Below, in pieces: positions 1 through 64,000 of a stretch of 64,000 nucleotides of DNA. The DNA lies in IMG/VR virus record IMGVR_UViG_3300037200_000120, positions 1-64,000 of that record. One strand, 5' to 3'. The DNA is from a virus. The translations under genes were made by a program, and so were the position numbers. Within the stretch, counting starts at the first letter, position 1, and the number at the start of each line of letters is the position of its first letter. The notes below the pieces were generated by a model. It was not told the DNA's origin. It did not search any database and worked only from the letters and a program-made list of their open reading frames with translations.

Positions 1-440
1 CCAAATCCCTCTACGCGAGCGGTTGCACCGCCCTGACGGCGATCGACGCGCCTGCGGCCGAAACCCTCGACGCGAGCGGTTGCACCGCCCTGACGGCGAT
101 CGACGCGCCTGCGGCCGAAACCCTCGACGCGAGCGGTTGCACCGCCCTGACGGCGATCGACGCGCCTGCGGCCGAATACCTCTGCGCGAGCGGTTGCACC
201 GCCCTGACGGCGATCGACGCGCCTGCGGCCAAATACCTCTGCGCGAGCGGTTGCACCGCCCTGACGGCGATCGACGCGCCTGCGGCCGAAACCCTCGACG
301 CGAGCGGTTGCACCGCCCTGACGGCGATCGACGCGCCTGCGGCCGAATCCCTCTACGCGAGCGGTTGCACCGCCCTGACGGCGATCGACGCGCCTGCGGC
401 CGAAACCCTCGACGCGAGCGGTTGCACCGCCCTGACGGCG
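1..440. repeat. 57-bp tandem repeat, about 7.5 copies
   Basis: Near-identical 57-bp units begin at 15, 72, 129, 186, 243, 300, 357 and 414 (the last is partial). The period is exactly 19 codons, so any indel by a whole unit keeps frame. Variation between units is confined to the stretch between the conserved blocks (codons reading TLD, YLC or SLY). The repeat lies inside a coding sequence and is not a CRISPR: there are no unique spacers. Confidence 0.95.
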
Positions 441-662
441 ATCGTTCACGGCGGCGAGGATTCGCGCAGCTACTATTTCTACGCCTACCCCATCGCGGGG
501 CAATACCGGATTTTCGCGGGTTGCCGCAATTTCTCGCTCGCCGACGCGCGCAAACATTGGGGTCCGCGCGGAAACAGCGACCGTCCTGATTGTCTTGCCT
601 TAGTCGAGAAGATCGCTGCCGAGATCGAGCGACGCGAATCGCTCTCGCAAGCGGCGGAGTAG
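3..662 (+). CDS. Leucine-rich/BspA-like repeat protein, 3' part
   Basis: This frame is open from the window edge to TAG at 660-662 (219 residues visible, 5' end outside). It reads the 57-bp repeats as 19-residue units of the form LDASGCTALTAIDAPAAE, which has the regular Leu/Ile/Cys spacing of a leucine-rich or similar solenoid. A unique C-terminal domain of about 70 residues follows (FAGCRNFSLADARKHW near its centre). I recall this solenoid plus 'aGCR.F...A..HW' ending from phage-associated repeat proteins. The alternative frame starting near 23 gives a low-complexity Arg-rich product and is rejected. It is separated by 8 bp from the methyltransferase gene. Function is probably protein-protein binding; unknown in detail. 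Confidence 0.75.
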   Translation, partial: KSLYASGCTALTAIDAPAAETLDASGCTALTAIDAPAAETLDASGCTALTAIDAPAAEYLCASGCTALTAIDAPAAKYLCASGCTALTAIDAPAAETLDASGCTALTAIDAPAAESLYASGCTALTAIDAPAAETLDASGCTALTAIVHGGEDSRSYYFYAYPIAGQYRIFAGCRNFSLADARKHWGPRGNSDRPDCLALVEKIAAEIERRESLSQAAE

Positions 663-670
663 CTCGCGCC

Positions 671-1414
671 ATGAAGCTCAGCACGCAAGTCCTGAATATC
701 CTCGATTCTTCCGCTCTCGACGGGCAAGCTCTCCGGTTGCCCGGCCAACTCGACCGCAAGGTTTATCTCGAGGTCGCCCAAGTCATCGAAGCGGCGGGCG
801 GGAAGTGGAATCGCAAAGCCGGCGCGCACCTGTTCGAAGTTCCGGCCCAGGATGCGATCGACCAAATCATCGCGACGGGCGGAGTTACGACGCGGCAGGA
901 GTTGCAGCAATTTTTTACACCGCCCGCACTGGCGAATCGAATGGTGGAAGTCGCCGACATCCAACCGAAACACTATGTTTTAGAGCCGAGCGCCGGTAGG
1001 GGAGCGCTCGTCGGCGCCGCATGTCATATCGCTGACAAGGCGAATATATGCGCCATCGAGATTGATGAAAGCCTCTGGAGCATGTGGGCGGGGGCCTTCG
1101 GTGAAACCCGTTACGCCGACTTCCTTTCCATCGCGCCAAAGCCGCGATTCGACCGCATCATCGCAAATCCGCCATTCTCCCAGCAATCTGATATTCATCA
1201 TGTGCGGCACATGATCAGCTTTTTGAAGCCGGGAGGCCGTTTGGTCGCCATCATGTCGGCAGGAACGCTGTTCCGAGAAAACCGGCTCGCGGTCGACTTC
1301 CGCGCCGAGATTGCGGCGCTCGACGGACGGTTCGAACCTCTGCCGGAAGGATCATTCAGGGAATCCGGGACGATGGTCAATACCTGTTTGCTTGTTGTTG
1401 AAGCGCATCAATGA
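671..1414 (+). CDS. SAM-dependent DNA adenine methyltransferase-like protein
   Basis: The 247-residue protein has SAM-binding motif I LEPSAGRGAL (about residues 104-113), an acidic motif II (AIEID, about 128-132) and the catalytic motif IV NPPF (166-169) of N6-adenine/N4-cytosine methyltransferases. The order I then IV fits the gamma-type arrangement seen in small phage enzymes. I chose ATG 671 because an upstream in-frame ATG at 590 lies inside the previous gene. The stop overlaps the next start (ATGA). No partner restriction enzyme is visible, so the likely role is phage self-methylation against host restriction. Whether it methylates DNA is inferred from motifs only. Confidence 0.8.
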   Translation: MKLSTQVLNILDSSALDGQALRLPGQLDRKVYLEVAQVIEAAGGKWNRKAGAHLFEVPAQDAIDQIIATGGVTTRQELQQFFTPPALANRMVEVADIQPKHYVLEPSAGRGALVGAACHIADKANICAIEIDESLWSMWAGAFGETRYADFLSIAPKPRFDRIIANPPFSQQSDIHHVRHMISFLKPGGRLVAIMSAGTLFRENRLAVDFRAEIAALDGRFEPLPEGSFRESGTMVNTCLLVVEAHQ

Positions 1415-2148
1415 TGATCACCACAGAATTGCCAGCGATTGTGCGGCGGCTTCCATCTGACCGTAGGAGTAAGTTGATGTCTGCCATCGGCTTTCGTGAC
1501 GACAAGAATCCCCAATTGAGCGACGAAGAGGCTCTCAGGCGCATCCTCGATCCCTTCGACGTCATGCGCTCGACGCGCGCGCTGGCGCCCCACGACCCCA
1601 AGCTCAATGATATCCGCTGGCTGATCGGCGAAGCGTTGCGGCGCGTGCATCAGCGCGCCAAACTTAGCGCTCGCGAAGCGGCGAGAGCATCGACTGGCGC
1701 CATGCACTTCCCCCTAACCGAAATCGCGCTGCACGCCCGCGACAAGATCCGCGCCGCCGAACAGACGGTCGGCCCCGACGAATGGCCTATCGTGGTTAGT
1801 ATCGTCATCGAAGGCGCCTGCGTGCGCGATTGCCGCAGTCTCGTGCCTGAAGTCGTGACGCCATGGCGAGCCGACGCCGTAGTGATGGACAGGCTTCGCG
1901 TCGCTCTGGACCAACTCGGCGGCCTCATGGGGGTGACTGCGGGTAGAGCGGGATTGTCGGGCGGCAAGCCCTTCGCGCCGAACGAAGCAACCATTGTCTC
2001 GCGAGCCGATTACGCCGCGCTTCTTGCCATCTTGAAACGAGCCCACGAAGAACTTTGCCTGATCCGCATGAAGGATTGCGCCGCAGTCTATGACACCACA
2101 CTGCGCGCGGAGATCGGTATCGCCCTGTCGAAGGTTGCTGCGCCGTGA
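1411..2148 (+). CDS. Hypothetical phage protein (245 aa)
   Basis: Start overlaps the methyltransferase stop by 4 bp. I recognise no domain. Its C-terminal third (RADYAALLAILKRA then SKVAAP at the end) resembles the small gene at 2411-2638 (RADYDALVAALRKA ... AKVAAP), which suggests a duplicated helical module. It is soluble, with no signal peptide. Confidence 0.7.
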   Translation: MMITTELPAIVRRLPSDRRSKLMSAIGFRDDKNPQLSDEEALRRILDPFDVMRSTRALAPHDPKLNDIRWLIGEALRRVHQRAKLSAREAARASTGAMHFPLTEIALHARDKIRAAEQTVGPDEWPIVVSIVIEGACVRDCRSLVPEVVTPWRADAVVMDRLRVALDQLGGLMGVTAGRAGLSGGKPFAPNEATIVSRADYAALLAILKRAHEELCLIRMKDCAAVYDTTLRAEIGIALSKVAAP

Positions 2149-2414
2149 GCCGTTCCCTCGCGACAAGAAAGGCGACGACAGCGCAAGCCAAGTTCCTAGC
2201 GCTCTGCTGGTCCGGCGAGCGGAATCCGACAGTCGGCGCGGAGGCCACGCCGACGATCCGTGTGTGCATCGCAAACGGGTGGCTCCAGAAGACCGGCAAG
2301 ACGGGAACATACCCTAACGGCTCGCTCTATGAAGCTTACGAGATAAGCGATGTCGGCGTCGATACGATCGAGAATTATCTTTTCCACGCCAGATCCAAAC
2401 GAGTTGCGCCATGA
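2145..2414 (+). CDS. Hypothetical protein (89 aa)
   Basis: GTG start at 2145 overlaps the previous stop by 4 bp; it ends by a 4-bp overlap with the next gene. The protein is basic at the N-terminus and has a central segment (TPTIRVCIANGWLQKTG) that could be part of a small winged-helix fold, but this is weak. Translationally coupled early-region gene. Confidence 0.6.
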   Translation: MSRSLATRKATTAQAKFLALCWSGERNPTVGAEATPTIRVCIANGWLQKTGKTGTYPNGSLYEAYEISDVGVDTIENYLFHARSKRVAP

Positions 2415-2638
2415 AATTGCCAAAAGACCTATCCGACGATCCAAAGGACGTCGATGTGGCTTACGCCGTCATCCCCCGCGCAGATTACGACGCGCTGGTC
2501 GCGGCGCTGCGGAAGGCGCGCATTGCCGTGGATTTTGCAGTGAATATCGACGATATCCGTGGAAGCATCGCAGCTTTGCAAATCAGAGACACGCTCGCCG
2601 CGATCGACGCCGCCCTCGCGAAGGTCGCCGCGCCTTGA
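2411..2638 (+). CDS. Hypothetical protein (75 aa), paralogous to preceding C-terminal module
   Basis: ATGA overlap with the upstream gene. Helical protein with RADYDALVAALRKA and the ending AKVAAP, both shared with the C-terminal part of the 1411-2148 product. Function unknown. Confidence 0.6.
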   Translation: MKLPKDLSDDPKDVDVAYAVIPRADYDALVAALRKARIAVDFAVNIDDIRGSIAALQIRDTLAAIDAALAKVAAP

Positions 2639-2733
2639 TCGCCGCCATCGCAATCATCGCCGCGACGCTCGCCATTCACGTCGCCTTGGCGCTCGAGCCA
2701 TTCCTGCGGGCGAAGCCCTGGAGGAAGTCCTGA
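2635..2733 (+). CDS. Small membrane protein (32 aa, TTG start)
   Basis: TTG at 2635 overlaps the previous TGA. The product begins with a hydrophobic stretch (IAAIAIIAATLAIHVALAL) that could span a membrane and ends in a basic tail. Its TGA overlaps the ATG of the next small membrane gene. Coupling on both sides supports a real gene, but the size makes it uncertain. Confidence 0.45.
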   Translation: MIAAIAIIAATLAIHVALALEPFLRAKPWRKS

Positions 2734-2876
2734 TGCGCTCGAAAGCCGGAACAGCCATAATCATTCTTGCCGTCGCTGCCGTCCTCGCTCTTGGCGGCTG
2801 GTATGAAGTTTCAGTCTGGCGCGAATGCCTCACCACGAACAGTTGGTTCTACTGCGCTCGCGTTCTCAGTCATTAG
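2733..2876 (+). CDS. Small membrane protein (47 aa)
   Basis: ATG at 2733 shares one base with the previous TGA. One transmembrane helix (AIIILAVAAVLALGGWY) is followed by a short domain with two cysteines. It could be an exclusion or spanin-like peptide; no homologue recognised. Confidence 0.5.
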   Translation: MRSKAGTAIIILAVAAVLALGGWYEVSVWRECLTTNSWFYCARVLSH

Positions 2877-2885
2877 GGGGTGAAC

Positions 2886-3305
2886 ATGACGATGCCATTT
2901 TGGAAGGCTCTCGACGGGTCCGAGCATGCGACCGAAGCCGCTTCCCGCACTCACGAGGCCAAAATCCCCGAGTATGTCGTCGCAAATCGCTCGGTTGCTG
3001 AAATCAGGGCTGCGATTTCGCGCGAGGATCTGTATCTGGCAGACGCGCTCGAAACCATCGGTTTGGCATGCCGAGACGCGAGGATCGCCGCGCGCGACCT
3101 GAAACGACGCCCGAGCGCCGCGCCAGAAACCGCAACGCCGCTCGCCATCACCGGCCCGCGGGCGACCGAGGAAGAACTGTTACACGCCCTCAAAGGTATG
3201 GCGCCGCCAAAAGACACTGACGCCGAGACAGGCTCGGGAAGCTCGATCTCGACGGGCGAATCCAGGTCCAATCCAGACGATGAACCCGAAGAGAGGGCTG
3301 TATGA
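2886..3305 (+). CDS. Hypothetical protein (139 aa)
   Basis: The ATG at 2886 is preceded by a strong purine-rich site (AGGGGG, about 5 nt upstream); a GTG at 2880 is less likely. The N-terminal two thirds are helical and charged, and the last 40 residues are acidic and probably disordered. It ends by a 4-bp overlap with the next gene. Function unknown. Confidence 0.65.
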   Translation: MTMPFWKALDGSEHATEAASRTHEAKIPEYVVANRSVAEIRAAISREDLYLADALETIGLACRDARIAARDLKRRPSAAPETATPLAITGPRATEEELLHALKGMAPPKDTDAETGSGSSISTGESRSNPDDEPEERAV

Positions 3306-3643
3306 AGACTTATTCAGCCGACCAGGTTCGCCAGAAGATTCGCCGCGCCTGCGTATCCGAAACCAAACACCTGCTTGCCAAGCGAGCCAAATGCACCATA
3401 GCACACATCGATATGTTGCTCAACGGTTCTCGGGCGCCGGGGCCAAAGATTTTGAAGGCTTTGGAACTGAGGCGGTTCATGGTCTATGCCGACGCCGAGC
3501 CGAAGAAGCCCAAGCCGGTTAAGCCGCAAAGGGGAAGCTCAGAGGGCCGGGCCAAGGGCGGACTCGCCCGCGCCGCCAGCCTTACGGCCAAGCGCCGAAA
3601 GGAAATCGCACAAAAAGCCGCCGCCGCGCGCTGGGGCCGTTGA
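3302..3643 (+). CDS. Basic putative DNA-binding protein (113 aa)
   Basis: An N-terminal segment (SETKHLLAKRAKCTIAHIDM) could form a helix-turn-helix. The C-terminus ends in ARAASLTAKRRKEIAQKAAA plus ARW, a lysine/arginine-rich tail that recurs in many phage and plasmid DNA-binding proteins. It is followed by about 80 bp without a gene before 3726. Confidence 0.6.
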   Translation: MKTYSADQVRQKIRRACVSETKHLLAKRAKCTIAHIDMLLNGSRAPGPKILKALELRRFMVYADAEPKKPKPVKPQRGSSEGRAKGGLARAASLTAKRRKEIAQKAAAARWGR

Positions 3644-3725
3644 CAAAGCATATATGCTTGCTTTATAAGCGATCTCGACGGGCGAGACGCGCACCAATCC
3701 GGATGACGACAGAGAGGCCGCTTAG

Positions 3726-4808
3726 ATGAACGAGATCGCTCGCGCCGAGTCATTCGAACCGGAAGTCGACCAATTCTCCGCGTGGCGGGAAGCGCTCGCC
3801 ACCGGCAAGCCTGTCGCCTATGAGCGCGGCGCGCCGACGGCCGGCTGTTACAAGCGCATGCGCCGGGTCAGCGCAACTGACCGCACCAAGATTTACGACG
3901 TGATCGGCATCTGGTTCGAGGATGGGGAATGGACCTGCCGCGGAAGTGGCGGATTTATCCCTAGGGACGGAGATACGGACGAAATCGAAGGCCTGTTCGT
4001 ATCGATCAACTCTCAGCCAATTTCGTTCGAGCTCTACGAGTCCATCATGGCCGGCGGGACCTGGCCCGAGGAAGTCGCCAAGGTCGAAGATCCGGAGCCG
4101 GAGTTGGCCCCACACGAGGCCGCTGCGGCCTACTTCAAAAAGCACAAGGCAATCGCCGATGCATGGCTCGCCGGGCTTAAAGACGCCGACGGCAAGCCGA
4201 GGAAGCCGAACACGAAAGAAGAGTCTGATCTGGCCGCGAATTACGCCGACACGTTCGGCAAGATCGAAACCCGCGCCGAGAAAGCTCGCGCGGCCGAAAA
4301 GGCGCCGCACATTTTGGCGGGAAACGAAGTCGACGCCAAATGGAATCCCATTAAAGAAGCAGCCAAGCTCGCCAAGGTTAACGCCAAGGCGCTGTCCGAG
4401 GAGTTCGCCAGGGCGGAAAACGCCCGCCGTAAGCGCGAGGCGGACGAAGAGAACGTCCGGCGCCAGCGCGAATTCGACGCCGCAGAGGCCGCCAGGCTCG
4501 CCAGGGAAGCCGAACTCCGCGCCAAGGGCGTCAAGGTTCCCGAGATGGCGCAAGCGCCGGCCCCAGAGCCGCCCAAGGCCGTTGTCGCCGAGCCGGTTCG
4601 CGTCGGAACAGTCGGGCGCCGGCAATCGCTTCGGACCTTCACGACATATGCGCTCGACGATTCGCGGGCAACGCTAGAATTTCTCGCCAAGCGGAATATC
4701 AAATCTGCCGCCCTGCTCGAGGCGGCGCTCGCCGACGCTAAGGCGCTCCACGCGATCGGGACAGAGGTTCCAGGCCTCAAGGTTGGAACAGAGGAGCGCA
4801 TGGTATGA
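3726..4808 (+). CDS. Hypothetical protein upstream of recombinase (360 aa)
   Basis: It has an N-terminal globular part (about residues 1-110), a long charged coiled-coil region (about 130-270, rich in Ala/Glu/Lys/Arg) and a C-terminal helical tail. Its ATGG stop/start overlap with the Bet gene (4805) indicates coupled expression, so a role in the recombination module is possible. No nuclease motif is visible, so it should not be called an exonuclease. Confidence 0.65.
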   Translation: MNEIARAESFEPEVDQFSAWREALATGKPVAYERGAPTAGCYKRMRRVSATDRTKIYDVIGIWFEDGEWTCRGSGGFIPRDGDTDEIEGLFVSINSQPISFELYESIMAGGTWPEEVAKVEDPEPELAPHEAAAAYFKKHKAIADAWLAGLKDADGKPRKPNTKEESDLAANYADTFGKIETRAEKARAAEKAPHILAGNEVDAKWNPIKEAAKLAKVNAKALSEEFARAENARRKREADEENVRRQREFDAAEAARLAREAELRAKGVKVPEMAQAPAPEPPKAVVAEPVRVGTVGRRQSLRTFTTYALDDSRATLEFLAKRNIKSAALLEAALADAKALHAIGTEVPGLKVGTEERMV

Positions 4809-5803
4809 ACCAGATCGCCAGCAATCGCCAGCTCACTACAGCGGTTAAATTCAACAACATGCGCCTTCCTTATATGGAGGAATTCGCAGAGTTAGGCGTA
4901 GATAATATTCGATGGAAGGTGCTGATAGACACAATCTATCCTTCAGCGCAGTCTATCGACTCAATTGCGATGGCTCTAAGTTATTGCCGCGCCCGCAACC
5001 TGGATATATTCAAAAAACCTGTTCACATCGTCCCTATGTACTCAAGGGCGGCGGGAGGGATGGTCGAAACCATCTGGCCCGGAATATCCGAGCTGCGCAC
5101 GACCGCCGCGCGCACGGGAGAATATGCCGGCTGCGAGGCTGCGGTATTCGGCCCGACGATCAAGCGCGCTTTCACGGGCATGTCCGAGGTTTGGGAAAAC
5201 CGCAAGAAAATCGAAAAGGAAATCACAGTCAATGTCGAGTTCGCCGAATGGTGTCAGCTCACTGTCACGAGGCTCGTGAAGGGGCGCGAGTGCAAATTCG
5301 TGTCGCCCAAGGTGTTCTGGATGGAGGCATACGCTCGCCTGGGCTACTCTTCCGAGTTGCCGAACGACATGTGGCGCAAGCGCACTTTCAGCCAACACGA
5401 AAAATGCACCGAAGCAGCCGCGCTCCGCCGCGCCTTCCCCGAAGAGATCGGGAACGAATACGCCGCCGAGGAGATGGAAGGACAAGTTCTTTTCGCCGAA
5501 AGAGAGGCCGCGCCGATCAAGCTGGACAAGCCCGCCAACGGCGCCACGGGCAAGCCCAAGGGAATGCCGAACCCGAACAAGCCAGCTAGCGCCCCGCCCC
5601 AGGCGAAGCAAGCCGCCACCGGCCCGATCGACTTCGACGTTTTCCGCAAGGCGCTGGACGCGGCCGAGACCCAAGAAGCTGCGAATGTAATTTATGAGCG
5701 CGAGGCGACGAACCGGCAACCACCGCTGACGGACGAAGAACTCGACGAATGCGACGCGCTCTTGCGGGAGTCGTGCGCACGGTTTTGGAAGGACGAGGAA
5801 TGA
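4805..5803 (+). CDS. bet: Phage recombination protein Bet (RecT/Red-beta family annealase)
   Basis: The 332-residue protein contains the Bet core: a segment with ALSYCRARNLDIFKKPVHIV near residues 57-80, then IWPGISELRTTAARTGEYAG and the conserved QHEKCTEAAALRRAFP block near residue 200. It anneals single-stranded DNA during phage recombination. The last 90 residues are Pro/Ala-rich and divergent, as usual for the family. The partner exonuclease is not seen in this window. Confidence 0.9.
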   Translation: MNQIASNRQLTTAVKFNNMRLPYMEEFAELGVDNIRWKVLIDTIYPSAQSIDSIAMALSYCRARNLDIFKKPVHIVPMYSRAAGGMVETIWPGISELRTTAARTGEYAGCEAAVFGPTIKRAFTGMSEVWENRKKIEKEITVNVEFAEWCQLTVTRLVKGRECKFVSPKVFWMEAYARLGYSSELPNDMWRKRTFSQHEKCTEAAALRRAFPEEIGNEYAAEEMEGQVLFAEREAAPIKLDKPANGATGKPKGMPNPNKPASAPPQAKQAATGPIDFDVFRKALDAAETQEAANVIYEREATNRQPPLTDEELDECDALLRESCARFWKDEE

Positions 5804-6117
5804 ACCTCCTCTTCGAAACCGCGCAACAGTTGGTTGCGGAAAACCATCGCGTCATAGACGATCTACGCGGCCAACTCGCCGCGCGAGACGCTACGATCGC
5901 TACTTTGCGCGAGGCGATCCTTCGCCCAAAGGACAAGACACCAGCCTCGCGCCAACTCGTCAACCTCTCGGAAGGCTTGCGAGTGGACGCCGAGGAAGAC
6001 GCCGCCGAGTTGCAGATGGCACTGAAGGATTTGCTCCGCGTTGCGGAGGCCACTGGACCGTTCGGACATCCGGCTATCGCCAAGGCTCGCGCCCTCATTG
6101 CGAAGATCGAGGGATAG
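5800..6117 (+). CDS. Hypothetical coiled-coil protein (105 aa)
   Basis: ATG at 5800 overlaps the bet stop. The N-terminal half is a heptad-rich helix (VIDDLRGQLAARDATIATLR). It is probably an accessory of the recombination operon; no family recognised. Confidence 0.6.
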   Translation: MNLLFETAQQLVAENHRVIDDLRGQLAARDATIATLREAILRPKDKTPASRQLVNLSEGLRVDAEEDAAELQMALKDLLRVAEATGPFGHPAIAKARALIAKIEG

Positions 6118-6120
6118 ACC

Positions 6121-6567
6121 ATGTCAGATCTCGACGGGGTTTGCCTGATAAAGCTTGGCGGGCGCCTTACCGGCGCCGATTTGCGGGCTGACGAGTTTCT
6201 CGCTGGGATCAAGGAACGCTCCGAGGTCATCGTCACGATCCGGCGCCCCAGGAATCCAAAACATCATAGGCTTGCGTTCGCTGTGATGAAAAAAGTCGTC
6301 GACAACTGCGATTTATGGCCGTCAGTCGAAATCCTCCTCGACGACCTGAAGCTCGCCACGGGCCACGCCGAGCTGCGCATCAACGCCTTCACGGGCGAGC
6401 GCCAGTTCAAGGCGAAGTCCATCAACTTCGCCGCCATGTCGCAAGATGAATTCCGCCCATGGTTCGACAAGGTGATCGACAAGCTGGCTGGGGTTCTCGG
6501 GACCGAATCCGAAGCGCTACTCGCCGAAGTGCTGGCGATGGTCGAGCCGCGAAAGGACGCCGCGTGA
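6121..6567 (+). CDS. DUF1367-like phage protein
   Basis: The 148-residue product has the family pattern: RNPKHHRLAFAVMKKVVDN, then an ATGH segment, then KSINFAAMSQDEFRPWFDKV. DUF1367 proteins lie in the replication/recombination regions of lambdoid and related phages, often near NinB-type functions. Their biochemical role is unknown. It starts 3 bp after the previous stop. Confidence 0.75.
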   Translation: MSDLDGVCLIKLGGRLTGADLRADEFLAGIKERSEVIVTIRRPRNPKHHRLAFAVMKKVVDNCDLWPSVEILLDDLKLATGHAELRINAFTGERQFKAKSINFAAMSQDEFRPWFDKVIDKLAGVLGTESEALLAEVLAMVEPRKDAA

Positions 6568-6785
6568 TCGACATGGAAACTGACGAGATCATAGCCGAGT
6601 TCGTCGCGCGCGACACCAACAGCATCGGAGTCCGGTTCGAAGAGAACGCGCCGACCGTCTGGTTCTGGCTGCCGCAGTCAGGAATCGAGGTTCACGTCGG
6701 CGATCCGATACCTGGATTCGCCTCGCTGAAATTGCCCGCCGATCTGGCGAGAAAACATGGAATCGTCGAATGCGAACCCTATTGA
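6564..6785 (+). CDS. Hypothetical protein (73 aa, GTG start)
   Basis: GTG at 6564 overlaps the DUF1367 gene stop by 4 bp; ATG 6573 is an alternative. Beta-rich small protein with WFWLPQSGIEVHVGDPIPGF. Function unknown. Confidence 0.55.
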   Translation: MIDMETDEIIAEFVARDTNSIGVRFEENAPTVWFWLPQSGIEVHVGDPIPGFASLKLPADLARKHGIVECEPY

Positions 6786-7012
6786 GCGCGCCTCGCGATC
6801 CACGCATCGCCCCGATCAGCGGCGACATTCTACGCTCCGCCGCAGGCCGGGAACGCCACGTCAATTCGGTTCATGGCGGCGATGAAATCTCATATCGCTC
6901 CTTGGGCGGAGGCGGCGTCGCCTCTCGCAATGTGTGTTCGCTGAGGGCTTGGCGATTTTGGTGTGCGCAGGAGAAGGCCGAAGTCGTGGAGCTCGGGGCG
7001 ACGTTCGGATGA
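6770..7012 (+). CDS. Small phage protein with 'DPR..P..GD' and CSL.AWR motifs
   Basis: The 80-residue product has an N-terminal DPRIAPISGDILR, a beta-rich centre (VNSVHGGDEISYRS) and a C-terminal CSLRAWRFWC segment. I have seen this arrangement in many small uncharacterised phage proteins that look like SH3-type barrels. It overlaps the previous gene by 16 bp and the next start by 4 bp, within the operon. Confidence 0.6.
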   Translation: MRTLLSAPRDPRIAPISGDILRSAAGRERHVNSVHGGDEISYRSLGGGGVASRNVCSLRAWRFWCAQEKAEVVELGATFG

Positions 7013-7413
7013 CCGAGGAAGTCTACGCCACGCCGCGCAAGCCGCTGACCCCGCGCCAACGGCTGAAAATGTGGGAGAGTCACCACGGCTGCTGCGTCGT
7101 CTGCCACCGCAGGATCACGGAGACGTCGTGGGTAGACGAGCACATCGTTCCGTTGGGGCTCGGCGGGACAAACGATCCGGCGAACCGAGGACCCGCCCAT
7201 GCGGGTTGCGCTCGGGACAAGACCAAGGGGGACATGGCCCGCATTAACAAGGCCAAGGACCAAAAGGCGGCCCACGTCGGGGCCGCGCGTCCCGCGGGCA
7301 TGATCAAATCGCCGGGCTTCGCTCCGCCGCCCGCGAAAGACCGAACCGTCTCCAAGACCGCTGCGGGCGATCCCGCCATGGCTCGACGCTTCGTCGCAAC
7401 GACTGCCAACTGA
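7009..7413 (+). CDS. HNH endonuclease
   Basis: The 134-residue protein has a zinc-type CVVC pair (about residues 29-32), then DEHIVPLGLGGTNDPANRG with the first catalytic His at about 45, and HAGCARDKT (about 64-72). The spacing matches HNH nucleases of the recombination or terminase-associated kind. Here it sits in the recombination/early operon, so DNA processing is more likely than packaging. An upstream in-frame ATG at 6934 is inside the previous gene. Confidence 0.85.
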   Translation: MTEEVYATPRKPLTPRQRLKMWESHHGCCVVCHRRITETSWVDEHIVPLGLGGTNDPANRGPAHAGCARDKTKGDMARINKAKDQKAAHVGAARPAGMIKSPGFAPPPAKDRTVSKTAAGDPAMARRFVATTAN

Positions 7414-7426
7414 AAGACACCCCCCC

Positions 7427-8647
7427 ATGCGAACCGCAACCATCGGACTCGAACACTATTGGAAGCGTCGCGCCGAGAAAGCCGAATCTGAACTCGCCGA
7501 CCTCCGCGCTGCGCTCGATCCGCACCCCGCCGCGCGTGAGGCTCTCAACCAGAAACACGGTCCAGCGCCAGACATCAGCGATGATGCGATAGCCAAGTTC
7601 GCCGGCCAACAGTACATGTGGGGCCACTATGCCGTCTGGCGAACTATGTTGGCGCAGAAGGCCGATCGGCACGCGTGGCGGAAACGCGCGATTGCGGCGG
7701 AGGATTTGGTTGCCGAAGCTGTAATCGCAGTTCGTTCAGCATACAAACTGGCAGTTGATCGAGCCGCCGAGCTGTATGACGCATGCACCGAACTCAACGC
7801 CGTCCGCCGTCAGAATCAAGACTTGCTCGCCGCCAAGGCGTTCGTTGAAGGCGCATTGTTCTGCGGGTTCGAAAAGGGCGAGCCGATCCAGAAGACCGGC
7901 GGCGACTATGACGCCGACGCTCTGTTCGTCTGCGCTTTCGAATGGGAGGGCGTTGTCCGCTTCGTTGGCGCGATCCCGCAAAAGCGGGGATTCCTGTTTT
8001 TCATCTTCAACCCGAAACAGGTCAAGGCCGGCTCGGCCCCGGCGGCCACACCGGAAATCAAGCCGCCGCAAATGACCAATGCCGAACTCAGAGCCGAGAT
8101 CGAACGACTCGACGCTCAATTCCTTGCGTCGCGCTCCGGCGACGACGCGGGCCACTGTGGCTCTCCTGGCGAATGGATGTACGAACGCATCAACGAACTG
8201 GAGACCGAATTGAAACGACGTGGGGCGCCAGCAACCGTAGTGCCGGCCGAGACGCCCGCTCCGCGTCGCTTCCGCCATCGCAAACGCGGATCGATCGAGG
8301 TGCTGATCGGAGAGGCCGAAATGCTTCTGACGCGCTCCGTCTCTGAGGACGCCACGCTGACCGTGTGCCGTCGCAAATCCGACAACCGCCTCGTCGCGAA
8401 GCCCGTTTCCGAACCCGGTCCTGATGAACAATTACACACTTTGATCGGGTTCGCTCTCTTGCAGAGCGAACGCACGCTCGGCGGGGATGGTGGCTGTAGT
8501 CTCGTCAAGCTGACTATCTATCGAGGCGAATCCGACGGCAAGCTTTGGGCGCGTCCGACTGCGGAATTCAATGATGGGCGCTTCGAGGAGCTTCCGCCCG
8601 CTCCGGGCGTGGAGACTGCGAAGGGAGACGTCATCAATGGCCGGTGA
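7427..8647 (+). CDS. Coiled-coil protein with two DUF1653-like C-terminal modules
   Basis: The 406-residue protein starts with coiled coil (about 1-130), has a middle part with an MTNAELRAEIERLDAQF helix, and ends in two related segments. The first (about 288-335) contains ...LTVCRRKSDNRLVAKP and the second (about 345-395) ...LTIYRGESDGKLWARP; both resemble the DUF1653 pattern of phage proteins. This looks like an internal tandem duplication. No catalytic motif is visible. Its 3' end overlaps the next gene by 11 bp. Confidence 0.6.
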   Translation: MRTATIGLEHYWKRRAEKAESELADLRAALDPHPAAREALNQKHGPAPDISDDAIAKFAGQQYMWGHYAVWRTMLAQKADRHAWRKRAIAAEDLVAEAVIAVRSAYKLAVDRAAELYDACTELNAVRRQNQDLLAAKAFVEGALFCGFEKGEPIQKTGGDYDADALFVCAFEWEGVVRFVGAIPQKRGFLFFIFNPKQVKAGSAPAATPEIKPPQMTNAELRAEIERLDAQFLASRSGDDAGHCGSPGEWMYERINELETELKRRGAPATVVPAETPAPRRFRHRKRGSIEVLIGEAEMLLTRSVSEDATLTVCRRKSDNRLVAKPVSEPGPDEQLHTLIGFALLQSERTLGGDGGCSLVKLTIYRGESDGKLWARPTAEFNDGRFEELPPAPGVETAKGDVINGR

Positions 8648-9554
8648 CACAAGTATAGAATGGTGCGACAAAGTATGGAACCCTATAGTCGTGTGTTCTA
8701 TAGTTTCGCCGGGGTGTACAAATTGCTATGCCATGAAGATGGCAGGAAGATGGCGATTGAAGTCTGGCTCAATATATGCTGGCCTTACTAATCCGTCGCA
8801 CGGAGGGCCAGTCTGGAATGGCAAACTCGCACTCGCTAGCGAGGAGACATTGACTATTCCGCTGCGATGGAAGCGCCCGAAAAGAATTTTTGTAAATTCC
8901 ATGGGCGATTTATTCCACAAAGACGCACCCGAAGCCTGGGTCGACCGCGTGTTTGCTGTGATGGCGCTGGCGCCGCAGCACACGTTTATTGTTTTGACGA
9001 AGAGAAGCGCGCGGATGCGAGAATACCTCGGAACTGTCGGGCCTGATGATGCCGAGGATCGGATTTTTCGCGCGCAATTCCATATCGCGCCAGCGTCTGG
9101 GCACGAGGTCAAAGACTGGCCCCTCCCCAACGTCTGGCTCGGCGTCTCCTGCGAGCGCCAGGCCGAAGCCGACGAGCGCATTCCCGACCTGCTTGCGACC
9201 CCGGCGGCGGTAAGGTTCGTCAGTGCCGAACCACTACTCGGGCCAGTCGATTTCACCAATCACGATCCAACTGGCATTCAAGCCGGAATGAAGGCGCACG
9301 GCTGGTCGTCGATCTGGCGGAACAATCTCATCGGCCGACCGTGGCTCGACTGGATTATTGTCGGCGCCGAAAGCGGCCCGCACGCGCGCCCGATGGAATT
9401 GCAATGGGCCGGCGACATCCTGGCGCAATGCAAAGGCGCTGGCGTTGCCGCCTTCATGAAACAACTCTCCGGCCCCGGCGGTCGCGCCATCAAGGACATA
9501 GCGAAGTTTCCAAATGGTCTACGCGTCCGCGAATACCCGAGGGCGGCGTCATGA
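8637..9554 (+). CDS. DUF5131 (phage Gp37/Gp68) family protein
   Basis: The start ATG 8637 has the site AAGGGAG about 10 bp upstream. The 305-residue protein shows the family signature IEWCDKVWNPIVVC ... SPGCTNCYAMKMAGRW (Cys at about 10, 20, 27, 30), then IFVNSMGDLFH and LTKRSARM, and a C-terminal VGAESGPHARPM. DUF5131 has a radical-SAM-like cysteine pattern but no proven reaction. The DNA around 8650-9000 looks less GC-rich than its neighbours, which may indicate separate acquisition. Confidence 0.85.
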   Translation: MAGDTSIEWCDKVWNPIVVCSIVSPGCTNCYAMKMAGRWRLKSGSIYAGLTNPSHGGPVWNGKLALASEETLTIPLRWKRPKRIFVNSMGDLFHKDAPEAWVDRVFAVMALAPQHTFIVLTKRSARMREYLGTVGPDDAEDRIFRAQFHIAPASGHEVKDWPLPNVWLGVSCERQAEADERIPDLLATPAAVRFVSAEPLLGPVDFTNHDPTGIQAGMKAHGWSSIWRNNLIGRPWLDWIIVGAESGPHARPMELQWAGDILAQCKGAGVAAFMKQLSGPGGRAIKDIAKFPNGLRVREYPRAAS

Positions 9555-9643
9555 GCCGGAACGTATGGGACGGCAAGCCGTCGATCCGCATCCGGAAGCG
9601 GCGGAAGTCGGCACGATGCCGGACTGCGGAGACCCGAAGGTAG
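9551..9643 (+). CDS. Short basic peptide (30 aa)
   Basis: ATG overlaps the DUF5131 stop by 4 bp. The product ends in a basic cluster (RIRKRRKSARCRTAETRR). The overlap is the only support; it may be a coupling peptide or chance. Confidence 0.3.
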   Translation: MSRNVWDGKPSIRIRKRRKSARCRTAETRR

Positions 9644-9656
9644 GAGGAACGGCGCG

Positions 9657-10124
9657 ATGAATATGAACAGACTATACGAAATCCTCAAGGCGACCACGAT
9701 CCAACTTCGCAAGGGTGAAGCGGTCGTCACCAAGCAGCCGGGCGTAACCGAGATATTCGCGATGCCGCACGTCGATGAAATACCGGCCGGGTTCGTGCCT
9801 GTCGATATGGAATTTCTGACGATCGGCGTCAATCTTTCGGAGGCTGAACGTCATAGAGGCGATCTGATCGAGATTCTGAAAACCTACCCTGACCAGCGCC
9901 TTGCCCTTGGGCCGTCCTACATCGAAGTCGGCGGCGAGATAGGCGATCAGGGCGCGGCGTTTCAGCTTTTCGCGCTCGGGTCTGTCCTGGGCCTTTGGAA
10001 TCTCATCACGCCGACCTCGCTTGGGTTTGACAGTGATGAGGCCAGAGAAATTGCCGGCCGCGGCTACATCATGATCACCGGCTTCGATCCTGACGGAAAG
10101 AGACCAGAAGGAACGGCGTCATGA
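9657..10124 (+). CDS. Hypothetical protein (155 aa)
   Basis: ATG 9657 has GGAGGAAC upstream. The protein looks globular with a TKQPGVTEIFAMPHVDEIPA segment and a C-terminal part that reads like an alpha/beta fold. No family recognised. Confidence 0.6.
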   Translation: MNMNRLYEILKATTIQLRKGEAVVTKQPGVTEIFAMPHVDEIPAGFVPVDMEFLTIGVNLSEAERHRGDLIEILKTYPDQRLALGPSYIEVGGEIGDQGAAFQLFALGSVLGLWNLITPTSLGFDSDEAREIAGRGYIMITGFDPDGKRPEGTAS

Positions 10125-10186
10125 CGGATGCGAGACGGACGAAGACGCTTACCGATACGGATATCTGGACGGCGTATCGCAGATGA
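10121..10186 (+). CDS. Very short ORF (21 aa) linked by ATGA overl. on both sides
   Basis: It starts inside the stop of the preceding gene and its own TGA overlaps the next ATG at 10183. It may only serve translational coupling, or be the remnant of a longer gene. Confidence 0.25.
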   Translation: MTDARRTKTLTDTDIWTAYRR

Positions 10187-10638
10187 AAGACGCCATTTGC
10201 GCGCTTCCCCTCCCCGAGGCGACGCCCGACCCGCGCGATGAAATCCGCCGCGAGTTGATCGAACACCTCGATCGGCAAATCGAGCACGCGAAAGAAAACT
10301 CAGCAAGTCTCATTGCTTGGGAAGCAGATTATCCAGACAACAGAAGACCGAGCGAGGGTCGTTGTCGAGAGAGGGCCGGACAGTACCTCGAAGAGGTCCG
10401 CATGCTGTTCGCGGGCTGGCCTGAGAAGCCGATTCCGCTGCCGAGTCCCGACCCGCGCGACGCCCTGCTGGCGTTGGCAAAAGAAGCCTTGATCCATGTT
10501 CGCGAGACCATAGACGCGGTGGATCACGTTATCCCTGATTGGGCTAAAGAAGAGTCGGTCGCGATTCACGAAGCCGGGATCGTCGTTACGGAAGCCATCG
10601 CCGCCATCGAAGAAGACAATAATGGAACAGATCAATGA
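10183..10638 (+). CDS. Hypothetical helical protein (151 aa)
   Basis: Predicted mostly helical. DPRDEIRRELIEHLDRQIEH is followed later by DPRDALLALAKEALIHVRET, which suggests two related helical modules. Coupled to the next gene by an ATGA overlap. Function unknown. Confidence 0.6.
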   Translation: MKDAICALPLPEATPDPRDEIRRELIEHLDRQIEHAKENSASLIAWEADYPDNRRPSEGRCRERAGQYLEEVRMLFAGWPEKPIPLPSPDPRDALLALAKEALIHVRETIDAVDHVIPDWAKEESVAIHEAGIVVTEAIAAIEEDNNGTDQ

Positions 10639-11927
10639 CCGAACCATCAATCCCTGGCCACTGGTATCTCGGCGTGGCGTCGTTCATCGCGGCTCACAAC
10701 GCCGTCATCGGCGACAAAGACGCCAAGATCGCCAGGCTCTCCGCCGAGCTGGAGGTAATGACGCGCGACCGAGACGCATGCAAAGCGCTTTTTGGGCCGA
10801 GCGAACGCGCCGCTCAAATTGCGACCGACCGGAATGTGATGCTGTCCGCTGAACTGGTCGAAGCGAAGCGGCAATGGAGCAACTACGAGTCGGCTGCGTC
10901 AGACTGGTTTGCTCGGGGGAATGCCTTAATGGCGGCTCTGGAGCGCACGATCCCGGGGCTTGAAGATAGAGCCGCGAGAGTGCGCGCCGACTGGGAAACT
11001 ACGGATGAGCAGGAGGCCGACGCCGAAGAGGATGTAGCGACCGCCCGCGCCGCCATCGCCAATATCCACGCGACGAAGGGTAGAGGGCGCCCGACATATA
11101 ACATCACCATCAGGGCAGAGCCTCGTGAGGGCGGATACTACTTTATATCGAGTCCAGAGTTAAAAGGGTTTACTCTTTTGCTGGAGCCGGGAAACTATGA
11201 CGATTTGAAGACGTTTATTGACGCTATTTATGAACCGCTAACGAAGTATTTGACAATACTCAATCGTGCTCGCAGTAACGCGCAAGCGAAAAATGTTCGT
11301 ATGCGTTCTCTGAAGATGAGCGACGGCACCCAGATGGTAGAGCTGTCCACCCAGTTGGAGGCGGCGCGGGAGGCGGCAACGCGGGCCGATCGCATCGCCA
11401 AAATGACACAACGCGGGCGGCGGTTCGCCAGCGAGCAATGGGCGAGAGCCGCTCAGGAAGCCTTGGACGGCAAGCCTCAAAACCTGCGCAATCGCGTCGA
11501 ACTACAGCGGGTGTCGATAGCTGCGGTCGGCCGTGATCAGACGGACGGTTCCCCGTTAATCGAATTGGACGAAAATAATCTGGCGTTTATCGACGAAGGG
11601 TTGGAGGCGGCGCGGGAGGCGCTGGAGCCGTTCGCGAAGATCGCGGACACAATCCCAGATGGCCTCTCAGACAACTGGATTCTCGAAGGCGCTTGGGCAG
11701 AAGGAGTTTTTTCGACAGTCACTAACGGCGACTTCCGCCGCGCCCGCGCCGCGCTCGGCAAGCTCGCCGCGACGAAGGGGGCGCCGCAGGACGAAACGCC
11801 GCGATGGCCCCACGGATGCCCTCACCCCAACTCGTGCGCCCGCCATGGTCAATGCGGGTATCTCGGTTGTCGATATGAGGGCATGGACATCAAGGCCGAC
11901 ATTCTCGCCGCGACGAAGGGGGAGTGA
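10635..11927 (+). CDS. Mosaic coiled-coil protein with DUF1902-like insert (430 aa)
   Basis: Coiled coil (about 20-150), then a compact beta-alpha segment (YNITIRAEPREGGYYFISSP ... about 155-200) resembling the HicB-like/DUF1902 fold, then more coiled coil, and a cysteine-containing tail (HGCPHPNSCARHGQCGYLGC, about 395-420) that could bind metal. The DUF1902-like part has two relatives in this window, at 13780 and 22241. The function is unknown; a mosaic of early-gene modules is likely. Confidence 0.6.
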   Translation: MTEPSIPGHWYLGVASFIAAHNAVIGDKDAKIARLSAELEVMTRDRDACKALFGPSERAAQIATDRNVMLSAELVEAKRQWSNYESAASDWFARGNALMAALERTIPGLEDRAARVRADWETTDEQEADAEEDVATARAAIANIHATKGRGRPTYNITIRAEPREGGYYFISSPELKGFTLLLEPGNYDDLKTFIDAIYEPLTKYLTILNRARSNAQAKNVRMRSLKMSDGTQMVELSTQLEAAREAATRADRIAKMTQRGRRFASEQWARAAQEALDGKPQNLRNRVELQRVSIAAVGRDQTDGSPLIELDENNLAFIDEGLEAAREALEPFAKIADTIPDGLSDNWILEGAWAEGVFSTVTNGDFRRARAALGKLAATKGAPQDETPRWPHGCPHPNSCARHGQCGYLGCRYEGMDIKADILAATKGE

Positions 11928-11928
11928 C

Positions 11929-12189
11929 GTGACGCTAGATCAAGCTCGCCGAACCGCCGCATTGATCAAGGCTCACGACCGAGCAACCAAGATTATTTCG
12001 ATCATGGAACAGAGCGACAAGCCTTACGTCTACGCCGAGTTGTCCTGTCGAGATAGCCCGGCCGCTGACGTCGAGGGGAATCACCCCTATAATATCCTCG
12101 CCGTTCCGCGCGACCTCGCAATCAAGATGCTGACGGCGCTGCGTGCCGACGCGATCCAAGAGATGCAGGCTTATGGAGTTGATGTTTGA
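11929..12189 (+). CDS. Hypothetical protein (86 aa, GTG start)
   Basis: GTG 11929 follows the previous stop at once, with GGGGGAG upstream. Helical N-terminus, then a HPYNILAVPRDLAIKMLTAL segment. It is the last gene before the IS200/IS605 insertion. Confidence 0.55.
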   Translation: MTLDQARRTAALIKAHDRATKIISIMEQSDKPYVYAELSCRDSPAADVEGNHPYNILAVPRDLAIKMLTALRADAIQEMQAYGVDV

Positions 12190-12330
12190 CAGATCGTCCC
12201 TTAACGTCTTCCCCGCCCTAAAGGACGGGGATTTCCACAACCGGAGGCGAACGTTCTCGCCCGACACGTAGAATATTCCAAGCCGCGTTAACGTCGCGAT
12301 CATGCGACGCCCCACAGTCGGAACAAGTCC
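12190..12330 (-). ncRNA. Predicted omega-RNA region of tnpB
   Basis: In IS200/IS605 elements the omega RNA overlaps the tnpB 3' end and runs to the element end. Here the minus-strand transcript carries a stable hairpin (CCCCGUCCUUUAGGGCGGGG, 12211-12230) that includes the stop codon. An almost identical hairpin follows the second, truncated tnpB at 22086-22105. The boundaries given are approximate. Confidence 0.35.
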
Positions 12331-13291
12331 AGTGCCTCACTCCAAGCGCGCCCATACCTTTCGGACTGCTGGCGGGACGAGTCCCACAGCACGAGCACGT
12401 TTGGGAAGTCCATCGTTCGTCAGCTTCGATGTAGCGAGCGTTGTGCCTTCTGGCCTTGTACGCAAGCTGGCTACGGAAGGTCGTCCAACTCGCGTCGAGC
12501 ACGGATTTAGCCATCCGAGTCTTTGCCAGTTGAGCCGCCTTCACATTGCCGACGACGATCAGTTCGTTCTCGCGAGCAATCCGCGTGGACTGTTCGTGAA
12601 GGTGGTGGCGGCGCGTGTTGGCGATCTTGGCGTGGATCGCCTTGACGCGGGCCGAATTGTTGGCGCGTTGCGCTATCGCAAGCTGCGCTTCGTATTGCCG
12701 GTAATGTTGCAGCGCCGGAACCTCGGACCCGTCCGTGCAGACCGCCAGCGTCTTCAACCCAAGGTCAATGCCGATTTCGCCATTGCCGGTCGGAAGGTTG
12801 CCTTCGACCTCGCATTGAAAGGCCACGTACCAGCGCCCGCGCGCATCCTGAGTGAAGCAACCTGCCTTGATAGCGCCGCCGAGGTCGCGCGACTTCCAGA
12901 ACAGAAACCGCCGCTTGAGATAGGTGACGGCGTTTCCGGCGACTTGGACGGCGCGCGGAATAAACGGAACCCACCCAAGCGCCCGCTTCGGGCCGCCGCT
13001 GGCGCGGAACCGCAAGTGGCCTTTCTTGGCGTCGCGGGAGACGGCGAACTGGCGGCAGATCGCGGCCACGGTGTCGGAGTGCAAGCCAAGGTCTTTCGCC
13101 GCGCCGGTGCAAAGCTTGATCAGGTCGAAGCCGGTCGGCCACTTGGTGGCGCGCCCGGCTTTCCATCGCTGCTCAGCCTCGCGCTGAATTTGGCAGCAAT
13201 AGTTCCAGACCTGATTGCACGCCCAAGCGTGGCGGGCGAGATGCTTTCCGGCCCCGCTGTCCTTGACGCGATATTTGAATGTGAGCATCAT
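12218..13291 (-). CDS. tnpB: TnpB-like RNA-guided nuclease (OrfB, IS605 family)
   Basis: The 357-residue protein has RuvC-I GIDLGLKTLAVC (Asp about 176), a RuvC-II strand reading LIVVGNV (about 244-250), a zinc ribbon CSCCG / CSDCG (about 299-326) and RuvC-III DRDVNAAWNIL (Asp about 331-333). The usual RuvC-II glutamate position is Gly 248. This subgroup is common among proteobacterial OrfB proteins; I recall that some TnpBs use a relocated acidic residue. Start chosen at MMLTFKYRVKD; a longer frame to 13348 would overlap tnpA. The guide (omega) RNA is expected to cover the 3' end of this gene and the hairpin at 12211-12230. Confidence 0.85.
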   Translation of the reverse strand: MMLTFKYRVKDSGAGKHLARHAWACNQVWNYCCQIQREAEQRWKAGRATKWPTGFDLIKLCTGAAKDLGLHSDTVAAICRQFAVSRDAKKGHLRFRASGGPKRALGWVPFIPRAVQVAGNAVTYLKRRFLFWKSRDLGGAIKAGCFTQDARGRWYVAFQCEVEGNLPTGNGEIGIDLGLKTLAVCTDGSEVPALQHYRQYEAQLAIAQRANNSARVKAIHAKIANTRRHHLHEQSTRIARENELIVVGNVKAAQLAKTRMAKSVLDASWTTFRSQLAYKARRHNARYIEADERWTSQTCSCCGTRPASSPKGMGALGVRHWTCSDCGASHDRDVNAAWNILRVGRERSPPVVEIPVL

Positions 13292-13321
13292 CCCGGCCGG
13301 TGTAATTGGTCTGAGGCCGAA

Positions 13322-13834
13322 ATGCAAGACTTTCGTACAGGGCGGCATGTTGTCTACGAACTACACGTCCACTTGGTCTTTGTCACGAAATACCGCCGCG
13401 ACGTGCTGTCGGCGCTCGCTATCGACGACATGTCGCGCATCTTCGCCAAGGTCTGCAAAGACTTCGGGGCCGAACTGATCGAGTGTAACGGGGAAGACGA
13501 TCACGTCCATCTTCTCGTGAACTATCCGCCCAAGGTCGCGATTTCCAATCTCGTCAATTCCCTCAAGGGCGTGTCGAGCCGGCGACTTCGCGAGGATAGG
13601 CCCGAAGTGAGCGGGCGCTATCGGCAAGGCGTCCTGTGGTCGCCATCCTACTTTGCAGCGTCATGCGGCGGAGCGCCCCTATCGGTGATTTCACAATATG
13701 TCCGATCCCAAAGAGAGGCGCTTACGCGCCCCGCTATCCCTCCCCGGCCTGAAGGCCGAGGTTTCTCGCGGAGAAACAGATGGCTGACCCATCAGAAACA
13801 ACCACAGGATTCCGGCGCTACGCCATTACCGTGA
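13322..13834 (+). CDS. tnpA: IS200-type Y1 transposase TnpA
   Basis: It has the HUH motif DDHVHLLV (His about 61 and 63) and the catalytic tyrosine in VISQYVRSQ (about 126), preceded by GVLWSPSYFAASCGGAPLSV. These are the hallmarks of single-strand transposases. Family members usually stop soon after the tyrosine helix. Here the frame runs on about 40 codons through the end hairpin into the next gene, so the native stop seems lost or outside. It overlaps the start of the 13780 gene by 55 bp. Confidence 0.85.
   Translation: MQDFRTGRHVVYELHVHLVFVTKYRRDVLSALAIDDMSRIFAKVCKDFGAELIECNGEDDHVHLLVNYPPKVAISNLVNSLKGVSSRRLREDRPEVSGRYRQGVLWSPSYFAASCGGAPLSVISQYVRSQREALTRPAIPPRPEGRGFSRRNRWLTHQKQPQDSGATPLP
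13742..13761 (+). other. Subterminal hairpin at the right end of the IS200/IS605 element
   Basis: CCCCGGCCTGAAGGCCGAGG forms an 8-bp stem with one mismatch and a short loop, similar in form to the opposite end hairpin at 12211-12230. Confidence 0.5.
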
Positions 13835-14151
13835 TTTTCTGGATTCTCAAGGGATGGTGGAGCGTGAGAGACGATCTGCTGAAGCCCGGGCGGCACGCGG
13901 CTGGTGCCGGCAACCCAATCGAACGCGTCACCATCGAAACAACCGTCGCCGTCGATATAGAAGAAGGCGAGGCCGGTGGCTGGTACGCGTCGAGCCCCAT
14001 GGTCAAGGGATTACTGCTCTTCGGCCATAGCCGCGATGAATTGCTCGCGAGGATTCCCGGCGCCATCCGCGAACTCACCGCCGCGAACATGGACCCGGAG
14101 ATTATCGCGTTGCAGCGGGTCGCGAACGCTAGCGGAACGGGCCGCGCATGA
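13780..14151 (+). CDS. DUF1902/HicB-like small protein (123 aa)
   Basis: After a hydrophobic N-terminal stretch (YAITVIFWILKGWW) comes VAVDIEEGEAGGWYASSPMV and an HSRDELLARIPGAIREL helix, the pattern of DUF1902/HicB-like folds. It is paralogous to the 22241 product (DIEYHDSGLWYASSQMM ... HSREECVAKIPGAL). The ribosome site GGAGAAACAG sits just after the IS end. In HicAB systems this fold neutralises a toxin, but no HicA-like partner is adjacent. Confidence 0.6.
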   Translation: MADPSETTTGFRRYAITVIFWILKGWWSVRDDLLKPGRHAAGAGNPIERVTIETTVAVDIEEGEAGGWYASSPMVKGLLLFGHSRDELLARIPGAIRELTAANMDPEIIALQRVANASGTGRA

Positions 14152-14237
14152 CCCGCCGCGCGATCCCGCAAGCCGAGCCGGGCAATGAGAAGATCGACCT
14201 CTATACGAAGCCGGCCGATATCGGGGATGGTCTATGA
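14148..14237 (+). CDS. Short ORF (29 aa)
   Basis: ATG overlaps the preceding TGA; its own TGA overlaps ATG 14234. Hydrophilic peptide without recognisable features. Support is only the coupling pattern. Confidence 0.3.
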   Translation: MTRRAIPQAEPGNEKIDLYTKPADIGDGL

Positions 14238-14368
14238 TCCGCAGCGTGCTTCCTCCCTTTCCCGACGCGGCTTTTGTCCTGCGGAACTATCTTCCGGTAT
14301 TATGTAGCAACCGTCCAAAGCAATTTTGCGGCGCCGCCCCCACCTATCACAAAGGAAAACTGAGATAG
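14234..14368 (+). CDS. Short ORF (44 aa), doubtful
   Basis: Coupled by ATGA to the previous short ORF. It includes the 19-bp repeated element at 14294-14312, which at its other locations is non-coding, so the reading frame may be fortuitous. Confidence 0.2.
   Translation: MIRSVLPPFPDAAFVLRNYLPVLCSNRPKQFCGAAPTYHKGKLR
14294..14312 (+). repeat. Dispersed 19-bp element, copy 1
   Basis: CCGGTATTATGTAGCAACC, identical at 18630-18648 and nearly so, inverted, at 17747-17761 and 21494-21509. TATTAT could be a -10 box but conservation extends on both sides, as for an operator or recombination site. Confidence 0.6.
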
Positions 14369-14411
14369 GAGGCGCGCCATGTGGGCGCGCGCGGCGATGG
14401 CCGTACTGCTT

Positions 14412-15212
14412 TTATTTAACGTAACCCCCGTCGCAAAATTGGATTGCTCCGGACAGGAGTTTTGTCAGACAAACACTAGTCTCATGCGACTTGGCGCTTG
14501 TCCCGAAATAGATAAATGTCGCTTTGATACTGATTCCACGTTCTGTTTTAGAGATAGAATCGATAGCTTCTTGCGTCATGGGAGCGGAAATAATCGTAAA
14601 GAACTGATCGTCCGTGGGCGCAATTGGGGTCAGTTTGTTGGCATCGGATTGCCCATAAGATCTGACGAACTGCCCGTTGCCAAGCTTTATAAAGGTCTCG
14701 TAAGTTCCGCCAGTTACAAATCCTTTCCCGTCGTTTGTAAAATGGAAGCTCCAGTATACTTGAATCATTCCGGTTTTTTCATTTCGAAAACGTTCTGGTG
14801 CTCCCAAATTCTTTCCAGCCCAGATTATGGGTATTTGCTCGTCACGCATTTCGTCAAGTTGCCCCTCGATGGCGCGGAGAGTCCTATACGCGACGAGAGC
14901 GCCTATTATTCCAACGAAGACCAAGGCAAGCGTGAGTCTGCTTATGGATTTGGTGGATTCGGCGACAGTTCGTTCATAACGATGGCTATCGTCTTCTGTG
15001 TCGGGTTTTTTGCTTCCCTTCAGGCAGGCGAAGAGTTGTTTTATTTTAAAAATAATCTGCTTGGTTGGGTGTGGTCTGGGTTGGCCACCAGTTGCGTGGC
15101 GATTATTTGGTGGTTTTTGTTTGAAATCGTCCCGTAAAGTGCGAATCCCAACGCTTGCGCAATAGAGGGTCGCCGCGGCGACTAGCGCGGCAATAGCGTA
15201 TAAAACACTCAT
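14412..15212 (-). CDS. Membrane protein with two N-terminal helices (266 aa)
   Basis: A first hydrophobic helix (VLYAIAALVAAATLYCAS), a cytoplasmic basic segment, then a second helix (LTLALVFVGIIGALVAYRTL) running into the coiled segment RAIEGQLDEMRDEQIPIIW. The remaining 160 residues look like a beta-rich soluble domain. This layout is common in uncharacterised bacterial membrane proteins, some near defence genes. The opposite-strand frame (14379-15137) is a shadow. The DNA looks less GC-rich than phage neighbours. Confidence 0.75.
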   Translation of the reverse strand: MSVLYAIAALVAAATLYCASVGIRTLRDDFKQKPPNNRHATGGQPRPHPTKQIIFKIKQLFACLKGSKKPDTEDDSHRYERTVAESTKSISRLTLALVFVGIIGALVAYRTLRAIEGQLDEMRDEQIPIIWAGKNLGAPERFRNEKTGMIQVYWSFHFTNDGKGFVTGGTYETFIKLGNGQFVRSYGQSDANKLTPIAPTDDQFFTIISAPMTQEAIDSISKTERGISIKATFIYFGTSAKSHETSVCLTKLLSGAIQFCDGGYVK

Positions 15213-15224
15213 GGTAGGGCCTGA

Positions 15225-15464
15225 CTAAATTTCCTCCAACCTTACCGCGTCCCGCTCCAAAACCGCTAGGCAGGCCACGAAGAAAGTTGCCGGGAACGTT
15301 CCGCGGGCCAACTTGCTCGTGACGCCGGCCTCGGTTTCCTCCAGGCCGTGCGAGGTCAATCGTTCCGCCAAGTCTTTGTAGCTGAGTTCCGCTCGCTTCA
15401 ATTCCGCTTTCAAGAACCGTCGAATTCGGTTGGCGTATTCCAATTCCTTAGCCGGCATAACCAT
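15225..15464 (-). CDS. DUF6471-like small regulator (79 aa)
   Basis: Sequence RIRRFLKAELKRAELSYKDL ... GVTSKLARGTFPATFFVACL fits DUF6471, which has a helix-turn-helix-like core. It is transcribed away from a region with strong palindromes (15477-15566), so it could be the repressor that binds them. It lies 12 bp downstream of the 14412-15212 gene start in the same direction. Confidence 0.75.
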   Translation of the reverse strand: MVMPAKELEYANRIRRFLKAELKRAELSYKDLAERLTSHGLEETEAGVTSKLARGTFPATFFVACLAVLERDAVRLEEI

Positions 15465-15476
15465 GATGGCTTCTCC

Positions 15477-15566
15477 ATGTGCAATTTATCTTGCACATAT
15501 GCCATTTTCCTGTTGACTATGCAACGCCAGTATCCTATCATATGTGCACGGTCAAGGGCACATATG
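15477..15566. promoter_or_regulatory. Promoter with two operator-like palindromes
   Basis: TGTGCAA-N6-TTGCACA (15477-15496) lies just before the DUF6471 start. TTGACT (15513-15518), a 17-bp spacer and TATCAT (15536-15541) form a good rightward sigma70-type promoter. CATATGTGC-N10-GCACATATG (15539-15547/15558-15566), a perfect 9-bp palindrome, covers the start point. GCACATATGC occurs in both palindromes (15493-15502, 15558-15567). Confidence 0.7.
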
Positions 15567-15568
15567 CA

Positions 15569-16552
15569 ATGTCGCAACACTTCCTTCTTTCCTCTAGCGC
15601 CCGCACTCTCAGCCTCGCCCAAGTGCTGCGCATGAGCGATACGGAAGCCGAGACGCTGTTCGCCTCGCTCCGCTGGCCCGATACCAAGGGCGAGCCGGTT
15701 TGCCCAGGCTGCGGTTGCCTCAAGCCCTATACCGATCGCCGCCCAAGCGGCTCGCTGCGCTTCCGTTGCCGCGATTGCGAGGCTTCCTACTCTCTCACCA
15801 GCGGGACACTGTTCGCCTTCCACAAGCTCCCACTCCGCACCTATCTCGCCGCGATTGCAATCTCGGTAAACGAGGTCAAGGGCAAGAACGCGCTCGCCCT
15901 CTCGCGCGATCTGGACGTGCAATACAAAACCGCTTTCGTCCTTTCCCACAAAATCCGCGAAGCCGTCGCCTCGGAAATGAAGGGCGCGCATGTCGGCGGC
16001 GAGGGCAAGGTCGCGGAAGTCGACGGCGCATATTTCGGCGGATATGTGAAGCCCGCCAATCATGCCGAGAACAGAGTTGATCGCCGGTTGGCAGTCAATC
16101 AAAATGGCAAGCGTAAGGTCGTCGTCGTCATTCGCGAACGCGACGGGCGCACGCTCACTCAGGTGTTTAAGAGTGAACTTCAATCAACCACGTTCATTCG
16201 CTCGAGAGTCGCCAAGGGAACCGAGCTGATGGCCGACGAAGCCAACTCTTGGAACAACCTAGAAGCGAGCTTTCCAATCAAGCGCATCAATCATCAAGAG
16301 GCTTACAGCGAAGATGGCGCTTGCACGAATGATGCGGAGAACTTTTTCAGCCGCATGCGTCGCGCCGAGCTTGGCCACTTCCATCATATTGCTGGCGTCT
16401 ATCTCGGTCGCTACGCCGCTGAGTCCGCTTGGCGCGACGACCATCGCGTAGAGCCGAACGGGATGCAGTTCCGCGCCATCATCGGCCTTGTCGCTAAGAA
16501 CAAGCCTAGCGTGGATTTCTGTGGATATTGGCAGAGGGCGAATGGCGCGTAG
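15569..16552 (+). CDS. IS1595-family (ISXO2-like) transposase
   Basis: The 327-residue protein has an N-terminal zinc ribbon (CPGCGCLKPY ... RFRCRDCEASYSLTSGTLF), then the DDE-type catalytic domain: AEVDGAYFGG (first Asp), ELMADEANSW (second Asp) and the ending NDAENFFSRMRRAELGHFHH (acidic third residue region). This matches ISXO2-like transposases. ATG 15569 is preferred over 15479 because the leader contains the promoter and palindromes. I could not find clear terminal inverted repeats, so element ends are not called. Confidence 0.9.
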   Translation: MSQHFLLSSSARTLSLAQVLRMSDTEAETLFASLRWPDTKGEPVCPGCGCLKPYTDRRPSGSLRFRCRDCEASYSLTSGTLFAFHKLPLRTYLAAIAISVNEVKGKNALALSRDLDVQYKTAFVLSHKIREAVASEMKGAHVGGEGKVAEVDGAYFGGYVKPANHAENRVDRRLAVNQNGKRKVVVVIRERDGRTLTQVFKSELQSTTFIRSRVAKGTELMADEANSWNNLEASFPIKRINHQEAYSEDGACTNDAENFFSRMRRAELGHFHHIAGVYLGRYAAESAWRDDHRVEPNGMQFRAIIGLVAKNKPSVDFCGYWQRANGA

Positions 16553-16703
16553 TCGCGCAGAGCCCTGGAAAAGCCCATTGTGCGCAGATATGGCGTTCTT
16601 GCTTCGTCCAGAAAAGCCCCCATTGCGCATTCAATGGGAATGAGGTACATGGCAACCTGGTCAACGCCCCGTCATTTGGGGAACGATTCGGGACAAATGT
16701 AGT

Positions 16704-17081
16704 TTGCGGGACATTCGGCGGGATTTGCAGGAACGGTTGGCCGACGCGGAAGCGCGACGGGCATTCCATACTGCCGAACTCGATATCGCCAATAGCGAAG
16801 TCACCGCTATCATGGGGCTGATGGATATCGAAGACCGCCGTATGTCTAACGCGAATGATGCTGCCGACGATGGCGGCGAAAAACAGCCCCTGAAAGATTT
16901 CATCTTGCACTCAATCGGGGCTGGTAAAGCTACCAAAGCCGATCTTTTGCTCATGGCCAAAGCCCGAGGCTACGAGATCGATGGACGCAACATCCATTTG
17001 ACGCTCGTAAATCTTTTGCATGCGGGGATAGTGAGGGAAGGTCCCTCAGGGAGATACTCGATTCAGTCAGCGCCGAACTAA
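16704..17081 (+). CDS. Coiled-coil plus winged-helix protein (125 aa, TTG start)
   Basis: N-terminal RDIRRDLQERLADAEARRAF coiled coil, short linker, then LKDFILHSIGAGKATKADLL ... GIVREGPSGRYSI, a winged-helix-like domain. It is a paralogue of 18968-19456: both begin with RDIR.DL..RL and end with the same type of domain. The TTG start is chosen to match that paralogue. Likely a DNA-binding or adaptor protein; role unknown. Confidence 0.6.
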   Translation: MRDIRRDLQERLADAEARRAFHTAELDIANSEVTAIMGLMDIEDRRMSNANDAADDGGEKQPLKDFILHSIGAGKATKADLLLMAKARGYEIDGRNIHLTLVNLLHAGIVREGPSGRYSIQSAPN

Positions 17082-17086
17082 GAATT

Positions 17087-17209
17087 GGGCTGCGGCTTGC
17101 TCCCGCAGCCCCTTATGTGGGGAGTTCTAGAACCCCCGCTTAACCTCCCCGGTCGCCACAACCGGGTAACAGGGACGGCGGTGCATCGGGTCCAAACCGA
17201 TGCATCGCC
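17087..17209. terminator. Cluster of four inverted repeats between convergent genes
   Basis: GGGCTGCGG/CCGCAGCCC (17087-17111), a palindrome around GTTCTAGAAC (about 17123-17132), CCCGGT/ACCGGG (about 17149-17166) and a 13-bp stem GGCGGTGCATCGG with loop GTCCAAA (17177-17209). The adjacent genes (ends 17081 and 17272) converge here, so bidirectional termination is the simplest reading. No T-tract follows the stems. Confidence 0.5.
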
Positions 17210-17271
17210 GCGCACTACATTAGAAATATAGCATGGTCACTCGGCGATGGGAATCCCCATATTTAACATTA

Positions 17272-17703
17272 TTAACTTGCTTTATTTAGAGTCCATACCC
17301 GCGACCCCCTCACCTTCCCCTCGCCGTCGATCAGCCCCCGCCGCCACTGTTGCCGCAGCGCATGGATCATCCGCGTTGCCATAGCCCGCGCCAGCACCTT
17401 ATCGCCGATGTCCAAGCCCTTCGCCGCCATGACGCAAAGGGCCAGCTCCTTGGTCGTCTTTGGCCCGCTGGCGAGCGCGTCCTTGCACAAGCGCATCATC
17501 TCGCCGCGAGCGAACAGCCGGTGAGTGTCGACATAGGGATTGATCGCGCTCGGCTCGCCCGTCGCTTCGAATAATGCGATGCAGGCGTTGACGTGCGAGA
17601 GGTCGGCCCGCGCCTGGCCGATGCGCTTTTCGTATTGCGCGATCGAGGCGAGGATTTCGGTTCGCTTGTAGCGGAGCGTGGTGACGGTGCGGATTTCGGC
17701 CAT
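17272..17703 (-). CDS. Coiled-coil plus winged-helix protein (143 aa)
   Basis: AEIRTVTTLRYKRTEILASI ... QARADLSHVNACIALFE forms a coiled coil (about 1-50); the rest (GEMMRLCKDALASGPKTTKE onward) resembles a winged helix. Paralogue of 20734-21180 (AEIRTVTTLMAKRDEIERSI ... RADLSHVNAVISIFE). An inverted copy of the 19-bp element lies about 45 bp upstream of the start, where a promoter/operator would be. Role unknown. Confidence 0.65.
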   Translation of the reverse strand: MAEIRTVTTLRYKRTEILASIAQYEKRIGQARADLSHVNACIALFEATGEPSAINPYVDTHRLFARGEMMRLCKDALASGPKTTKELALCVMAAKGLDIGDKVLARAMATRMIHALRQQWRRGLIDGEGKVRGSRVWTLNKAS

Positions 17704-17746
17704 ACCGGAAAATATAGGCCGGCACCGTGGATTTTCCTTGGACCGA

Positions 17747-17761
17747 TGCTACATAATACCG
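17747..17761 (-). repeat. Dispersed 19-bp element, copy 3 (inverted)
   Basis: Forward TGCTACATAATACCG, the reverse complement of the element core. On the minus strand it is 44 bp upstream of the 17703 start, with GTGAAA 17 bp before TATTAT. Confidence 0.55.
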
Positions 17762-17969
17762 CTATCTTCCGCCGTTTCACGTGGAACGCGCCTAGAATTT
17801 GCTCGGATTCTCCGATATCGTCGGAGATCGTCCCCTCATTCGCCCCCACAGCCCGTCGCTACCCGTCAGAGGCGGCAATATTTACGATGCTTGTTCTCCC
17901 CCCGCTCGCTCTCCCCCTTCCCTGCCATGTCGGGAGGCTATTGGACTATATTGGCGCTGAGTTGCCGTC

Positions 17970-18518
17970 ATGACCATCATCGACCGAGCCCGAGAATTTG
18001 CTGTTGACGCCCACGACGAGCAAAAGCGCCGGTACACCGGAGAGCCATACGTTTCCCACTGCGATGCAGTCGTGGCTATTCTACGAAGCGCTGGTATCAC
18101 GGATGAAACGACGATCGCGGCGGCATTCCTGCATGACGTTTTGGAGGACGCGCCCGTCACCTTCTATGAACTCGAGCGGGCCTTTGGTTCGGATATCGCA
18201 GGGCTTGTATCCGATCTAACTGACTACGGTCCTGGAACCGGCAACCGGGCTAAGCGGAAGGCCATGGATCGAGAACGACTCTCCCGCGCGCCCGCCAAAG
18301 CCCAAACCATCAAAGTCGCTGACATGATCGACAACACGTCCTCTATCGTGGAGCACGATCCTGATTTCGCTGTGACGTATATGAGGGAGAAGGCATTGCT
18401 GTTGCCCTTGCTGACGAAGGCGGATGAAGGGTTGCTACGCCGAGCGGCGGGGTTGCTGGCGGATTATGAGAATCGCGGGGCGATCACCTCGCTAATGGTA
18501 GCCCGGAAACTCTCATGA
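17970..18518 (+). CDS. HD-domain hydrolase, MESH1/SpoT-hydrolase-like
   Basis: The 182-residue protein carries the HD metal-binding pattern of (p)ppGpp hydrolases: His about 30 (PYVSHCDAV), HDVLED (55-60) and KVADMIDN (about 115-122). The length is close to single-domain SpoT-hydrolase/MESH1 proteins (about 180). Such enzymes remove the 3'-pyrophosphate from alarmones; in a phage this could blunt host stringent or nucleotide-signal defence. Substrate is inferred. The stop overlaps the next small gene by 4 bp. Confidence 0.8.
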   Translation: MTIIDRAREFAVDAHDEQKRRYTGEPYVSHCDAVVAILRSAGITDETTIAAAFLHDVLEDAPVTFYELERAFGSDIAGLVSDLTDYGPGTGNRAKRKAMDRERLSRAPAKAQTIKVADMIDNTSSIVEHDPDFAVTYMREKALLLPLLTKADEGLLRRAAGLLADYENRGAITSLMVARKLS

Positions 18519-18643
18519 GCGCGACCAAATCCTGCCTCGAACGAACGCCGTTTTTCTGCCACGAGGAAGACCGCCCATGCGCCGGATGGCTGGCGATGCG
18601 GGCACCGGCGGACGGCACTGTGGAAATGCCCGGTATTATGTAG
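18515..18643 (+). CDS. Short Cys-rich protein (42 aa), DUF6283-like C-terminus
   Basis: Coupled to the HD gene by an ATGA overlap. TPFFCHEEDRPCAGWLAM resembles the end of DUF6283-type zinc proteins (CH..., CAGWL). It lacks the usual N-terminal CxxC half, so it may be a truncated relative. Its stop codon lies in the 19-bp element at 18630-18648. Confidence 0.5.
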   Translation: MSATKSCLERTPFFCHEEDRPCAGWLAMRAPADGTVEMPGIM

Positions 18644-18648
18644 CAACC
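18630..18648 (+). repeat. Dispersed 19-bp element, copy 2
   Basis: CCGGTATTATGTAGCAACC, identical over all 19 bp to copy 1 but read in a different codon frame, so the DNA and not a peptide is conserved. Confidence 0.6.
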
Positions 18649-18707
18649 TCACCCCACAAAAACGCTCGACTTATGGCCGGCCCGCTGACACCGAAAGGGG
18701 CTGGTGA

Positions 18708-18929
18708 ATGAGTGCGACGCCGCGCCGTCTGCGCATAGATTCTGTGTCCCTCAAGAACTATTTGGTACCTGGTCGTCCCCCGGACCGCCTCATGTCGTCA
18801 CGTTTCCCTTGCGGGGCGGCCGATTTCGCGTCAGTTATTTATAGCGGCGATTCCTCATTGGGGTGCTTTTTGAACTGTCCACAGGCCATTGAGCCTCAAT
18901 GCGCCCATCGGGATTTACTCATTCGTTAG
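18708..18929 (+). CDS. Doubtful ORF (73 aa)
   Basis: GGGGCTGGTGA precedes the ATG, but the protein has no recognisable feature and unusual composition. Either a degenerate gene or chance. The stretch 18649-18960 otherwise holds nothing I can name. Confidence 0.2.
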   Translation: MSATPRRLRIDSVSLKNYLVPGRPPDRLMSSRFPCGAADFASVIYSGDSSLGCFLNCPQAIEPQCAHRDLLIR

Positions 18930-18967
18930 AATCACCGTATTGCGGTTGCCGATTGGGAGGTAGCCCA

Positions 18968-19456
18968 GTGATTCGCGATATTCGAGACGACCTCATCGAC
19001 CGGCTTAACTCGCTGGATGCGAGGCACATGCAAGCGATGATGGCTTTCGCTCAGCGCTACGAAGAGATGCAGCGCGAGCATCGCAAGGAGGTCGAAGCCA
19101 TCGGTCGGGAGAGGGAAGCGATAAAAGCCATGTTGGCGCTAGAGGACGATCGTTTAGGCGAGGGGCGCGGAGCCTCTCGCGCGGCAGAGCGGTCTCTCAT
19201 GCCGTTGGGCGAATTCATCATCACCACGCTCTGCGCTCGCGGCCCGATGGAAAGGGAAGATATCAAGATCGAAGCCAACGCAGCCGGCTATTTCGGCAAT
19301 GGAGCCAACGGCCGCACGTTTAATACGACCTTAATGAATCTCGTGAAACACGGAAAGTTACTATCGCACGGGACCGTTTACTCCGCTCGAGGCGTCCCGA
19401 GCTACCCGCTGTTTCAAAGCGAATCGGTCGCTGATGGAGATCGCCCTCTAATGTGA
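18968..19456 (+). CDS. Coiled-coil plus winged-helix protein (162 aa, GTG start)
   Basis: GTG 18968 has GGGAGGTAG just upstream. It starts IRDIRDDLIDRLNSLDARH, continues as a long coiled coil (to about residue 70) and ends in PLGEFIITTLCARGPMERED ... FNTTLMNLVKHGKLL, a winged-helix-like domain. Paralogue of 16704-17081. Role unknown. Confidence 0.65.
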   Translation: MIRDIRDDLIDRLNSLDARHMQAMMAFAQRYEEMQREHRKEVEAIGREREAIKAMLALEDDRLGEGRGASRAAERSLMPLGEFIITTLCARGPMEREDIKIEANAAGYFGNGANGRTFNTTLMNLVKHGKLLSHGTVYSARGVPSYPLFQSESVADGDRPLM

Positions 19457-19472
19457 GGGGCGCCTGAGAACT

Positions 19473-19517
19473 TCGCCCCTACACACTCAAAGTCTGGGAA
19501 GGCTGGTGTGTAGGGGC
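19473..19517. terminator. 13-bp perfect inverted repeat after the 18968 gene
   Basis: CGCCCCTACACAC (19473-19485) pairs with GTGTGTAGGGGCG (19505-19517) across a 19-nt loop. Located 16 bp after the stop; likely a transcription end, although there is no T-tract. Confidence 0.45.
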
Positions 19518-19679
19518 GCCGTAGCAAGCTCGTTAAGCCGAGCTAGGAGGTGGGACATGAGAAGATAGATCATCGGGCGAGGCGGTCGCTTTCCAGAGTG
19601 ACCGCCGAACCTCTTGGTCGTTTCACACGCCGCCGTGGGGGCGGATGGTCGGGTCGCAGCCTATCCAAGTTGCACGCCC

Positions 19680-19707
19680 GCGGGTTCGAGGTCCCGCCGC
19701 CTCCACC
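19680..19707 (+). other. tRNA/tmRNA 3'-end-like sequence, possible attachment-site remnant
   Basis: GCGGGTTCGAGGTCCCGC then CGCCTCCACC resembles the T-arm and 3' acceptor strand of bacterial tmRNA or tRNA, with one extra base in the loop and no final A of CCA. A 10-bp complement (GTGGGGGCGG) lies at about 19635. There is no complete cloverleaf. tRNA and tmRNA 3' ends are common integration sites, so this may mark an old element end. From 19518 to 19757 I see no gene. Confidence 0.3.
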
Positions 19708-19757
19708 TTTGGCCCTTATAGGAATCCAAGGATTCCGTCTATAGTTCCGCGTCCTTT

Positions 19758-20174
19758 TCAGGCGCGGAAAAGGTGATCCCGCATGCCTTTTGCACACCAT
19801 TCTCGTCGGCGAAGGGGAAACCAATCCCTTCCCGCGCCAGAGCAGCTTGCATAAGCGGCCACAAAGCCCAAAATCCTCTCGGCTTGCTTGCCCCAAAAAT
19901 CAGACATGCTGTTGTCGCGATATACAGCTATATAGCACGCTACAACCAAGAGTAGCCCAAATATAGCGCACATGGCAGCTACATATGAAGGAACACTATC
20001 GTCACTCCCGAATATCCTAGAGAAGGAACTTCGCATTGTTTCCTTATGACGATTCTGTTCTTTTATTAACCCTAATTGGAATTGATGGGCGTTTCCTAAC
20101 GCCTCATCCAAATCTGGATCAGCGGTCTCGCGAGATACTATTGCGCCCTTAGCTGCGCCTCTATCCAATTCCAT
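19758..20174 (-). CDS. Membrane protein (138 aa) coupled to the ImmA/IrrE peptidase
   Basis: ATG overlaps the peptidase stop. N-terminal helical part, then one transmembrane helix (YVAAMCAIFGLLLVVACYIA). The C-terminal 25 residues look atypical. Probably works with the upstream peptidase; no family recognised. Confidence 0.55.
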   Translation of the reverse strand: MELDRGAAKGAIVSRETADPDLDEALGNAHQFQLGLIKEQNRHKETMRSSFSRIFGSDDSVPSYVAAMCAIFGLLLVVACYIAVYRDNSMSDFWGKQAERILGFVAAYASCSGAGRDWFPLRRREWCAKGMRDHLFRA

Positions 20175-20661
20175 ACTCAAAGGAAAGCCTGTTCTTTACC
20201 ATAGGTACGGATACGGCAAAAAGCGTGGACAATTGCTCGACATTGAGGCGAGTATAATATTTGTCTAACATAAAACGGGGTACAAGCAGATGCGCCGCAA
20301 ACGCGTTTGCCTCCTTCTCGTGCGGCTCGCCCGCGTCATAGTCAGAATCTCTCAGTAAGACCCTATATTCATTAGAGCGAGCCCATTCCTCATGTAGGAG
20401 CTTATGACCCAATTCGTGAGCAATCGTAAATGTCTGCCGGAGAGGGTACTCTTCTGCGTTTACGAAAATTGCTCTTTCGTCATAGTCCAGAAACCCGGAG
20501 ACATTCTTTTTCTCCGGCTCAAATCTAACAAAATAGACCGCCAGACCTAACCCGCGGGCTATGCGCACAGGATCGACCGGAGGTTCGGTTATGCCGAACT
20601 CTTCGTGAATACGACGAACCTCCCGCTTAACGCGGGCGTAATCTGGCTTTTCCAGAATCAT
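20161..20661 (-). CDS. ImmA/IrrE-family metallopeptidase
   Basis: The 166-residue protein contains the zinc motif in TFTIAHELGHKLLHE (HELGH about 82-86) and the downstream EKEANAFAAHLLVP segment. The family cleaves phage-type repressors (ImmA of ICEBs1; IrrE of Deinococcus). No adjacent Xre repressor gene is seen, but two Xre-type genes lie further right (26306, 27753). Start ATG 20661 chosen over 20712 because the alignable sequence begins there. Confidence 0.85.
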   Translation of the reverse strand: MILEKPDYARVKREVRRIHEEFGITEPPVDPVRIARGLGLAVYFVRFEPEKKNVSGFLDYDERAIFVNAEEYPLRQTFTIAHELGHKLLHEEWARSNEYRVLLRDSDYDAGEPHEKEANAFAAHLLVPRFMLDKYYTRLNVEQLSTLFAVSVPMVKNRLSFEYGIG

Positions 20662-20733
20662 GACGCCAACGTCCCCGCTTCCATCGGGGATAGATACCAA
20701 CAATAAGATCAATAATCAAGATAAAACATATAC

Positions 20734-21180
20734 TTACATAAGGCTTTGATTCGACTCGGCTATTGACCAAACAATCGCCCCGCGTTCCTTCCCTGCAATC
20801 GCGAGCTTCCCGCGTTTGGCCTGCATGCGCAGCGCATGGATCAGCCGCTCCGCAACCGACTTCGCCAAGACCCTGTCGCCGCCGTCCAGCCCCTTCGCCG
20901 CGAGAATATGCGTCACCAGCGCCCGCGTGTTCATCGGGCCGTGCTCGGCCAGCGCTGCCTTGCAGATGGCCGTCAGCTCGCCCCGCTGAAAGAGACGATG
21001 GATGTCGGTGTAAGCCGTTGTCGAGTCCCGATCGCCGGCCGCTTCGAAAATCGAAATCACTGCATTGACGTGCGAGAGGTCCGCGCGAGCTTGCTCCAAG
21101 CGAGCTTCGTAGTTCGCTATCGATCGCTCGATTTCGTCGCGCTTGGCCATCAGAGTCGTGACGGTGCGGATTTCTGCCAA
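20734..21180 (-). CDS. Coiled-coil plus winged-helix protein (148 aa, TTG start)
   Basis: Paralogue of 17272-17703 along its whole length: AEIRTVTTL, RADLSHVNA, RGELTAICKAAL and a C-terminal AKRGKLAIAGKERGAIVWS. The TTG at 21180 matches the paralogue's start. The longer frame to 21258 has no paralogue support. Role unknown. Confidence 0.6.
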   Translation of the reverse strand: MAEIRTVTTLMAKRDEIERSIANYEARLEQARADLSHVNAVISIFEAAGDRDSTTAYTDIHRLFQRGELTAICKAALAEHGPMNTRALVTHILAAKGLDGGDRVLAKSVAERLIHALRMQAKRGKLAIAGKERGAIVWSIAESNQSLM

Positions 21181-21273
21181 GGGCCAGCGTTCCCGTTTTA
21201 GTCGCCTTACGTAACCCGGTTGTGTTTTCGCTATGTAACGCCAACACAACGGCAACATATCGTGAATTGTTTC

Positions 21274-21423
21274 CTAGCGTACAGTCTGCGGCGGGTTCGG
21301 CTTGGTAGGCTCGGCGCCTAGCAGCGCGGCGCGCAAGATCGCGAGCTTCGCGGCGATCGACAGCGGCCGACGCGAGACGCGCTTGATCCGAGGCGACCGC
21401 TTCAACTTGATTGATGCCGGCAT
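21274..21423 (-). CDS. Small basic protein (49 aa)
   Basis: MPASIKLKRSPRIKRVSRRP followed by an alanine/leucine-rich helix; strongly basic. Placed just upstream of the coiled-coil gene in the same direction. Could be a nucleic-acid-binding peptide; modest support. Confidence 0.35.
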   Translation of the reverse strand: MPASIKLKRSPRIKRVSRRPLSIAAKLAILRAALLGAEPTKPNPPQTVR

Positions 21424-21489
21424 GGTAGGCGCTCCCAAAAGAGCGCCAGCATAGCGGATTACTGTTATTTTTCAAGATGTTATCCAGGT

Positions 21490-22077
21490 GTGTTTGCTAC
21501 ACAATACCGCGGAATCGTCAACATTGCCGCCAGCAGCGACGGCAAGGTCTACACCGGTGCGGCGATCGAGCGGATGCGGGCTCGTCTCGCCAAGCGCCGC
21601 AAGGGACTGCAAAGCGTCGGGACGAAAGCCGCCAAGCGCCGTCTCGTCAAACTCTCCAAAAAACAGAAAAGGTTTCAAGCCCACCACAACCACTGTATTT
21701 CGAAGGCTATCGTGTTGGACGCCGAACGCACTGGACGCGGAATCGCGGTCGAGGAATTGACCCACATTAGCACTCAGGTCACGGCCCGTCGCGCCCAACG
21801 CGCCCGCTTGAGCAACTGGTCTTTCGGACAGCTTCGCGGTTTCTTGGCGTACAAAGCCAAGCGCGCGGGCGTGCCGCTGGTCGCGGTCGATCCTCGCAAT
21901 ACGAGCAAGGGCTGCTCGGTTTGCGGCTGCATCGACGCGAAGAACAGACCGAATCAAGCTACCTTCTCCTGTACCGCCTGCAAACACACTGAGCTTGCAG
22001 ACTTGAATGCCGCGCGGAATATCCGCGCTAGAGCAATTGTAACCACGCTTGAAAGTTCTCAGGCCAACGCGGCCTAG
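21490..22077 (+). pseudogene. N-terminally truncated TnpB
   Basis: The 195-residue frame begins inside RuvC-I (GIVNIAASSDG), exactly after the position where the catalytic Asp of GVDLG should be. It keeps RuvC-II IAVEEL (Glu about 88), a zinc ribbon starting CSVCG and RuvC-III ADLNAARNI. The DNA-binding N-terminal domain is lost. A hairpin identical in type to that of the first tnpB follows. The 5' breakpoint coincides with an inverted copy of the 19-bp element (21494-21509). Probably a dead relic. Confidence 0.8.
21494..21509 (-). repeat. Dispersed 19-bp element, copy 4 (inverted, one change)
   Basis: Forward TTGCTACACAATACCG, one base different from copy 3 in the core. It sits at the truncation point of the tnpB relic. 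Confidence 0.5.
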
Positions 22078-22085
22078 GGAAAAAG

Positions 22086-22105
22086 CCCCGTCCTTCAGGG
22101 CGGGG
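22086..22105 (+). other. Hairpin at the 3' end of the truncated tnpB
   Basis: CCCCGTCCTTCAGGGCGGGG, differing in one base from the hairpin at the end of the intact tnpB (minus strand, 12211-12230). It is the expected 3' part of an omega RNA / element end. Confidence 0.6.
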
Positions 22106-22240
22106 ATCGGTTACTTGTGACGAATGCGTTGACGCGTGCGTCGAGATTATGCGTCACAACACTCTGGCGCGAGCTTGCCAGCGGCCGAAGGATATGGCGC
22201 CGGCGAACGACGCGTAACGCAACGAAAAGGAACAACCCCG

Positions 22241-22492
22241 ATGACCGACAAACTCGAATTCCCCGCAACCGTCGTCGTAGACATCGAATATCACGACAGC
22301 GGCCTCTGGTACGCGTCTTCTCAGATGATGCGAGGCCTGTTGCTTTGCTGCGGCCATTCTCGCGAGGAATGCGTGGCCAAAATTCCAGGGGCGCTCGCGG
22401 ACTTCACGACGATTTGTCGCGAAATGGATGCGCCGCCGAGAATAATAGCAAAGCCGCCGCCGGCAGACGCGGCGGCTGAAATGGAGGAATGA
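22241..22492 (+). CDS. DUF1902/HicB-like protein (83 aa)
   Basis: FPATVVVDIEYHDSGLWYAS then HSREECVAKIPGALADF; paralogue of the 13780 product. Ribosome site AAAAGGAAC upstream. Coupled by ATGA to the next gene. No toxin partner identified. Confidence 0.65.
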   Translation: MTDKLEFPATVVVDIEYHDSGLWYASSQMMRGLLLCCGHSREECVAKIPGALADFTTICREMDAPPRIIAKPPPADAAAEMEE

Positions 22493-22701
22493 TGATATCG
22501 ATCGATCAGAGGCAAATTGAGGCAGCCGCAGCCGCGATTGCGAACGAACGGGCTATGCGCCGAGGTTCGCCGCCGATTTCAAACGTCTTGGAGGTCCTCA
22601 TGAATTTCCGAGACGGCAAGCTTTATCGCGAAGTCATGGAGGATGCAGAGGCTGCATTGCAAGCTGCCGCGGCGGTCATCCCCGCACCGCCCACCACATA
22701 G
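22489..22701 (+). CDS. Hypothetical protein (70 aa)
   Basis: Two tandem ATGs at 22489 and 22492. Helical and alanine-rich, with NVLEVLMNFRDGKLYREVME in the middle. Function unknown. Confidence 0.5.
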   Translation: MMISIDQRQIEAAAAAIANERAMRRGSPPISNVLEVLMNFRDGKLYREVMEDAEAALQAAAAVIPAPPTT

Positions 22702-22760
22702 CCGCCGTCCACGCGGGCCGCCGCGCCCGCCCCCAACCCCCACCCCCCCCGAACGCAAAT

Positions 22761-22798
22761 AGCCGCCCAAGCGAGCCTCACGGCTCGCTTGGGCGGCT
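22761..22798. terminator. 16-bp perfect hairpin
   Basis: AGCCGCCCAAGCGAGC and its exact reverse complement (22783-22798) enclose a 6-nt loop. It lies 60 bp after the 22489 gene. No T-tract, but the stem is very stable. Confidence 0.6.
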
Positions 22799-22814
22799 TG
22801 AAAGGAGATGGACG

Positions 22815-22922
22815 ATGTGGTCGACGAAAAGGCTAGAACGCTATCCGACGAAGCCCCCACATATTTCTGCTGGGCGGAACGCGCTCCAGCCGTTCGCACT
22901 CAAGTGTCGCGCCAACCCTTGA
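22815..22922 (+). CDS. Short ORF (35 aa), doubtful
   Basis: AAAGGAG lies 8 bp before the ATG. The product is WSTKRLERYPTKPP... with no recognised domain, and it overlaps the end of the opposite-strand gene. Confidence 0.25.
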   Translation: MWSTKRLERYPTKPPHISAGRNALQPFALKCRANP

Positions 22923-23118
22923 ACTTCAGTTGCTCGCCGTCTACAATCAATTCTTGCATCATAGGGCTATCGTGAGCAATCAAATCGCTCCTGATGTACG
23001 CCAGGAATGTCCCGTCGCCGTTGTCCGTCGCGCCCACGACGATCGCTTGCCTGGCGAACGGCGCAGCTTTGATCTTATCCAGGACTTCGGCGTCGATCTC
23101 GACATAGGCGGAGCCCAT
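22900..23118 (-). CDS. Hypothetical protein (72 aa)
   Basis: Beta-rich: AYVEIDAEVLDKIKAAPFAR, then GDGTFLAYIRSDLI. Last gene of a three-gene leftward group (23693 to 22900) with 3-bp spacing to its upstream neighbour. Function unknown. Confidence 0.6.
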   Translation of the reverse strand: MGSAYVEIDAEVLDKIKAAPFARQAIVVGATDNGDGTFLAYIRSDLIAHDSPMMQELIVDGEQLKFKGWRDT

Positions 23119-23121
23119 GGC

Positions 23122-23490
23122 TCAGTCTTCCCGCCGTCTCGGCAGCACTTCGTCAATCCTACGATTTATCTCACGGAAAAGAGGATCTAGCCTCATCATG
23201 ATCGCATCTGGCAATCCGGCGATTGATAACCCCAAACTGTGATAATTCTCTCTGAGCTTGGATATTTCCGAGTCGAAATGTGCGGCGCGCTCGACGTTCT
23301 CTCTGTGTTTGGTGTCTATTTCCAACCGCATCGCGGCGAATTGCGTTTGATAGGTTCCGACTTTGGTCCCAAGACGCCAGAGAAGTCCGGCGACGACACC
23401 TAAGGCTGTAACCGAGGCTGTTATCGACCATTCGATAAAGCCCCATGAGGCGAAAATTCCAGTTCCCATCACGAGCGGTCCGTCAGCCAT
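23122..23490 (-). CDS. Membrane-anchored coiled-coil protein (122 aa)
   Basis: N-terminal helix (FIEWSITASVTALGVVAGLLW) followed by a long coiled coil. The layout resembles phage holin-associated or Rz-like proteins, but nothing specific supports that. Start at 23490 just after the upstream gene's stop. Confidence 0.55.
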   Translation of the reverse strand: MADGPLVMGTGIFASWGFIEWSITASVTALGVVAGLLWRLGTKVGTYQTQFAAMRLEIDTKHRENVERAAHFDSEISKLRENYHSLGLSIAGLPDAIMMRLDPLFREINRRIDEVLPRRRED

Positions 23491-23495
23491 GAGTA

Positions 23496-23693
23496 TCACG
23501 CTCCATCTAGTCTGAGATCGGTCGTCGCCTCGTCGTATTTGAGCATGTCGACGATCGCGGGGTTTGAGGGGAGCGGCGATGCGGGCCGGCCTGGGGATTC
23601 ATAGCGGAAGATCCAGTTTTCGAGCTTGTCGATGCGCGCGCGGTGTTCGGCGACCTCGCGCTGCAGCGCCTCGATCTCGGAGCGCTCGCCCAT
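23496..23693 (-). CDS. Coiled-coil protein (65 aa)
   Basis: SEIEALQREVAEHRARIDKL is a clear heptad helix. First gene of the leftward group. Function unknown. Confidence 0.55.
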   Translation of the reverse strand: MGERSEIEALQREVAEHRARIDKLENWIFRYESPGRPASPLPSNPAIVDMLKYDEATTDLRLDGA

Positions 23694-23772
23694 GGGTTGA
23701 CTCCTCGATTATTCAACAAAAGAATTGCGGCACGCTGCATAATCTTTGTGCAACTCTTATTGCATTATTCTG

Positions 23773-23801
23773 TTGACGGAAGCACAAAATAAGCCTATGT
23801 T
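23773..23801 (+). promoter_or_regulatory. sigma70-type promoter
   Basis: TTGACG, 17-bp spacer, TATGTT; start about 20 bp before the 23827 gene. First of three similar promoters in 1.2 kb. Confidence 0.7.
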
Positions 23802-23826
23802 ATTTTCATTGAAACGGAGCAAGCCA

Positions 23827-24060
23827 ATGACCAAACCTCGCATGATCGGAAGCATCGGTTGCTACAGCGCATCGCCTGCCAGGCTCGGCCGCAAGGCCTT
23901 CGAATTCAACGGCACCACGCTTGACCTGGTTCGCTGCGCGGTGCGCCTCGGCGCCAAAGACGGCGACAAAGTTATGGCCAACTTCGGCGGCGGATTCCGC
24001 GCAATGACGATCAAGAGCGCGCCCCACGACAATCGCGCAAACGGCTTTTGGGCCGACTGA
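23827..24060 (+). CDS. Hypothetical protein (77 aa)
   Basis: Ribosome site AACGGAG. Small beta-rich protein (GTTLDLVRCAVRLGAKDGDK). First gene of a promoter-gene-gene-terminator cassette. Function unknown. Confidence 0.6.
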   Translation: MTKPRMIGSIGCYSASPARLGRKAFEFNGTTLDLVRCAVRLGAKDGDKVMANFGGGFRAMTIKSAPHDNRANGFWAD

Positions 24061-24107
24061 CCCGCACGGCAATCCCGCCAGCGCCTCAAGCTCGAAAGGA
24101 GCTTCCC

Positions 24108-24377
24108 ATGTCCTACCGCTTGCCCTCCGCCGACCATCCGGCCCGCGCCTATTTCGATATGCCTTCGCTTGTCGAGATTCTGGCGCCCGCCAATGCGGCG
24201 CGCCTGCCCTCGCTGTCTCGCGCCTTGTGCGAGGCCCGCAAGCAAGTAGGCCAAGGCGCGGTGCGCGGCCTCGCTTATGTCTGCCGACGCGACTCGACCG
24301 ATGATCGAGTCCTTATCCTGGTCGGCCCGCGCGGGGGCTGGAAACAGCTTTGGAACTTCGGCAACGGGCGCAACTAG
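24108..24377 (+). CDS. Hypothetical protein (89 aa)
   Basis: AAAGGAG precedes ATG 24108. Second gene of the cassette, ending just before the terminator at 24388. Helical centre (RLPSLSRALCEARKQVGQGA), beta-rich end. Unknown function. Confidence 0.6.
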   Translation: MSYRLPSADHPARAYFDMPSLVEILAPANAARLPSLSRALCEARKQVGQGAVRGLAYVCRRDSTDDRVLILVGPRGGWKQLWNFGNGRN

Positions 24378-24387
24378 CGCCGACCGA

Positions 24388-24416
24388 AAGAGGGGCTTCG
24401 GCCTCTCTTTTTTTTT
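24388..24416 (+). terminator. Rho-independent terminator
   Basis: AGAGGGGCTTCGGCCTCT stem-loop followed by nine or more T residues. Confidence 0.9.
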
Positions 24417-24437
24417 GGCCTAGGCTTCATTTTGTTG

Positions 24438-24465
24438 TTGACATAAGAGCGGAATATGGTAATTT
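24438..24465 (+). promoter_or_regulatory. sigma70-type promoter
   Basis: TTGACA, 16-bp spacer, TAATTT, 28 bp before the 24494 gene. Confidence 0.65.
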
Positions 24466-24493
24466 GTGACTTATTGAAACGGGAGATACGGAA

Positions 24494-24880
24494 ATGGCTA
24501 AGACTTTCGACTGCCCCAAATGCAACGGGATCGGACATATCCAAGGCTACGCTCATATCGCGGGCGGAGTTTGCTTCCAGTGCAAGGGCGAAGGCCGCTT
24601 GGCCTATCGGCCGACCGCGAAGTTTGTCGAGCCACATCCCGAACTCTTGGTTCCCGCCCACCTTCGCGCGACCATGGCGCAATGGAATGAACTCGAGGCG
24701 CTCTGCCATGGCCGATACGGAATCAGCGACGATGCTTTTTGCGCGCTGGTTGAAAAGCGGGCCGGCGGCCAAGCTTGCCTGAAATATTTGACCGCAGAAG
24801 CCGCTCACAAGGCGATCCAGATCGGCAACTCGGCGGAGTGGAAACGCTACATGAACAAGCGGGATGGAATCGCCGCATGA
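24494..24880 (+). CDS. DnaJ-type zinc-finger protein (128 aa)
   Basis: FDCPKCNGIGHIQGYAHIAG then CFQCKGEGRL: two CxxCxGxG motifs as in the DnaJ cysteine-rich domain, residues about 7-37. The rest is helical. Single gene between its own promoter and terminator. May be a chaperone-like adaptor; role unknown. Confidence 0.7.
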   Translation: MAKTFDCPKCNGIGHIQGYAHIAGGVCFQCKGEGRLAYRPTAKFVEPHPELLVPAHLRATMAQWNELEALCHGRYGISDDAFCALVEKRAGGQACLKYLTAEAAHKAIQIGNSAEWKRYMNKRDGIAA

Positions 24881-24890
24881 TACCAGAAAA

Positions 24891-24920
24891 CGAGAGGCTT
24901 CGGCCTCTCGAATTATTTTC
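24891..24920 (+). terminator. Rho-independent terminator
   Basis: CGAGAGGCTTCGGCCTCTCG, 7-bp stem with a stable CTTCGG loop, followed by AATTATTTTC. Confidence 0.8.
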
Positions 24921-24940
24921 TCGGAACCTCAAAATACTTG

Positions 24941-24968
24941 TTGACATAAACGCATAATATGCTATTGT
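24941..24968 (+). promoter_or_regulatory. sigma70-type promoter
   Basis: TTGACA, 16-bp spacer, TATTGT; transcription would begin about 12 nt before the long stem-loop leader. Confidence 0.7.
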
Positions 24969-24986
24969 CTAATCACTGAAGGGGAT

Positions 24987-25095
24987 GAAAGAGTTAGGCG
25001 AATCCAGCAAAAGACCCCGCTCACCGGACATTCTCAGCCGGGTAGAGGCCTCTGAAACCGAGGATTTGCTTAGTCTGGATTCACCTAACTCTTTC
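24987..25095 (+). ncRNA. Long stem-loop leader of the 25117 gene
   Basis: The 21-nt arm at 24987-25007 pairs with 25075-25095: 20 Watson-Crick pairs and one G-U. The 67-nt interior can form further helices (CCGG/CCGG; GAGGCCTC). It starts about 12 nt after the predicted transcript start and ends 22 nt before the ATG. It may be a processed small RNA or a 5'UTR control element. Confidence 0.6.
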
Positions 25096-25116
25096 AAACC
25101 AAACGGAGCAACTAAA

Positions 25117-25428
25117 ATGACCATTCCGATGTTGAGGGCTTTTTATGCCCGTAATACCGACTCCCACTATGTGGTTCCCGTCATCGCTGCGCCCACAGAA
25201 CACGGCTGGACGCAAGACGCACTCGCCGCTCATTCGGCGCAGCATCCGAATTGCCCGATTTGGGTTGATATCGAGATCGTAACAATCATGTCTGGCCCCA
25301 ACAAAGGCAAGCGGGCCATCATCAAATGGGGAGGCCAGCCGGAAACGCATACCGCGCTGACGGCGCTCTATGTGAGCGAACAGGGCGCGGAGACGCGGTG
25401 GAGCCGAGTGCTAGGCTTTGTTCCCTGA
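25117..25428 (+). CDS. Hypothetical protein (103 aa)
   Basis: ATG 25117 is preceded by AACGGAGCAACTAAA, the same site as in neighbouring genes. An in-frame ATG at 24985 exists but would translate the stem-loop, so I reject it. Contains GPNKGKRAIIKWGGQPETHT; unknown fold. Confidence 0.6.
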   Translation: MTIPMLRAFYARNTDSHYVVPVIAAPTEHGWTQDALAAHSAQHPNCPIWVDIEIVTIMSGPNKGKRAIIKWGGQPETHTALTALYVSEQGAETRWSRVLGFVP

Positions 25429-25498
25429 TCGCTTCCGCGGGCTTACCGGAGTAAGGACGATGAATCGAGAAATCTGGCAACCAAACGGAGAAACGGAA

Positions 25499-25714
25499 AT
25501 GGCTAAGAAATATGATGTTGTCTGGGATATTGAGGACCAGACCAAGATTAAAAGCTACGAGTCTCGGAATGAGGCTTACGATAAGTTCAAATCGCTTCGC
25601 GAAGCGCCGGGAGTTGTCGCTGTAACAATGCAAACCTTCGATGGTCGCAATCTGCACTGGTGGCAGATTGACGGACACGATAGCCGCGACGGCAAGCCAT
25701 TTAGAGCGGCCTGA
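25499..25714 (+). CDS. Hypothetical protein (71 aa)
   Basis: ATG 25499 follows AACGGAGAAACGGAA; ATG 25460 in frame is an alternative with its own site (AAGGA). KYDVVWDIEDQTKIKSYESR is followed by a conserved-looking NLHWWQIDGHDSR. Unknown function. Confidence 0.55.
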   Translation: MAKKYDVVWDIEDQTKIKSYESRNEAYDKFKSLREAPGVVAVTMQTFDGRNLHWWQIDGHDSRDGKPFRAA

Positions 25715-25764
25715 CGATCAACCCGGCGCCCCACGCGGGTGCCTCTCAAACAGGAGAAACGACG

Positions 25765-26034
25765 ATGGATGGTTCAACTTTCTTCGCGGACACCAAGCGC
25801 CTCGCTACGAAAGGCCATCGCACTTGGCTTATATTCCGCGATCGGAACGGCTGCTATCAGCGCGCGCTCTACGGTGCCGACGCGATCAAATCCGCCATGC
25901 TCGCAGTTGGGACTGCGGGGAGATTCTACTGGATCAGCCCAGACGGCAACTCGAATATCTGCCGCTCTTGGAACTACGCGCTGCACCTTCTCAAATGCGC
26001 GCGCAGCAATGCAAAATACGCCGCCTTTCAGTGA
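25765..26034 (+). CDS. Hypothetical protein (89 aa)
   Basis: Ribosome site GGAGAAACG. Beta-rich (HRTWLIFRDRNGCYQRALYG). Same expression signals as its upstream neighbours. Unknown function. Confidence 0.55.
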   Translation: MDGSTFFADTKRLATKGHRTWLIFRDRNGCYQRALYGADAIKSAMLAVGTAGRFYWISPDGNSNICRSWNYALHLLKCARSNAKYAAFQ

Positions 26035-26046
26035 GGTATCCCGCGC

Positions 26047-26295
26047 ATGGCTACCCAGACGCAGCTAGAAATTTCTATTGACTGGCTCTTGTGCAACGAA
26101 GGCGACGCGCGAGAATGCGGCGCATGCCGGGCTGGCGCGAAGTTCCTGCGCGCTCAACTTTTAGCTCTGAAAATGATTGAGGCTGAAAGAATCCTTGTCA
26201 GCGAGACAGGACACTGCCGGACCAAGATACGCCAGTTTCCCGCATATCGAAAGATGCGGAAAGCTTTGGCTGCACAAACCTACCCCGACATATGA
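26047..26295 (+). CDS. Hypothetical helical protein (82 aa)
   Basis: Cys-containing loop (LCNEGDARECGACRAG) followed by two helices. Starts 13 bp after the previous stop. Unknown function. Confidence 0.5.
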   Translation: MATQTQLEISIDWLLCNEGDARECGACRAGAKFLRAQLLALKMIEAERILVSETGHCRTKIRQFPAYRKMRKALAAQTYPDI

Positions 26296-26305
26296 GGATT
26301 TCACC

Positions 26306-26566
26306 TTGACCTTGAAGCCTTCCCCCGCCCCGCCACGCTCCCGAGGCCGCCCGCGCCTTGTCCTACCCGAGGCCGACCCGCCGATGGCCCCTGCATCCTT
26401 CACGGCCTGGCGCGAGCGCCTGCATTTCAGCAAGTCAGACGCCGCGCGCGCTCTCGGCGTTAGTCGGAACTGGATCATCAAGTTCGAGACTGGGGATTCG
26501 GTGATCCCGGATCACATCGCGCTCGCCACGGCGGCGATAGCCTACGGGCTACCGAGGCCCGAATGA
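26306..26566 (+). CDS. Xre-type helix-turn-helix regulator (86 aa, TTG start)
   Basis: FTAWRERLHFSKSDAARALG then VSRNWIIKFETGDSVIP is a Cro/CI-type HTH (about residues 36-75). TTG 26306 has GAGG 9 bp upstream. Could regulate early genes; the N-terminal 30 residues are Pro/Arg-rich and disordered. Confidence 0.7.
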   Translation: MTLKPSPAPPRSRGRPRLVLPEADPPMAPASFTAWRERLHFSKSDAARALGVSRNWIIKFETGDSVIPDHIALATAAIAYGLPRPE

Positions 26567-26567
26567 C

Positions 26568-27098
26568 CTACCTTACCTCCCGCCGCTCGACCGGATGCAC
26601 AATCACGCCGTCCCCGGCCATTCCCGACAGCATCAGCAAGAGATCGCGTGGCGAAACTCGATGGGCCGCCTCGGTGAGCGGCTTTTTGAAGAAACCTATA
26701 TCCCTGAGAACCAGTGTTTGCAGCGCCGAGCAAATGACGTGCCCCCGCATATGGAGATCGCGATGCGCGACAAAGCCCGCGATGGCGAGAAAATCATAGG
26801 GCTCGCCGCGATGGGATTTCAACGCGGCTTCCCACTTCTCGACGTCGACCAATGCGATATCGACGAAGGTCTGTGACGTTGATGTCGTGTCGTAATCGAT
26901 TGGACGCAATGCGACGCCGGTCTGCATATAAGCGCCGATTATACCTTCAGAAACCACGGCCTCGACATGCGAAGCTCTCTGACTGTCTGTCTCCCAAAGG
27001 GTTCCGAGACTGAGCGGATCTTCGGAATCGACGACGAACCTGAGACGGGCGAACCCGGGAGGCGCGCGCGTCACGACGAGGGGAGCGGAAGCGGTCAT
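26568..27098 (-). CDS. Papain-like (NlpC/P60-YiiX-type) phage hydrolase candidate (176 aa)
   Basis: GEPYDFLAIAGFVAHRDLHM ... HVICSALQTLVLRDIGFFKK has the Tyr-Asp, His and Cys-Ser arrangement of permuted papain-like enzymes found in phage lysates (substrate unknown). Start ATG 27098 has GAGGAATCA upstream. It is convergent with the 26306 gene and divergent from 27212. Confidence 0.6.
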   Translation of the reverse strand: MTASAPLVVTRAPPGFARLRFVVDSEDPLSLGTLWETDSQRASHVEAVVSEGIIGAYMQTGVALRPIDYDTTSTSQTFVDIALVDVEKWEAALKSHRGEPYDFLAIAGFVAHRDLHMRGHVICSALQTLVLRDIGFFKKPLTEAAHRVSPRDLLLMLSGMAGDGVIVHPVERREVR

Positions 27099-27211
27099 TT
27101 GGCTGATTCCTCGCCTGAGGATATTTCGCATGAAAATGCGGAAATGTCAATATTTAGCTTGCCGTGACTAGCCCATAGGGTTATACCAAATCATCGAAAC
27201 GGAGAAGCACG

Positions 27212-27529
27212 ATGAAACATACACCCGGCCCATGGACCATCATGGAGCATTCATGGAAAGACACCGGCATTTACGGCGCCGACAACTCGCATGTCGCGGC
27301 CCTTTCGCTCGGAGTTGAGGACGAGGAAGATGACGATGCGATCGAGGAGGAAGGCCAAATCGTCAACGCCAACGCGAGGCTGATCGCGGCGGCGCCGGAC
27401 CTTCTCGAGGCTCTCGCCGACGTTATCGAAATGGCCGAAGCCTGGGCCAGAGGGAAGCATCAAAGCCATCCCGACAACGAGCGTTGCGAGGCCGCTCGCG
27501 CCGCTATCGCAAAGGCGACCGCGCTATGA
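27212..27529 (+). CDS. Ead/Ea22-like phage protein (105 aa)
   Basis: Starts HTPGPW and has NANARLIAAAPDLLEALADV, the recurring pattern of small phage proteins of the Ea22 type. Ribosome site AACGGAGAAG. Function of the family is unknown. Confidence 0.75.
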   Translation: MKHTPGPWTIMEHSWKDTGIYGADNSHVAALSLGVEDEEDDDAIEEEGQIVNANARLIAAAPDLLEALADVIEMAEAWARGKHQSHPDNERCEAARAAIAKATAL

Positions 27530-27756
27530 GCGACGGACTTCACGGCCAAATGCGAGCTCTTGCCGACCGAGGCCATCCGCGGGCCATCGAACTGCGCGCC
27601 AAAGCCGACGAGTTCGAAGCGAAAGCAACAGCGTTGTACGGAAGCCCGAAAGAAAGCACGAAGGCCGAGCTGGACGCGCGCACCAAATCCATGATGGGCG
27701 CATGGGCGCGAGCGCGGCGACTTTGGTCGGAATGCACTGGGGAACCGATCCTGTGA
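27526..27756 (+). CDS. Hypothetical helical protein (76 aa)
   Basis: ATGA overlap with the Ea22-like gene and GTGA overlap with the Xre gene. Helical (AIELRAKADEFEAKATALYG). Unknown. Confidence 0.55.
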   Translation: MSDGLHGQMRALADRGHPRAIELRAKADEFEAKATALYGSPKESTKAELDARTKSMMGAWARARRLWSECTGEPIL

Positions 27757-27935
27757 CCGGCCCCGAACTCCGCGCGACCCGCAAGCGCTTGGGCCTCACT
27801 CAAGTCCAACTTGCCTCCCTTGTCGGCGTCCTTGGATCCATGACCGTCAGCAAGTGGGAACGCGGGGAGCGGAAGATTCCCCGCTCTGTCGAGATCATTT
27901 TGGCGGACGCAGCGAAGGCCAAGAGAGGCAAATGA
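27753..27935 (+). CDS. Xre-family HTH regulator (60 aa)
   Basis: GTG start coupled to the previous gene. GPELRATRKRLGLTQVQLAS then VSKWERGERKIP is a textbook Cro/CI helix-turn-helix (residues about 3-55); the protein is little more than the DNA-binding domain. Confidence 0.85.
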   Translation: MTGPELRATRKRLGLTQVQLASLVGVLGSMTVSKWERGERKIPRSVEIILADAAKAKRGK

Positions 27936-28156
27936 GCAAGTGGATCAATGATCGCTACCCAGAATTAGGTCCGAAGAAGCGCTATGAGGATCTACTGGAC
28001 GTGATCGTTGCCTTCCGCAGCACAAGGCACGATCCGATCGTTATGGAAGGCTCGACGGGGCCGGAACGAACCTTCTGGTCGAAAGGCGAGTTGGTTGGAC
28101 ACGCTTGGCCGACCGACATGGGATTGAAATCGTATTGGGCCAGAATCACCCCGTGA
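27932..28156 (+). CDS. Hypothetical protein (74 aa)
   Basis: ATG overlaps the Xre stop. Small soluble protein (KRYEDLLDVIVAFRSTRHDP). Last gene of the four-gene operon. Confidence 0.5.
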   Translation: MSKWINDRYPELGPKKRYEDLLDVIVAFRSTRHDPIVMEGSTGPERTFWSKGELVGHAWPTDMGLKSYWARITP

Positions 28157-28163
28157 CGCGCCC

Positions 28164-28769
28164 TCAGTTTGCCGTAGGCGCGGGCGATAGCGTTGGGGCC
28201 GGCGTTGCCGTGCTGGCACGAACCGCTGTAAGCGCAATCGGCGTGATCTTCGAGCATGCCGCCGAAAGCGACGGAAGAGGCATCCCGATTCCGAAAGCCG
28301 AAATCTGGTTCGTTTCTTCGTTGAAGACCTGCGTACAAGCCGAGTTCTCGCAAAGCTGCTTGAGCGCTATTTGAAGCGAGCGGAGCGCCTGGAAATCCGT
28401 TGCCAGGTGCAGGGTGACGGGCAGCGGATGCGCCTTGATCAAGGTCGCGATCGGCGTCATAGCCTGCCAGCAGGCCGCGCCGTTGCCGTCGCCAGCGGAA
28501 ACCGCGAGCGCTTGAGCTGACGCGAAATCGCTCGTCACGAAATCGATCAGCGGTTGCAGCGCGCTCGTCAGGCTGGCCTCGCCGTTGGTGATTGCGGTTG
28601 TGACGTCGGCCACCGGATTTCCGGTGACGAGGACCGGCAATGACGGCAGAGTGACCAACGGGTGCTTTTTGAGCCCATTGATCGCGTCGATGCTGTCGGC
28701 GTGGGCGAAGGTCGCGGCAAAGCATAGCGCGGCGAACGCGCCACAAAAGACGTATTTTCTCATGGTCAT
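28164..28769 (-). CDS. Secreted protein with signal peptide (201 aa)
   Basis: MTMRKYVFCGAFAALCFAA then FAHA cleavage-type site. The mature part is helical with several cysteines. ATG 28769 chosen because AGGA lies 10 bp upstream; a TTGACA (about 28790-28795) and TAACAA could be its promoter. Convergent with the 27932 gene. Function unknown. Confidence 0.6.
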   Translation of the reverse strand: MTMRKYVFCGAFAALCFAATFAHADSIDAINGLKKHPLVTLPSLPVLVTGNPVADVTTAITNGEASLTSALQPLIDFVTSDFASAQALAVSAGDGNGAACWQAMTPIATLIKAHPLPVTLHLATDFQALRSLQIALKQLCENSACTQVFNEETNQISAFGIGMPLPSLSAACSKITPIALTAVRASTATPAPTLSPAPTAN

Positions 28770-28825
28770 TGTTAGCATATCCTATTGACTTGTCAAGAGT
28801 TTTCAGGCTACTGTGCGGGTGGCGT

Positions 28826-29023
28826 TCAATTCCTTTGGAAGCGCGCGCGAAGCCAATCCATGTCCCAGACCGGCGAGATTGTCTGACGCCGGCCGTATCT
28901 ATCGTCGACAAGCATGCACGGCCCTTCGAGCCCGTAAGGGCCGAAGCAAAACGACCATGCCTTGACCTTGACCAACCGGCAATCGTCGCCGGCTAGCCAG
29001 AGAAAGAATCGGCCTAGGATCAT
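28826..29023 (-). CDS. Hypothetical protein in the lysis group (65 aa)
   Basis: ATGA overlap with the holin-like gene upstream. Short, with several tryptophans (RFFLWLAGDDCRLVKVKAWS). Unknown. Confidence 0.55.
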   Translation of the reverse strand: MILGRFFLWLAGDDCRLVKVKAWSFCFGPYGLEGPCMLVDDRYGRRQTISPVWDMDWLRARFQRN

Positions 29024-29235
29024 GACAGCGTCTTGATTTCCGTCGTCGCGAATTCGTTCACGAGCGCCAGAATGCCGGGAACGGAACTCGCCCACATCGG
29101 GCCGAGCGCCGACCAATCGACGCCAGACAGGTATTTGAAGAAGACGGGGATGAGCGCGCCGGCCATGCCGATCAAGATATGCCGCCAGTCGAGTGCGGGC
29201 TTGGCGGGAGGCGTGGGAGTTGATGCGTTGGACAT
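29020..29235 (-). CDS. Holin candidate (71 aa)
   Basis: A hydrophobic helix (ILIGMAGALIPVFFKYLSGV) and a second weakly hydrophobic segment (SVPGILALVNEF) in a small protein, near a wHTH gene and a second small membrane gene. Typical size and place for a holin, but no signature is decisive. Confidence 0.55.
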   Translation of the reverse strand: MSNASTPTPPAKPALDWRHILIGMAGALIPVFFKYLSGVDWSALGPMWASSVPGILALVNEFATTEIKTLS

Positions 29236-29254
29236 TTGGTCTTTTCCTCTTGGT

Positions 29255-29611
29255 TTATGATTGTTTGGTCAGTTCGTACCCCCAACCCCACCTTGTTCTG
29301 ATGACGATTCCGTGCGGGGCCAGTTTCGGCCGCATGCGCGTTATCAGCACGTTCAAGTGGTTCGGGGAGGCGGAATCGTCGGTCCGCGATGTCGGGACAT
29401 TCTTGATCGCGCCCTCTAGTACTTCTCTTGAAGCCGATCCGCTGCGCTGCAGCGTTCTGAGAACGGCGAGTTGCTGCGGAGACAGCCTGTGTGGATTGTC
29501 GGCCGGCTCAGGCGCGAGTTGCGCTTTCAGGGATTTGACCTGGTCGCGAAGGCCCTCGTTTTCGTCCTCCAAATCCGATATTCGGCGCGCGAGAAAATCG
29601 GAAAGCGCCAC
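29255..29611 (-). CDS. Winged-helix (OmpR/PhoB-type) DNA-binding protein (118 aa)
   Basis: Coiled-coil start (ISDLEDENEGLRDQVKSLKA), then RLSPQQLAVLRTLQRSGSAS ... HLNVLITRMRPKL and IRTRWGWGYEL, the full winged helix of response-regulator effector domains without a receiver domain. Probably a phage regulator. Confidence 0.75.
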   Translation of the reverse strand: MALSDFLARRISDLEDENEGLRDQVKSLKAQLAPEPADNPHRLSPQQLAVLRTLQRSGSASREVLEGAIKNVPTSRTDDSASPNHLNVLITRMRPKLAPHGIVIRTRWGWGYELTKQS

Positions 29612-29617
29612 GAGGCC

Positions 29618-29776
29618 TTACGCCGCGTTCTGCGGTTTCATTTCCGCGAGCACGATGTATCCGAATCTTTCGAATTCCGCTCGCGTCTTTTCATCGCGGC
29701 GTCGACCGATCGCACGGCCAATCAAGAGGAAGACGACCGCCGTGACGAGGTTAGATCCGACGAAAGCGAGGATCAA
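29618..29776 (-). CDS. Small membrane protein (52 aa, TTG start)
   Basis: ILAFVGSNLVTAVVFLLIGR is a single membrane helix, followed by a basic charged tail. TTG 29776 has GAAAGGG 8 bp upstream; no ATG in that frame before 29869. Possibly part of the lysis group. Confidence 0.5.
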   Translation of the reverse strand: MILAFVGSNLVTAVVFLLIGRAIGRRRDEKTRAEFERFGYIVLAEMKPQNAA

Positions 29777-29790
29777 GCGGACGCCCTTTC

Positions 29791-29812
29791 GGGTAGTGGT
29801 ACAGTTTGAATT
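29791..29812 (+). repeat. 22-bp inverted repeat, left arm
   Basis: GGGTAGTGGTACAGTTTGAA plus TT is the exact reverse complement of 31623-31644, near the amidase gene end. The two arms enclose 1.8 kb of rightward genes. Confidence 0.7.
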
Positions 29813-29867
29813 CTCCGCCGCTTGACAGCCCTTTGAGGCGACCCGCCATCCGTGCCATAATTCCGGC

Positions 29868-30158
29868 ATGACAGAAAAACGCCTCCCCCGTCCACGCGAC
29901 CCCATACAGCTCGGCAAATTGCTCGGCGATATCCTCACCGGAAAATCGCGCAAGACGCGGCAAAAAAGCGTTGGGGAAAATAAGGCGAAATCTTCGCTTT
30001 CATCCCCTACCTATCGACTCCCTATTTTTTCCCTTGCGCCCATCGCTAATTCGTCTATATGGCGAAATTGGACGCGAGGCTTGGCTATGAACATGGATGA
30101 GCAAGAGCGAGGTTCTTCTGACCGCCAGCGACCTTCTAAAGTGGCGCGAGGAAGATAA
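29868..30158 (+). pseudogene. Truncated small phage protein ('RPRDPIQLGKLLGDI' type)
   Basis: The N-terminus (RLPRPRDPIQLGKLLGDILT) matches a common family of small phage/plasmid proteins, but after about 30 residues the frame becomes unlike it and overlaps the next gene. A promoter TTGAGG-N17-CATAAT lies directly before the ATG. Probably a broken gene. Confidence 0.45.
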
Positions 30159-30571
30159 GCGATTAGACGAGCAAATTCGCGAGCTGCAACAGAGGCGTAG
30201 CGAGAACAAGCGCAGGCTGGATGCGGCGGAAGTTTTCGCCGATGTCTTGGCAATCGCGCCAGCGCCGGCTCCCGCCCCCACGGAGGAAAACGAGCGCGAG
30301 TCGGACGAGCCCTCCGATTCGCTACCGGTTCTCTTAGTCGCTAATCTCCTTGAGACGGGCGATTCTCTCCAACATCAAGCAAATTAAACAGCGCCTGATC
30401 GACATGGGGCACGGAGATAGGGTCAAGGCGCAGCCGAATTATCACTATGCCACCACGTATCGTCTGACGAGGAGTGGCAAACTAATAAAGCGCGGCTCAA
30501 AATATCGGGCAGCGCCGATCAGTTCCTCGGAAGAGGAAACGGAGGCCGTGGGGGCCTCCGTCCGTCCGTAA
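30097..30571 (+). pseudogene. Coiled-coil plus winged-helix gene split by a frameshift
   Basis: The first frame (30097-30387) encodes a coiled coil (REEDKRLDEQIRELQQRRSE) and an acidic linker. The second frame (about 30345-30571) encodes QIKQRLIDMGHGDRVKAQPN ... TYRLTRSGKLIKRGSKYRA, a typical end of this protein type. A one-base insertion in the TCTCTCC run near 30361-30367 would explain the break. Either a true pseudogene or a sequencing slip. Confidence 0.6.
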
Positions 30572-30669
30572 AGTCACCCGCTAGAGGAAGTGTAGTAGGC
30601 CCCCTGGCCGGGGCCTCGAAAGGGGTATGGGGTACATGACATAGACCTAGGCCATATAGGCTCCCACAG

Positions 30670-30711
30670 CCCGCGCGCGATCCGAAAGGCTAGCGCGCGG
30701 GTGCCTTTTTA
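30670..30711 (+). terminator. Strong terminator
   Basis: CCCGCGCGC and GCGCGCGGG pair around a 14-nt loop, then TGCCTTTTT. Between 30572 and 30669 there is no gene, but smaller GC-rich hairpins (GGCCCC/GGGGCC). Confidence 0.85.
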
Positions 30712-30733
30712 TCACAATCGAATCTTTTTGGCA

Positions 30734-31027
30734 ATGGCTAGTTCAAAGAACTTTGAGGAACAAAGAGCCGAGCGGTTGCGGCAGTTGGATCAAGAAGCGC
30801 GCGAGCTTAACATAAAGCTGGCGCGCGCGAATGCTGACAAGGCGCGCATCGATAGCGAGACGGCGCGCATAAAGGATGGCAAGCCGCCAGGCTACTTTTG
30901 TCCTGACTGCTGGTTGCATGATGGCGTAGTTCATCCGCTTGTCTCCGTGTCTGTGGATAACCCGATTCCGCGAACCGACACCTTTCGCTGCAATGGGTGC
31001 CGCTATGAGGAAGTTAGGAATGTTTGA
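30734..31027 (+). CDS. Coiled-coil zinc-ribbon protein (97 aa)
   Basis: Coiled coil (RAERLRQLDQEARELNIKLA) then two Cys pairs (FCPDC and RCNGC) forming a probable zinc ribbon. ATG 30734 follows the terminator; no clear ribosome site. Function unknown. Confidence 0.6.
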   Translation: MASSKNFEEQRAERLRQLDQEARELNIKLARANADKARIDSETARIKDGKPPGYFCPDCWLHDGVVHPLVSVSVDNPIPRTDTFRCNGCRYEEVRNV

Positions 31028-31148
31028 AAAATCGATGCGCACTCGGGAGGCTGAAAAAGAGCGAAATAAATAGACCCCTCGACTCGACTCGGCACCGTTC
31101 CCGTGCTTCAATATCCATTAAAAATTAGGATACGCGAATGGACGGAAC

Positions 31149-31400
31149 ATGGGGAAAATCTCAATAGCGCTGATATCCGCAGCCCTTCTTTCCGGATGCG
31201 TTACGGCTCAGGATATCGCAGCGAATGACGATGATGCGTGCCAGTCCTACGGCGCCCAACCTGGTAGCCAAGCCTACTTCCAATGTCGGATGGCTAAGGA
31301 CCAGCAGCGGCAGGCGAACAATGCGGCGCTTGTCGGCGCCTACCTAAGCCGGCCACAGCCGCAGCCATATGTGCTCCAAATACCGCAACAACATTATTGA
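31149..31400 (+). CDS. Small lipoprotein (83 aa)
   Basis: Signal MGKISIALISAALLSGC with lipobox LLSGC, then a mature domain DACQSYGAQPGSQAYFQCRM with a likely disulfide. Exported lipoprotein; similar small proteins occur in phage lysis and exclusion regions. Role unknown. Confidence 0.7.
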   Translation: MGKISIALISAALLSGCVTAQDIAANDDDACQSYGAQPGSQAYFQCRMAKDQQRQANNAALVGAYLSRPQPQPYVLQIPQQHY

Positions 31401-31408
31401 GGGGTATC

Positions 31409-31594
31409 ATGTCGGATCGATACACGAAGACCGTTCTCACTGTAATCGCCATTTGTCTAGTGGTAATAGCCTTCCAAGGCCGCGCCACTGACCATGCTTA
31501 CGCCCAAACCGGTCCTGTCCACGTTATCGTGGACAGCGTCGCTTCGTTCGCGCTTCAGTTTGCGGGACCGCTCGCGGTAAAAGTCCAACCCTAA
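31409..31594 (+). CDS. Small exported or membrane protein (61 aa)
   Basis: TVLTVIAICLVVIAF is an N-terminal hydrophobic helix followed by a site (HAYAQ) that could be cleaved. Begins 8 bp after the lipoprotein stop. Confidence 0.5.
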   Translation: MSDRYTKTVLTVIAICLVVIAFQGRATDHAYAQTGPVHVIVDSVASFALQFAGPLAVKVQP

Positions 31595-31620
31595 AGGCGC
31601 GAGGGAAAAATCCCGCGCCT
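31595..31620. terminator. Bidirectional terminator
   Basis: AGGCGCGaGGG and CCCGCGCCT pair around AAAAAT between convergent genes (31594 and 31639). An A-run rather than T-run follows. Confidence 0.6.
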
Positions 31621-31622
31621 CA

Positions 31623-31644
31623 AATTCAAACTGTACCACTACCC
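31623..31644 (-). repeat. 22-bp inverted repeat, right arm
   Basis: Exact reverse complement of 29791-29812. On the minus strand it holds the stop codon of the amidase gene and the bases after it. Confidence 0.7.
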
Positions 31645-32481
31645 CCTTTCGAGAGCGGCCCACGTCTTCGGCCCGATCAGACCGTCGATATAGAGCCCAT
31701 GAGCCCCTTGAAACTTGGCGATAGCGTTGCGTGTCAGCGTCCCGGCCTGCCCGTCGACCGTGAGCGGCGGCTGCGCGCCGGCTTTGTTGAGTCGGAACTG
31801 CAGGTCTGCCACAGAGCCGAGCGGATAGGTCGATGCTGTCGGATGAACGATCGTGTCGCCTGGCTCATTCCGCGCCGCGCCGCCGTGGGACGGTTCAGGC
31901 AGGACGTTCGGCGGCAGTTCGACCTGATGGGGGGCGGGCAACCCGTGGAGCGCCCAAGTCGGCAGCGGATCGCCGGTGCCGAGATTGGCGTAGTGGATTC
32001 CGACGTGAGTTTCGAAGCTCCGCCACGTCGCATCGCCGACGCCGCAGATATCCACATGCCCTCCGCCGGCCCCGCCGAGATCGTGGTGGCAGCAATAGCC
32101 CCGTCCCTGGCCGCCCTCGGCCCACTGGCGAGGAATCCCATAGGCGTGCAGCAGCCAGGCCACCGCCCACGCGAGGCCGTCCAGCGTCTTGTCGGCGACG
32201 CCCTTGGCGGTGAAGCCGGGCGCCTCGATCGAAACGCCCCGCGAGTTGAACGCGCACTGCGCCCAGGCCTTCATCGACAGCGGGACCAGCTGGGTGAATT
32301 CCGAGCCGTCGTCGTTCATGCACAGATGCGCCGACGCGCCGGCCTGACCAGAACAGAGCCACGAAATCGATCCCAGATAGCCACCCTCCATAAGATGGCA
32401 AATCACCAAATCATGCGAGATCGGCGTTGGAGAATAGTTTGGAGATGGTATTTGTTTTATGACGGGGAGGTCAAACGCCAT
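31639..32481 (-). CDS. Endolysin: N-acetylmuramoyl-L-alanine amidase with PG-binding domain
   Basis: The 280-residue protein has an amidase_2-type catalytic part: HLMEGG with the first zinc His (about 28), SIEAPGFTAKG centre and a GRGYCCHHDLGG block (about 130). The C-terminus (about 215-278) is a PG_binding_1 domain: LQFRLNKAGAQPPLTVDGQA ... AIAKFQGAHGL. No signal peptide, so export would need a holin (candidate 29020). Start ATG 32481. Confidence 0.85.
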   Translation of the reverse strand: MAFDLPVIKQIPSPNYSPTPISHDLVICHLMEGGYLGSISWLCSGQAGASAHLCMNDDGSEFTQLVPLSMKAWAQCAFNSRGVSIEAPGFTAKGVADKTLDGLAWAVAWLLHAYGIPRQWAEGGQGRGYCCHHDLGGAGGGHVDICGVGDATWRSFETHVGIHYANLGTGDPLPTWALHGLPAPHQVELPPNVLPEPSHGGAARNEPGDTIVHPTASTYPLGSVADLQFRLNKAGAQPPLTVDGQAGTLTRNAIAKFQGAHGLYIDGLIGPKTWAALERG

Positions 32482-32494
32482 GCGTAATTTCCCA

Positions 32495-32523
32495 TTGCGG
32501 TTTTCGCGCGGATTCGCTATTGT
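32495..32523 (+). promoter_or_regulatory. Promoter of RNA 1
   Basis: TTGCGG, 17-bp spacer, TATTGT; the predicted RNA begins 7 nt after the -10 box at GGATGC. Same architecture as 32752-32780. Confidence 0.7.
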
Positions 32524-32529
32524 TTTCGC

Positions 32530-32713
32530 GGATGCGCGGCGTCGCGCCAACGGCGGATGATAGAGTAACCATCCTCGATTCAAACATCCGCGGATAGACG
32601 GGAAACTTTGTTGGCGAGTGTCCGAAGCCGCCAAACCTGCCAGCCGGAAGGCAGTAGTCAAAAAGATCGGGTTAAATCGGACAGAAAGCTGCTGTTGAGC
32701 CGTCCGCGCATCC
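32530..32713 (+). ncRNA. Structured RNA candidate 1 (184 nt)
   Basis: The ends pair perfectly: GGATGCGCGG (32530-32539) with CCGCGCATCC (32704-32713). Inside are GCGGATG/CATCCGC, CTGCC/GGCAG and ACAG/CTGT helices. No open reading frame of note. The RNA would start exactly at the first stem base. It has a sibling at 32787-32914. Confidence 0.6.
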
Positions 32714-32751
32714 ACCTACAACCCCCGCAAATTCATTTTGCAAGGCCGCAC

Positions 32752-32780
32752 TTGCGATTCCGCTGAGATTTCGCTATTGT
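32752..32780 (+). promoter_or_regulatory. Promoter of RNA 2
   Basis: TTGCGA, 17-bp spacer, TATTGT; 7 nt later the RNA starts at GGATGC. The bases CGCTATTGTTTTC around the -10 box are the same as for RNA 1. Confidence 0.7.
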
Positions 32781-32786
32781 TTTCTC

Positions 32787-32914
32787 GGATGCACGGCAGC
32801 GTGGAGATCGCCCCCTGAAAAGCCTAGGGTTGGCCTGATCGGGCGGAGAGTTTGGCAGTAGCTAAGCCAAGTTGAGATAGAACCAAGTTCGGGTAATGCC
32901 CGGCCCGCGCATCC
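32787..32914 (+). ncRNA. Structured RNA candidate 2 (128 nt)
   Basis: GGATGCACGG (32787-32796) pairs with CCGCGCATCC (32905-32914), 9 of 10 pairs. It contains CGCCC/GGGCG, TTGGC/GCCAA and CGGG/CCCG helices. The end is followed by ACCA, as in tRNAs. Interior sequence differs from RNA 1, while promoter and closing helix are kept. Confidence 0.6.
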
Positions 32915-32923
32915 ACCAACTGA

Positions 32924-33067
32924 AAACGTGTAGCTCAAGGGTAGAGCGATTTCGCAGAAACAGAGGAAATAGCTGCTGTTCTTGGCCATCGGCCGATGGT
33001 TGCAGGTTCACATGAATAAAACTCTGCGGAGCGATCTATGGAACCGGGTTCGAGTCCCGGCGCGTAG
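32924..33067 (+). ncRNA. Interrupted tRNA-like sequence
   Basis: A D-arm (GCTC-AAGGGTA-GAGC, 32933-32947) and a perfect T-arm (CCGGG-TTCGAGT-CCCGG, 33044-33060) with acceptor strand CGCGTAG are present. They are about 95 nt apart instead of about 25, and five of seven acceptor pairs form. The middle carries no normal anticodon arm that I can find. It may be a tRNA broken by insertion, or two tRNA halves. Confidence 0.35.
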
Positions 33068-33068
33068 C

Positions 33069-33167
33069 CTACAACCCCCGCAAATTGATGACCCGCCAGC
33101 ACAGCCACGCCACGAACAGACATCCCGCGATATCCCATCCATGTTGCTGGATCGCTTGGAGCACCAT
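33069..33167 (-). CDS. Small membrane protein (32 aa)
   Basis: MVLQAIQQHGWDIAGCLFVA then a Trp-rich hydrophobic stretch ending NLRGL. Typical single-helix phage peptide. The last 19 bp of the gene are duplicated at 32715-32733 after RNA 1. Confidence 0.5.
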   Translation of the reverse strand: MVLQAIQQHGWDIAGCLFVAWLCWRVINLRGL

Positions 33168-33196
33168 CGACAAACCTAACCTACAGAGAGGTATCC

Positions 33197-33255
33197 ATGC
33201 CGATCGACTGGCAGCCCTACGACAGCATGCCCCGAGACGGGACCTGCATCGAACG
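33197..33255 (+). pseudogene. 5' fragment of a DUF551-like gene
   Basis: PIDWQPYDSMPRDGTCI is a typical start of small phage DUF551-like proteins, with GAGAGG before the ATG. After about 18 codons the sequence switches to the antisense of an endolysin start. The rest of the gene is missing. Confidence 0.5.
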
Positions 33256-33342
33256 TCGCGTCAGTCCTTCAACGGCCTCGATGATCGCCTGCTCGCCGTG
33301 CGGGGCGGCGGCGCGGAGTTGGGCGGGGGTGAGGGTGGGCAT
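33217..33342 (-). pseudogene. Truncated second endolysin (N-terminal fragment)
   Basis: MPTLTPAQLRAAAPHGEQAI matches the start of phage GH19/chitinase-type endolysins. It follows the S74 fibre gene by a TGATG overlap, as an operon member would. The frame ends after 41 residues in unrelated sequence, so the gene is cut at about 33245-33260. Confidence 0.6.
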
Positions 33343-34910
33343 CACGGTTTCCTTCGCCGCACAACGACAAATGTCAGCCCCGCGCACCAAAGCGCGAGAA
33401 TGCCTACCGCGATCATCAACAGATCGACGCGTCGTTTTTCCTCACTGATTGCTGCCACGAGAACCGCCGTCAATTCCTGATAGCGAACCCCGTGAAGTTT
33501 TCCATCCGCATCGTGGGCAACCAAACGCGGGTCGATACTCTCTAGTTGATGCGCTCCTAGGAATGGCTGCTCTTCTTTGTCACCCGCGTATTCTGGTGTA
33601 TCTTTCTTCCATGTTCCCCAGAATGGTTGCATCTGCGTAACTTCATCGAGGGCTTTTGCTCCATCGAGCGCTTCTGTCTTATCCTTCAATTCTTCCAACG
33701 AGAGAAGACATGTCGTGGTCGTGTCTACCGTTAGGTTTCCAGTACCGGTCGTCCAGCACACCGTCCCCGTTGTCGCTAGGCTAGAAGAAACAAGCGCTGG
33801 CATTGTTACTGCCCCCGGAAGTGTTGCGACTGATGTTGATGGCGTTCCGGCTCCAGAGATCGTGAAGACCCGTCCACCGCCTGCGCACAGCGCTACGACG
33901 TTGCTCTCGTTGCCGTTAGCACAAGCGTCTGCCCCCGTTCCAGCATTTACGATAAAATCATTGTTGCCGGACGTGATCGCCGAGCCGGAGCGTTCGCCTA
34001 TGAGAATATCGCTCGCGCCGGAAGTGAGAGCGCTTCCTGACAGATAGCCGATCACAACCGACGTATTGCCGGAAACTGTGCCAGCCGAATTTGTCCCGGA
34101 GCTCCCTCCAGCTTCGTATCCGATGTAGACGGACCCTATGTTTGCTGCATTTCGCCCTGCGCCGCTGCCGAACGCAGTCAGAAAATTCGCCTGAGTTTCT
34201 ATGTTCCGCAGGGCATCAGTACCAAACACCGACATGCCTTGAACGGCAATCGCAGAAAGCCCGCTTCCGCTGCCGCCGGCGTTAAGACCGAAACACGAGT
34301 TGTAGAAAGATGCGCCCCCAACGCCGAAGCAAGATCTTTCCCCGAACGCGGTATTTTCGGCTCCAGCTATAGAAAAGCTCGACGCCGCATCAAGCTGACT
34401 GAAGTTGAGGAAGAAATTTCCGTTCGATTGCGCCGAGCCGCCTTGCGAAAGACCTGCTGGTTGAACATAAGATGCAATGACGCCGAGTAGCCCTGTAACA
34501 TTCAGCCCCGTACCGCTTCCTGTCGTTGCCGCCTGCGAGCAACTGACCAGCCCGCTAGGAACCGCGCCTGACGAAATGCCTGGGTTCTGCACTACTACCT
34601 GCGTAGGAGATCCTGTCGTAACCGCGAGTATCCCTATCGTCGGAGAGGTTGAAAAACTCACTCCAGGACATTGAAGTGTAACCTGATCCCCCGCTGCATA
34701 ATTCGTCATCGTTCCGGTCGGAGCGCCGATGCCGCTCTGAGCAAGACCGAATTGAAGGCCTCCGAAGTTGGCCACCGCAGAGCCCAAAGGTGTCGGCCCA
34801 CCCGGCGCCATCGGGCCGCCCTGCCCAGGAACCTGCGCCATGCAAATCTGCGCGCCGAGAACGACGGCGAGCACAGCGGTGAAGAGGCGGGAAAGAATGA
34901 ACCTGATCAT
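33342..34910 (-). CDS. Fibre-like protein with signal peptide, S74 chaperone domain and C-terminal membrane helix (522 aa)
   Basis: It begins with a signal peptide (MIRFILSRLFTAVLAVVLG ... MAQ). The middle is Gly/Ser/Ala-rich repeat, as in trimeric fibres (NTAFGERSCFGVGGASFYNS ...). Near residues 395-490 is a peptidase S74-type intramolecular chaperone: LEELKDKTEALDGAKALDEV, FLGAHQLESIDPRLV and VRYQELTAVLVAAI. It ends in a membrane helix (LLMIAVGILALWCAGLTFVV) and RRRKP. Export plus membrane anchoring is unusual for a tail fibre. ATGA overlap with the upstream gene. Confidence 0.8.
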   Translation of the reverse strand: MIRFILSRLFTAVLAVVLGAQICMAQVPGQGGPMAPGGPTPLGSAVANFGGLQFGLAQSGIGAPTGTMTNYAAGDQVTLQCPGVSFSTSPTIGILAVTTGSPTQVVVQNPGISSGAVPSGLVSCSQAATTGSGTGLNVTGLLGVIASYVQPAGLSQGGSAQSNGNFFLNFSQLDAASSFSIAGAENTAFGERSCFGVGGASFYNSCFGLNAGGSGSGLSAIAVQGMSVFGTDALRNIETQANFLTAFGSGAGRNAANIGSVYIGYEAGGSSGTNSAGTVSGNTSVVIGYLSGSALTSGASDILIGERSGSAITSGNNDFIVNAGTGADACANGNESNVVALCAGGGRVFTISGAGTPSTSVATLPGAVTMPALVSSSLATTGTVCWTTGTGNLTVDTTTTCLLSLEELKDKTEALDGAKALDEVTQMQPFWGTWKKDTPEYAGDKEEQPFLGAHQLESIDPRLVAHDADGKLHGVRYQELTAVLVAAISEEKRRVDLLMIAVGILALWCAGLTFVVVRRRKP

Positions 34911-35392
34911 TTGAAATACACCGCAGTCCAAGTCCCCGTCGAGGCGACTTGGTTTATGAGGGAGAAGCTGGAAAGGACGGTCGCCCCTTGCTCGAAAAGA
35001 CAACTCCCCGACAGCAGCGGCGTGCCGACAGTCGGTGCAACTCCTGTCGTCGGCGTGCCGTTCGTGGAGTCGACGAAATTGAACGCGCCCCCGATTGCGC
35101 AGACGCGGACGTAGAGAGCTCCGGATGGGATGGTCAGTGTGGTCGCTGACGTGGCTGTCTGGTTGTATTGACCGCCGGCCATTGCCGTGAACGGATACGG
35201 GACGGCGTAGGCATAGGTCGGCGTGCCTGAACTTCCCGCCGGCCCCGTGCAAGGCCCCCCGCCCGTAGGGCAACCTCCCAAAGGCACGACGCTAGGCACG
35301 ATCGTTCCCCCGCTGTCCTTATACGTCTGCCCCATCGCCGGCAGCATCAACCACGCGAGCGCGAGCGCCGCGAGAAGCGGTTTGCGAAGCAT
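34907..35392 (-). CDS. Exported small fibre-associated protein (161 aa)
   Basis: Signal peptide MLRKPLLAALALAWLMLPAM ending AMGQ. Mature part with TYKDSGGTIVPSVVP, then beta-rich sequence. Probably a fibre chaperone or short tail protein; unknown. Confidence 0.65.
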   Translation of the reverse strand: MLRKPLLAALALAWLMLPAMGQTYKDSGGTIVPSVVPLGGCPTGGGPCTGPAGSSGTPTYAYAVPYPFTAMAGGQYNQTATSATTLTIPSGALYVRVCAIGGAFNFVDSTNGTPTTGVAPTVGTPLLSGSCLFEQGATVLSSFSLINQVASTGTWTAVYFK

Positions 35393-35421
35393 TGTCAGAG
35401 CCTTTCGGGGGAGATTGTTTC

Positions 35422-36471
35422 CTAGGATACCGGATAAATGCATTCGAATATCACCTGAGCCCCTGTCAGCGTTACGTTAGTTACCTGGCCCGCGTTAGTG
35501 AAAAACTTCGCCGTCGTGGAGGCCTGTACGGGTAGAAGGTACAGTGCCCCAGCCAACGAGGCATAGGATATCTGACACTGCTGTGCATAGGGCGCATTCG
35601 CAACCGTCAAGGGAAAACCGCCAATGATCGCGTTCGACGCGCTGGCCGTCGACGGGTAGGTTAACTGCGCGTAGGCGAACACCATGTTGCCGAGACGGGT
35701 GTAGCCCGCCGAGACGCCCGTGAAAGTCAGGCTGGCTCCGCTGGCATCGGTCGGCGTCCACGATCCCGGGCTTACCGTTTGATTTGAGATCGCCCCGACT
35801 GTCGTCGAGAGCGACCCCGCCGTGTTCGTAACGTCGCCTGTCAATGCCGGGAATTGTGCCGCCTGAAGCGTTCCGGTCAGCGACGACGCTGCCGGAGTGA
35901 TCGTCGCCGAACTGACGGCCGTAAGCTGACCAGCCGCGTTGTAGGTGATGATTGGGGCGACCGTCGCGGACCCTGTCGGGCCGCCTGCCGAAATGACGCC
36001 GCCGAGCGGGACGGTGGACGACGACGTCCCCGTGGGAATCTGAGCAATCGGCACCGTGCCGGAGTTGACCTCGGAGCCCGCGATCGACTTATTGGTCAGC
36101 GTCTGCGCGTCCGTCGTCCCGACGATCGCGCCTGCGGGAAGGCCTTTGCCGCCGTCCTGGATTGTTTGACCTGTTGTCCCGCTGAACGTCGCCACGTCGC
36201 CGTTCGTCGATGATACGGGGCCAGCAATACATGGTCCACTGCCCGGTCCGAGCACTCCAGAGGCGAACGCGGCGCAAGCCGTGCCGGCCCCGGTGACGGC
36301 CAGATCTCCGGTCCCGAATGTTTGCAGCGCGAGCCAGTTGTAGGCGATCCCGATAATCGCAGGGAGCAGCGGGATCGCGGGCGAATCCTGTTGCGCCGAC
36401 GCAGCCGACGCGAAGATGAACAGCCACGCCGCGAGCAGCGCGCGGGCGAGTATGCTCGCCGATCTCATCAT
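35422..36471 (-). CDS. Exported fibre-like protein (349 aa)
   Basis: Signal peptide MMRSASILARALLAAWLFIF ending SASAQ. Then GTGDLAVTGAGTACAAF and regular SLTGTLQAAQFPALTGDV-type repeats seen in tail fibre shafts. Overlaps the upstream stop (ATGATGA). Confidence 0.7.
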   Translation of the reverse strand: MMRSASILARALLAAWLFIFASAASAQQDSPAIPLLPAIIGIAYNWLALQTFGTGDLAVTGAGTACAAFASGVLGPGSGPCIAGPVSSTNGDVATFSGTTGQTIQDGGKGLPAGAIVGTTDAQTLTNKSIAGSEVNSGTVPIAQIPTGTSSSTVPLGGVISAGGPTGSATVAPIITYNAAGQLTAVSSATITPAASSLTGTLQAAQFPALTGDVTNTAGSLSTTVGAISNQTVSPGSWTPTDASGASLTFTGVSAGYTRLGNMVFAYAQLTYPSTASASNAIIGGFPLTVANAPYAQQCQISYASLAGALYLLPVQASTTAKFFTNAGQVTNVTLTGAQVIFECIYPVS

Positions 36472-39416
36472 GGCAACATCCCTTGCGTGCCGGAAACCGA
36501 GGCTGTCGGGGGAGTGACGTTGCCGGCGTTGACCGGGAACAGCCTCCTTGCGAAGATTCCGCAATCGGTCTCTATTTCGATTGTGAACATTTGCCCTGGA
36601 TTGTTGTTTGTGGCATGAAATATCCATAGGCCGCTGAGCACGCGGCCGACCGGCAGATACGAAGACCCCCCGCCGCCAACCGTTATGCCGTCGGAGCCAG
36701 TCTTTCCTGCGAAAGACCCCTGCGTTATGACACGCTGGCCGCCCGTGCCTATCTGTAGGGTAACGATCGTCCCGCCGCTGTCGGCGGCATAGTTCGAGGC
36801 TGAGTTGTAGGTAGGGAAGGTAAGCTGAATTGTCGCCGAACTGTTGCTCCCCAACTGGGTCGGCGTCACCGTGATTTTTGTAATGCTTCCGTACAGCTCT
36901 GCGGTGAATTCATTGACGGCCGCATAATTCCCGGCAAACTCATAAATCCGGTATTCCCAGAACTTCTTGCCCTTCTTGTAGGCGTACGATGCGCTGCGGA
37001 CTCGGTCGCTTTCGGTGCAGTCGATGAAATCGTAACCCGCGTCCGCGAACGTCGCCATATTCGCTTTCAGCGGGAACGAAAAACCAGTCGTCCCGCCGAT
37101 ATTCCCGCTCGAGGCGGACATGACATCGCCTGTGAGATAGCCGCCGGAGCCAAAGTTTGTAATGCTGACGCCGGCCACGCCGCCGCCGGCGCCCACCGTA
37201 ATGGTGGCAATCATCCCGGACCCGGAGCCGCCTGTCAGCGCGACGCTGGTATAGGAGCCCGGCGTGCCGCCCGACCCTCCCGTCAAGGTTCCAGGCAGCA
37301 GCGTCCATTGCGGAACCGTCACGTAGCCCGACAGCGACGTGGTGACATAGAGATAGGTCGAATCTTCGGTCACGCTGAGAATGACGCCGGTCCCCGCATC
37401 GCCGACGAAGACGCCGCTCGGACCAAACAGGGTGAGCGTCTGCCCGGGAACCGCGCCGAACAGACCCGCCCCGGTGCCTGCGGATTTCAGGACGCTGAAT
37501 ATCCCGTTGGCGAAACTGAGGTTCGTACCGTCGATCGATCTCGTGACGATCGCGTCGAGCAGCGTCACTGAAAATTGCGTATTGAAGATGCGACAGGCGT
37601 TGAAAATCGCCTCGCTGCGAAAGCCGGCGCCACCCGTTGCGGTGAGCTGGCCGATGTCGCAATTGCGTGCGTAGAAGGTCTTGCACGCCCCGAGTTGCAG
37701 CGTGCCGCTGACCTTGTAGTCGGCCAGGCTGACCCGATCCTGCGAAGCGCTCGCAAAGACCAGCGACGTTCCGCTCAGGTATTCTCCGCCACGATACTCG
37801 ACGGAGCCGAGCAGCTTGTCGGTTTCGGCCACCTGTAAATTTTTGGGGTCCTCGTGAATGACATGGTCTGACATCGTCTCCGAGAAACCGACGCCCTTGA
37901 AATTGACGGTTTTGATCCGCCGCAAGGCCATGTAAAACCAATATTGGACGGCGTAAAGCGGACAGCCGACAAAGAGGTCGTAGTATTCGTGATCGCAATC
38001 CCACTCGACGGTCGTAAAAGTGACCGAGGTTGGGGTCGGCGCCTGAACATTGCCTAGATTGAGAGTGTAGGTGTACGGCCCCGTCGTCGTTGCCCACACG
38101 CGGCCCTTCCCGCAGGGAGTGAATCCGGCTCCAGCCGCGGCCCAATCCGGGAAGTCGGGGCGATGCTGATAGCGGATCGTCTGGTCGGTGGTCGCGATGG
38201 CCGTTGCCGCGAGCGTGCCGCCGGAAAGGGTCAGCGAGCCTAGGCCTGGGGTCGCCGCCAGATTGATGACCGTTCCCGCCGATGCGATCGAGGAGATTGC
38301 CCAGCTTCCATTGACGCTCCCGCCGGTTATCCCGCTGACGGTGACGAAAATCCCGTTCAGCGAAACGCCGACGCCAGCGCCGAACGGAGCGGAGGCGAAG
38401 GTCAGCGATAGGACGCCGGTCGACGACGTGTAGGTTGCCGTCGCCGCGAGCGTGCCGGCGTACGAGTTGACTGCAGTGACGAGCACATATTCGTGCTGCT
38501 GAACATTGATCGGAAAACCGCCATATTGGATGTCGAGCGAGCCCAGCATGTACCAACTGCCAGCCGTGACATTGGTGTAGTCAGAGGCGGTTACGAACGA
38601 AAATCCCTTCGCCCCGACCGTTGTTTGTTGGATGAACCAGTTTTGACCGACGGATGCTGCGTTGAATAGCGGAAGAGACAGCGCCCCAAACGGGTTCTGA
38701 TAGTACGCATTGCCGCCGCTTATGCCTGCATTATAAATGTTCTGCCAGAGCGTGCCGTTACTATACCAGCGCAGATACGAAATATTGAATAGGAATCCCT
38801 GGCACTTGGAATGGTCGAAACAATAGGCGTTCCCCGTCGTCGGCTGCGCCTCGACGATAACCTGAATGCCGAGCGAGCTCTGATAGCGCGCCCATGTCGC
38901 CCAATTGTTCAGCGCCGTCGAATTGTCGGTGCCTGGATTGACGATGGTCGGGATGCCGAATGGAATGGCCTGCGTGACGACGCCGTCGCCGAGCGCGCCG
39001 AACCAGTTGATGAATTCCGGGCCGAAATATTGCCGGACCCAACAACCCGAAGCCCCGCTCGTATCTGCGGAAGGCGCAATATTTATGCCCTGGCCGGGAT
39101 CATTGGCGACCGCCGTGGACATATTTGAGTATGTCCAGGCGAAGTACCCAGCCCGACCGCTCGGAGATCCAAGATAACATGTCGCCCCCGCCGCCGGCGC
39201 GGCATTGCCGACGATCGGAAGCGCCTGCATCTGAGCGATGCTGGCGACCGTGAACGAATATTGCGGGGTTGCGGCGGAGGCTAATTTGGTTGCGCCCAGT
39301 CCCGCTACGCCGAAGCCGAGCAGCCCCAGCAGCGAGCGGCGATCCTTCGCGGAGTCGAGCGGAGCTCGCGGTTCGGGATCGGGACGTGGCGCTTTCTTCC
39401 TCCATACAAAGCTCAT
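36468..39416 (-). CDS. Large tail-spike-like protein with Tat-like leader (982 aa)
   Basis: After a basic N-terminus comes KDRRSLLGLLGFGVAGLGAT then LASAA, resembling a twin-arginine signal. The rest is beta-rich (repeated Thr/Ser/Gly patches, FEYRGGEYLSGTS region), compatible with a beta-helix spike. No catalytic residues can be assigned. Fourth-largest gene of the virion operon. Confidence 0.7.
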   Translation of the reverse strand: MSFVWRKKAPRPDPEPRAPLDSAKDRRSLLGLLGFGVAGLGATKLASAATPQYSFTVASIAQMQALPIVGNAAPAAGATCYLGSPSGRAGYFAWTYSNMSTAVANDPGQGINIAPSADTSGASGCWVRQYFGPEFINWFGALGDGVVTQAIPFGIPTIVNPGTDNSTALNNWATWARYQSSLGIQVIVEAQPTTGNAYCFDHSKCQGFLFNISYLRWYSNGTLWQNIYNAGISGGNAYYQNPFGALSLPLFNAASVGQNWFIQQTTVGAKGFSFVTASDYTNVTAGSWYMLGSLDIQYGGFPINVQQHEYVLVTAVNSYAGTLAATATYTSSTGVLSLTFASAPFGAGVGVSLNGIFVTVSGITGGSVNGSWAISSIASAGTVINLAATPGLGSLTLSGGTLAATAIATTDQTIRYQHRPDFPDWAAAGAGFTPCGKGRVWATTTGPYTYTLNLGNVQAPTPTSVTFTTVEWDCDHEYYDLFVGCPLYAVQYWFYMALRRIKTVNFKGVGFSETMSDHVIHEDPKNLQVAETDKLLGSVEYRGGEYLSGTSLVFASASQDRVSLADYKVSGTLQLGACKTFYARNCDIGQLTATGGAGFRSEAIFNACRIFNTQFSVTLLDAIVTRSIDGTNLSFANGIFSVLKSAGTGAGLFGAVPGQTLTLFGPSGVFVGDAGTGVILSVTEDSTYLYVTTSLSGYVTVPQWTLLPGTLTGGSGGTPGSYTSVALTGGSGSGMIATITVGAGGGVAGVSITNFGSGGYLTGDVMSASSGNIGGTTGFSFPLKANMATFADAGYDFIDCTESDRVRSASYAYKKGKKFWEYRIYEFAGNYAAVNEFTAELYGSITKITVTPTQLGSNSSATIQLTFPTYNSASNYAADSGGTIVTLQIGTGGQRVITQGSFAGKTGSDGITVGGGGSSYLPVGRVLSGLWIFHATNNNPGQMFTIEIETDCGIFARRLFPVNAGNVTPPTASVSGTQGMLP

Positions 39417-39438
39417 TGGCGCGCCTCAGTTATGGTGG

Positions 39439-39834
39439 TCATGGCGCACATGCCACGAGGTAAACTAAGCCGAACCCGGTTACGTAGGCTGGGATAAAAA
39501 GCCCAGTCGTCAAGTTGGAGCAGGGGGAATTGCCAAAAGTCTGCGTCCCAAGCCCAGTCGTCGATGAGGGCATTACGAGCGATCCGGATATCGTCACGAC
39601 TCCCGTGAACGTCGGGGAATCCAAGGGAGCGCCCCATGTCGAAAATACGCTGACGTCAGTGTTCCAAAGAGCTTGTTGATCTGCTCCTGTGATCAACCCG
39701 AGATGGTTGGTCCAGGGCAATGCGTTGACTTGCGACTGCAGCGTACTCGGCGGCGTCGATGTCGCTAGCGCCGGCGCCGACAGGCTTACCGAGCACAGCG
39801 CCGCAATCGCGCCGATCGCGCGTTTCAGGATCAT
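39439..39834 (-). CDS. Exported small protein (131 aa)
   Basis: Signal MILKRAIGAIAALCSVSLSA ending ALAT. Contains GADQQALWNTDVSVFSTWGA, similar in style to fibre modules. Function unknown. Confidence 0.6.
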   Translation of the reverse strand: MILKRAIGAIAALCSVSLSAPALATSTPPSTLQSQVNALPWTNHLGLITGADQQALWNTDVSVFSTWGAPLDSPTFTGVVTISGSLVMPSSTTGLGTQTFGNSPCSNLTTGLFIPAYVTGFGLVYLVACAP

Positions 39835-39863
39835 TCCGAAAATCCTTTGCTCAACCGACGTGG

Positions 39864-40403
39864 TTACGGCGTTTTCTTCTTCGTCACCGGATCGAGCGCG
39901 GCCAGCACGCTCGGCGCGAGCGTGGCGACCTTCAGTTCTTCCCGGGTAAGTAGCGTGATGACGATCTTGAAAGGCTTTTTCATGAGATCGTCAGAATAGT
40001 CGCCGACAGCGAGATCCCACTTTTTCTGCTGGTTTTTCATTTCTGGCGTAGGATCAACTCCCGACGATGGAGTCGGCCGATCCCCGATGTTTCGCATGAA
40101 CGCCTTCGCCTTGGCCTGTTCGTCGTCGATAATGACCTTGAACGCGATTTCATCGTCGGCAATAGCCTCTCGCGTCGGTTCGGCAAAATCGTAGGGCTGC
40201 GGAACGGCTCTCGATTTGCCCCCTTCCTCGATGATTTTCTGATAGCCGTCGAGGGCCGCGAGGCCTTGATAGGCGGACACAATTTGGGCGTAGGTCAGTT
40301 CCGTCGACTTGTCGGGGACCATGGGCGAGGGAGTCGCGGCCTGCGCGAACGCAAGCGCGGGGAGAGCGCAGCACAATGCAGCGGCGATGACGATCTTCTT
40401 CAT
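39864..40403 (-). CDS. Exported helical protein (179 aa)
   Basis: Signal MKKIVIAAALCCALPALAFA. The mature protein is charged and helical (TYAQIVSAYQGLAALDGYQK), unlike the neighbouring beta-rich genes; may be a chaperone or assembly factor. Confidence 0.6.
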   Translation of the reverse strand: MKKIVIAAALCCALPALAFAQAATPSPMVPDKSTELTYAQIVSAYQGLAALDGYQKIIEEGGKSRAVPQPYDFAEPTREAIADDEIAFKVIIDDEQAKAKAFMRNIGDRPTPSSGVDPTPEMKNQQKKWDLAVGDYSDDLMKKPFKIVITLLTREELKVATLAPSVLAALDPVTKKKTP

Positions 40404-40447
40404 TTCTTCAAGATATCCCTTCTTCTTCGCGAAATCGCTAGCAACTA

Positions 40448-42790
40448 TCAGTAAAACGGCACATACCGGAGAAACCCATTCACCCTGATCTGCATACACG
40501 CCGTCGCAGAGCCACCGCCGCAACCGGACGCATTGCCCGTAGATGTTCCGCCGATGCTGATTTGATTGGTCGTGTCGGTCGGCGCGGGATTTCCGCCAAA
40601 CACCGCTCCTCCGTAAAGATTGGATACGCCCGCGACGCTGAGCGCGAACGCGCCGCTCGCCGATATTGTCAGGTCCCCGCTGTTGTCGGTCGTAAATCCG
40701 GGCATGCAGAGCACGCATCCGGTGAAGTTGACCGCCGTAGCGACGATGCCGTTGACGAAATTTCCGCCTGAACTCGTGCCAAAGGTGATGCCGTTGTCTA
40801 CCGTTACCTGATTGTTTATTCCGAGCGCCAGCAGCCTCGAGATATGAACGCCCGGGTCTGGCGATCCATTCGTCCCGCCGTTGATCGCGACGCCGATGCG
40901 CTGTCCGTTCGAGTCGGTCCCGGAACCCGCGTTGGAGTAAACGTCAATTTCTGCGGCTTGAATAGGCGAAGTCGGGTTTACGACATTTGTTTGATCTATG
41001 GCTTGTACGTAAAGGCCCATAGCCCAAGCCATCGACGTCCCTGGGGCTTGCCCGTTCAGGATTTTGATTGCGCTTGCCGACACGCCAATCCCGAGCAATC
41101 CCGTCGAGGCCAAAGTCCCGACATATGTGATGGAACTGACGCCGTATTCGCTGCCCGTCTCGTGGAGACCCGTGCTAGTCTGGAAATAGGCAACGTCGTA
41201 GACGGTGCTGCCTCCCGACGCCGGAGCTATCCTGAGCACCTGGAGAGGGGTGTAGCTGGCGGCATAGTTCGTAGGGGCCGAATATATTTCCCAACCGCAA
41301 GTGACGAGCGTGGAGCAACCGCTCATATCCAGGCCAGGGCTGCCGGCGCCAGCAACGTTGTTGGACAGACCCGGAAGTCCGGGCGTCGCGAAAGAATATG
41401 GTGCAGTTACTAGTCCGTTGGCGTTTGCGGTCAGGACCGTCGCACCGTTGGCGAACGACAGGGAGAAGCTGTTCGAGTTCGATCCCAAACTGACGAAATT
41501 GTACACGAGTTGTACGAGATTGTTGCTGCCTGTTCCCGTGATGCCTAGCCCGAGATATACTGGATGCCCGCCCCCGAGCGTCGGGTCCAGAAAACTTGCG
41601 ATCAGCTCCCCGCCGGCCGCCCCGGCGCTGATTGTCTGTGGAGCGGAGAATATATTGTTGATATTGTCTTCAGTGATCGTTCCCGAATTCGCCGGAAGGA
41701 TGGCGAGCGACGTCCCGAGCGCACCCGTCGCCGGTTGAAGCGCGACATATCCGCTGGTCAGATTTTCGAAAACCAAGTTGCCGGTCTCCGACCCGGCGAT
41801 GCCAAGCGTCACTTCGCCGCCGGGAACAACGACGCTCGTCGCCGTCGATAGCGTTACTGGCCCGACTTGGGCCGAGATCGTGAGGCCCCCGGTCAAGCCG
41901 GTATCGGATTGAACGTATCCGGTCGGCGTTGCGCCGCCATTGGCGTAAAGATAGGAGTTGCAAAAGCTGCACCCGCTCAGGGCCGCAGTGAATATCGCCC
42001 GCGTGGAGCCATTCGAACTGGTTCCGGAATTCTGGGCCTGGAAATTATTTTCAAACCCCGTATTGGCGGAGGTCCAAATAGTGTTCTCATTCCCCCCTGT
42101 CGCGAATGCCCCGCCGACGCCGGCGGGAATGGTCGTCGTGAGCCCGGGGACGCCGCCGGCGGAGGTCGCCAGGATGCTATTCGCCGTGGTCGTCAGCGGC
42201 GAAATCGTATTGCCGCCCACCGCATAGAAGCCTAGATTGTTGGCGAGACCGGTCGCGACCGTCCCACTGCCGCCACCGCCTCCGCCGCAAGCCCCGCCGG
42301 AATCGATCAGGCCGCCGCTGCCGTCGATCTGCGGGCAATGGCCGGATACGAGCGCTCCATCGGCCGTGAGGAAGGCATGTGTGTTGCCGGAGATCGTCCC
42401 CGCCGTGACCGCGCCTGAGCCGTTGCCGAGCAGGGGACCGCTGAGGCCGGAAAATACCGCGCCCGTGATCGTCGGACTCTGGATCGTCAGCCCGATCGGA
42501 AGCGTGGGCGAGCAAAAAGTCGGGCCGGCGCCGGCGCCCTGAACGAGGCCGGTGCAGGGGAAGATCGGCATTTGAAGGAAGACGTTGACGTCAGCCTGCG
42601 TCGCCGAACTGGCGATCATATTGCTGGTCAGGGCATTGAGCGACTGAGGGGTGATGGCTCCCGAAACGTTGGGAAAGATCGTACTGTTGTTCTGAATGAG
42701 GAGTTGCGAACGCGTTTCCGAGGTCTGCGCCGAAGCGCCCCCGAGAAGTCCCAGCAGACAGCAAGCCGCGAGAAGCCCGCGACGGAACAT
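40448..42790 (-). CDS. Large exported fibre protein (780 aa)
   Basis: Signal MFRRGLLAACCLLGLLGGAS ending SAQ. Long glycine/serine/threonine-rich shaft (GPLLGNGSGAVTAGTISGNT) and a C-terminal domain ending RVNGFLRYVPFY. The TGATG overlap joins it to the upstream gene. Likely a fibre; export signal unexplained. Confidence 0.75.
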   Translation of the reverse strand: MFRRGLLAACCLLGLLGGASAQTSETRSQLLIQNNSTIFPNVSGAITPQSLNALTSNMIASSATQADVNVFLQMPIFPCTGLVQGAGAGPTFCSPTLPIGLTIQSPTITGAVFSGLSGPLLGNGSGAVTAGTISGNTHAFLTADGALVSGHCPQIDGSGGLIDSGGACGGGGGGSGTVATGLANNLGFYAVGGNTISPLTTTANSILATSAGGVPGLTTTIPAGVGGAFATGGNENTIWTSANTGFENNFQAQNSGTSSNGSTRAIFTAALSGCSFCNSYLYANGGATPTGYVQSDTGLTGGLTISAQVGPVTLSTATSVVVPGGEVTLGIAGSETGNLVFENLTSGYVALQPATGALGTSLAILPANSGTITEDNINNIFSAPQTISAGAAGGELIASFLDPTLGGGHPVYLGLGITGTGSNNLVQLVYNFVSLGSNSNSFSLSFANGATVLTANANGLVTAPYSFATPGLPGLSNNVAGAGSPGLDMSGCSTLVTCGWEIYSAPTNYAASYTPLQVLRIAPASGGSTVYDVAYFQTSTGLHETGSEYGVSSITYVGTLASTGLLGIGVSASAIKILNGQAPGTSMAWAMGLYVQAIDQTNVVNPTSPIQAAEIDVYSNAGSGTDSNGQRIGVAINGGTNGSPDPGVHISRLLALGINNQVTVDNGITFGTSSGGNFVNGIVATAVNFTGCVLCMPGFTTDNSGDLTISASGAFALSVAGVSNLYGGAVFGGNPAPTDTTNQISIGGTSTGNASGCGGGSATACMQIRVNGFLRYVPFY

Positions 42791-43212
42791 CAGCGAACCG
42801 CCTTGTGGAATGGGAATCCAACCACGATCTCGGAACGGTCCCTGTCGTTGATGACGCCGACGGGATCGCCGATGATTTTCGAAAGCGCATCCGCAATGGC
42901 GTGGGAAGCGGGGGTATCCGGGCTCAGCCAGATCCCCTCGTGGCCATCGAGCGCGGCTTCCTCGACGGCGGAACCTCCCTTTTCTCGGATCGCATCGGCC
43001 AAGAGATATGGGAAGGCTCCGGAGCCAGGCCCCGCGAGAACGCGATATCCCGTCTTTTCGAACGGAATTGCGCTCAACGCAACCGGATCGGCGTGATAAA
43101 CGGCCGAGACCTGATCGACCGACGGCTTGCCCGACAGACCAAACATGACGCCCGCCAAGGCAATCGCAGCCAGCCCATGCAGCCCGTAATGAACCGGATC
43201 ATGGTTATCCAT
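42790..43212 (-). CDS. Membrane-anchored protein (140 aa)
   Basis: One N-terminal helix (GLHGLAAIALAGVMFGLSG), then a soluble domain with PGSGAFPYLLADAI. Shares one base with the next gene. Unknown function. Confidence 0.55.
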   Translation of the reverse strand: MDNHDPVHYGLHGLAAIALAGVMFGLSGKPSVDQVSAVYHADPVALSAIPFEKTGYRVLAGPGSGAFPYLLADAIREKGGSAVEEAALDGHEGIWLSPDTPASHAIADALSKIIGDPVGVINDRDRSEIVVGFPFHKAVR

Positions 43213-43217
43213 TTATT

Positions 43218-44651
43218 TCATCCCCTCACTGCGACGCTCAACGAAGTCCGGCTCCCCTGCGACCCGCCGCCGGACCATACCGGCGCTCCCGCGCTGGTAA
43301 GTCCTAGCAATGTGGCGTAGTGAAAACCCTCAGCCAGACCGCCGAACGCCCGAGAAACTACGGTCGCCATGAACTGGTTTGCGCCTGTCACCGTGCCCTG
43401 CGTATAAGCGTCCTGCGGGGTCGACGTACTGTCGATGCTTATCGCCGTCGCGACCGACATGGCCGTATTTGATTCGACGCTTCCGTTGATCTCTATTTGC
43501 GCCGAATCGCCGCTCCAAACAAGGAATTGGCACCTTATCTCGCTATTCACTTCTGCATACGAACCCGACGTTGTCGAGCGTCCGGCCGTGAAAATGTTGA
43601 TGGCCGCGAGACCGCTTTTGTTGAACCACGACAAAACAAGCTGATTGGCCCCGGAATAGCCCAGGACAGGCCCGGAAGTCGGATACACCATGCCAACAAG
43701 CGAATAGGCGTTGTCGCCGGTCATGATTTCTACGCCGACGTTTCCAGCCGTGGTATCGGTCGCGTGCGCCGTGGTCGAAAAATTCAGCGTCAGGACGCCG
43801 GCGAGCATAAAGGCATAGACGTAATACAGCGTGCTCGCGGTCAAAGCCGTGGCCGCAACCCCATTGACGTACGTGCTGGTTATCGTGGCTGCGACGCCGC
43901 CGGATGGAACGGGATAATCGACCCCTGCGATGGTGAGATAAGCCCCGCCTTTCGGGACGAGAGCTACTGCGGTGGTGCTCGTGGCCGCAAAATGGACTTG
44001 GCCGAAATTCAGCCCCAACAGCCCCGCCGCAGCGCCGGTAGTCGAAGCCTGGAGGGCCGGCCCGATAGCCGGGCTAATTCCCAACGGGGAAGTCAACTGG
44101 AAACCGCCCGCATCGCTGTTCAGCGCCGAAAGCCATATGCTGAAATATGTCGTTCCGACCGTGACTTCGCTGCCGGTCAGAACTTGCGGGCCATCTGGCC
44201 CAGGCTGATAGACCTGAAAGCCGCTGAGCGTCATCGCGCCCGTATTTGTATAGCCCGCCGTCCATTCGAAAATTTGGCCGTTGGAAAACGTCGAGTAGCC
44301 GTTGAGGATTTGCGCGTCTGCGGACCCTGCCGTGGTTCCGGCATTGGTGATACCCGAGATCGCGGCGTCCGCGAAGGGATAGACCGGATCGTAAGTCCAG
44401 ATCAGATCGCCGGCCGAATCCTCGAGGACGACTTTATAGACGATCGTAGGGTCGAGGAAGACATTCCCGATATTGCCTGCCGAATCCAGCGGTAGCGGAT
44501 TCAGATTGTCGATGGATAGGCCGGAATCCTGATAGGTCGGCGTCGGAGTGCTGGTCCCGGTCAGATAAAAACCGAGCGTACCCCCGAAATAGGGCAGTCC
44601 CGTCGCTTGAATCGGCTGCTGAGAGGGGAGGACAAAACGGCTACCGGACAT
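43218..44651 (-). CDS. Tail fibre/spike with phage head-binding-type N-terminus (477 aa)
   Basis: N-terminal pattern FVLPSQQPIQATGLPYFGGT ... PTPTYQDSGLSIDNLNPLPL, then IWTYDPVYPF, is the typical virion-attachment domain of podoviral tail fibres. No signal peptide, unlike the genes downstream. Start ATG 44651; it overlaps the upstream gene's end. Confidence 0.8.
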   Translation of the reverse strand: MSGSRFVLPSQQPIQATGLPYFGGTLGFYLTGTSTPTPTYQDSGLSIDNLNPLPLDSAGNIGNVFLDPTIVYKVVLEDSAGDLIWTYDPVYPFADAAISGITNAGTTAGSADAQILNGYSTFSNGQIFEWTAGYTNTGAMTLSGFQVYQPGPDGPQVLTGSEVTVGTTYFSIWLSALNSDAGGFQLTSPLGISPAIGPALQASTTGAAAGLLGLNFGQVHFAATSTTAVALVPKGGAYLTIAGVDYPVPSGGVAATITSTYVNGVAATALTASTLYYVYAFMLAGVLTLNFSTTAHATDTTAGNVGVEIMTGDNAYSLVGMVYPTSGPVLGYSGANQLVLSWFNKSGLAAINIFTAGRSTTSGSYAEVNSEIRCQFLVWSGDSAQIEINGSVESNTAMSVATAISIDSTSTPQDAYTQGTVTGANQFMATVVSRAFGGLAEGFHYATLLGLTSAGAPVWSGGGSQGSRTSLSVAVRG

Positions 44652-47600
44652 TCGCCGCTCCCTTTCTCGCATCTTGTCTGTTAGAAATCGCCCGGGACGC
44701 CGCTATGGCCGCTACGCGGTTCAATTGCTGAGTGAATTTGATGTCGCGGCTGATCAACTTGGTCGGAGCCGCCTGTTCCAAAGCAGTGCGCGCCATTTCT
44801 GGATAGAGGATCATCTTCTGCATCAGCGCGGAAACGTCATTCATTCCAGCCGCGCGCTTGGCCTGGATCAGTTTCTTCGCCACGGCGGAGCCAGCCCCGA
44901 CGGCGGCGCCAATTGCTTTCGTCATCGGGCCCCCGGGGATTTCTTTTCCGGCGTCGGCGCCGAGCAACATTTCGGCGAACAACGACAAGTGGCCGTGTCT
45001 GCTTTCATTAGCGGTTTTCAGATACTTGACGATATCTTGCGCCGTGGTCGGGCGTCCGGGAAGCCCCTGCTCGTCAGCGAGCGTCGAGACGTGCTTCAGT
45101 TCGGCCGCGACCGCATCGATGCCCTTCAGTTCGTCTTTGTCGAATATCTGCGCCAAGACAGTCCGATTCTGTTTGACGAAATTTTGAAAGACGTCGCCCT
45201 TGACCTTGTCCTTGTTCGAAATCGCTTTGCTTTCGAGGAAATCAGCGACGGCTTTCCTCAAACCATCACGGGCATCGGGATTGTCTTTCACTTCCGCCGC
45301 GAGTTGGCGCATTGCTTGAATGCGATCCGAGCGAGCGAAAAGTTTACCGATTTCGTCAGTGACGCCTTGGGCATCCGAAAGTCCCATGATTTTGCCGAGC
45401 GCGCCCTTCTGATAGGCGTCTAGCGTTGCGGCGCGCATCGCCGTGGCGTCGGCCACGGCTTCGCCCGCTTTCGCTGCGGTCGCGAATTGCTCGGGAGAGC
45501 CGCCGACCTCGCCGAGGGCTCGCAAGGCATCCGAATGGCTCTTGGCCCAAGCGGCATATTTCGCAGGGTCCATCACACCCTTGTCGTCGACTGCGGCTTT
45601 GCGGAGCGAAAGCGCGGCGGCGTCTGACAGGGTTTGGATCGCGTCGACGTCGTTACCCGTCGCGGTGGCGAACGAGCGAACGGCATCGGCGCCACCGGGG
45701 CCCGGCTTCCAAAACTTGCCTCCGAAACCAGAATCAAGGATGCGGAAATCGTCCTTGGCGCCGCGCTCGGCGAGGAAATCGCCGACAGGGCCCTTTTTGA
45801 ACGTGTCGTTCTTTTCTTTCGTGGCTTCCGAAGCGGCCTTGATCCGATCGGCCGCCTCGGCGTCCATATTAGCCTCGAGCGGCGGTTTGGGCTCGCCGAC
45901 AATATATCCGGCTTGCCTGGCATTCTCGATCGATCGCTCGTCCATCGAAACCGGCGCGGTCTTCATGCCGGCGTCGCGCATCGCGGCGAAACGGTTGCGG
46001 CCATCGTCGAAGCCGGTCACGGTTCCATCGGAGAGTCGCTGTACCCCGAGCGAGGGAGCGGCGAAGGTATCGCCGTCTTTCAGCGAACCTAGGAAGTCGG
46101 CCGCGCCTTGCGCTTTGCCTCCCGAGCCTGGAGCGACGTGAAACCCGGTGTCCTTCCAATCCCGATCGACTTTGGCGACATCGACATTAACGACGCGCTC
46201 GCCCTCTTGGGCGGGGCGAGCGGCGGCTAGGACGCGGGCTTGCTGATCAGGCGAAGATAGGCTTTCACTTCCCGCAGCATTTCCAGATCGCACGCTAGGC
46301 GGTACTTCTGTTCCAGAAGCGCCACGAACGCCTTCCGATCGGAGTCCGACATTCCGCGCACCGTCTCCGCCAATGTTGATCCTGGCGTTTTCTGCTGCGG
46401 CTTGCTCGAATCCATGCCTTTCCGCCTCTAGCCGAGCTGCCATCGTGTCTTTGGCACGCATGGCATTCGCTTTGACCGCGACGGATTCTTGCGCGGCCTT
46501 ATGCTCGGCGGCATCGACAATAGCTTGTTCGATAGCCCCACGCAATTGGGTTAGACGAGCCAGGACGGTAGGCGATCCGTTCGGCCCGCGCTGCGCCCGC
46601 ATCTCTTCGGAAACCAGTGAGCGTAGATCGGTGACTTCCTTCAATTTTGAAACCGGGCCGAGGGCTTGAGCTGCATCGAACAGTTTCCGCTCCGAGCCCT
46701 CGATCGGCTTGGCCTTCTTCGCAGTTTCGCTCATGCCGGATTCGATCCGACGTGCGGCGCCGGAAATTGGCGCGGTTCCTAAAGCCAATTTTCCGTCGGG
46801 ATCGATCGCATCCCAAAGCGTTTTTTCCCACGCTTTAGCGCCGGCATGGTTCGCCGCGAGTTGGGTTCGGGCGACATTGCCTATGTCTTCCGGTGCGGCG
46901 GTTCCACCGATTTCGGCGGTTTTGGCTTGCGCATGCGTCGTCGCCTGGCGCTGGACGCCAGCCAAAGCATCGTCGAGTTCGGCCAACTGATCGCGGATAT
47001 GCGCGGAGACAGCCGCAGGATCGCCGGTCGGTTGCAATGCCTTGATGACGCCGACGCGGGCTTCGTTCTGTTGGGCGCGGCGCTCGTTAAACGGGGCTGG
47101 ATTGGCTGTCTCAGCCTCGCGCTCCATGGAGCCGATGCCGCGATCCCCTATCGACTGATAGCTAGTGAGAGGAACGCCGCCAACGCCGGTATCACCGTTT
47201 GTTCGCGAATTTTCCAACGCCTGATTTCGATCAGCAACGCCCTTGACGAAAAGGCGTTGCGCGAGCGCGAGCTTTTGCGGACTGTTGGCGTCGCCTTGGA
47301 ACGGAGCGGCGTAGTCGCGGATGGCGCTGGCGCCCTCTCTCGCCAGCGTGGGCGCTTCGGCCAGCCCAGCGCCGGCAACGCCGCCAACGAGGTTCCCTGC
47401 CAATCTGGCTACGGGCTGCAAAGGCTCGGGGACGACAGCCGCGGCGCCTTCGCCAGTTCCTCCGGATAGGCCCCCAATAGCGGCGTTCGTCGCAGTCTGC
47501 GCTCCACTGGACCCGGACCCAAACGCGCTTTCGAGCGCCTTCGCCGCCATCGGATAGGCGTTCGCCAGTCCAGTCTTTCCGAGTCCAACGACGCCAGCCT

Positions 47601-48210
47601 CGGGAACGAGCGCGGATGAAACACCGGACCCAATACCGCGTGCGATCGATTCTGCCGGGGTTTGCGCGACCGTGCTCTCCGGATTCATGCGCGGATCAAC
47701 CGCGCCGAAAGCCTGCTTGATCGATTGTGAGCCCCCGACGGGGTTATCGATCGTCGGGATGGTCGACCCCGTCGCCGAGTTGACGGCTTGGATGCCTTTG
47801 TTCATCAGCCATGCAGTGGCGTCGACCGGCACGCCGAGCGTGTCGATCGCACCTTCGCTCAGCCCGGCGCCGAAATTGCCGACGATCGAGCCAGCGGTCG
47901 CGGGTGTCGTTTTCTTCGGAGGTGGCGGAAGTTTTCCGTCGATGCCGGATTGCAAGAGGTCGAGCGTGCTCTGTCCTGGAGGTGAAGGTGCAGCGATCGG
48001 GGCAGCAGTCGGAGTGGGCGACCCGCTCGGCACGGGCACTCCCGACGGCTTCAGCGTGCCGTCGATCCCGCTCTGCAACAGATCGAGCGTCGCCTGTCCA
48101 GGCTGGCCGGAAACGACTTGGTCGCCGGCAGAGACAGGGCCCGGTGCGCCAGTCGCGTCCGAAGGCGCGGCAGGCGTCGGTGCTTTTGTGACGTAGATAT
48201 CGCCGGACAT
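44641..48210 (-). CDS. Large internal virion/ejection protein with ParB-like motif (1189 aa)
   Basis: Proline/alanine-rich N-terminus with two copies of TLDLLQSGIDG (about 40-80). Near residue 740 is GFDDGRNRFAAMRDAGMK, a ParB/sulfiredoxin-like segment common in giant ejection proteins. Long helical regions follow. Large size and place between tail completion and fibre genes fit a podoviral ejection protein. Function as DNA-ejection channel component is inferred. Confidence 0.7.
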   Translation of the reverse strand: MSGDIYVTKAPTPAAPSDATGAPGPVSAGDQVVSGQPGQATLDLLQSGIDGTLKPSGVPVPSGSPTPTAAPIAAPSPPGQSTLDLLQSGIDGKLPPPPKKTTPATAGSIVGNFGAGLSEGAIDTLGVPVDATAWLMNKGIQAVNSATGSTIPTIDNPVGGSQSIKQAFGAVDPRMNPESTVAQTPAESIARGIGSGVSSALVPEAGVVGLGKTGLANAYPMAAKALESAFGSGSSGAQTATNAAIGGLSGGTGEGAAAVVPEPLQPVARLAGNLVGGVAGAGLAEAPTLAREGASAIRDYAAPFQGDANSPQKLALAQRLFVKGVADRNQALENSRTNGDTGVGGVPLTSYQSIGDRGIGSMEREAETANPAPFNERRAQQNEARVGVIKALQPTGDPAAVSAHIRDQLAELDDALAGVQRQATTHAQAKTAEIGGTAAPEDIGNVARTQLAANHAGAKAWEKTLWDAIDPDGKLALGTAPISGAARRIESGMSETAKKAKPIEGSERKLFDAAQALGPVSKLKEVTDLRSLVSEEMRAQRGPNGSPTVLARLTQLRGAIEQAIVDAAEHKAAQESVAVKANAMRAKDTMAARLEAERHGFEQAAAENARINIGGDGARNVGLRSEGVRGASGTEVPPSVRSGNAAGSESLSSPDQQARVLAAARPAQEGERVVNVDVAKVDRDWKDTGFHVAPGSGGKAQGAADFLGSLKDGDTFAAPSLGVQRLSDGTVTGFDDGRNRFAAMRDAGMKTAPVSMDERSIENARQAGYIVGEPKPPLEANMDAEAADRIKAASEATKEKNDTFKKGPVGDFLAERGAKDDFRILDSGFGGKFWKPGPGGADAVRSFATATGNDVDAIQTLSDAAALSLRKAAVDDKGVMDPAKYAAWAKSHSDALRALGEVGGSPEQFATAAKAGEAVADATAMRAATLDAYQKGALGKIMGLSDAQGVTDEIGKLFARSDRIQAMRQLAAEVKDNPDARDGLRKAVADFLESKAISNKDKVKGDVFQNFVKQNRTVLAQIFDKDELKGIDAVAAELKHVSTLADEQGLPGRPTTAQDIVKYLKTANESRHGHLSLFAEMLLGADAGKEIPGGPMTKAIGAAVGAGSAVAKKLIQAKRAAGMNDVSALMQKMILYPEMARTALEQAAPTKLISRDIKFTQQLNRVAAIAASRAISNRQDARKGAANVR

Positions 48211-51132
48211 TTACGGCAGCAATCCGGCGGTCTGCGCGAGTTTGACCTGAGCGGCCAAGGATTTCAGCACATCCTTGCCTCCAGGCTGAGCCGCCATTCT
48301 CGCCACCAAGGTCTGAGCCTCGGTCGGATTGTCGAGTTGCATCCGATGTAGAACGAAAGCGGCCGGGCTGATGTTCTCGTTCCAATAGGCTTGGAAATCT
48401 CGCCCTTCGGATTGCGGCATCGGACCGAGCGAATTATTGTTCGCAGCACGCCATCCAGCGGCGGCTTGCTGCTTGGCGATGGTGAAATCGCCGAGTCCCT
48501 TCATTTGCGGAATGACGAGCCCGATACCGCCTTCGCTCATTTCCGGGCTCGGCAGCGATTTGTTGATGAGTTGCATTTCCTGCACGCCCACGCGCGAACT
48601 CGTCTCATGCGCGGCCGCTCTGGAAACATTCCCTGCCATCTTGACGAAATCCTGATAGTCGGCGATCGACTGATCCAACCCAGGGGTAGAAATGCCGAGA
48701 CCCTTGGCGACCGATTGCAGGCCCTCGCGAGCGCTTTCCGCGAACGGCGCCCATTTGCCAGGCGTCCATGTTCCGCCCGCTGCGGCTTGCGCCACTTCAT
48801 CGAGCGTTGTGTTCATTGTCCGCGCCGAGGATGCGGCTTGATCGAGTTGCGCCGGAAGTTCTCCGTAAGCTTTGCCTTGGCCCTCCTGTTCTTCTTTTTG
48901 CGCGATGGTCATCCCCGGCTGTAGCGTCGTCCATCCTAGAGGCGCGTTGCCGGCGGCGGCCGAGGCGGCGGGAGCGGCGGGCGAGACGCCGGGAGGCGCA
49001 ACAGGAGCGGCCACGGGAGCCGGGGCATTCGCCGCGACAGGCTGAACGACAGGCGCTTGACCGGGCGGACCAGCCGCCGGAGCGATATTCGTCGGCGATG
49101 GCACGATGGGCGCGACGGTTCCTTGTGCGGGGGCGACGGGAGCGAGAGGGCTGGTTCCTCGTGCGGGGGCGACAGGAATCGGCGGCACAGGAATATTGGC
49201 CGCTTGAGCCGTCGTCCCGACCCCTTGGTTGCTTCCGAAAATAGCGGGGCGCGCCCCCGGCGCACCTGCGCTCGGCGGAGGCGCGACCAGATTCCCGACC
49301 GGGAATTTTCCATTCGCGATCGACTCGGCATAGGCTAGCCGCGTCGGTTCGGAATTGTTGCCGTAACGGATATAGCCGTGAAGCGCCTGATTGGCCGACG
49401 CGAGATCGGTGGCTTTGAGGAACGGCGCGGCAGAAGCGCTTTCCGGCCCACCCATCTCGTATTTGACGAAATCCAATTGCGTATTGAGGTCGGTAGGAGA
49501 AGCGCCGCGCGCGGCGGCGAAAGCATTCAGTGCGTTTCGGCGATCGAGACGCCATTGCAGAAGCCCGATACCGCCCTCGGTCGGGTTCGGCGCGGCTGGG
49601 TTGAATTCGCTTTCCTGCTTCATATTGCCGGTCAGCGCGGCGGCTTGGACCGGCGTGAATCCCCTCTGGATGAGGCCGGTGTAAATTCGCTGTCCGATAT
49701 TTTGTGGTGTCACCCCCGCGGTTCCGCCCGCAGTTTCTCGCTGCGCGATGGTCTGCGCGCCTTGCGCATTGTCGGCCAAGACTTGAGCCTTGGTGGCACC
49801 CGCCGTTCCCCCCGCGCTCGGCGCCGCAGGGCCGATCATATTCTGGGGAACTTCGTTCGCGTTGCGGATCGTGCCGGGGACCGCAGGAGCGAATGAATTT
49901 GCTGATGCAGGAATAGGCGCCGCGCCCGTTGTGGTCAATCCCGTCTTCGGATCGATCGCGTTGCCGCGCGCGTCAGTAGCGACCGGCGTTCCGTCTGCCG
50001 CGCGAGCGGTAGGCCCGCCAGCGGAACCGACAGGCAGCGGCGCGGAAGCCGCTTGAAGCCCGGGAGGCCCGAGCACGCGCCCCGGCGCAACCGGAGCCGC
50101 AGGAAGCCCTTGCGAATTAGCAGGAGGGGCTCCAGGCGGCGGAGAGAGCGGACCTGACGGCAAACCGTTGAACGGCGATGCTGCAAACGGCGCACCGCCC
50201 GCAGGTGTGTCGGACAGCCCGGGGGGCAACCGTACAGTTTGTTGCGGCTCGGTTACGAGCGGCTTGTTCAGTGTCTCAGCGCGCGTGGTCGCCGCTGTTT
50301 TCGCCCCCGCGACCGTAGGCGTATCGGTCGGGGCTATGCCCCCCTGCTGCATTCCCTTGGCAAGCGGCACGAGAGAGGATACCGGCGCCTGCCACAGATA
50401 TTGCTCGGTCGCGGCGTCCATCGGCTGACCGGAAGCGGCGCGAACGGCCTTGAACCTTTGGATCAGGTCCGATCTGACTTCGGGAGGCAATGTTTGCGTC
50501 CCGTCAGGATCGGTGACTATTCCGCCGAGGAGTTCCGATGCGATCTGAGCTTTTTGCGTGGCGATGTCGGCTTGCGTTGCGACTGCGGTTTTGGTGGCGC
50601 CAGCCACCGCGCCGACGCCCGCCGCGCCCCCCTCTAGACCAGCGGCCGAGAGGCTTGTGGGATTCTGTGAAAGCCCAATACGTCCTGTGTTTTGAAGATT
50701 GGCCGTTGTCGTATCGGCCATCGTTTTGGCCGCGGTAGCCGCCGTCCCGACGAGGGCCGGCCCGGCCGGAGCCGCAGACATCGGATTGTTCGGATTGGCT
50801 GCATAGGCTCGGTTGCCAGCGATAGTCATCCCGCTCTGGACGTTCCCCAAAATCGCCGTCGATCCCGCCGGATCGGTTGCGCCGAGTCCGCTATGGATAA
50901 GCGCGCCTTCCGGCTGCTCGCCGTTGGCGATACGGGAATTATAATCCTGAAGCGCGTTGAGCCCGATCGCGCCACGTTGAACATTCTGTCCCGTCAGAGC
51001 GGCTTGCGCTTGCGCTTCCTGCCCGCGCGCGGCCATATATTGCAACTGCGCCAGTGACGTGATCTGTCCGACGACGTCCGGCGGAGGGGCAACCTTACCC
51101 TGAAGCGCGATCGTATTGTCGATCTCGGCCAT
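48211..51132 (-). CDS. Internal virion protein with phage tail lysozyme domain (973 aa)
   Basis: Residues about 480-610 read GFTPVQAAALTGNMKQESEF ... GGIGLLQWRLDRRNALNAFA, the phage tail-lysozyme fold with the catalytic Glu in QESEF. Flanks are Pro/Ala-rich and helical. It begins 6 bp after the upstream stop and abuts the 1189-aa protein. It likely opens the peptidoglycan during DNA ejection. Confidence 0.8.
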   Translation of the reverse strand: MAEIDNTIALQGKVAPPPDVVGQITSLAQLQYMAARGQEAQAQAALTGQNVQRGAIGLNALQDYNSRIANGEQPEGALIHSGLGATDPAGSTAILGNVQSGMTIAGNRAYAANPNNPMSAAPAGPALVGTAATAAKTMADTTTANLQNTGRIGLSQNPTSLSAAGLEGGAAGVGAVAGATKTAVATQADIATQKAQIASELLGGIVTDPDGTQTLPPEVRSDLIQRFKAVRAASGQPMDAATEQYLWQAPVSSLVPLAKGMQQGGIAPTDTPTVAGAKTAATTRAETLNKPLVTEPQQTVRLPPGLSDTPAGGAPFAASPFNGLPSGPLSPPPGAPPANSQGLPAAPVAPGRVLGPPGLQAASAPLPVGSAGGPTARAADGTPVATDARGNAIDPKTGLTTTGAAPIPASANSFAPAVPGTIRNANEVPQNMIGPAAPSAGGTAGATKAQVLADNAQGAQTIAQRETAGGTAGVTPQNIGQRIYTGLIQRGFTPVQAAALTGNMKQESEFNPAAPNPTEGGIGLLQWRLDRRNALNAFAAARGASPTDLNTQLDFVKYEMGGPESASAAPFLKATDLASANQALHGYIRYGNNSEPTRLAYAESIANGKFPVGNLVAPPPSAGAPGARPAIFGSNQGVGTTAQAANIPVPPIPVAPARGTSPLAPVAPAQGTVAPIVPSPTNIAPAAGPPGQAPVVQPVAANAPAPVAAPVAPPGVSPAAPAASAAAGNAPLGWTTLQPGMTIAQKEEQEGQGKAYGELPAQLDQAASSARTMNTTLDEVAQAAAGGTWTPGKWAPFAESAREGLQSVAKGLGISTPGLDQSIADYQDFVKMAGNVSRAAAHETSSRVGVQEMQLINKSLPSPEMSEGGIGLVIPQMKGLGDFTIAKQQAAAGWRAANNNSLGPMPQSEGRDFQAYWNENISPAAFVLHRMQLDNPTEAQTLVARMAAQPGGKDVLKSLAAQVKLAQTAGLLP

Positions 51133-51138
51133 CAGCTA

Positions 51139-52002
51139 TCAGTTCAACAGATACGAGGTGTCGGGATTGTCTTGAATAGCGTCCTGGCCAGCGTCGGAAA
51201 GCCCCCCATAATTGCCCGTTGAATTCTGATATGCGCTGGCCAGATTCGTATTGCCACCCAGACCCAACTTATTGACGAGAAGAGAGCTCGTCAGGCCGCT
51301 ACCCAAGCTGGAAAGACCGCCGGAAAGCGCGCTTGCGGACCCAACCGTTCCCGACGCCTGCGCCTGTCCGATCGCCTGTTGCGTATTGCCCTGCGAATTT
51401 CCTGCATTGGCCGAAAGGTTCGCGACTCCCGACGCCGCGCTCTGTCCCATACCAGCCAGCGATTGCAATCGGCTGAAATAGTTGCCGAATTGTTGCGAGG
51501 CCAAGCCTTGGCCATATTGTTCTGCGCCGATCGCAGCGCCGCCGCCGCCTACGGACAAACCCGGCGTGGTTCCCGCCGCAGCCGAGCGATCCAAGGCTTG
51601 CAAACCCTGCTGGAAAGCGAATTGATAGTCTGGCGATTGTGTGAAAGCTTGATCCGCTGCCGCCTGGACTTGTGGGCCGCCTGGGCTGGAAATCGCCGAA
51701 TAGATATTGCCGGGCGTCACGACCCCTGTCGGCGACACGGTCGCAGCGCCAGTCCCAGACGCGCCATAGGCGATCCCGTACAGGTTTGCGAGTTGATCCT
51801 CGGCGCCGAGGCCTACGGTCTCGTAAGGCGCTTCCGCCGCAAGTCCCGTGTTTTCCGCGGCGACTTGAGTGGCCAACGCATTTCGAGCAGCCGTCGCCTG
51901 TTGTGAAGATGCATTATTGGCCGCGCCAGCTTGAAGCGCCGAGCCGCCGAGCCCCAGAACGCCAGCTCCGACGACGGCGGTAGGAAGAGAGATGCTCGGC
52001 AT
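51139..52002 (-). CDS. Glycine/alanine-rich ejection protein (287 aa)
   Basis: Starts with a hydrophobic stretch (AVVGAGVLGLGGSALQAGAA), then Ala/Gln/Ser-rich helices; resembles P22 gp7/DNA-transfer proteins. Placed directly before the lysozyme-domain ejection protein. Confidence 0.65.
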   Translation of the reverse strand: MPSISLPTAVVGAGVLGLGGSALQAGAANNASSQQATAARNALATQVAAENTGLAAEAPYETVGLGAEDQLANLYGIAYGASGTGAATVSPTGVVTPGNIYSAISSPGGPQVQAAADQAFTQSPDYQFAFQQGLQALDRSAAAGTTPGLSVGGGGAAIGAEQYGQGLASQQFGNYFSRLQSLAGMGQSAASGVANLSANAGNSQGNTQQAIGQAQASGTVGSASALSGGLSSLGSGLTSSLLVNKLGLGGNTNLASAYQNSTGNYGGLSDAGQDAIQDNPDTSYLLN

Positions 52003-52005
52003 TTT

Positions 52006-52482
52006 CTACTCCCTTCCGATCCAGAGGAAAAATTCGCGCTTGATGAATATGGCCTTGATCCGGGCGAACAGCGAACCGAGCCGCGCGCCACGCCCCAACA
52101 TCCGATGATGCAGCAAGAGATAATCGACCCCGAACGCCCTCAGTTCATGAATCGAGAAATCCAGCATCCGCCTGCACAGATTCAGCCCAGCGAAGCCGTC
52201 GGCGGCATAGATCGCGCCTTGGTTCGCCATTACGAGCCCCCACGACTCGACATCCGGCTGTACGTTCCAAGTGCAATAAGCGAGCAATCGTCCGTCCAGC
52301 CTCGCCGTGACGAGCCGCAAGATCCCCGCATCGTTGATCGCCTGCATCGCCTCGACGTGGACGCGGAACGGGCGTTTCAGGGCCAATTGACCTTCGACCT
52401 CGGCGTAATGCGCGCGGGCCAGGGGTTCGGCGTCAGGCCACATCGAGGCCCACGATTCCCAACCGACGACGAGATCGCTCAC
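52006..52482 (-). CDS. GNAT-like acetyltransferase (158 aa)
   Basis: RLVTARLDGRLLAYCTWNVQ and DFSIHELRAFGVDYLLLHHR resemble the beta-alpha core of GNAT proteins; similar ones occur in virion gene clusters of related phages. ATGA overlap with upstream gene. Substrate unknown. Confidence 0.55.
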   Translation of the reverse strand: MSDLVVGWESWASMWPDAEPLARAHYAEVEGQLALKRPFRVHVEAMQAINDAGILRLVTARLDGRLLAYCTWNVQPDVESWGLVMANQGAIYAADGFAGLNLCRRMLDFSIHELRAFGVDYLLLHHRMLGRGARLGSLFARIKAIFIKREFFLWIGRE

Positions 52483-53033
52483 GCGAGAAGCTGCGCTTTC
52501 AGTCCTTCGATCCTCGCCTGATTATCGGCGAGATATTTCATGCGGGCGTGGACGTCGATCTGGACGTTGCGCCAAGCCATCTCGCGGTCCCAAGCCTCGT
52601 CCCACGGAATTTGCAGGCAATGCTCGAACAGAACCGCTCGCGTTCTGGCCTGACACAGATCGTCAAATTGAACGGTCAAGACGCCGGGATGCCCCGATAT
52701 CTCGTTCAACATCGAGGCGCGCGCGATCAGTTCCCCCATCTTGGCCTCTATTCCAAATTGGGAAAGACTACGCTCGACTTCGGAGACAGGGCGCCGGATC
52801 ACCGCGAACTTGGCCTCCGGCATCCGCTCACGGATCAGGCGCCAGCCCAACATCGCGGCGGTTTCGACGGCGCCGATCATTTCGCCGTCGAATTTATTGA
52901 AGAAATCATTTGGCGTCGAGCACGTCGCCGCGATGTCATGGCCAACACGCCAGTTGCCGCTGATCGGATAGCGAAGATATTCGCGCGTCCATGCCGTCCT
53001 GCTCCGAGGTAGTGCGAAGACGATGAAGGTCAT
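52479..53033 (-). CDS. Sulfotransferase-like P-loop protein (184 aa)
   Basis: Begins TFIVFALPRSRTAWTREYLR, the 5'-phosphosulfate-binding loop type of sulfotransferases, later FAVIRRPVSEVERSLSQFG (the second nucleotide-binding segment). Sits in the virion operon between tail completion and acetyltransferase genes with 4-bp overlaps on both sides. Could decorate virion or host surface; inference. Confidence 0.65.
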   Translation of the reverse strand: MTFIVFALPRSRTAWTREYLRYPISGNWRVGHDIAATCSTPNDFFNKFDGEMIGAVETAAMLGWRLIRERMPEAKFAVIRRPVSEVERSLSQFGIEAKMGELIARASMLNEISGHPGVLTVQFDDLCQARTRAVLFEHCLQIPWDEAWDREMAWRNVQIDVHARMKYLADNQARIEGLKAQLLA

Positions 53034-53449
53034 GCCACGCGCCGTTTCGGCACGACACGAATTACGGACTTGTTCGACACTATGAGGCGGGAATAGACGT
53101 ACCAGCGGATTTCTGTTTCGTCCGCGCCGACAGTGTCCTCATTGATCGCGGCGACGCGGATTTTGAAGGCTTCCAGTTCAGGTTTGACGCGCCAATAGAG
53201 AACGCCGGGCCGCTTCGCCTCGTAGTCGAGAACCGCCAGTCGCCAAGTCGCGACCGCGATTTCTTTCGTCGCGCACAAACACGGCTCTTTGGCGTCGCTG
53301 TCTCTGACGCCGCCGCTGCAAAACTCGATGTAGGCTTCGCCCGTGGGCGCCTTCCATGGCTCGCGGTTTTCATCGCCGTCCCAGTCGACACAGGTAATTC
53401 GTTGCGTGATGTCGCGGAGCGCTTCGTCGAGAGTCACTTGTTCACCCAC
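53030..53449 (-). CDS. Tail-assembly hypothetical protein (139 aa)
   Basis: Begins EQVTLDEALRDITQRITCVD. Beta-rich end (WYVYSRLIVSNKSVIRVVPK). Placed just after the gp10-like and small tail genes. No family recognised. Confidence 0.6.
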   Translation of the reverse strand: MGEQVTLDEALRDITQRITCVDWDGDENREPWKAPTGEAYIEFCSGGVRDSDAKEPCLCATKEIAVATWRLAVLDYEAKRPGVLYWRVKPELEAFKIRVAAINEDTVGADETEIRWYVYSRLIVSNKSVIRVVPKRRVA

Positions 53450-53763
53450 CCGGTGCGCGAGCCGTTGACGCCGCTTTCTTTAACCCAGAACGTATTCGTC
53501 GATCCGCCCTGATTGTTCGAATAGAAATCGCCTAGATTGCCGGCGATGACGTTTTCGGGGGAACCTACCCCGGAACTCCATTTCTGGCCATTGCCGAGCG
53601 TCACCGTCGAAGTCGTTCCGGCCACGGTTCCGTTCAGCGCGTTCGTGATGTTGGTCAGAAAGCGCAGCCCTTGACCGGTAAGCAGATGCTGGGCGCCAGT
53701 CGCCATGTCTTTGGTCAGAGCGAGCGCGGCATTGGCCGAGGTGACGAGAGGCTTGTTTACCAT
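53434..53763 (-). CDS. Small tail protein (109 aa)
   Basis: LLTGQGLRFLTNITNALNGT ... FWVKESGVNGSRTGWVNK resembles head/tail fibre-linking domains. It shares the ATG/TAG region with gp10-like upstream gene (53763). Confidence 0.55.
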   Translation of the reverse strand: MVNKPLVTSANAALALTKDMATGAQHLLTGQGLRFLTNITNALNGTVAGTTSTVTLGNGQKWSSGVGSPENVIAGNLGDFYSNNQGGSTNTFWVKESGVNGSRTGWVNK

Positions 53764-55442
53764 CAGACTTCTTCGATGTCGGCCGTGGCATACGCCGCGA
53801 TGAATGTCCTGGGAACCGGATCAGACACCACGATCCTAAACCGCCAGTCCCGAGCCGCGCCCAACTTCTTCCAGATCAGGCGCGTCGCATAGGCCCCGGT
53901 CTTCCCCAAACTCATCCAGAGTTGCCTGATGCCATAGGTTCTGCCTTGATCCTTGGAAATCATCAGCATGATTTGAGGGTCCGAGCCCTGCCCGGTCTGT
54001 GGCGCGTCGCCGACTTGCATGTTCAGTTCGAGTTTGGAGATGAAGACCCGCTTCCGGTCTTTGTGAACCGGGGGCGAATCGGCAAACCCGATCATCGGCG
54101 ATCCGAACTCGGTGTAAACCGAGTCGGAGAGGTAGCCGATCTGGCCGGATTGAGAATCCCCGATCAGGGTTTGATTGTTGAACACGACCGAACAGTTGCC
54201 GCGCCACGCCCCGTCGAACGGCGTCGCGGCGACATACGATGTCCGCTCATGCCAGAGGCTGGTCGCGATGTCCAGTTCCCACGTCGCGTTGTTGCTGGGA
54301 AATTGCACTGCGACGAACTTGTGGCCGTTGAACGTGTAGGAGAACGCATAGGCATCTCCCGTGTTGGCATATTTCTGCCACGCGCCTTCGATAGCGTGCG
54401 TGCTCATGCGCCTGAGTAAGACGCCGTCGAGGCGGTAGAACACCAGATCGTTGCCGAGAAAGAAAACCCCGTTGTCTTCCTTGACGATCGCCAGCGCAGC
54501 CGCGCAACCACGCTCGATCGTCGCCCCGTCATACCGGGAGAACGGATCGTTGTTCGCCCCGGTATCGTACCAGGTCTCGATCGTCTTCTGTTTGAAGATC
54601 AGAAGATTTTCTTGCTGGTTTACCGTCGCGAGAACGTAACTGGAATCGACGGAGGCCTCGTTGTAATCCAGCGCCGTATAAGTGGTTCCATCATTATTGT
54701 TGGAGTAAACCCACTGGTTTGTTCCGGTGACGTCGTTGGTAAAATAGGTATCGAAGAATGTCGTCGTGGCTGCATCAGCGAAATTAGGGATCTGAGAAAA
54801 CCCGACCGGAGGGCCAGTAAATGTCAGGTTGAAACTGGCCCCAGAACCGACGCCGGTGGTCGCCGCCTGTTCGGCTGGATTTGTGGGTTCGGTTCCATAT
54901 TGGCCCGGCGAGTAGATCGTGAACGAAGCCGCAGCCGAGCCGCTGAGTGTGGCGACTTCGAGGATCGCCGGGTTCGTATAGGTTCCCCCGGCGACCGTGA
55001 TCTGATCGCCGATCGCATAGTCCGAGCCGGAAGACCCGCCGACCGGCGTCGCGGCCGAGACATTGAACACGGAAGTCGGAGCATAGATCCAACCGGCGAC
55101 GCCGTTGACGATCTGGACTTGCGTTCCGTTGTTGGCCATCGAAACCGGGCCGAACCCGGCGATGCCAGAGCCCAACTCCGTCACCGTGTCGGCGACGGTC
55201 ACGCTGTAGAGCGACTGTCCCGACACGAGGTAGAGGACGTTGTTCATGACGCTGAAGCCGCGGATCGGGCCGTTGCCCACCGTGACCAAAGTAATGATCC
55301 CAGGAGAGGCAATCACAGCGATGTCGGTTTTGGCGTCAGGCGGCTCTTTCTCGGCGTAGAGATTGACACAGCGTTGCGAGGATACCGGGAGGGAGTCGAG
55401 TTTGTACGATTGTGTCGACCATTGGATACGGAGCGGTTCCAT
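53763..55442 (-). CDS. P22 gp10-like DNA-stabilisation protein
   Basis: The 559-residue protein has SSQRCVNLYAEKEPPDAKTD and later WYDTGANNDPFSRYDGATIE, then ERGCAAALAIVKEDNGVFFL, the core of the packaged-DNA stabilisation (gp10) family, which forms the tail hub plug. An insert (about 110-230) is Gly/Thr-rich. The promoter of the + strand homing gene lies just upstream. Confidence 0.8.
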   Translation of the reverse strand: MEPLRIQWSTQSYKLDSLPVSSQRCVNLYAEKEPPDAKTDIAVIASPGIITLVTVGNGPIRGFSVMNNVLYLVSGQSLYSVTVADTVTELGSGIAGFGPVSMANNGTQVQIVNGVAGWIYAPTSVFNVSAATPVGGSSGSDYAIGDQITVAGGTYTNPAILEVATLSGSAAASFTIYSPGQYGTEPTNPAEQAATTGVGSGASFNLTFTGPPVGFSQIPNFADAATTTFFDTYFTNDVTGTNQWVYSNNNDGTTYTALDYNEASVDSSYVLATVNQQENLLIFKQKTIETWYDTGANNDPFSRYDGATIERGCAAALAIVKEDNGVFFLGNDLVFYRLDGVLLRRMSTHAIEGAWQKYANTGDAYAFSYTFNGHKFVAVQFPSNNATWELDIATSLWHERTSYVAATPFDGAWRGNCSVVFNNQTLIGDSQSGQIGYLSDSVYTEFGSPMIGFADSPPVHKDRKRVFISKLELNMQVGDAPQTGQGSDPQIMLMISKDQGRTYGIRQLWMSLGKTGAYATRLIWKKLGAARDWRFRIVVSDPVPRTFIAAYATADIEEV

Positions 55443-55466
55443 GGGCTAAAAAATCGCCCACACCTG

Positions 55467-55506
55467 TTGATTGGTGTTGCATCTCATATTATATACACTC
55501 CCTCAA
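55467..55506 (+). promoter_or_regulatory. Promoter/leader of the homing endonuclease
   Basis: TTGATT, 17-bp spacer, TATATA (55490-55495). The leader ATTATATACACTCCCTCAA (55488-55506) recurs with two changes at 57623-57641. Confidence 0.65.
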
Positions 55507-55522
55507 TCGAGGTGGATCATTC

Positions 55523-56071
55523 ATGGAAGAAATATGGAAACCCGTCACTGGCTTTGAATTAGACTACGAAGTTTCTAACCTTGGCCGCGTAAAGCGCATC
55601 AGCCCGAACCGGGCTGGAAATACAAGGTTCGTCGGGCACATCATAAAACCAATGATGAGGACGCGCGGTTACCTCGGAATCTGTCTATGGAAAGATAGGA
55701 AGCCACACTCCAAACTTATCCATCGTATCGTTATGGAAACATTCGTTGGTCCGAGAGGGAACAACACGACGAACCACAAAAACGGAATAAAAATAGATAA
55801 TATGCTAGATAACTTGGAATACGTGACTCACTCCGAAAACATACAGCACGCATTGAACGTGCTTAAATCATTCAGACCAAGAAGTGGTGAAACTCATCAT
55901 CGCGCGACGATATCTGATGTTGACATGATCAGTATATGCAACAGACTCGACGCTGGAGAACGGCCCGGACCCATCGCTTCAGAATTTGGAGTAGCATACG
56001 GAACCATACGCGATTTCAGAGATCGAAATGGGAGATCAAAAAACGTTACGAAGAAATCATCCGCGCCCTGA
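55523..56071 (+). CDS. NUMOD4-HNH homing endonuclease (free-standing)
   Basis: Starts EIWKPVTGFELDYEVSNLGR (NUMOD4), then HRIVMETFVGPRGNNTTNHK with NHKNGIKIDN (HNH), and a C-terminal HTH (ATISDVDMISICNRLDAGER). 182 residues, AT-richer than neighbours, opposite to all flanking genes and overlapping the end of the gp4-like gene by 15 bp. A typical mobile nuclease gene. Confidence 0.85.
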   Translation: MEEIWKPVTGFELDYEVSNLGRVKRISPNRAGNTRFVGHIIKPMMRTRGYLGICLWKDRKPHSKLIHRIVMETFVGPRGNNTTNHKNGIKIDNMLDNLEYVTHSENIQHALNVLKSFRPRSGETHHRATISDVDMISICNRLDAGERPGPIASEFGVAYGTIRDFRDRNGRSKNVTKKSSAP

Positions 56072-57022
56072 TTGATCGAAATCAACACCGAAAAGCATGG
56101 ACTCAGGCTCGCGGTCCCATCCTTGGACTATCTCTAGCCAATAGGCAGCTTTCTGAGCGATCTTTTGAGCCCTAGCCTGCCCCACCCCGTACTCGGGAAC
56201 AAGCTCGTCTGCAAGTCCCCAAGTGAGAGCATTCGTCCACTCTTGCGGGAAATTTGGAGTGTCGGACGCATTTGAAAAGTCTCCCAGCGCCTGTAGGTAA
56301 GTGAACTTCATCGCCGAAAGCGAGTCTTGCGGCGCGGGCCACGCCCAGAACTTGCCGATGGTCTGTTGCGGATCATAGAAGAACGTCGTGATCGTGCCGC
56401 CGGTATATTTGTTCGGCAGATCGCGATAATCGAGCCGGGACGACACGGTCAGTTCGGTCTCGATCAACGACGGCAGATAGAACCGCCGCGCGTTCGGAAT
56501 CCGCAACGGCCGCGTCAGTTTGTTGGCGACGGGATAATCAACGACGATGGCGTTCAGATTGGCTTGGAGCGGAAGCGCAGCGGCCAGATTGACGATCCCA
56601 TTGGCGGGAGCGCCGGAGACCGTCGTCCAGAACAGGGTGTTCGTCGCCAACATCACGCCGATATTGTCGCCGGCGCCAAAACCTGCCGTCGAAACCAGAG
56701 AAATCGAAGTCGCGCCTTGGCCGGCCGCCGAAACGAGGGCGCCTTGCGTCCAGTTCGCATCGGTGCAGGCCTGATCCGTATTTGTCCCACCGAGCGAATA
56801 GCTGATTTGCGTCGGCTGAGTGAAGAGAACGCCTTCCGTTTCGGTCCAGACATGGAGTCCCGTGGCTTGCCACCCCGCTACGAGGGCGTTCAACGCATCG
56901 TAGGCGTCGCTGATTTCCTGGTTGCCGGGGATTTCCCCGGCTTGGATCGCGTTGCACTGCCGGAGCGCCCGCAACATGATCGAGTTGACCGAGGGCGAGT
57001 AGACCGAAGAAGCTATCGCCAT
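56057..57022 (-). CDS. P22 gp4-like tail accessory factor (321 aa)
   Basis: The pattern AYDALNALVAGWQATGLHVW ... TRPLRIPNARRFYL ... WTNALTWGLADELVPEYGVG is that of the gp4 head-completion/tail accessory family. It lies immediately before gp10-like, as in P22. The 3' end is overlapped by the homing gene insertion. Confidence 0.8.
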   Translation of the reverse strand: MAIASSVYSPSVNSIMLRALRQCNAIQAGEIPGNQEISDAYDALNALVAGWQATGLHVWTETEGVLFTQPTQISYSLGGTNTDQACTDANWTQGALVSAAGQGATSISLVSTAGFGAGDNIGVMLATNTLFWTTVSGAPANGIVNLAAALPLQANLNAIVVDYPVANKLTRPLRIPNARRFYLPSLIETELTVSSRLDYRDLPNKYTGGTITTFFYDPQQTIGKFWAWPAPQDSLSAMKFTYLQALGDFSNASDTPNFPQEWTNALTWGLADELVPEYGVGQARAQKIAQKAAYWLEIVQGWDREPESMLFGVDFDQSGRG

Positions 57023-57624
57023 CAGGAAACCGAACTCAGCGCGTCGGCGAGCGATACTTGCGGCGCGCTCAGATTTTGCACGAGGTTTCCCGCCGATGCA
57101 GCGAAGGGGATAGCCGGAGAGATCGCGACTCCGGTATAGCCCTGCGTGCCGACCTGAGAGGGAAACCCAATGCTGAATCCAGCACTGAAAGAACCTGGCA
57201 CTGGATTTGGCTGGAATCCCGTGGCAAAATCGCTATTCCAATCACTGTTGTAATCCCCAGAGGTCAGATCGACGACGGTCGTGAAGAAGTTGCTTCCATC
57301 GTCCAGAATGATAGCGATGGTGTTCCCGGCCACCGCGTCGATCGAATTTTGGAGATAGAGCACATTGTTCTGAATAGCTGCAGCAAGCGCCAGCGTGGTT
57401 TCGAGGCCGAGGAACTGGTTTGCTTGACGCGGGCGCGCTTCGGGAGCGATTTGATTGTCGCGACGGCCGCGCACCCAATCTTGTGAATTACGGGCTTCCC
57501 ACTCGCTGGTCGTAACCCAGTACCCCTGCCACGTTTTGCGAGTATTACCTTCTCTTTCTGCAAAACCGCTGAAATCCGAAATGCGGTACCATGAGCCAGG
57601 CTTGTACCTCAACTTCGTTGACAT
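57022..57624 (-). CDS. Head-tail structural protein (200 aa)
   Basis: STKLRYKPGSWYRISDFSGF start; VRGRRDNQIAPEARP and beta-rich end. Shares the ATG/TGA junction with the gp4-like gene. Position suggests head completion; family not recognised. Confidence 0.65.
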   Translation of the reverse strand: MSTKLRYKPGSWYRISDFSGFAEREGNTRKTWQGYWVTTSEWEARNSQDWVRGRRDNQIAPEARPRQANQFLGLETTLALAAAIQNNVLYLQNSIDAVAGNTIAIILDDGSNFFTTVVDLTSGDYNSDWNSDFATGFQPNPVPGSFSAGFSIGFPSQVGTQGYTGVAISPAIPFAASAGNLVQNLSAPQVSLADALSSVS

Positions 57625-57760
57625 TATATACCCTCCGTCAACTTAGTTGGAACAGCCACATATGAAAATGAAGAGAATAAATCACAACCTTTGGCATCAC
57701 CGCTTGATTAGAGCGAGCTATTTCAACGCCCGTGAGACAAGCCTAATTCACACCCCAGCG
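57602..57760 (+). other. Promoter, leader and relic of a second homing-type gene
   Basis: TTGTAC, 17-bp spacer, TATATA and the leader ATTATATACCCTCCGTCAA (57623-57641) match the leader of the 55523 gene. A short + strand frame starts at ATG 57662 (MKMKRINHNLWHHRLIRASY) but no endonuclease motif is left. The stretch has no leftward gene. Confidence 0.45.
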
Positions 57761-58137
57761 ATACAATCTAGGCTTATCACGAAGCCGGCCGTCGCAGAAT
57801 TTATAGTCGTCGCGCTGATCAGGATATTCCCGTTCGGCGTGCCGGCCGCGTTGGGCAGGCCGGCGGAATAGCTATTCGACCAATCGATGATATCCTCGCC
57901 CTGTCCGAGATAGGCCAGCGTGGCGGGGGTTCCACCCCCCCACGTCAGCGTAACAACCATGTTGGTGATTGAATATTTGATCCGCTTGACCTTGAGATGA
58001 CCAAGCGGATTTTTGACGCACAGCGACCCGTTGAGGAACACGTAGTTGGTCAGACCCGTTCCGTCGGAGACGTCCGCGAGCGTGACGTTGATATTTCTGA
58101 CGCCGTAATAAGGCGTGAACGTCAGCGCGTCGGCCAT
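57748..58137 (-). CDS. Small structural protein (129 aa)
   Basis: Beta-rich (ALTFTPYYGVRNINVTLADV ... YSITNMVVTLTWGGG). Between the beta-helix protein and the head-tail protein. Unknown family. Confidence 0.6.
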   Translation of the reverse strand: MADALTFTPYYGVRNINVTLADVSDGTGLTNYVFLNGSLCVKNPLGHLKVKRIKYSITNMVVTLTWGGGTPATLAYLGQGEDIIDWSNSYSAGLPNAAGTPNGNILISATTINSATAGFVISLDCIAGV

Positions 58138-58160
58138 CTCGGCGACCCTCCCTTACAGCC

Positions 58161-59573
58161 TTACGAGACCGTCACGCCTTCGGCGAGCGGCCGATAGCGG
58201 ATGTACGGCTTCCAAGTGCCGGTCACGGTCGGGCCCGAACCAACAACGATGTTGATAGTTCCCGCCGGCGCCATGATCGTGCCTGGATTGGCAATCAAAT
58301 TGGGACCGTTGGCATTTAGCAGCGCCGCCGTGGCTAGCGCCGTGCCGGCCAGGGTAATGGAGGCGCCCGCTGCGGAGCTAGCCACAGAGGCGGAAGCCGC
58401 GCTGATGGTCTGCGTGCTTCCCGTCGTCGGGATCACTTCGAACTGCACCGTCGCCGCCGTCGAATCGCCGCCGACCGCGCAAATCAGGAACAGCGCCTCA
58501 ATCAGAATTGGGCCACCGGCCACGGTGAACAGCGCGGCACCCGTGGTGAGCAGAATCGCCGCTTTAGTGATGGTCTTGGGCTGCAAGTCGACGACGCCTT
58601 GGAGCAGCGCGTCGATCGAGGCCGTAGCGCTCGGCAGATAGACCGCAGCATCGGTCTTGTTGCCGATGACGTCACGCTCGAGGACGTTGGCCGACGAGTT
58701 CTGCGCCGGCACGGCAAAAGTCGCCGCCGAAGGGAGCCCAGCCGGGGTGACAGCGGAGCCGCCCTGGAAAGCCACGCCACCGATTCCATCATACCCGCTG
58801 ACGAACCATGTCGAGCCGCCGACAGTATCGACCACGTTCTTGGTAATGGCGGTATTGTAGTTGTAGAAATAGCCGCTGACCTGAACGTCCACGCAGGCGG
58901 TCGTGGCGAAATCGACGACCGCGGTCGACCAGGCGCCGTAGGCATTGACGACGATATCGGCATTGACGACGCCGACCAATTTGACCATCGTGACGCCGAT
59001 GGTCGAGGCTGTGAACCCTTGATGGGTGAGGTTGAGCGTGAGATTCGACGCCGCCGCAGTCGTGATGACGTCCGTCACCGCCCCAACCGTCGACGAAACG
59101 TCCTGGACCAGCGCCGAGATATTGACGCCAGCGGCCTGAATCGCGAAGATCGTCGCCAGCGAGGCGATGTTGGCGACGAAGACGGGGAGCGCGCCGGGAG
59201 CGCCGCCGATAAAAGTATTCGCCCCCGTGATCAGAATGGTTGCGGTAGTCGCTGTTCCCAGCGTGAATGTCGCCGCCTCGGCGCCGACGCCTAGATTCCA
59301 GAAGGTCAGACCCGCTTTGCTGATCGTGAGGCCGCCGGCCGCGCTGATCGTCTCCGCATGCCCCGCCATCCAGACGATGACGTCGCCGGGGCTCGCCAGC
59401 GTGATCGCGCGCTGCGTCGTCTTGAGCGGCTGCGCGAACGAACCCGCGTTGCCGTCGACGCCCGTCGCCGAATTGACGAACCAGACCGAACCGGAAGTCG
59501 GAGGAATCCCCGCCGTTCCCATGGTAGGAACGCCGAACGAGGTGACGCCGAAAGGAAAATTGGTATAACCCAT
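58161..59573 (-). CDS. Beta-helix-type virion protein (470 aa)
   Basis: SGSVWFVNSATGVDGNAGSF then KTTQRAITLASPGDVIVWMA resembles the start of right-handed beta-helix proteins (pectate-lyase fold); the rest is Ala/Thr/Gly-rich beta. ATG 59573 has GGAG 8 bp upstream. Likely structural, placed just after the capsid gene region. Confidence 0.65.
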   Translation of the reverse strand: MGYTNFPFGVTSFGVPTMGTAGIPPTSGSVWFVNSATGVDGNAGSFAQPLKTTQRAITLASPGDVIVWMAGHAETISAAGGLTISKAGLTFWNLGVGAEAATFTLGTATTATILITGANTFIGGAPGALPVFVANIASLATIFAIQAAGVNISALVQDVSSTVGAVTDVITTAAASNLTLNLTHQGFTASTIGVTMVKLVGVVNADIVVNAYGAWSTAVVDFATTACVDVQVSGYFYNYNTAITKNVVDTVGGSTWFVSGYDGIGGVAFQGGSAVTPAGLPSAATFAVPAQNSSANVLERDVIGNKTDAAVYLPSATASIDALLQGVVDLQPKTITKAAILLTTGAALFTVAGGPILIEALFLICAVGGDSTAATVQFEVIPTTGSTQTISAASASVASSAAGASITLAGTALATAALLNANGPNLIANPGTIMAPAGTINIVVGSGPTVTGTWKPYIRYRPLAEGVTVS

Positions 59574-59687
59574 TGTCATGACTCCGAGAGTGCCCGGCGT
59601 GATTCGAACCGCCGCTTACCCGACCAGGGACACAGAGAGGATTGCGCTACGCGCCGCTGACGCCGGGTTTTGAGCCTTCGGGAGGGC

Positions 59688-60398
59688 TTAGAGCTTGTGC
59701 TTCGCTAGATAGGCGATGGCGCGTTGGAGAATGGCCTGATCGTCTCGACCGTAGCCGAGCATTCGATTGCAGCGGACGCAAAGGAGACCGCGAACCTTGC
59801 CGGTGTCGTGATCGTGGTCTACGGACAACTCTTGGACTACTTTCGTCCTCGAGTTGATGAAACTCTCAGGATTGCCGCATATGTCGCAAACATACCCTTG
59901 AGCTTTCGCCAGGGCGGCATATTCCGTCACGTCGATGCCGAACTTTTTCTTCAGCGTCCAATTGCGGACGTAATCGGCACGCTCTTGCGGCGTGAAGTAG
60001 TCCTTGACGGGAACCTCAGGCGGCGGCAACCAGAACAGATTGTCTTTCACCCACGGGCCGGTAGGATCGATCAGCCTGAGAACATGCTTTGGGCCTGGAC
60101 GCTCCCCGACATCGGCGAGGAAGGCGTCAAACCAGCGCCAGGAGGCCGGATAGTTGCCGGCCCCTAAGCGCAGCCTCGTATTTTTCCAGAGCGGCTTTAA
60201 CGGGTGACTGTCCCGCGCGTAATGGTGCGAGCAAAGCTTCTTGGCGAAAACGATTTCCGTGCATCCCTCGATATCGCACGTTCTCGTCAATTCCGAGTAT
60301 TCAGACAACGTACCGCTGGTGCGCTCGCTTTCGTAGCACCCAGTGCATAATCCGCGCCCTTGGTTGCGCTTATCTCTACCGCATTTCCTGCATATCAT
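59688..60398 (-). CDS. Endonuclease VII-like HNH nuclease (homing-type, 236 aa)
   Basis: Two Cys pairs near the start (CRKCGRDKRNQGRGLCTGCY), a second zinc region and the C-terminal endonuclease VII core: YVCDICGNPESF, then LSVDHDHDTGKVRGLLCVRC (His-Asp-His). It lies directly after the fourth group I ribozyme and in the same direction, as intron-homing genes do. Start ATG 60398; no other function evident. Confidence 0.8.
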   Translation of the reverse strand: MICRKCGRDKRNQGRGLCTGCYESERTSGTLSEYSELTRTCDIEGCTEIVFAKKLCSHHYARDSHPLKPLWKNTRLRLGAGNYPASWRWFDAFLADVGERPGPKHVLRLIDPTGPWVKDNLFWLPPPEVPVKDYFTPQERADYVRNWTLKKKFGIDVTEYAALAKAQGYVCDICGNPESFINSRTKVVQELSVDHDHDTGKVRGLLCVRCNRMLGYGRDDQAILQRAIAYLAKHKL

Positions 60399-60539
60399 CC
60401 GGTTACGGCCATGGTAGGCCCCTCTGTTGAAGGAAGCCAACCATGTACCTTTTTGTTGACGACCAATCAAGATCAATCGTCAGACGCCAGGCCATTATTT
60501 CACCCTCGGTCGCTATCCCGAAGATCGTCCACTGAGGAC

Positions 60540-60812
60540 TGCTGAACGTTTCCGCTCAGAGAAGACCATATCATGATCTCTCGAAAGAGACCCTGCGCAC
60601 TTCCCGCCGCTTGGCGGTACTCCCCGAAGGGATGGCCGTTGAACCTTCCGCTCATTGAGCGGCTCGGCTGCTGATTGTCCAATCTAGTTGCTTTTCAAAC
60701 TATCGCGCCCGCCGTTGCCGGCCACGCTGTAGTGAACTAGCTCTAAGGATGTTCCAGCAATTCACGCAGTTATTCGACAGTAGTCGCCTACTGAAGGACC
60801 CAATATGTGGCG
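60540..60812 (-). ncRNA. Group I intron-like ribozyme 4 (downstream of the capsid stop)
   Basis: Minus-strand core: GAATTGCTGGAACATCC, GACAATCAGCAGCC, GGTTCAACGGCCAT, GATATGGTC and the P9 hairpin CTGAGCGGAAACGTTCAG. The P7 pair is GGCCAT with ATGGTC where the other introns have GACTA with TAGTC; this is a compensatory change, so the helix is kept. The 5' splice site is uncertain. Its 3' end may lie after the endonuclease gene. Confidence 0.6.
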
Positions 60813-62597
60813 TCACATATAGTAACGAGTCCCGTAGATCCCGCGGAAGTCGCTCCAACCGCAAGAATAACGCTCGTAACAAGCCGCTTTGGCGTTCTTG
60901 GTATCGACGCTTATGTTCGATTTGGATAGCAACTCCAAACCCGTCCTAAGTGGACTGCCTCATATTACTATGAGGGCCAGACTATATCATCATCCTGAAT
61001 ACTCAGGAGTGGGGCGCTTCGGCTCGCTTGAGCCTACGATCTCGCGATCTAGTCGTTGCACCTTCCGTCTCTCGACGGCTTGGCTCAGGATTGTCCCCGG
61101 CACCACCCGGTAGGAGATTCCCTGAGTTCACCCCATTCTTCGATGCGAGTCACCCCGCAAAGGACCTAATTCCAAAGAATTGAGTCGTTGTCCTGATCGC
61201 TAACTATTCGAAATGAATCGCTAATTCATCCCCGGCTTGCGCCTGCTGCACGTTTCCGCGCAGAGTGGACTATATCTTCATCTATTCAATACTGAATAGA
61301 GCTAGGAACTTCGGCCCGCTTGGGCCTACGGTCTCGCGACCTAGTCTCTGAACCTTCATCACGATATTACATGATGCTTGGCTGCTGATTGCCCAATCCT
61401 GCAAATTTTCAAACCGTCACGCTCGCCGTTACCAGCCACGTTGTGGTTTTGCAGGCTCTAAGGGTGTTCCAGCAATTCACCTAGTTTAGACAGCTCCAAT
61501 CATTAAAGCTGATGCCCTCGCGCTCGTACCACATCATCCCGCGCGGGATATTCGTCCTGATAAACCAGGCGGTCGCGCTGGAGAAATAGTGGCTGGCGAA
61601 GATCCCCTTCGGGAAAGCTCCCATGGCGCGCATCACGTTGATGTTGTTGTTCGCCGTGTCGCTCTGAAGCACGCTCTTGTAGATGCGGTTAGCTTCGAAG
61701 ATGAGCTGATAGGGGATATGGAGGGACTGAGGAAGCGCGGAGATTTTCAGCCCGCGCGAATTGACCGTGAGGCCGACCTGGATCAGCAGATCCTCGATTG
61801 CGGTTTCGGACAAGTCCGCCGCCGTCGTGAGGAGATTCGACTGAGAGCCGCCGACAGTCGGATGCGCATTGTTGATCATGCACGTTCCGTCGCCGCCCGT
61901 ATAGGCCGTGTTGAATGCACGGTTGTAGACGTTGGCCGCGATGTTTTCCTTGGTCTGCCGCATCGAGAACGCCAATTGCTGGGCGCGACGCTTGCTGACC
62001 ACTTCGTAGAGATCGTCTTTCAACTCTTCGTACGTGACGATGTAGCCGAGAGCATAGGCGACGTTCGTATAGCGAGTGACCGAACCCTGGGTTTCGGTGT
62101 CGTACACGATCGAAGTGCCTTCGTTCTTGACCGGCGCCAAGCCGAAGCCGGTGATTTCGACCTCTTCTTCGTACGCCTTGTCTGAGGTGTCCTGCTCGAA
62201 CAGATCCGACCATTCGGAAACGTGTTCGTCGTAGGAACGCCCCCACCAAGCCGCGATTCCTGGCCAAAGGGCCTTCGCTTGTTTGTTCGACGCAATTCGC
62301 TAGATTGCGCCCGTCGCTCTAAACGCGACCGCTGCATATCGCTATGCAGGCCTGACTATCTCTTGCCCCTCAATTGATCGATAGGGGCCGCACCATTTCG
62401 GCTCGCTTGAGCCTACGGCCTTTCGGCCTAGTCGATGAACCTTACGACGTGCTATGATCGTCGTCTTGGCTGCTGATTGTCCGATCGTCGGAATCAGAAC
62501 GAGCGGAGTTCCCGGCAATTAAATGCGATCCCATTGCGCATTACGGCGCAATGGCCCGAGTTTATGCAGGATGTGTGCCTGTAGTAATAACGGCCAT
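60813..62597 (-). CDS. Major capsid protein, four exons interrupted by three group I introns
   Basis: Exons: 62568-62597, 62275-61506, 61199-61174, 60907-60813 (minus strand; 30+770+26+95 nt). Spliced, they give a 306-residue protein with no stop: MAVITTGTHP joined to KALWPGIAAW, a long HK97-type core (LGYIVTYEELKDDLYEVVSK, FSMRQTKENIAANVYNRAFN, NINVMRAMGAFPKGI), exon 3 giving FDQDNDSIL, and exon 4 starting in the codon of FDTKNAKAACYERYSCGW. The joined order FDQDND...FDT.NAK is the family's C-terminal pattern. GGAGG lies 7 bp before ATG 62597. Each internal piece ends in a stop if not spliced. Confidence 0.8.
60908..61173 (-). ncRNA. Group I intron 3 in the capsid gene (266 nt)
   Basis: 5' site after exon ATTCTTT, pairing with internal guide GAAGAAT (7 pairs, ending in U-G). 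Core elements GCAACGACTAGATCGCG and GATATAGTC (P7 GACTA/TAGTC). Last base G, before TCGATACC. Confidence 0.75.
61200..61505 (-). ncRNA. Group I intron 2 in the capsid gene (306 nt)
   Basis: 5' site after exon CAGCTT, pairing with guide GAGCTG (six pairs, terminal U-G). Core: AATTGCTGGAACACCC, CAATCAGCAGCC, GGTTCAGAGACTAGG and GAAGATATAGTCC; P9 hairpin CTGCGCGGAAACGTGCAG. Last base G, before CGATCAGG. Confidence 0.75.
62276..62567 (-). ncRNA. Group I intron 1 in the capsid gene (292 nt)
   Basis: 5' site after exon ATCCT, pairing with guide GGGAT (5 pairs, terminal U-G). Core: GACAATCAGCAGCC, GGTTCATCGACTAGGCC and AAGAGATAGTC. Last base G, before AAGGCC. It interrupts the gene after codon 10. 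Confidence 0.8.
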
Positions 62598-62627
62598 GTC
62601 GGCCTCCTATGTTTCTCCAGCCAGCCC

Positions 62628-63257
62628 TTATTCGCCGGTGGTGTTGGTGAACTGATGCAGGTTGATCGATGTCAGCCACTTGGCGTTGGTCCCAAGAACG
62701 TTGTCGGCCTGTTCCAGCAATCTGAGAACGCGCATCTGAAGCGCGCTGGTCGAGAGCGAGGCGGAACCCAACTGCCAGCCGGAATATCCGGTGACGGTGG
62801 AACCCGCGCCCGCGACGAGATCGACGTTCTTGCCGGGCCCCGGAACGGAGCCGGCGGTCGGGGTCGCGCCCGCCATGTTGCCGTTTTCCTGCGCCTCGAA
62901 GAGCAGGAACGGATCGTCGGCGACCAGGATATACCCGGCCGTCAGCGCCGGCAGATAGACGTTGCTGGCCTGAGTAATCGGGATGATCGGCTCGCCGCCG
63001 TTGACCCGACCCACGACGGAGCCGATCAGGCCATAGGTGCCGATGCCGGAATCGGTGCCGTTGCCAGCGGTGATGATTTGAACGGCGGGGATGCCGTTAC
63101 CGTCGGCCGAACCGCTCAGGATTTGAACGGGATCGCCGATGTAGAGCGCCGTAGCATTGGCCGCCGGAACGTAATAGATGTTCGCGGCGCCGTTGTACGG
63201 GGCTCCTGACCTGTAGCGGTAGGGGATGAGCCCGCGCGCTACGACAGCGTTAGCCAT
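62628..63257 (-). CDS. Head decoration-like structural protein (209 aa)
   Basis: VVARGLIPYRYRSGAPYNGA start, YYVPAANATALYIGDPVQIL, then beta-rich; typical of small capsid-associated proteins encoded immediately before the capsid gene. Ends 30 bp before the capsid ATG. Confidence 0.7.
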   Translation of the reverse strand: MANAVVARGLIPYRYRSGAPYNGAANIYYVPAANATALYIGDPVQILSGSADGNGIPAVQIITAGNGTDSGIGTYGLIGSVVGRVNGGEPIIPITQASNVYLPALTAGYILVADDPFLLFEAQENGNMAGATPTAGSVPGPGKNVDLVAGAGSTVTGYSGWQLGSASLSTSALQMRVLRLLEQADNVLGTNAKWLTSINLHQFTNTTGE

Positions 63258-63366
63258 GGGGCTAATCCTTCATGTCGGAGTTTTGGTAGCCGCTGGCATG
63301 ATTGGCTGCGGCGCGAAATCGCTGTTGATTGACCCGGAAGAACGAGCCGGGGCCGATGCTCTATGG

Positions 63367-64000
63367 CTATCGACGGGCGTGCGTGGTCGAGATCTTGATC
63401 CCCCGACCTTCCGAACTGGGGTAGAAACGTTTCTGATCCACCGCGTCCTTGGCGTTGACCATGCCGCGGCGAATGGCGTCCTCGCGCTGGGCGACATCCT
63501 GCTCTTGAGCGGCCATGTCGTCGGCGTGCCATTCCTCGGGGATTTCAAGGAGATGGGAATATTGCGGGACGCCGCCTTCGCGGACGCCGGTCACGCGCTG
63601 GACGTTCTTGCCTCTGGCATCCTTGACCGGAGTCCAACCGCCTTCTTCGAGTGCGAATTCGATACGACCTGGATTGTCGACGAACCAGTGACGATAATAG
63701 CCGGGACGGGAGGGATAGGCGAGCTTCTGTTGCGTGGACCCGAACGGGCGCCGATTGGCGCGGGTGCGGCGCGGCGCGTCCGAGGAGGCGTCGGCCGTGA
63801 CGCCAGCGCCGACAGGGAGGGCATCCGAAGGCAACGGAGAGGCGCTGGCTCCTTCGAGGCCCTGATTGGCCGCTGAGGGGCTCTGAGCGGCTTGCTGGGC
63901 TTGCGGCGGAGCTGGGTTGACCCCCGCGAGTTGAACGGCGCGGGCGGCGCGCATTTCCTTGGTGAAACCGCGAGGGCGCGGAGCGTCGTGTTGGGCTGCG
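63367..64000 (-). CDS. Scaffold-like protein before the capsid genes (5' end outside the window)
   Basis: The frame is open to the right edge (ATG 63954 is internal; upstream codons read RPRGFTKE). Ala/Pro/Gln-rich N-terminal part and a conserved-looking centre (YRHWFVDNPGRIEFALEEGG, EIPEEWHADDMAAQEQDVAQ). In related phages this kind of protein lies between portal and capsid genes; role as scaffold is inferred. Confidence 0.6.
   Translation of the reverse strand, partial: AAQHDAPRPRGFTKEMRAARAVQLAGVNPAPPQAQQAAQSPSAANQGLEGASASPLPSDALPVGAGVTADASSDAPRRTRANRRPFGSTQQKLAYPSRPGYYRHWFVDNPGRIEFALEEGGWTPVKDARGKNVQRVTGVREGGVPQYSHLLEIPEEWHADDMAAQEQDVAQREDAIRRGMVNAKDAVDQKRFYPSSEGRGIKISTTHARR

Follow-up and report, generated by a model that had tools for sequence, protein, structure and literature searches.

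Twin repeats in a phage lysis region as possible small-RNA genes within a decaying tRNA island

Comparison with known structured RNAs

Among the small RNAs of phages that have no known role, some are located close to tRNA islands. Among short RNAs, the bacterial Y RNAs (YrlA) have paired ends together with tRNA-derived modules, and the packaging RNA of the phi29 type is a short phage RNA whose ends also pair. Here we describe two related elements, copies 1 and 2, from a virus record of 98,892 bases, whose initial 64 kb constitute the window. ROOL and GOLLD are structured non-coding phage RNAs that are often found near tRNA islands (PMC12286853), and a short phage RNA in which a helix is followed by an RCCA-like end is of the type that RNase P recognises (PMC11143913).

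The sequence-only reading of this locus recognised no known RNA family in the copies, and our searches agree with it. An Rfam scan at gathering and permissive thresholds yielded nothing above gathering in the region. Matches to CRISPR-DR20 (E 0.92) and leuA-Halobacteria were at chance level, and a match to mascRNA covered only the T arm of a tRNA-like sequence located downstream of copy 2. Neither copy gave a tRNA match at E values up to 10. ARAGORN (-m) reported no tmRNA, and the tmRNA model (RF00023, for which more than 47 bits are required) scored just the tRNA-like neighbour, at 9.9 bits. The copies resemble Y RNAs in their paired ends and tRNA-like neighbour, but the scores are far under gathering: neither copy matches YrlA (RF02553, gathering score 69), and the neighbour produces very weak alignments of 13.5 and 12.2 bits. 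The Y-RNA reading gains no support from a partner protein within the phage record, which contains no TROVE domain, the domain of the Ro/Rsr protein partner of Y RNA.

No match was obtained with the Rfam covariance models of ROOL, GOLLD or OLE. ROOL and GOLLD are far larger than the twin copies (GOLLD often exceeds 800 nt), for which no relatives were found. Phage RNAs processed by RNase P include M3 RNA and C4 antisense RNA; of the twin copies, copy 2 ends in ACCA and copy 1 does not. Both copies differ from such processed phage RNAs in that the helix already begins where transcription is predicted to start. Unlike the phi29 packaging RNA, the copies have no Rfam match, and this phage encodes a P22-type head-closure protein (PHROG 578; 29-57% identical in the related contigs found). 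A retron ncRNA was rejected because the record contains no RVT_1, and a group I intron because the four RF00028 matches are located elsewhere in the window, with none at the island. By these comparisons, the copies would fall within no known family whose definition was tested.

As a separate observation, four group I introns are present within 2 kb on the minus strand (60542-62573), three of which are almost contiguous. The cluster surrounds a frame (61481-62140) with a weak match to a major head protein and adjoins an endonuclease VII-like gene, and it may represent a capsid gene split by several introns.

The tandem repeat and its promoters

The repeat is located on the plus strand of the phage lysis region. 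Copy 1 begins with TTGCGG (32495-32500), followed after 17 bp by TATTGT (32518-32523), and copy 2 with TTGCGA (32752-32757), followed after 17 bp by TATTGT (32775-32780). The two elements are 257 bp apart, and GGATGC starts at 32530 and at 32787, in each case on the seventh base past the −10 box. Measured to the end of GCATCC, the predicted RNAs are 184 nt (32530-32713) and 128 nt (32787-32914), and with the ACCT that follows in copy 1 and the ACCA in copy 2 they extend to 32717 and 32918, respectively. This layout had been described from sequence inspection, as had the difference between the interiors, and both descriptions are correct: the interiors share no similarity above that of shuffled sequences. 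The conserved parts are a left block of 28 nt with 93% identity (32513-32540 versus 32770-32797) and a right block of 16 nt with 94% identity (32704-32719 versus 32905-32920), which give a common start, GGATGC[G/A]CGGC, and a common end, CCGCGCATCCACC. Over the whole promoter region, 46-47 nt align with 81% identity (E 2e-4 within the genome). A MAFFT alignment of both copies did not bring their 3′ ends together.

With the exception of a terminal 57-nt tandem array, the 98.9-kb record has no other direct repeat of at least 26/28 at a distance of up to 1 kb. As a repeat, the observation is above chance and real, although other parts of the original description need correction. It also reaches beyond the region originally described, to include a tRNA-like sequence (approximately 32926-33067) and a 22-nt tail present at 32715-32736 and 33068-33089. 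The excepted 57-nt array occurs at both ends of the record (window positions 1-460 and record positions 98760-98892); the assembly therefore probably broke within it, and the phage genome may be circular or complete.

The TTGCG[G/A]-N17-TATTGT elements, which span 32495-32523 and 32752-32780 and are preceded by GC in both copies, are of a type that is often seen in alphaproteobacterial promoters. The extended −10 sequence of copy 1, GCTATTGT, recurs in identical form downstream of a TTGACA box (24941), at a further strong phage promoter, which makes a sigma-70-type promoter plausible for both copies. A scan with a strict consensus listed neither site. The unit at 24941-25428 (plus strand) merits description in its own right. 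Its promoter, TTGACA-N16-GCTATTGT, is followed by the longest inverted repeat of the record (24986-25007 with 25075-25096; 21/22 pairs, fold z −4.66), located immediately upstream of a small gene or overlapping its start. Neither an Rfam family nor a phage relative was found for it, and as a structured RNA or leader this unit is a stronger candidate than the twin copies.

Upstream, the promoter of copy 1 diverges from an endolysin gene (31639-32481, minus strand; Amidase_2 and PG_binding_1 by Pfam), whose homologues are 67-73% identical. The non-coding island is flanked by this gene and by the minus-strand genes that come next. An upstream extension of the endolysin frame is open to 32715, through copy 1. 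However, the BLAST matches of three viral homologues align with the 280-residue version starting at residue 1-5, DNA similarity to one of these three ends near the start codon, and a ribosome-binding-like GGGA precedes the start at 32481. These features make coding by copy 1 unlikely. The earlier statement that no reading frame explains the repeat holds, and the amidase start falls outside the element. Elsewhere, the early-gene arm carries a 510-residue frame that ends in an IS200-like transposase domain, as well as an IS1595-type transposase (12302-13834 and 15479-16552, plus strand).

End helix, transcript ends and search for relatives

A 10-bp helix had been proposed to close both RNAs, which is accurate in full for copy 1 only. 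There, GGATGCGCGG pairs with CCGCGCATCC at 10 of 10 positions. In copy 2, GGATGCACGG faces the same 3′ arm, CCGCGCATCC, with 9 of 10 pairs and an A·C mismatch, and the sole variable position of the helix is therefore non-compensatory. At spacings of 80-250 nt, perfect 10-bp inverted repeats are commonplace across the genome (28 observed versus 12-34 simulated). A helix at the predicted start site is nevertheless notable, since merely ~5 in 10,000 positions (~5e-4) begin such a repeat. Because the copies are duplicates, this counts once as an observation.

Conserved inverted ends around unrelated interiors would also be expected of MITE-like DNA cassettes, in which the 10-bp arms would be terminal inverted repeats that bound small mobile elements of varied cargo and would form no RNA helix. 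We consider this highly improbable, as the homology runs past the arms by 15 nt on the left, where it includes the promoter, and by ~6 nt on the right. Moreover, no target-site duplication was seen, and the record contains no further copies.

The proposal that both RNAs can form several helices would apply to nearly any sequence of such composition, and only copy 1 surpasses the background. Its fold has a z score of −2.95, and 2.5% of the phage's own 188-nt windows are as low, whereas copy 2 is unremarkable, with a z score of −0.66 that about a third of phage windows reach. The reported terminal ACCA is present in copy 2 only, and tRNA scoring accepts neither copy.

A scan of 32300-33400 detected no terminator-like site after either copy. 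In a model read-through transcript, the 5′ arm of copy 1 pairs with the 3′ arm of copy 2 with a probability of 0.94-0.99, and the private end helices vanish. Separate RNAs would therefore need processing, Rho-dependent ends or ends that the scan missed, and 3′-end formation is the weakest point of the small-RNA reading. The lack of a terminator-like site is in keeping with a different explanation, whereby the promoters alone matter: the duplicated promoter would generate a long read-through RNA toward convergent minus-strand genes, or would interfere with the endolysin gene, and the helices would be incidental. The −35 box of copy 1 is located ~14 bp from the endolysin start codon, and the downstream genes are on the opposite strand, both of which agree with this explanation. 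However, it leaves the conserved 3′ ends, CCGCGCATCCACC, unexplained, and we regard it as unlikely.

Relatives of the repeat were sought in several collections. Exact patterns of the promoter-start block matched nothing in viral contigs or in ~85,000 species genomes, and BLAST against phages and plasmids returned chance-level matches only. The island is missing from three viruses whose endolysin is 67-73% identical, and no endolysin relative was confirmed among the species genomes searched. Among 145 viral loci (50 with the end motif and 95 listed with the −10 motif), which were screened in part by script, with BLAST over all retrieved loci, none had a matching partner or promoter. Other candidates were rejected. 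The tail pattern CTACAACCCCCGCAAATT had four matches in viral contigs, all of which share one position in apparently coding DNA of phages closely related to one another. One relative that bears the amidase contains a 16-nt match, TTCGCGGATGCGCGGC, but inside a long open frame, and the promoter region matched a Sinorhizobium plasmid (E 8) in coding-like DNA that has no −10 box. Because relatives were not found, the finding rests on one genome.

Neither the suggested family of small phage RNAs nor a new RNA family gains support, as no third copy was found in the phage record or elsewhere in the collections searched, and the lone helix difference is uncompensated. It is improbable that the copies represent a modular class of small phage RNAs whose promoter and ends (GGATGC[G/A]CGG and CCGCGCATCCACC) would be fixed while the middle is swapped like a cassette to give each copy a different target or decoy.

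The tRNA-like neighbour and the history of the island

The tRNA-like sequence (32926-33067, plus strand) begins ~10 nt past copy 2. It has a clear D arm (GCTCAAGGGTAGAGC), a clear T arm (CCGGGTTCGAGTCCCGG) and a partial acceptor stem, with an excess of ~70 nt between the two arms. ARAGORN accepts it only with a relaxed score and an allowed intron; with default settings no gene is reported, and there is no RF00005 match at E values up to 1. The T arm is detected by cmscan below threshold. This sequence is probably a broken tRNA gene. It is followed by a copy of the 22-nt tail (33068-33089) that is 95% identical to the tail after copy 1, CCTACAACCCCCGCAAATTCAT (32715-32736). Since the tail follows both copy 1 and the tRNA-like piece, the island looks like a duplicated unit of promoter, RNA, tRNA and tail. 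In the simplest history, an ancestral unit consisting of a promoter, a structured RNA, ACC, a tRNA and the tail would have been duplicated, and the tRNA would then have been lost from copy 1.

Two further similarities point in the same direction. Within the window, copy 1 and the tRNA-like insert are the sole places that contain the word AGCTGCTGTT (0.05 expected). There is also a resemblance between the neighbour's T arm and the 3′ portion of copy 2, with a score reached by 10/1000 shuffles and 5/1036 genome segments (p about 0.005-0.01 for a comparison chosen post hoc). Together with the tRNA-like neighbour and the shared tail, these similarities tie the unit to a decaying tRNA island, and the copies appear to be part of this larger non-coding island.

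The same features are open to an interpretation that is nearly as likely as small promoter-driven RNAs, although itself doubtful. The island might be debris, namely remnants of several genes for tRNAs or tRNA-like RNAs, with their promoters, that were duplicated by recombination and are degenerating, with any RNA having no function of its own. The extra ~70 nt in a tRNA that default ARAGORN and RF00005 reject, the T-arm resemblance, the distribution of AGCTGCTGTT and the background-level folding of copy 2 all agree with decay. So do short frames on both strands at 33197-33341 (MPIDWQPYDSMPRDGT on the plus strand and MPTLTPAQLRAAAPHGE on the minus strand), which resemble truncated gene starts and suggest past deletions next to the island. 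However, neutral decay should not hold the promoter, start and end at 93-94% identity while the interiors lose all similarity.

We tentatively favour, at somewhat less than even confidence, the reading in which the twin copies are orphan, promoter-driven genes for small RNAs, within a tRNA island of the phage that is decaying. Each copy of this tandemly duplicated non-coding transcription unit would have its own host-type promoter, with transcription starting at or beside GGATGC, and the RNA 5′ end would pair with its own 3′ end. The end helix and the short single-stranded ACCA or ACCU tail might confer stability by shielding the ends, or might offer a tRNA-acceptor-like end to host processing enzymes for 3′-end formation. 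The function of the unrelated interiors could be to act on separate targets. This reading is favoured by the retention of the promoter and both RNA ends around dissimilar interiors, the helix at the predicted start site, the fold of copy 1, the lack of a coding explanation, the reuse of the −10 box at 24941, and the tRNA-like neighbour with its tail. Against it are the lack of relatives, the uncompensated helix change, a copy 2 that folds like shuffled sequences, the lack of a terminator-like site, the loss of the private helices in the read-through model, and the absence of the island from relatives with a 67-73% identical endolysin.

At present the pair is an orphan, with evidence from one genome. 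Such a duplication, with fixed ends and unrelated middles, would serve as a natural test of which parts of these RNAs matter.

Follow-up and report, generated by a model that had tools for sequence, protein, structure and literature searches.

Several self-splicing introns within one phage gene are already known, and the capsid gene described here is an extreme, cleanly resolved case. Its closest precedent is the major capsid (MCP) gene of the crAss-like Zeta group (cMAG OLRF01000054), which lies in five fragments separated by four inserts (Yutin et al. 2021, PMC7886860). Both are major capsid reading frames cut into five pieces by four insertions, but three of the four inserts of the crAss-like gene were identified from protein domains that typically accompany group I introns, whereas the present gene is interrupted by four ribozymes that lack open reading frames (ORFs) and have exact boundaries, and its smallest exons are 17 and 12 nt long. 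In Staphylococcus phage Twort, the tail tube gene orf142 possesses three group I introns and undergoes exon skipping, according to Landthaler and Shub (1999) as cited in PMC11878797. It too is one structural gene of a phage that several self-splicing group I introns interrupt, although by that account there are three and their splicing was demonstrated, as against four, in a capsid gene, here, where loss of the internal exons examined would shift the reading frame. The Bastillevirinae likewise contain genes with two or three introns, and a small internal exon was detected there by RNA sequencing; however, these are polymerase, terminase and nucleotide-metabolism genes, and most of their introns carry homing nucleases (PMC11878797). 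In mycobacteriophage LittleE, removal of an intron from the major capsid gene was demonstrated by RT-PCR (PMC3706429). This intron resembles ours in its position in a major capsid gene, in the U that precedes it and in its terminal G, but it stands alone in its gene and includes a nuclease frame. An exon of one base is reported for placozoan mitochondria (PMC5436844); in openly licensed papers we came across no phage gene described with an exon of 17 nt or less between two of its group I introns.

A second comparison concerns the gene that follows the capsid gene. F-CphI of cyanophage S-PM2 is a free-standing nuclease encoded beside the intron-containing psbA gene; it cuts the intronless allele, and the intron blocks cutting, an arrangement termed 'collaborative homing' (PMC6083498). 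Here as well, a free-standing gene for an endonuclease-VII-type nuclease adjoins an intron-containing gene, although cleavage and protection were demonstrated for S-PM2, whereas the present likeness is one of layout and motif alone. The locus offers a second case, open to testing, of an Endo VII-type nuclease beside an intron-laden gene. It also presents the most heavily used structural gene of a phage, predicted to depend on four ribozymes in one transcript, two of which flank the same 17-nt exon, and a natural substrate for studying how neighbouring group I introns escape mis-pairing and the skipping of exons.

Exon and intron map of the capsid gene

The minus strand of the window (the whole 64-kb stretch of DNA analysed) carries a cluster of head and tail genes, and the major capsid gene occupies 62597-60480 on this strand, with five exons, four group I introns and an AGGAGG ribosome-binding sequence upstream of exon 1 (Table 1). 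A covariance-model scan of the window with the Rfam group I intron model RF00028 (curated cut-off 50 bits) returned four full-length matches of 50.5-82.1 bits, all on the minus strand and all with the full catalytic core; those of introns 1 and 4 lie barely above the cut-off. No further RF00028 match was present elsewhere in the whole 98,892-base virus record, so the detectable group I introns of this uncultivated phage are all in one gene. No ORF was found within any of the four.

The boundaries were fixed by comparison with relatives, 80 of which were found among viral contigs in a search with the central exon; no prophage relatives were confirmed among bacterial genome contigs. In L001-L005, which are 94% identical to the window over the central part, the capsid gene is uninterrupted and reads MAVITTG(S/T)HPKALWPG...AISFDQDNDFDTKNAK...GWSDFRGIYGTPGV and a stop, and intronless relatives run through DQDNDFDTKN without extra codons. 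Records L006 and L007, counted as one because they are identical over 10.7 kb, are 82% identical to the window; an intron 69% identical to intron 3 occupies precisely its site in them, and a second lies towards the N-terminus, near codon 19. When the exons of the window are joined, they encode 302 residues ending in GIYGT/PGV and a stop, which align without gaps to L001 (302/302). In profile searches, this protein matches PF25209 (32.4 bits, cut-off 27) and the PHROG family phrog_371 (E 2e-9), and annotated phage capsid proteins are at most 59% identical to it. Because the longest open frame of the gene is a 219-residue fragment, ordinary gene calling would miss most of the capsid exons.

Table 1. 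Features of the capsid locus, numbered by position in the window (^, splice site; /, exon junction)
Feature	Position	Strand	Description	Basis
Capsid exon 1	62568..62597	-	30 nt, MAVITTGTHP	sequence; alignment to intronless L001-L005
Group I intron 1	62276..62567	-	292 nt; 5' CATCCT^GCAT, 3' AAGCG^AAGG; guide GGGAT 62532-62528; P1 5 bp with U-G	RF00028 50.5 bits; boundaries from intronless relatives
RF00028 match, intron 1	62573-62332	-		50.5 bits, E 7e-10
Capsid exon 2	61506..62275	-	770 nt	intronless relatives
Group I intron 2	61200..61505	-	306 nt; 5' CAGCTT^TAAT, 3' GTTAG^CGAT; P1 guide GAGCTG 61496-61491; P10 element TGATTG 61502-61497, 6 bp with exon 3 start CGATCA	RF00028 82.1 bits; boundaries from intronless relatives
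RF00028 match, intron 2	61515-61246	-		82.1 bits, E 2e-19
Capsid exon 3	61183..61199	-	17 nt, CGATCAGGACAACGACT, most of the DQDND codons	intronless relatives
Group I intron 3	60908..61182	-	275 nt; 5' CGACT^CAAT, 3' AAGCG^TCGA; guide GGTC 61166-61163	RF00028 67.7 bits; site-orthologous intron
RF00028 match, intron 3	61187-60958	-		67.7 bits, E 5e-15
Capsid exon 4	60828..60907	-	80 nt, FDTKNAK...GIYGT	intronless relatives
Group I intron 4	60492..60827	-	336 nt; 5' GGGACT^CGTT, 3' ATAATGG^CCTG; guide GGTCCT 60800-60795; P1 6 bp	RF00028 52 bits; boundaries from intronless relatives
RF00028 match, intron 4	60837-60542	-		52.0 bits, E 2.5e-10
Capsid exon 5	60480..60491	-	12 nt, CCTGGCGTCTGA, PGV and stop	relatives end GIYGTPGV and stop
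Predicted exon junctions			CATCCT/AAGGCC; CAGCTT/CGATCAGG; CAACGACT/TCGATACC; GGGACT/CCTGGCG	
Free-standing endonuclease-VII-type nuclease ORF	59688..60397	-	236 aa counted from the start that L006 also has; open from 60476	

At the boundaries set in this way, the splice-site rules of group I introns are observed throughout. The last base of each of the four 5' exons is a U that faces a G in the internal guide, in a P1 of 4-6 bp (AUCCU/GGGAU, CAGCUU/GAGCUG, GACU/GGUC and GGGACU/GGUCCU for introns 1-4), and each of the four introns ends in G, as an earlier note made from the sequence had stated for three of them. The guides that this note had named for introns 1 and 2, GGGAT and GAGCTG, were confirmed by their pairing at the homology-fixed sites, while for intron 3 the proposed GAAGAAT gave way to GGTC. 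P1 of intron 3 is short, with 4 bp followed by an internal extension; a free fold of this intron together with the end of its 5' exon produced the expected P1 hairpin and the domain hairpins, with a stability 2.8 standard deviations beyond that of shuffled sequences. By strict pairing, P10 is a perfect 6 bp in intron 2 (UGAUUG) and 1 bp in each of introns 1, 3 and 4. Exon 3 is workable at 17 nt because its first six bases serve intron 2 (P10) and no more than the last four serve intron 3 (P1); because these stretches do not overlap, the two introns could in principle act in either order.

Coding constraint and the case for splicing

The exons that lie downstream of introns have changed almost exclusively at synonymous positions. 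All 12 changes in exon 4 relative to L001 are synonymous (P 5e-9 if change were random), as are all 17 in this exon relative to L002, all four in exon 3 relative to L002 (P 2e-4) and all three in exon 5 relative to either L001 or L002. Relative to L001, exon 1 has six synonymous changes and one nonsynonymous change, and exon 2 has 118 and 21, respectively. Such a pattern of purifying selection indicates that the downstream exons are still translated, which needs splicing; near-exclusively synonymous change is the strongest support for splicing short of RNA, and at the level of sequence the splicing of the capsid introns is strongly implied. Failure to splice introns 1-3 would truncate the capsid protein (translation through intron 1 ends after 11 residues), failure to splice intron 4 would alter its last residues, giving a 303-residue product with a changed tail, and skipping of exon 3, exon 4 or both would change either the reading frame or the protein's end.

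From the intron cores, the homology-defined boundaries and the coding constraint, we infer that splicing takes place in vivo. We propose that the four ORF-less introns would leave the pre-mRNA by the two-step, guanosine-initiated reaction, with the five exons being joined to encode a single 302-residue capsid protein. We hold it to be highly probable that the introns remove themselves with this result, that they were most likely acquired separately and that the adjoining nuclease probably participates in collaborative homing.

Two other accounts of the interrupted frame must be weighed against self-removal of four introns. The earlier note recognised three introns, a 26-nt exon and a 306-residue protein, a reading that would leave intron 4 outside the gene and end the capsid at GIYGTRYYM. 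Its three introns stand, since RF00028 cores occur at all three of the places it named on the coding (minus) strand and the covariance model found matches in every gap, but the count is four, and the overlooked last exon (three codons and a stop) carries the gene past the earlier coordinates to 60480. The 303 residues obtained even with intron 4 retained, and the alternative pairing GAAGAAT for intron 3, speak for three introns, yet this seems to us scarcely credible. In the relatives, DQDND is followed directly by FDTKN and the protein ends in PGV and a stop; CCTGGCGTCTGA, which encodes precisely this end and is preceded by G, follows the core of intron 4; and the site-orthologous intron of L006 begins after the same GACAACGACT as intron 3, the 5' site of which had been placed nine bases too far downstream. 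It was because of this misplacement that the 17-nt exon (61199-61183) was read as 26 nt, and the spliced protein, without the extra codons that its relatives also lack, is the 302-residue product with its gapless alignment. The broader claim of a capsid gene with several group I introns and a very small exon is supported by the RF00028 matches and the relatives, and alignment to intronless relatives agreed with the expectation that related capsid proteins lack intron-encoded residues. We also consider it very improbable that the introns are degenerate, with the gene broken and another capsid protein in use, or the DNA derived from a dead prophage or mis-assembly. Two of the introns do score near the Rfam cut-off, but all exons, including those of 17, 80 and 12 nt, are conserved with almost solely synonymous change, an independent phage (L006/L007) has an intron at the identical site, and the catalytic core keeps its elements while the splice-site rules are obeyed.

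A longer intron 4 that encloses the nuclease ORF, with its 3' site near 59670 (CCCGGCGTC) or 59590, was considered as well. It was rejected because this stretch resembles intergenic DNA of L002 and also because the exon for PGV and the stop comes directly after the intron core, at 60491.

Related introns in other phages

Introns are found in the capsid genes of several other relatives. L071 has a 939-nt intron after HPKA that contains its own long reading frame, and in L085, L140 and L092, with capsids 51-55% identical, the N-terminal part is interrupted by an intron that carries a coding insert; by eye, the reading frames in these four introns look like GIY-YIG nucleases. The conserved ends of the gene in this capsid family are thus places where introns have inserted repeatedly. 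A pattern drawn from the P7.1/P7.2-like region of the introns occurred in 94 viral stretches, and all of the 50 checked records with this pattern contained group I introns. Among them, L100 (G066:1542-2906) and L118 (G084:226-1683) are SU10-type capsid genes (PF17236) that resemble the present gene in carrying related group I introns, but they belong to another capsid family and have three introns each rather than four.

Introns 1-3 each find their best match in the introns of other phages over one another; intron 2 is matched by an intron of the SU10-type gene L118, and intron 3 by those of L006 and L111. We suggest that each intron was most likely drawn independently from a stock of related phage introns and that they did not arise by copying one another, with introns 2 and 4 as a possible exception. 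The converse proposal, in which introns spread by reverse splicing inside the gene and not by homing from other phages, finds some encouragement in the relationship between introns 2 and 4 (77% over 111 nt) and in the GACU that ends the 5' exons of both introns 3 and 4. Nevertheless, we think it unlikely, given that in pairwise matches introns 1, 2 and 3 are closer to introns of other phage genes than to their neighbours.

Pairs of closely related group I introns lying about 0.8 kb apart were observed in L098, L099, L102, L111 and L133. A separate observation concerns L006 (4697-4680 region) and also L007, in which a 13-nt insertion, GAACCATTATATG, occurs in the capsid gene directly after AAGGCCT near 4667. 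It separates HPKA from LWPGIKA, exactly where L071 carries its group I intron, and it follows a U and ends in G; the frame needs its removal or bypass in addition to excision of both introns, and the adjacent WPGIKA codons differ from those of L008 only synonymously. A pattern scan for other carriers returned only the L006/L007 records and unrelated DNA. The insertion and the neighbouring intron are both preceded by GCCU, and the ribozyme of that intron could conceivably remove the insertion, which otherwise would be the remnant of an intron since lost, or else an error in a single virus.

The adjoining nuclease gene

The nuclease ORF starts 82 nt past the capsid stop. Its product gives a PHROG endonuclease VII match and a match to PF02945 (E 6e-22) at residues 175-258 of 262, that is, as a C-terminal domain, with the pattern CX2C, DHDH, R, CX2C, N (CDIC..VDHDHDTGKVRGLLCVRCN) at the C-terminal end. 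L006/L007 have a relative of the gene in the same position behind the capsid gene, and further relatives occupy this place in at least eight phages with an uninterrupted capsid gene (L013, L014, L015, L017, L018, L026, L027 and L061), which suggests that the gene is mobile and favours this spot. Because the nuclease is also found behind uninterrupted capsid genes, its link to the introns is positional and not exclusive; the gene occurs with introns in the window and in L006/L007 and without them at the eight loci, lineages too few for a firm statistic.

As judged from its layout and motif, the Endo VII-type gene likely encodes a homing endonuclease, and collaborative homing is our best guess for the mechanism. 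The nuclease would probably cut the intronless capsid alleles of rival phages and thereby carry the flanking introns along. It is quite possible, although we lean against it, that the gene instead encodes an ordinary Holliday-junction resolvase or is an unrelated passenger with no tie to the introns, as the presence of the same gene in the same position behind the eight uninterrupted capsid genes would allow. Against this, the Endo VII domain lies at the C-terminus, where the homing-endonuclease clade has it, and not at the N-terminus, where resolvases do (PMC6083498); the patchy occurrence of the gene right after one particular gene is typical of a mobile gene; and it does not occur in the records for L001-L005, the nearest relatives without introns. 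A bolder extension of collaborative homing, which strikes us as distinctly unlikely, would make the 3' end of the capsid gene a battlefield in which the nuclease cuts the intronless capsid genes of rivals, the three introns next to it, within about 110 coding bases, give the phage's own copy layers of protection, and the introns are kept for this benefit instead of simply being tolerated.

Two minor features of the window may be recorded here. The intergenic stretch at 59580-59680 on the minus strand, which precedes the next gene, resembles a portion of a tRNA (GGTTCGAATC; arms CCCGGCG/CGCCGGG, like those of an acceptor stem) and is shared in part with L002; neither ARAGORN nor Rfam gave a tRNA or known RNA there in the window, nor did ARAGORN in the relatives. 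At 55412-56071 on the plus strand, opposite to the surrounding structural genes, a NUMOD4/HNH homing endonuclease gene sits between a head-closure gene and an adaptor-like gene.
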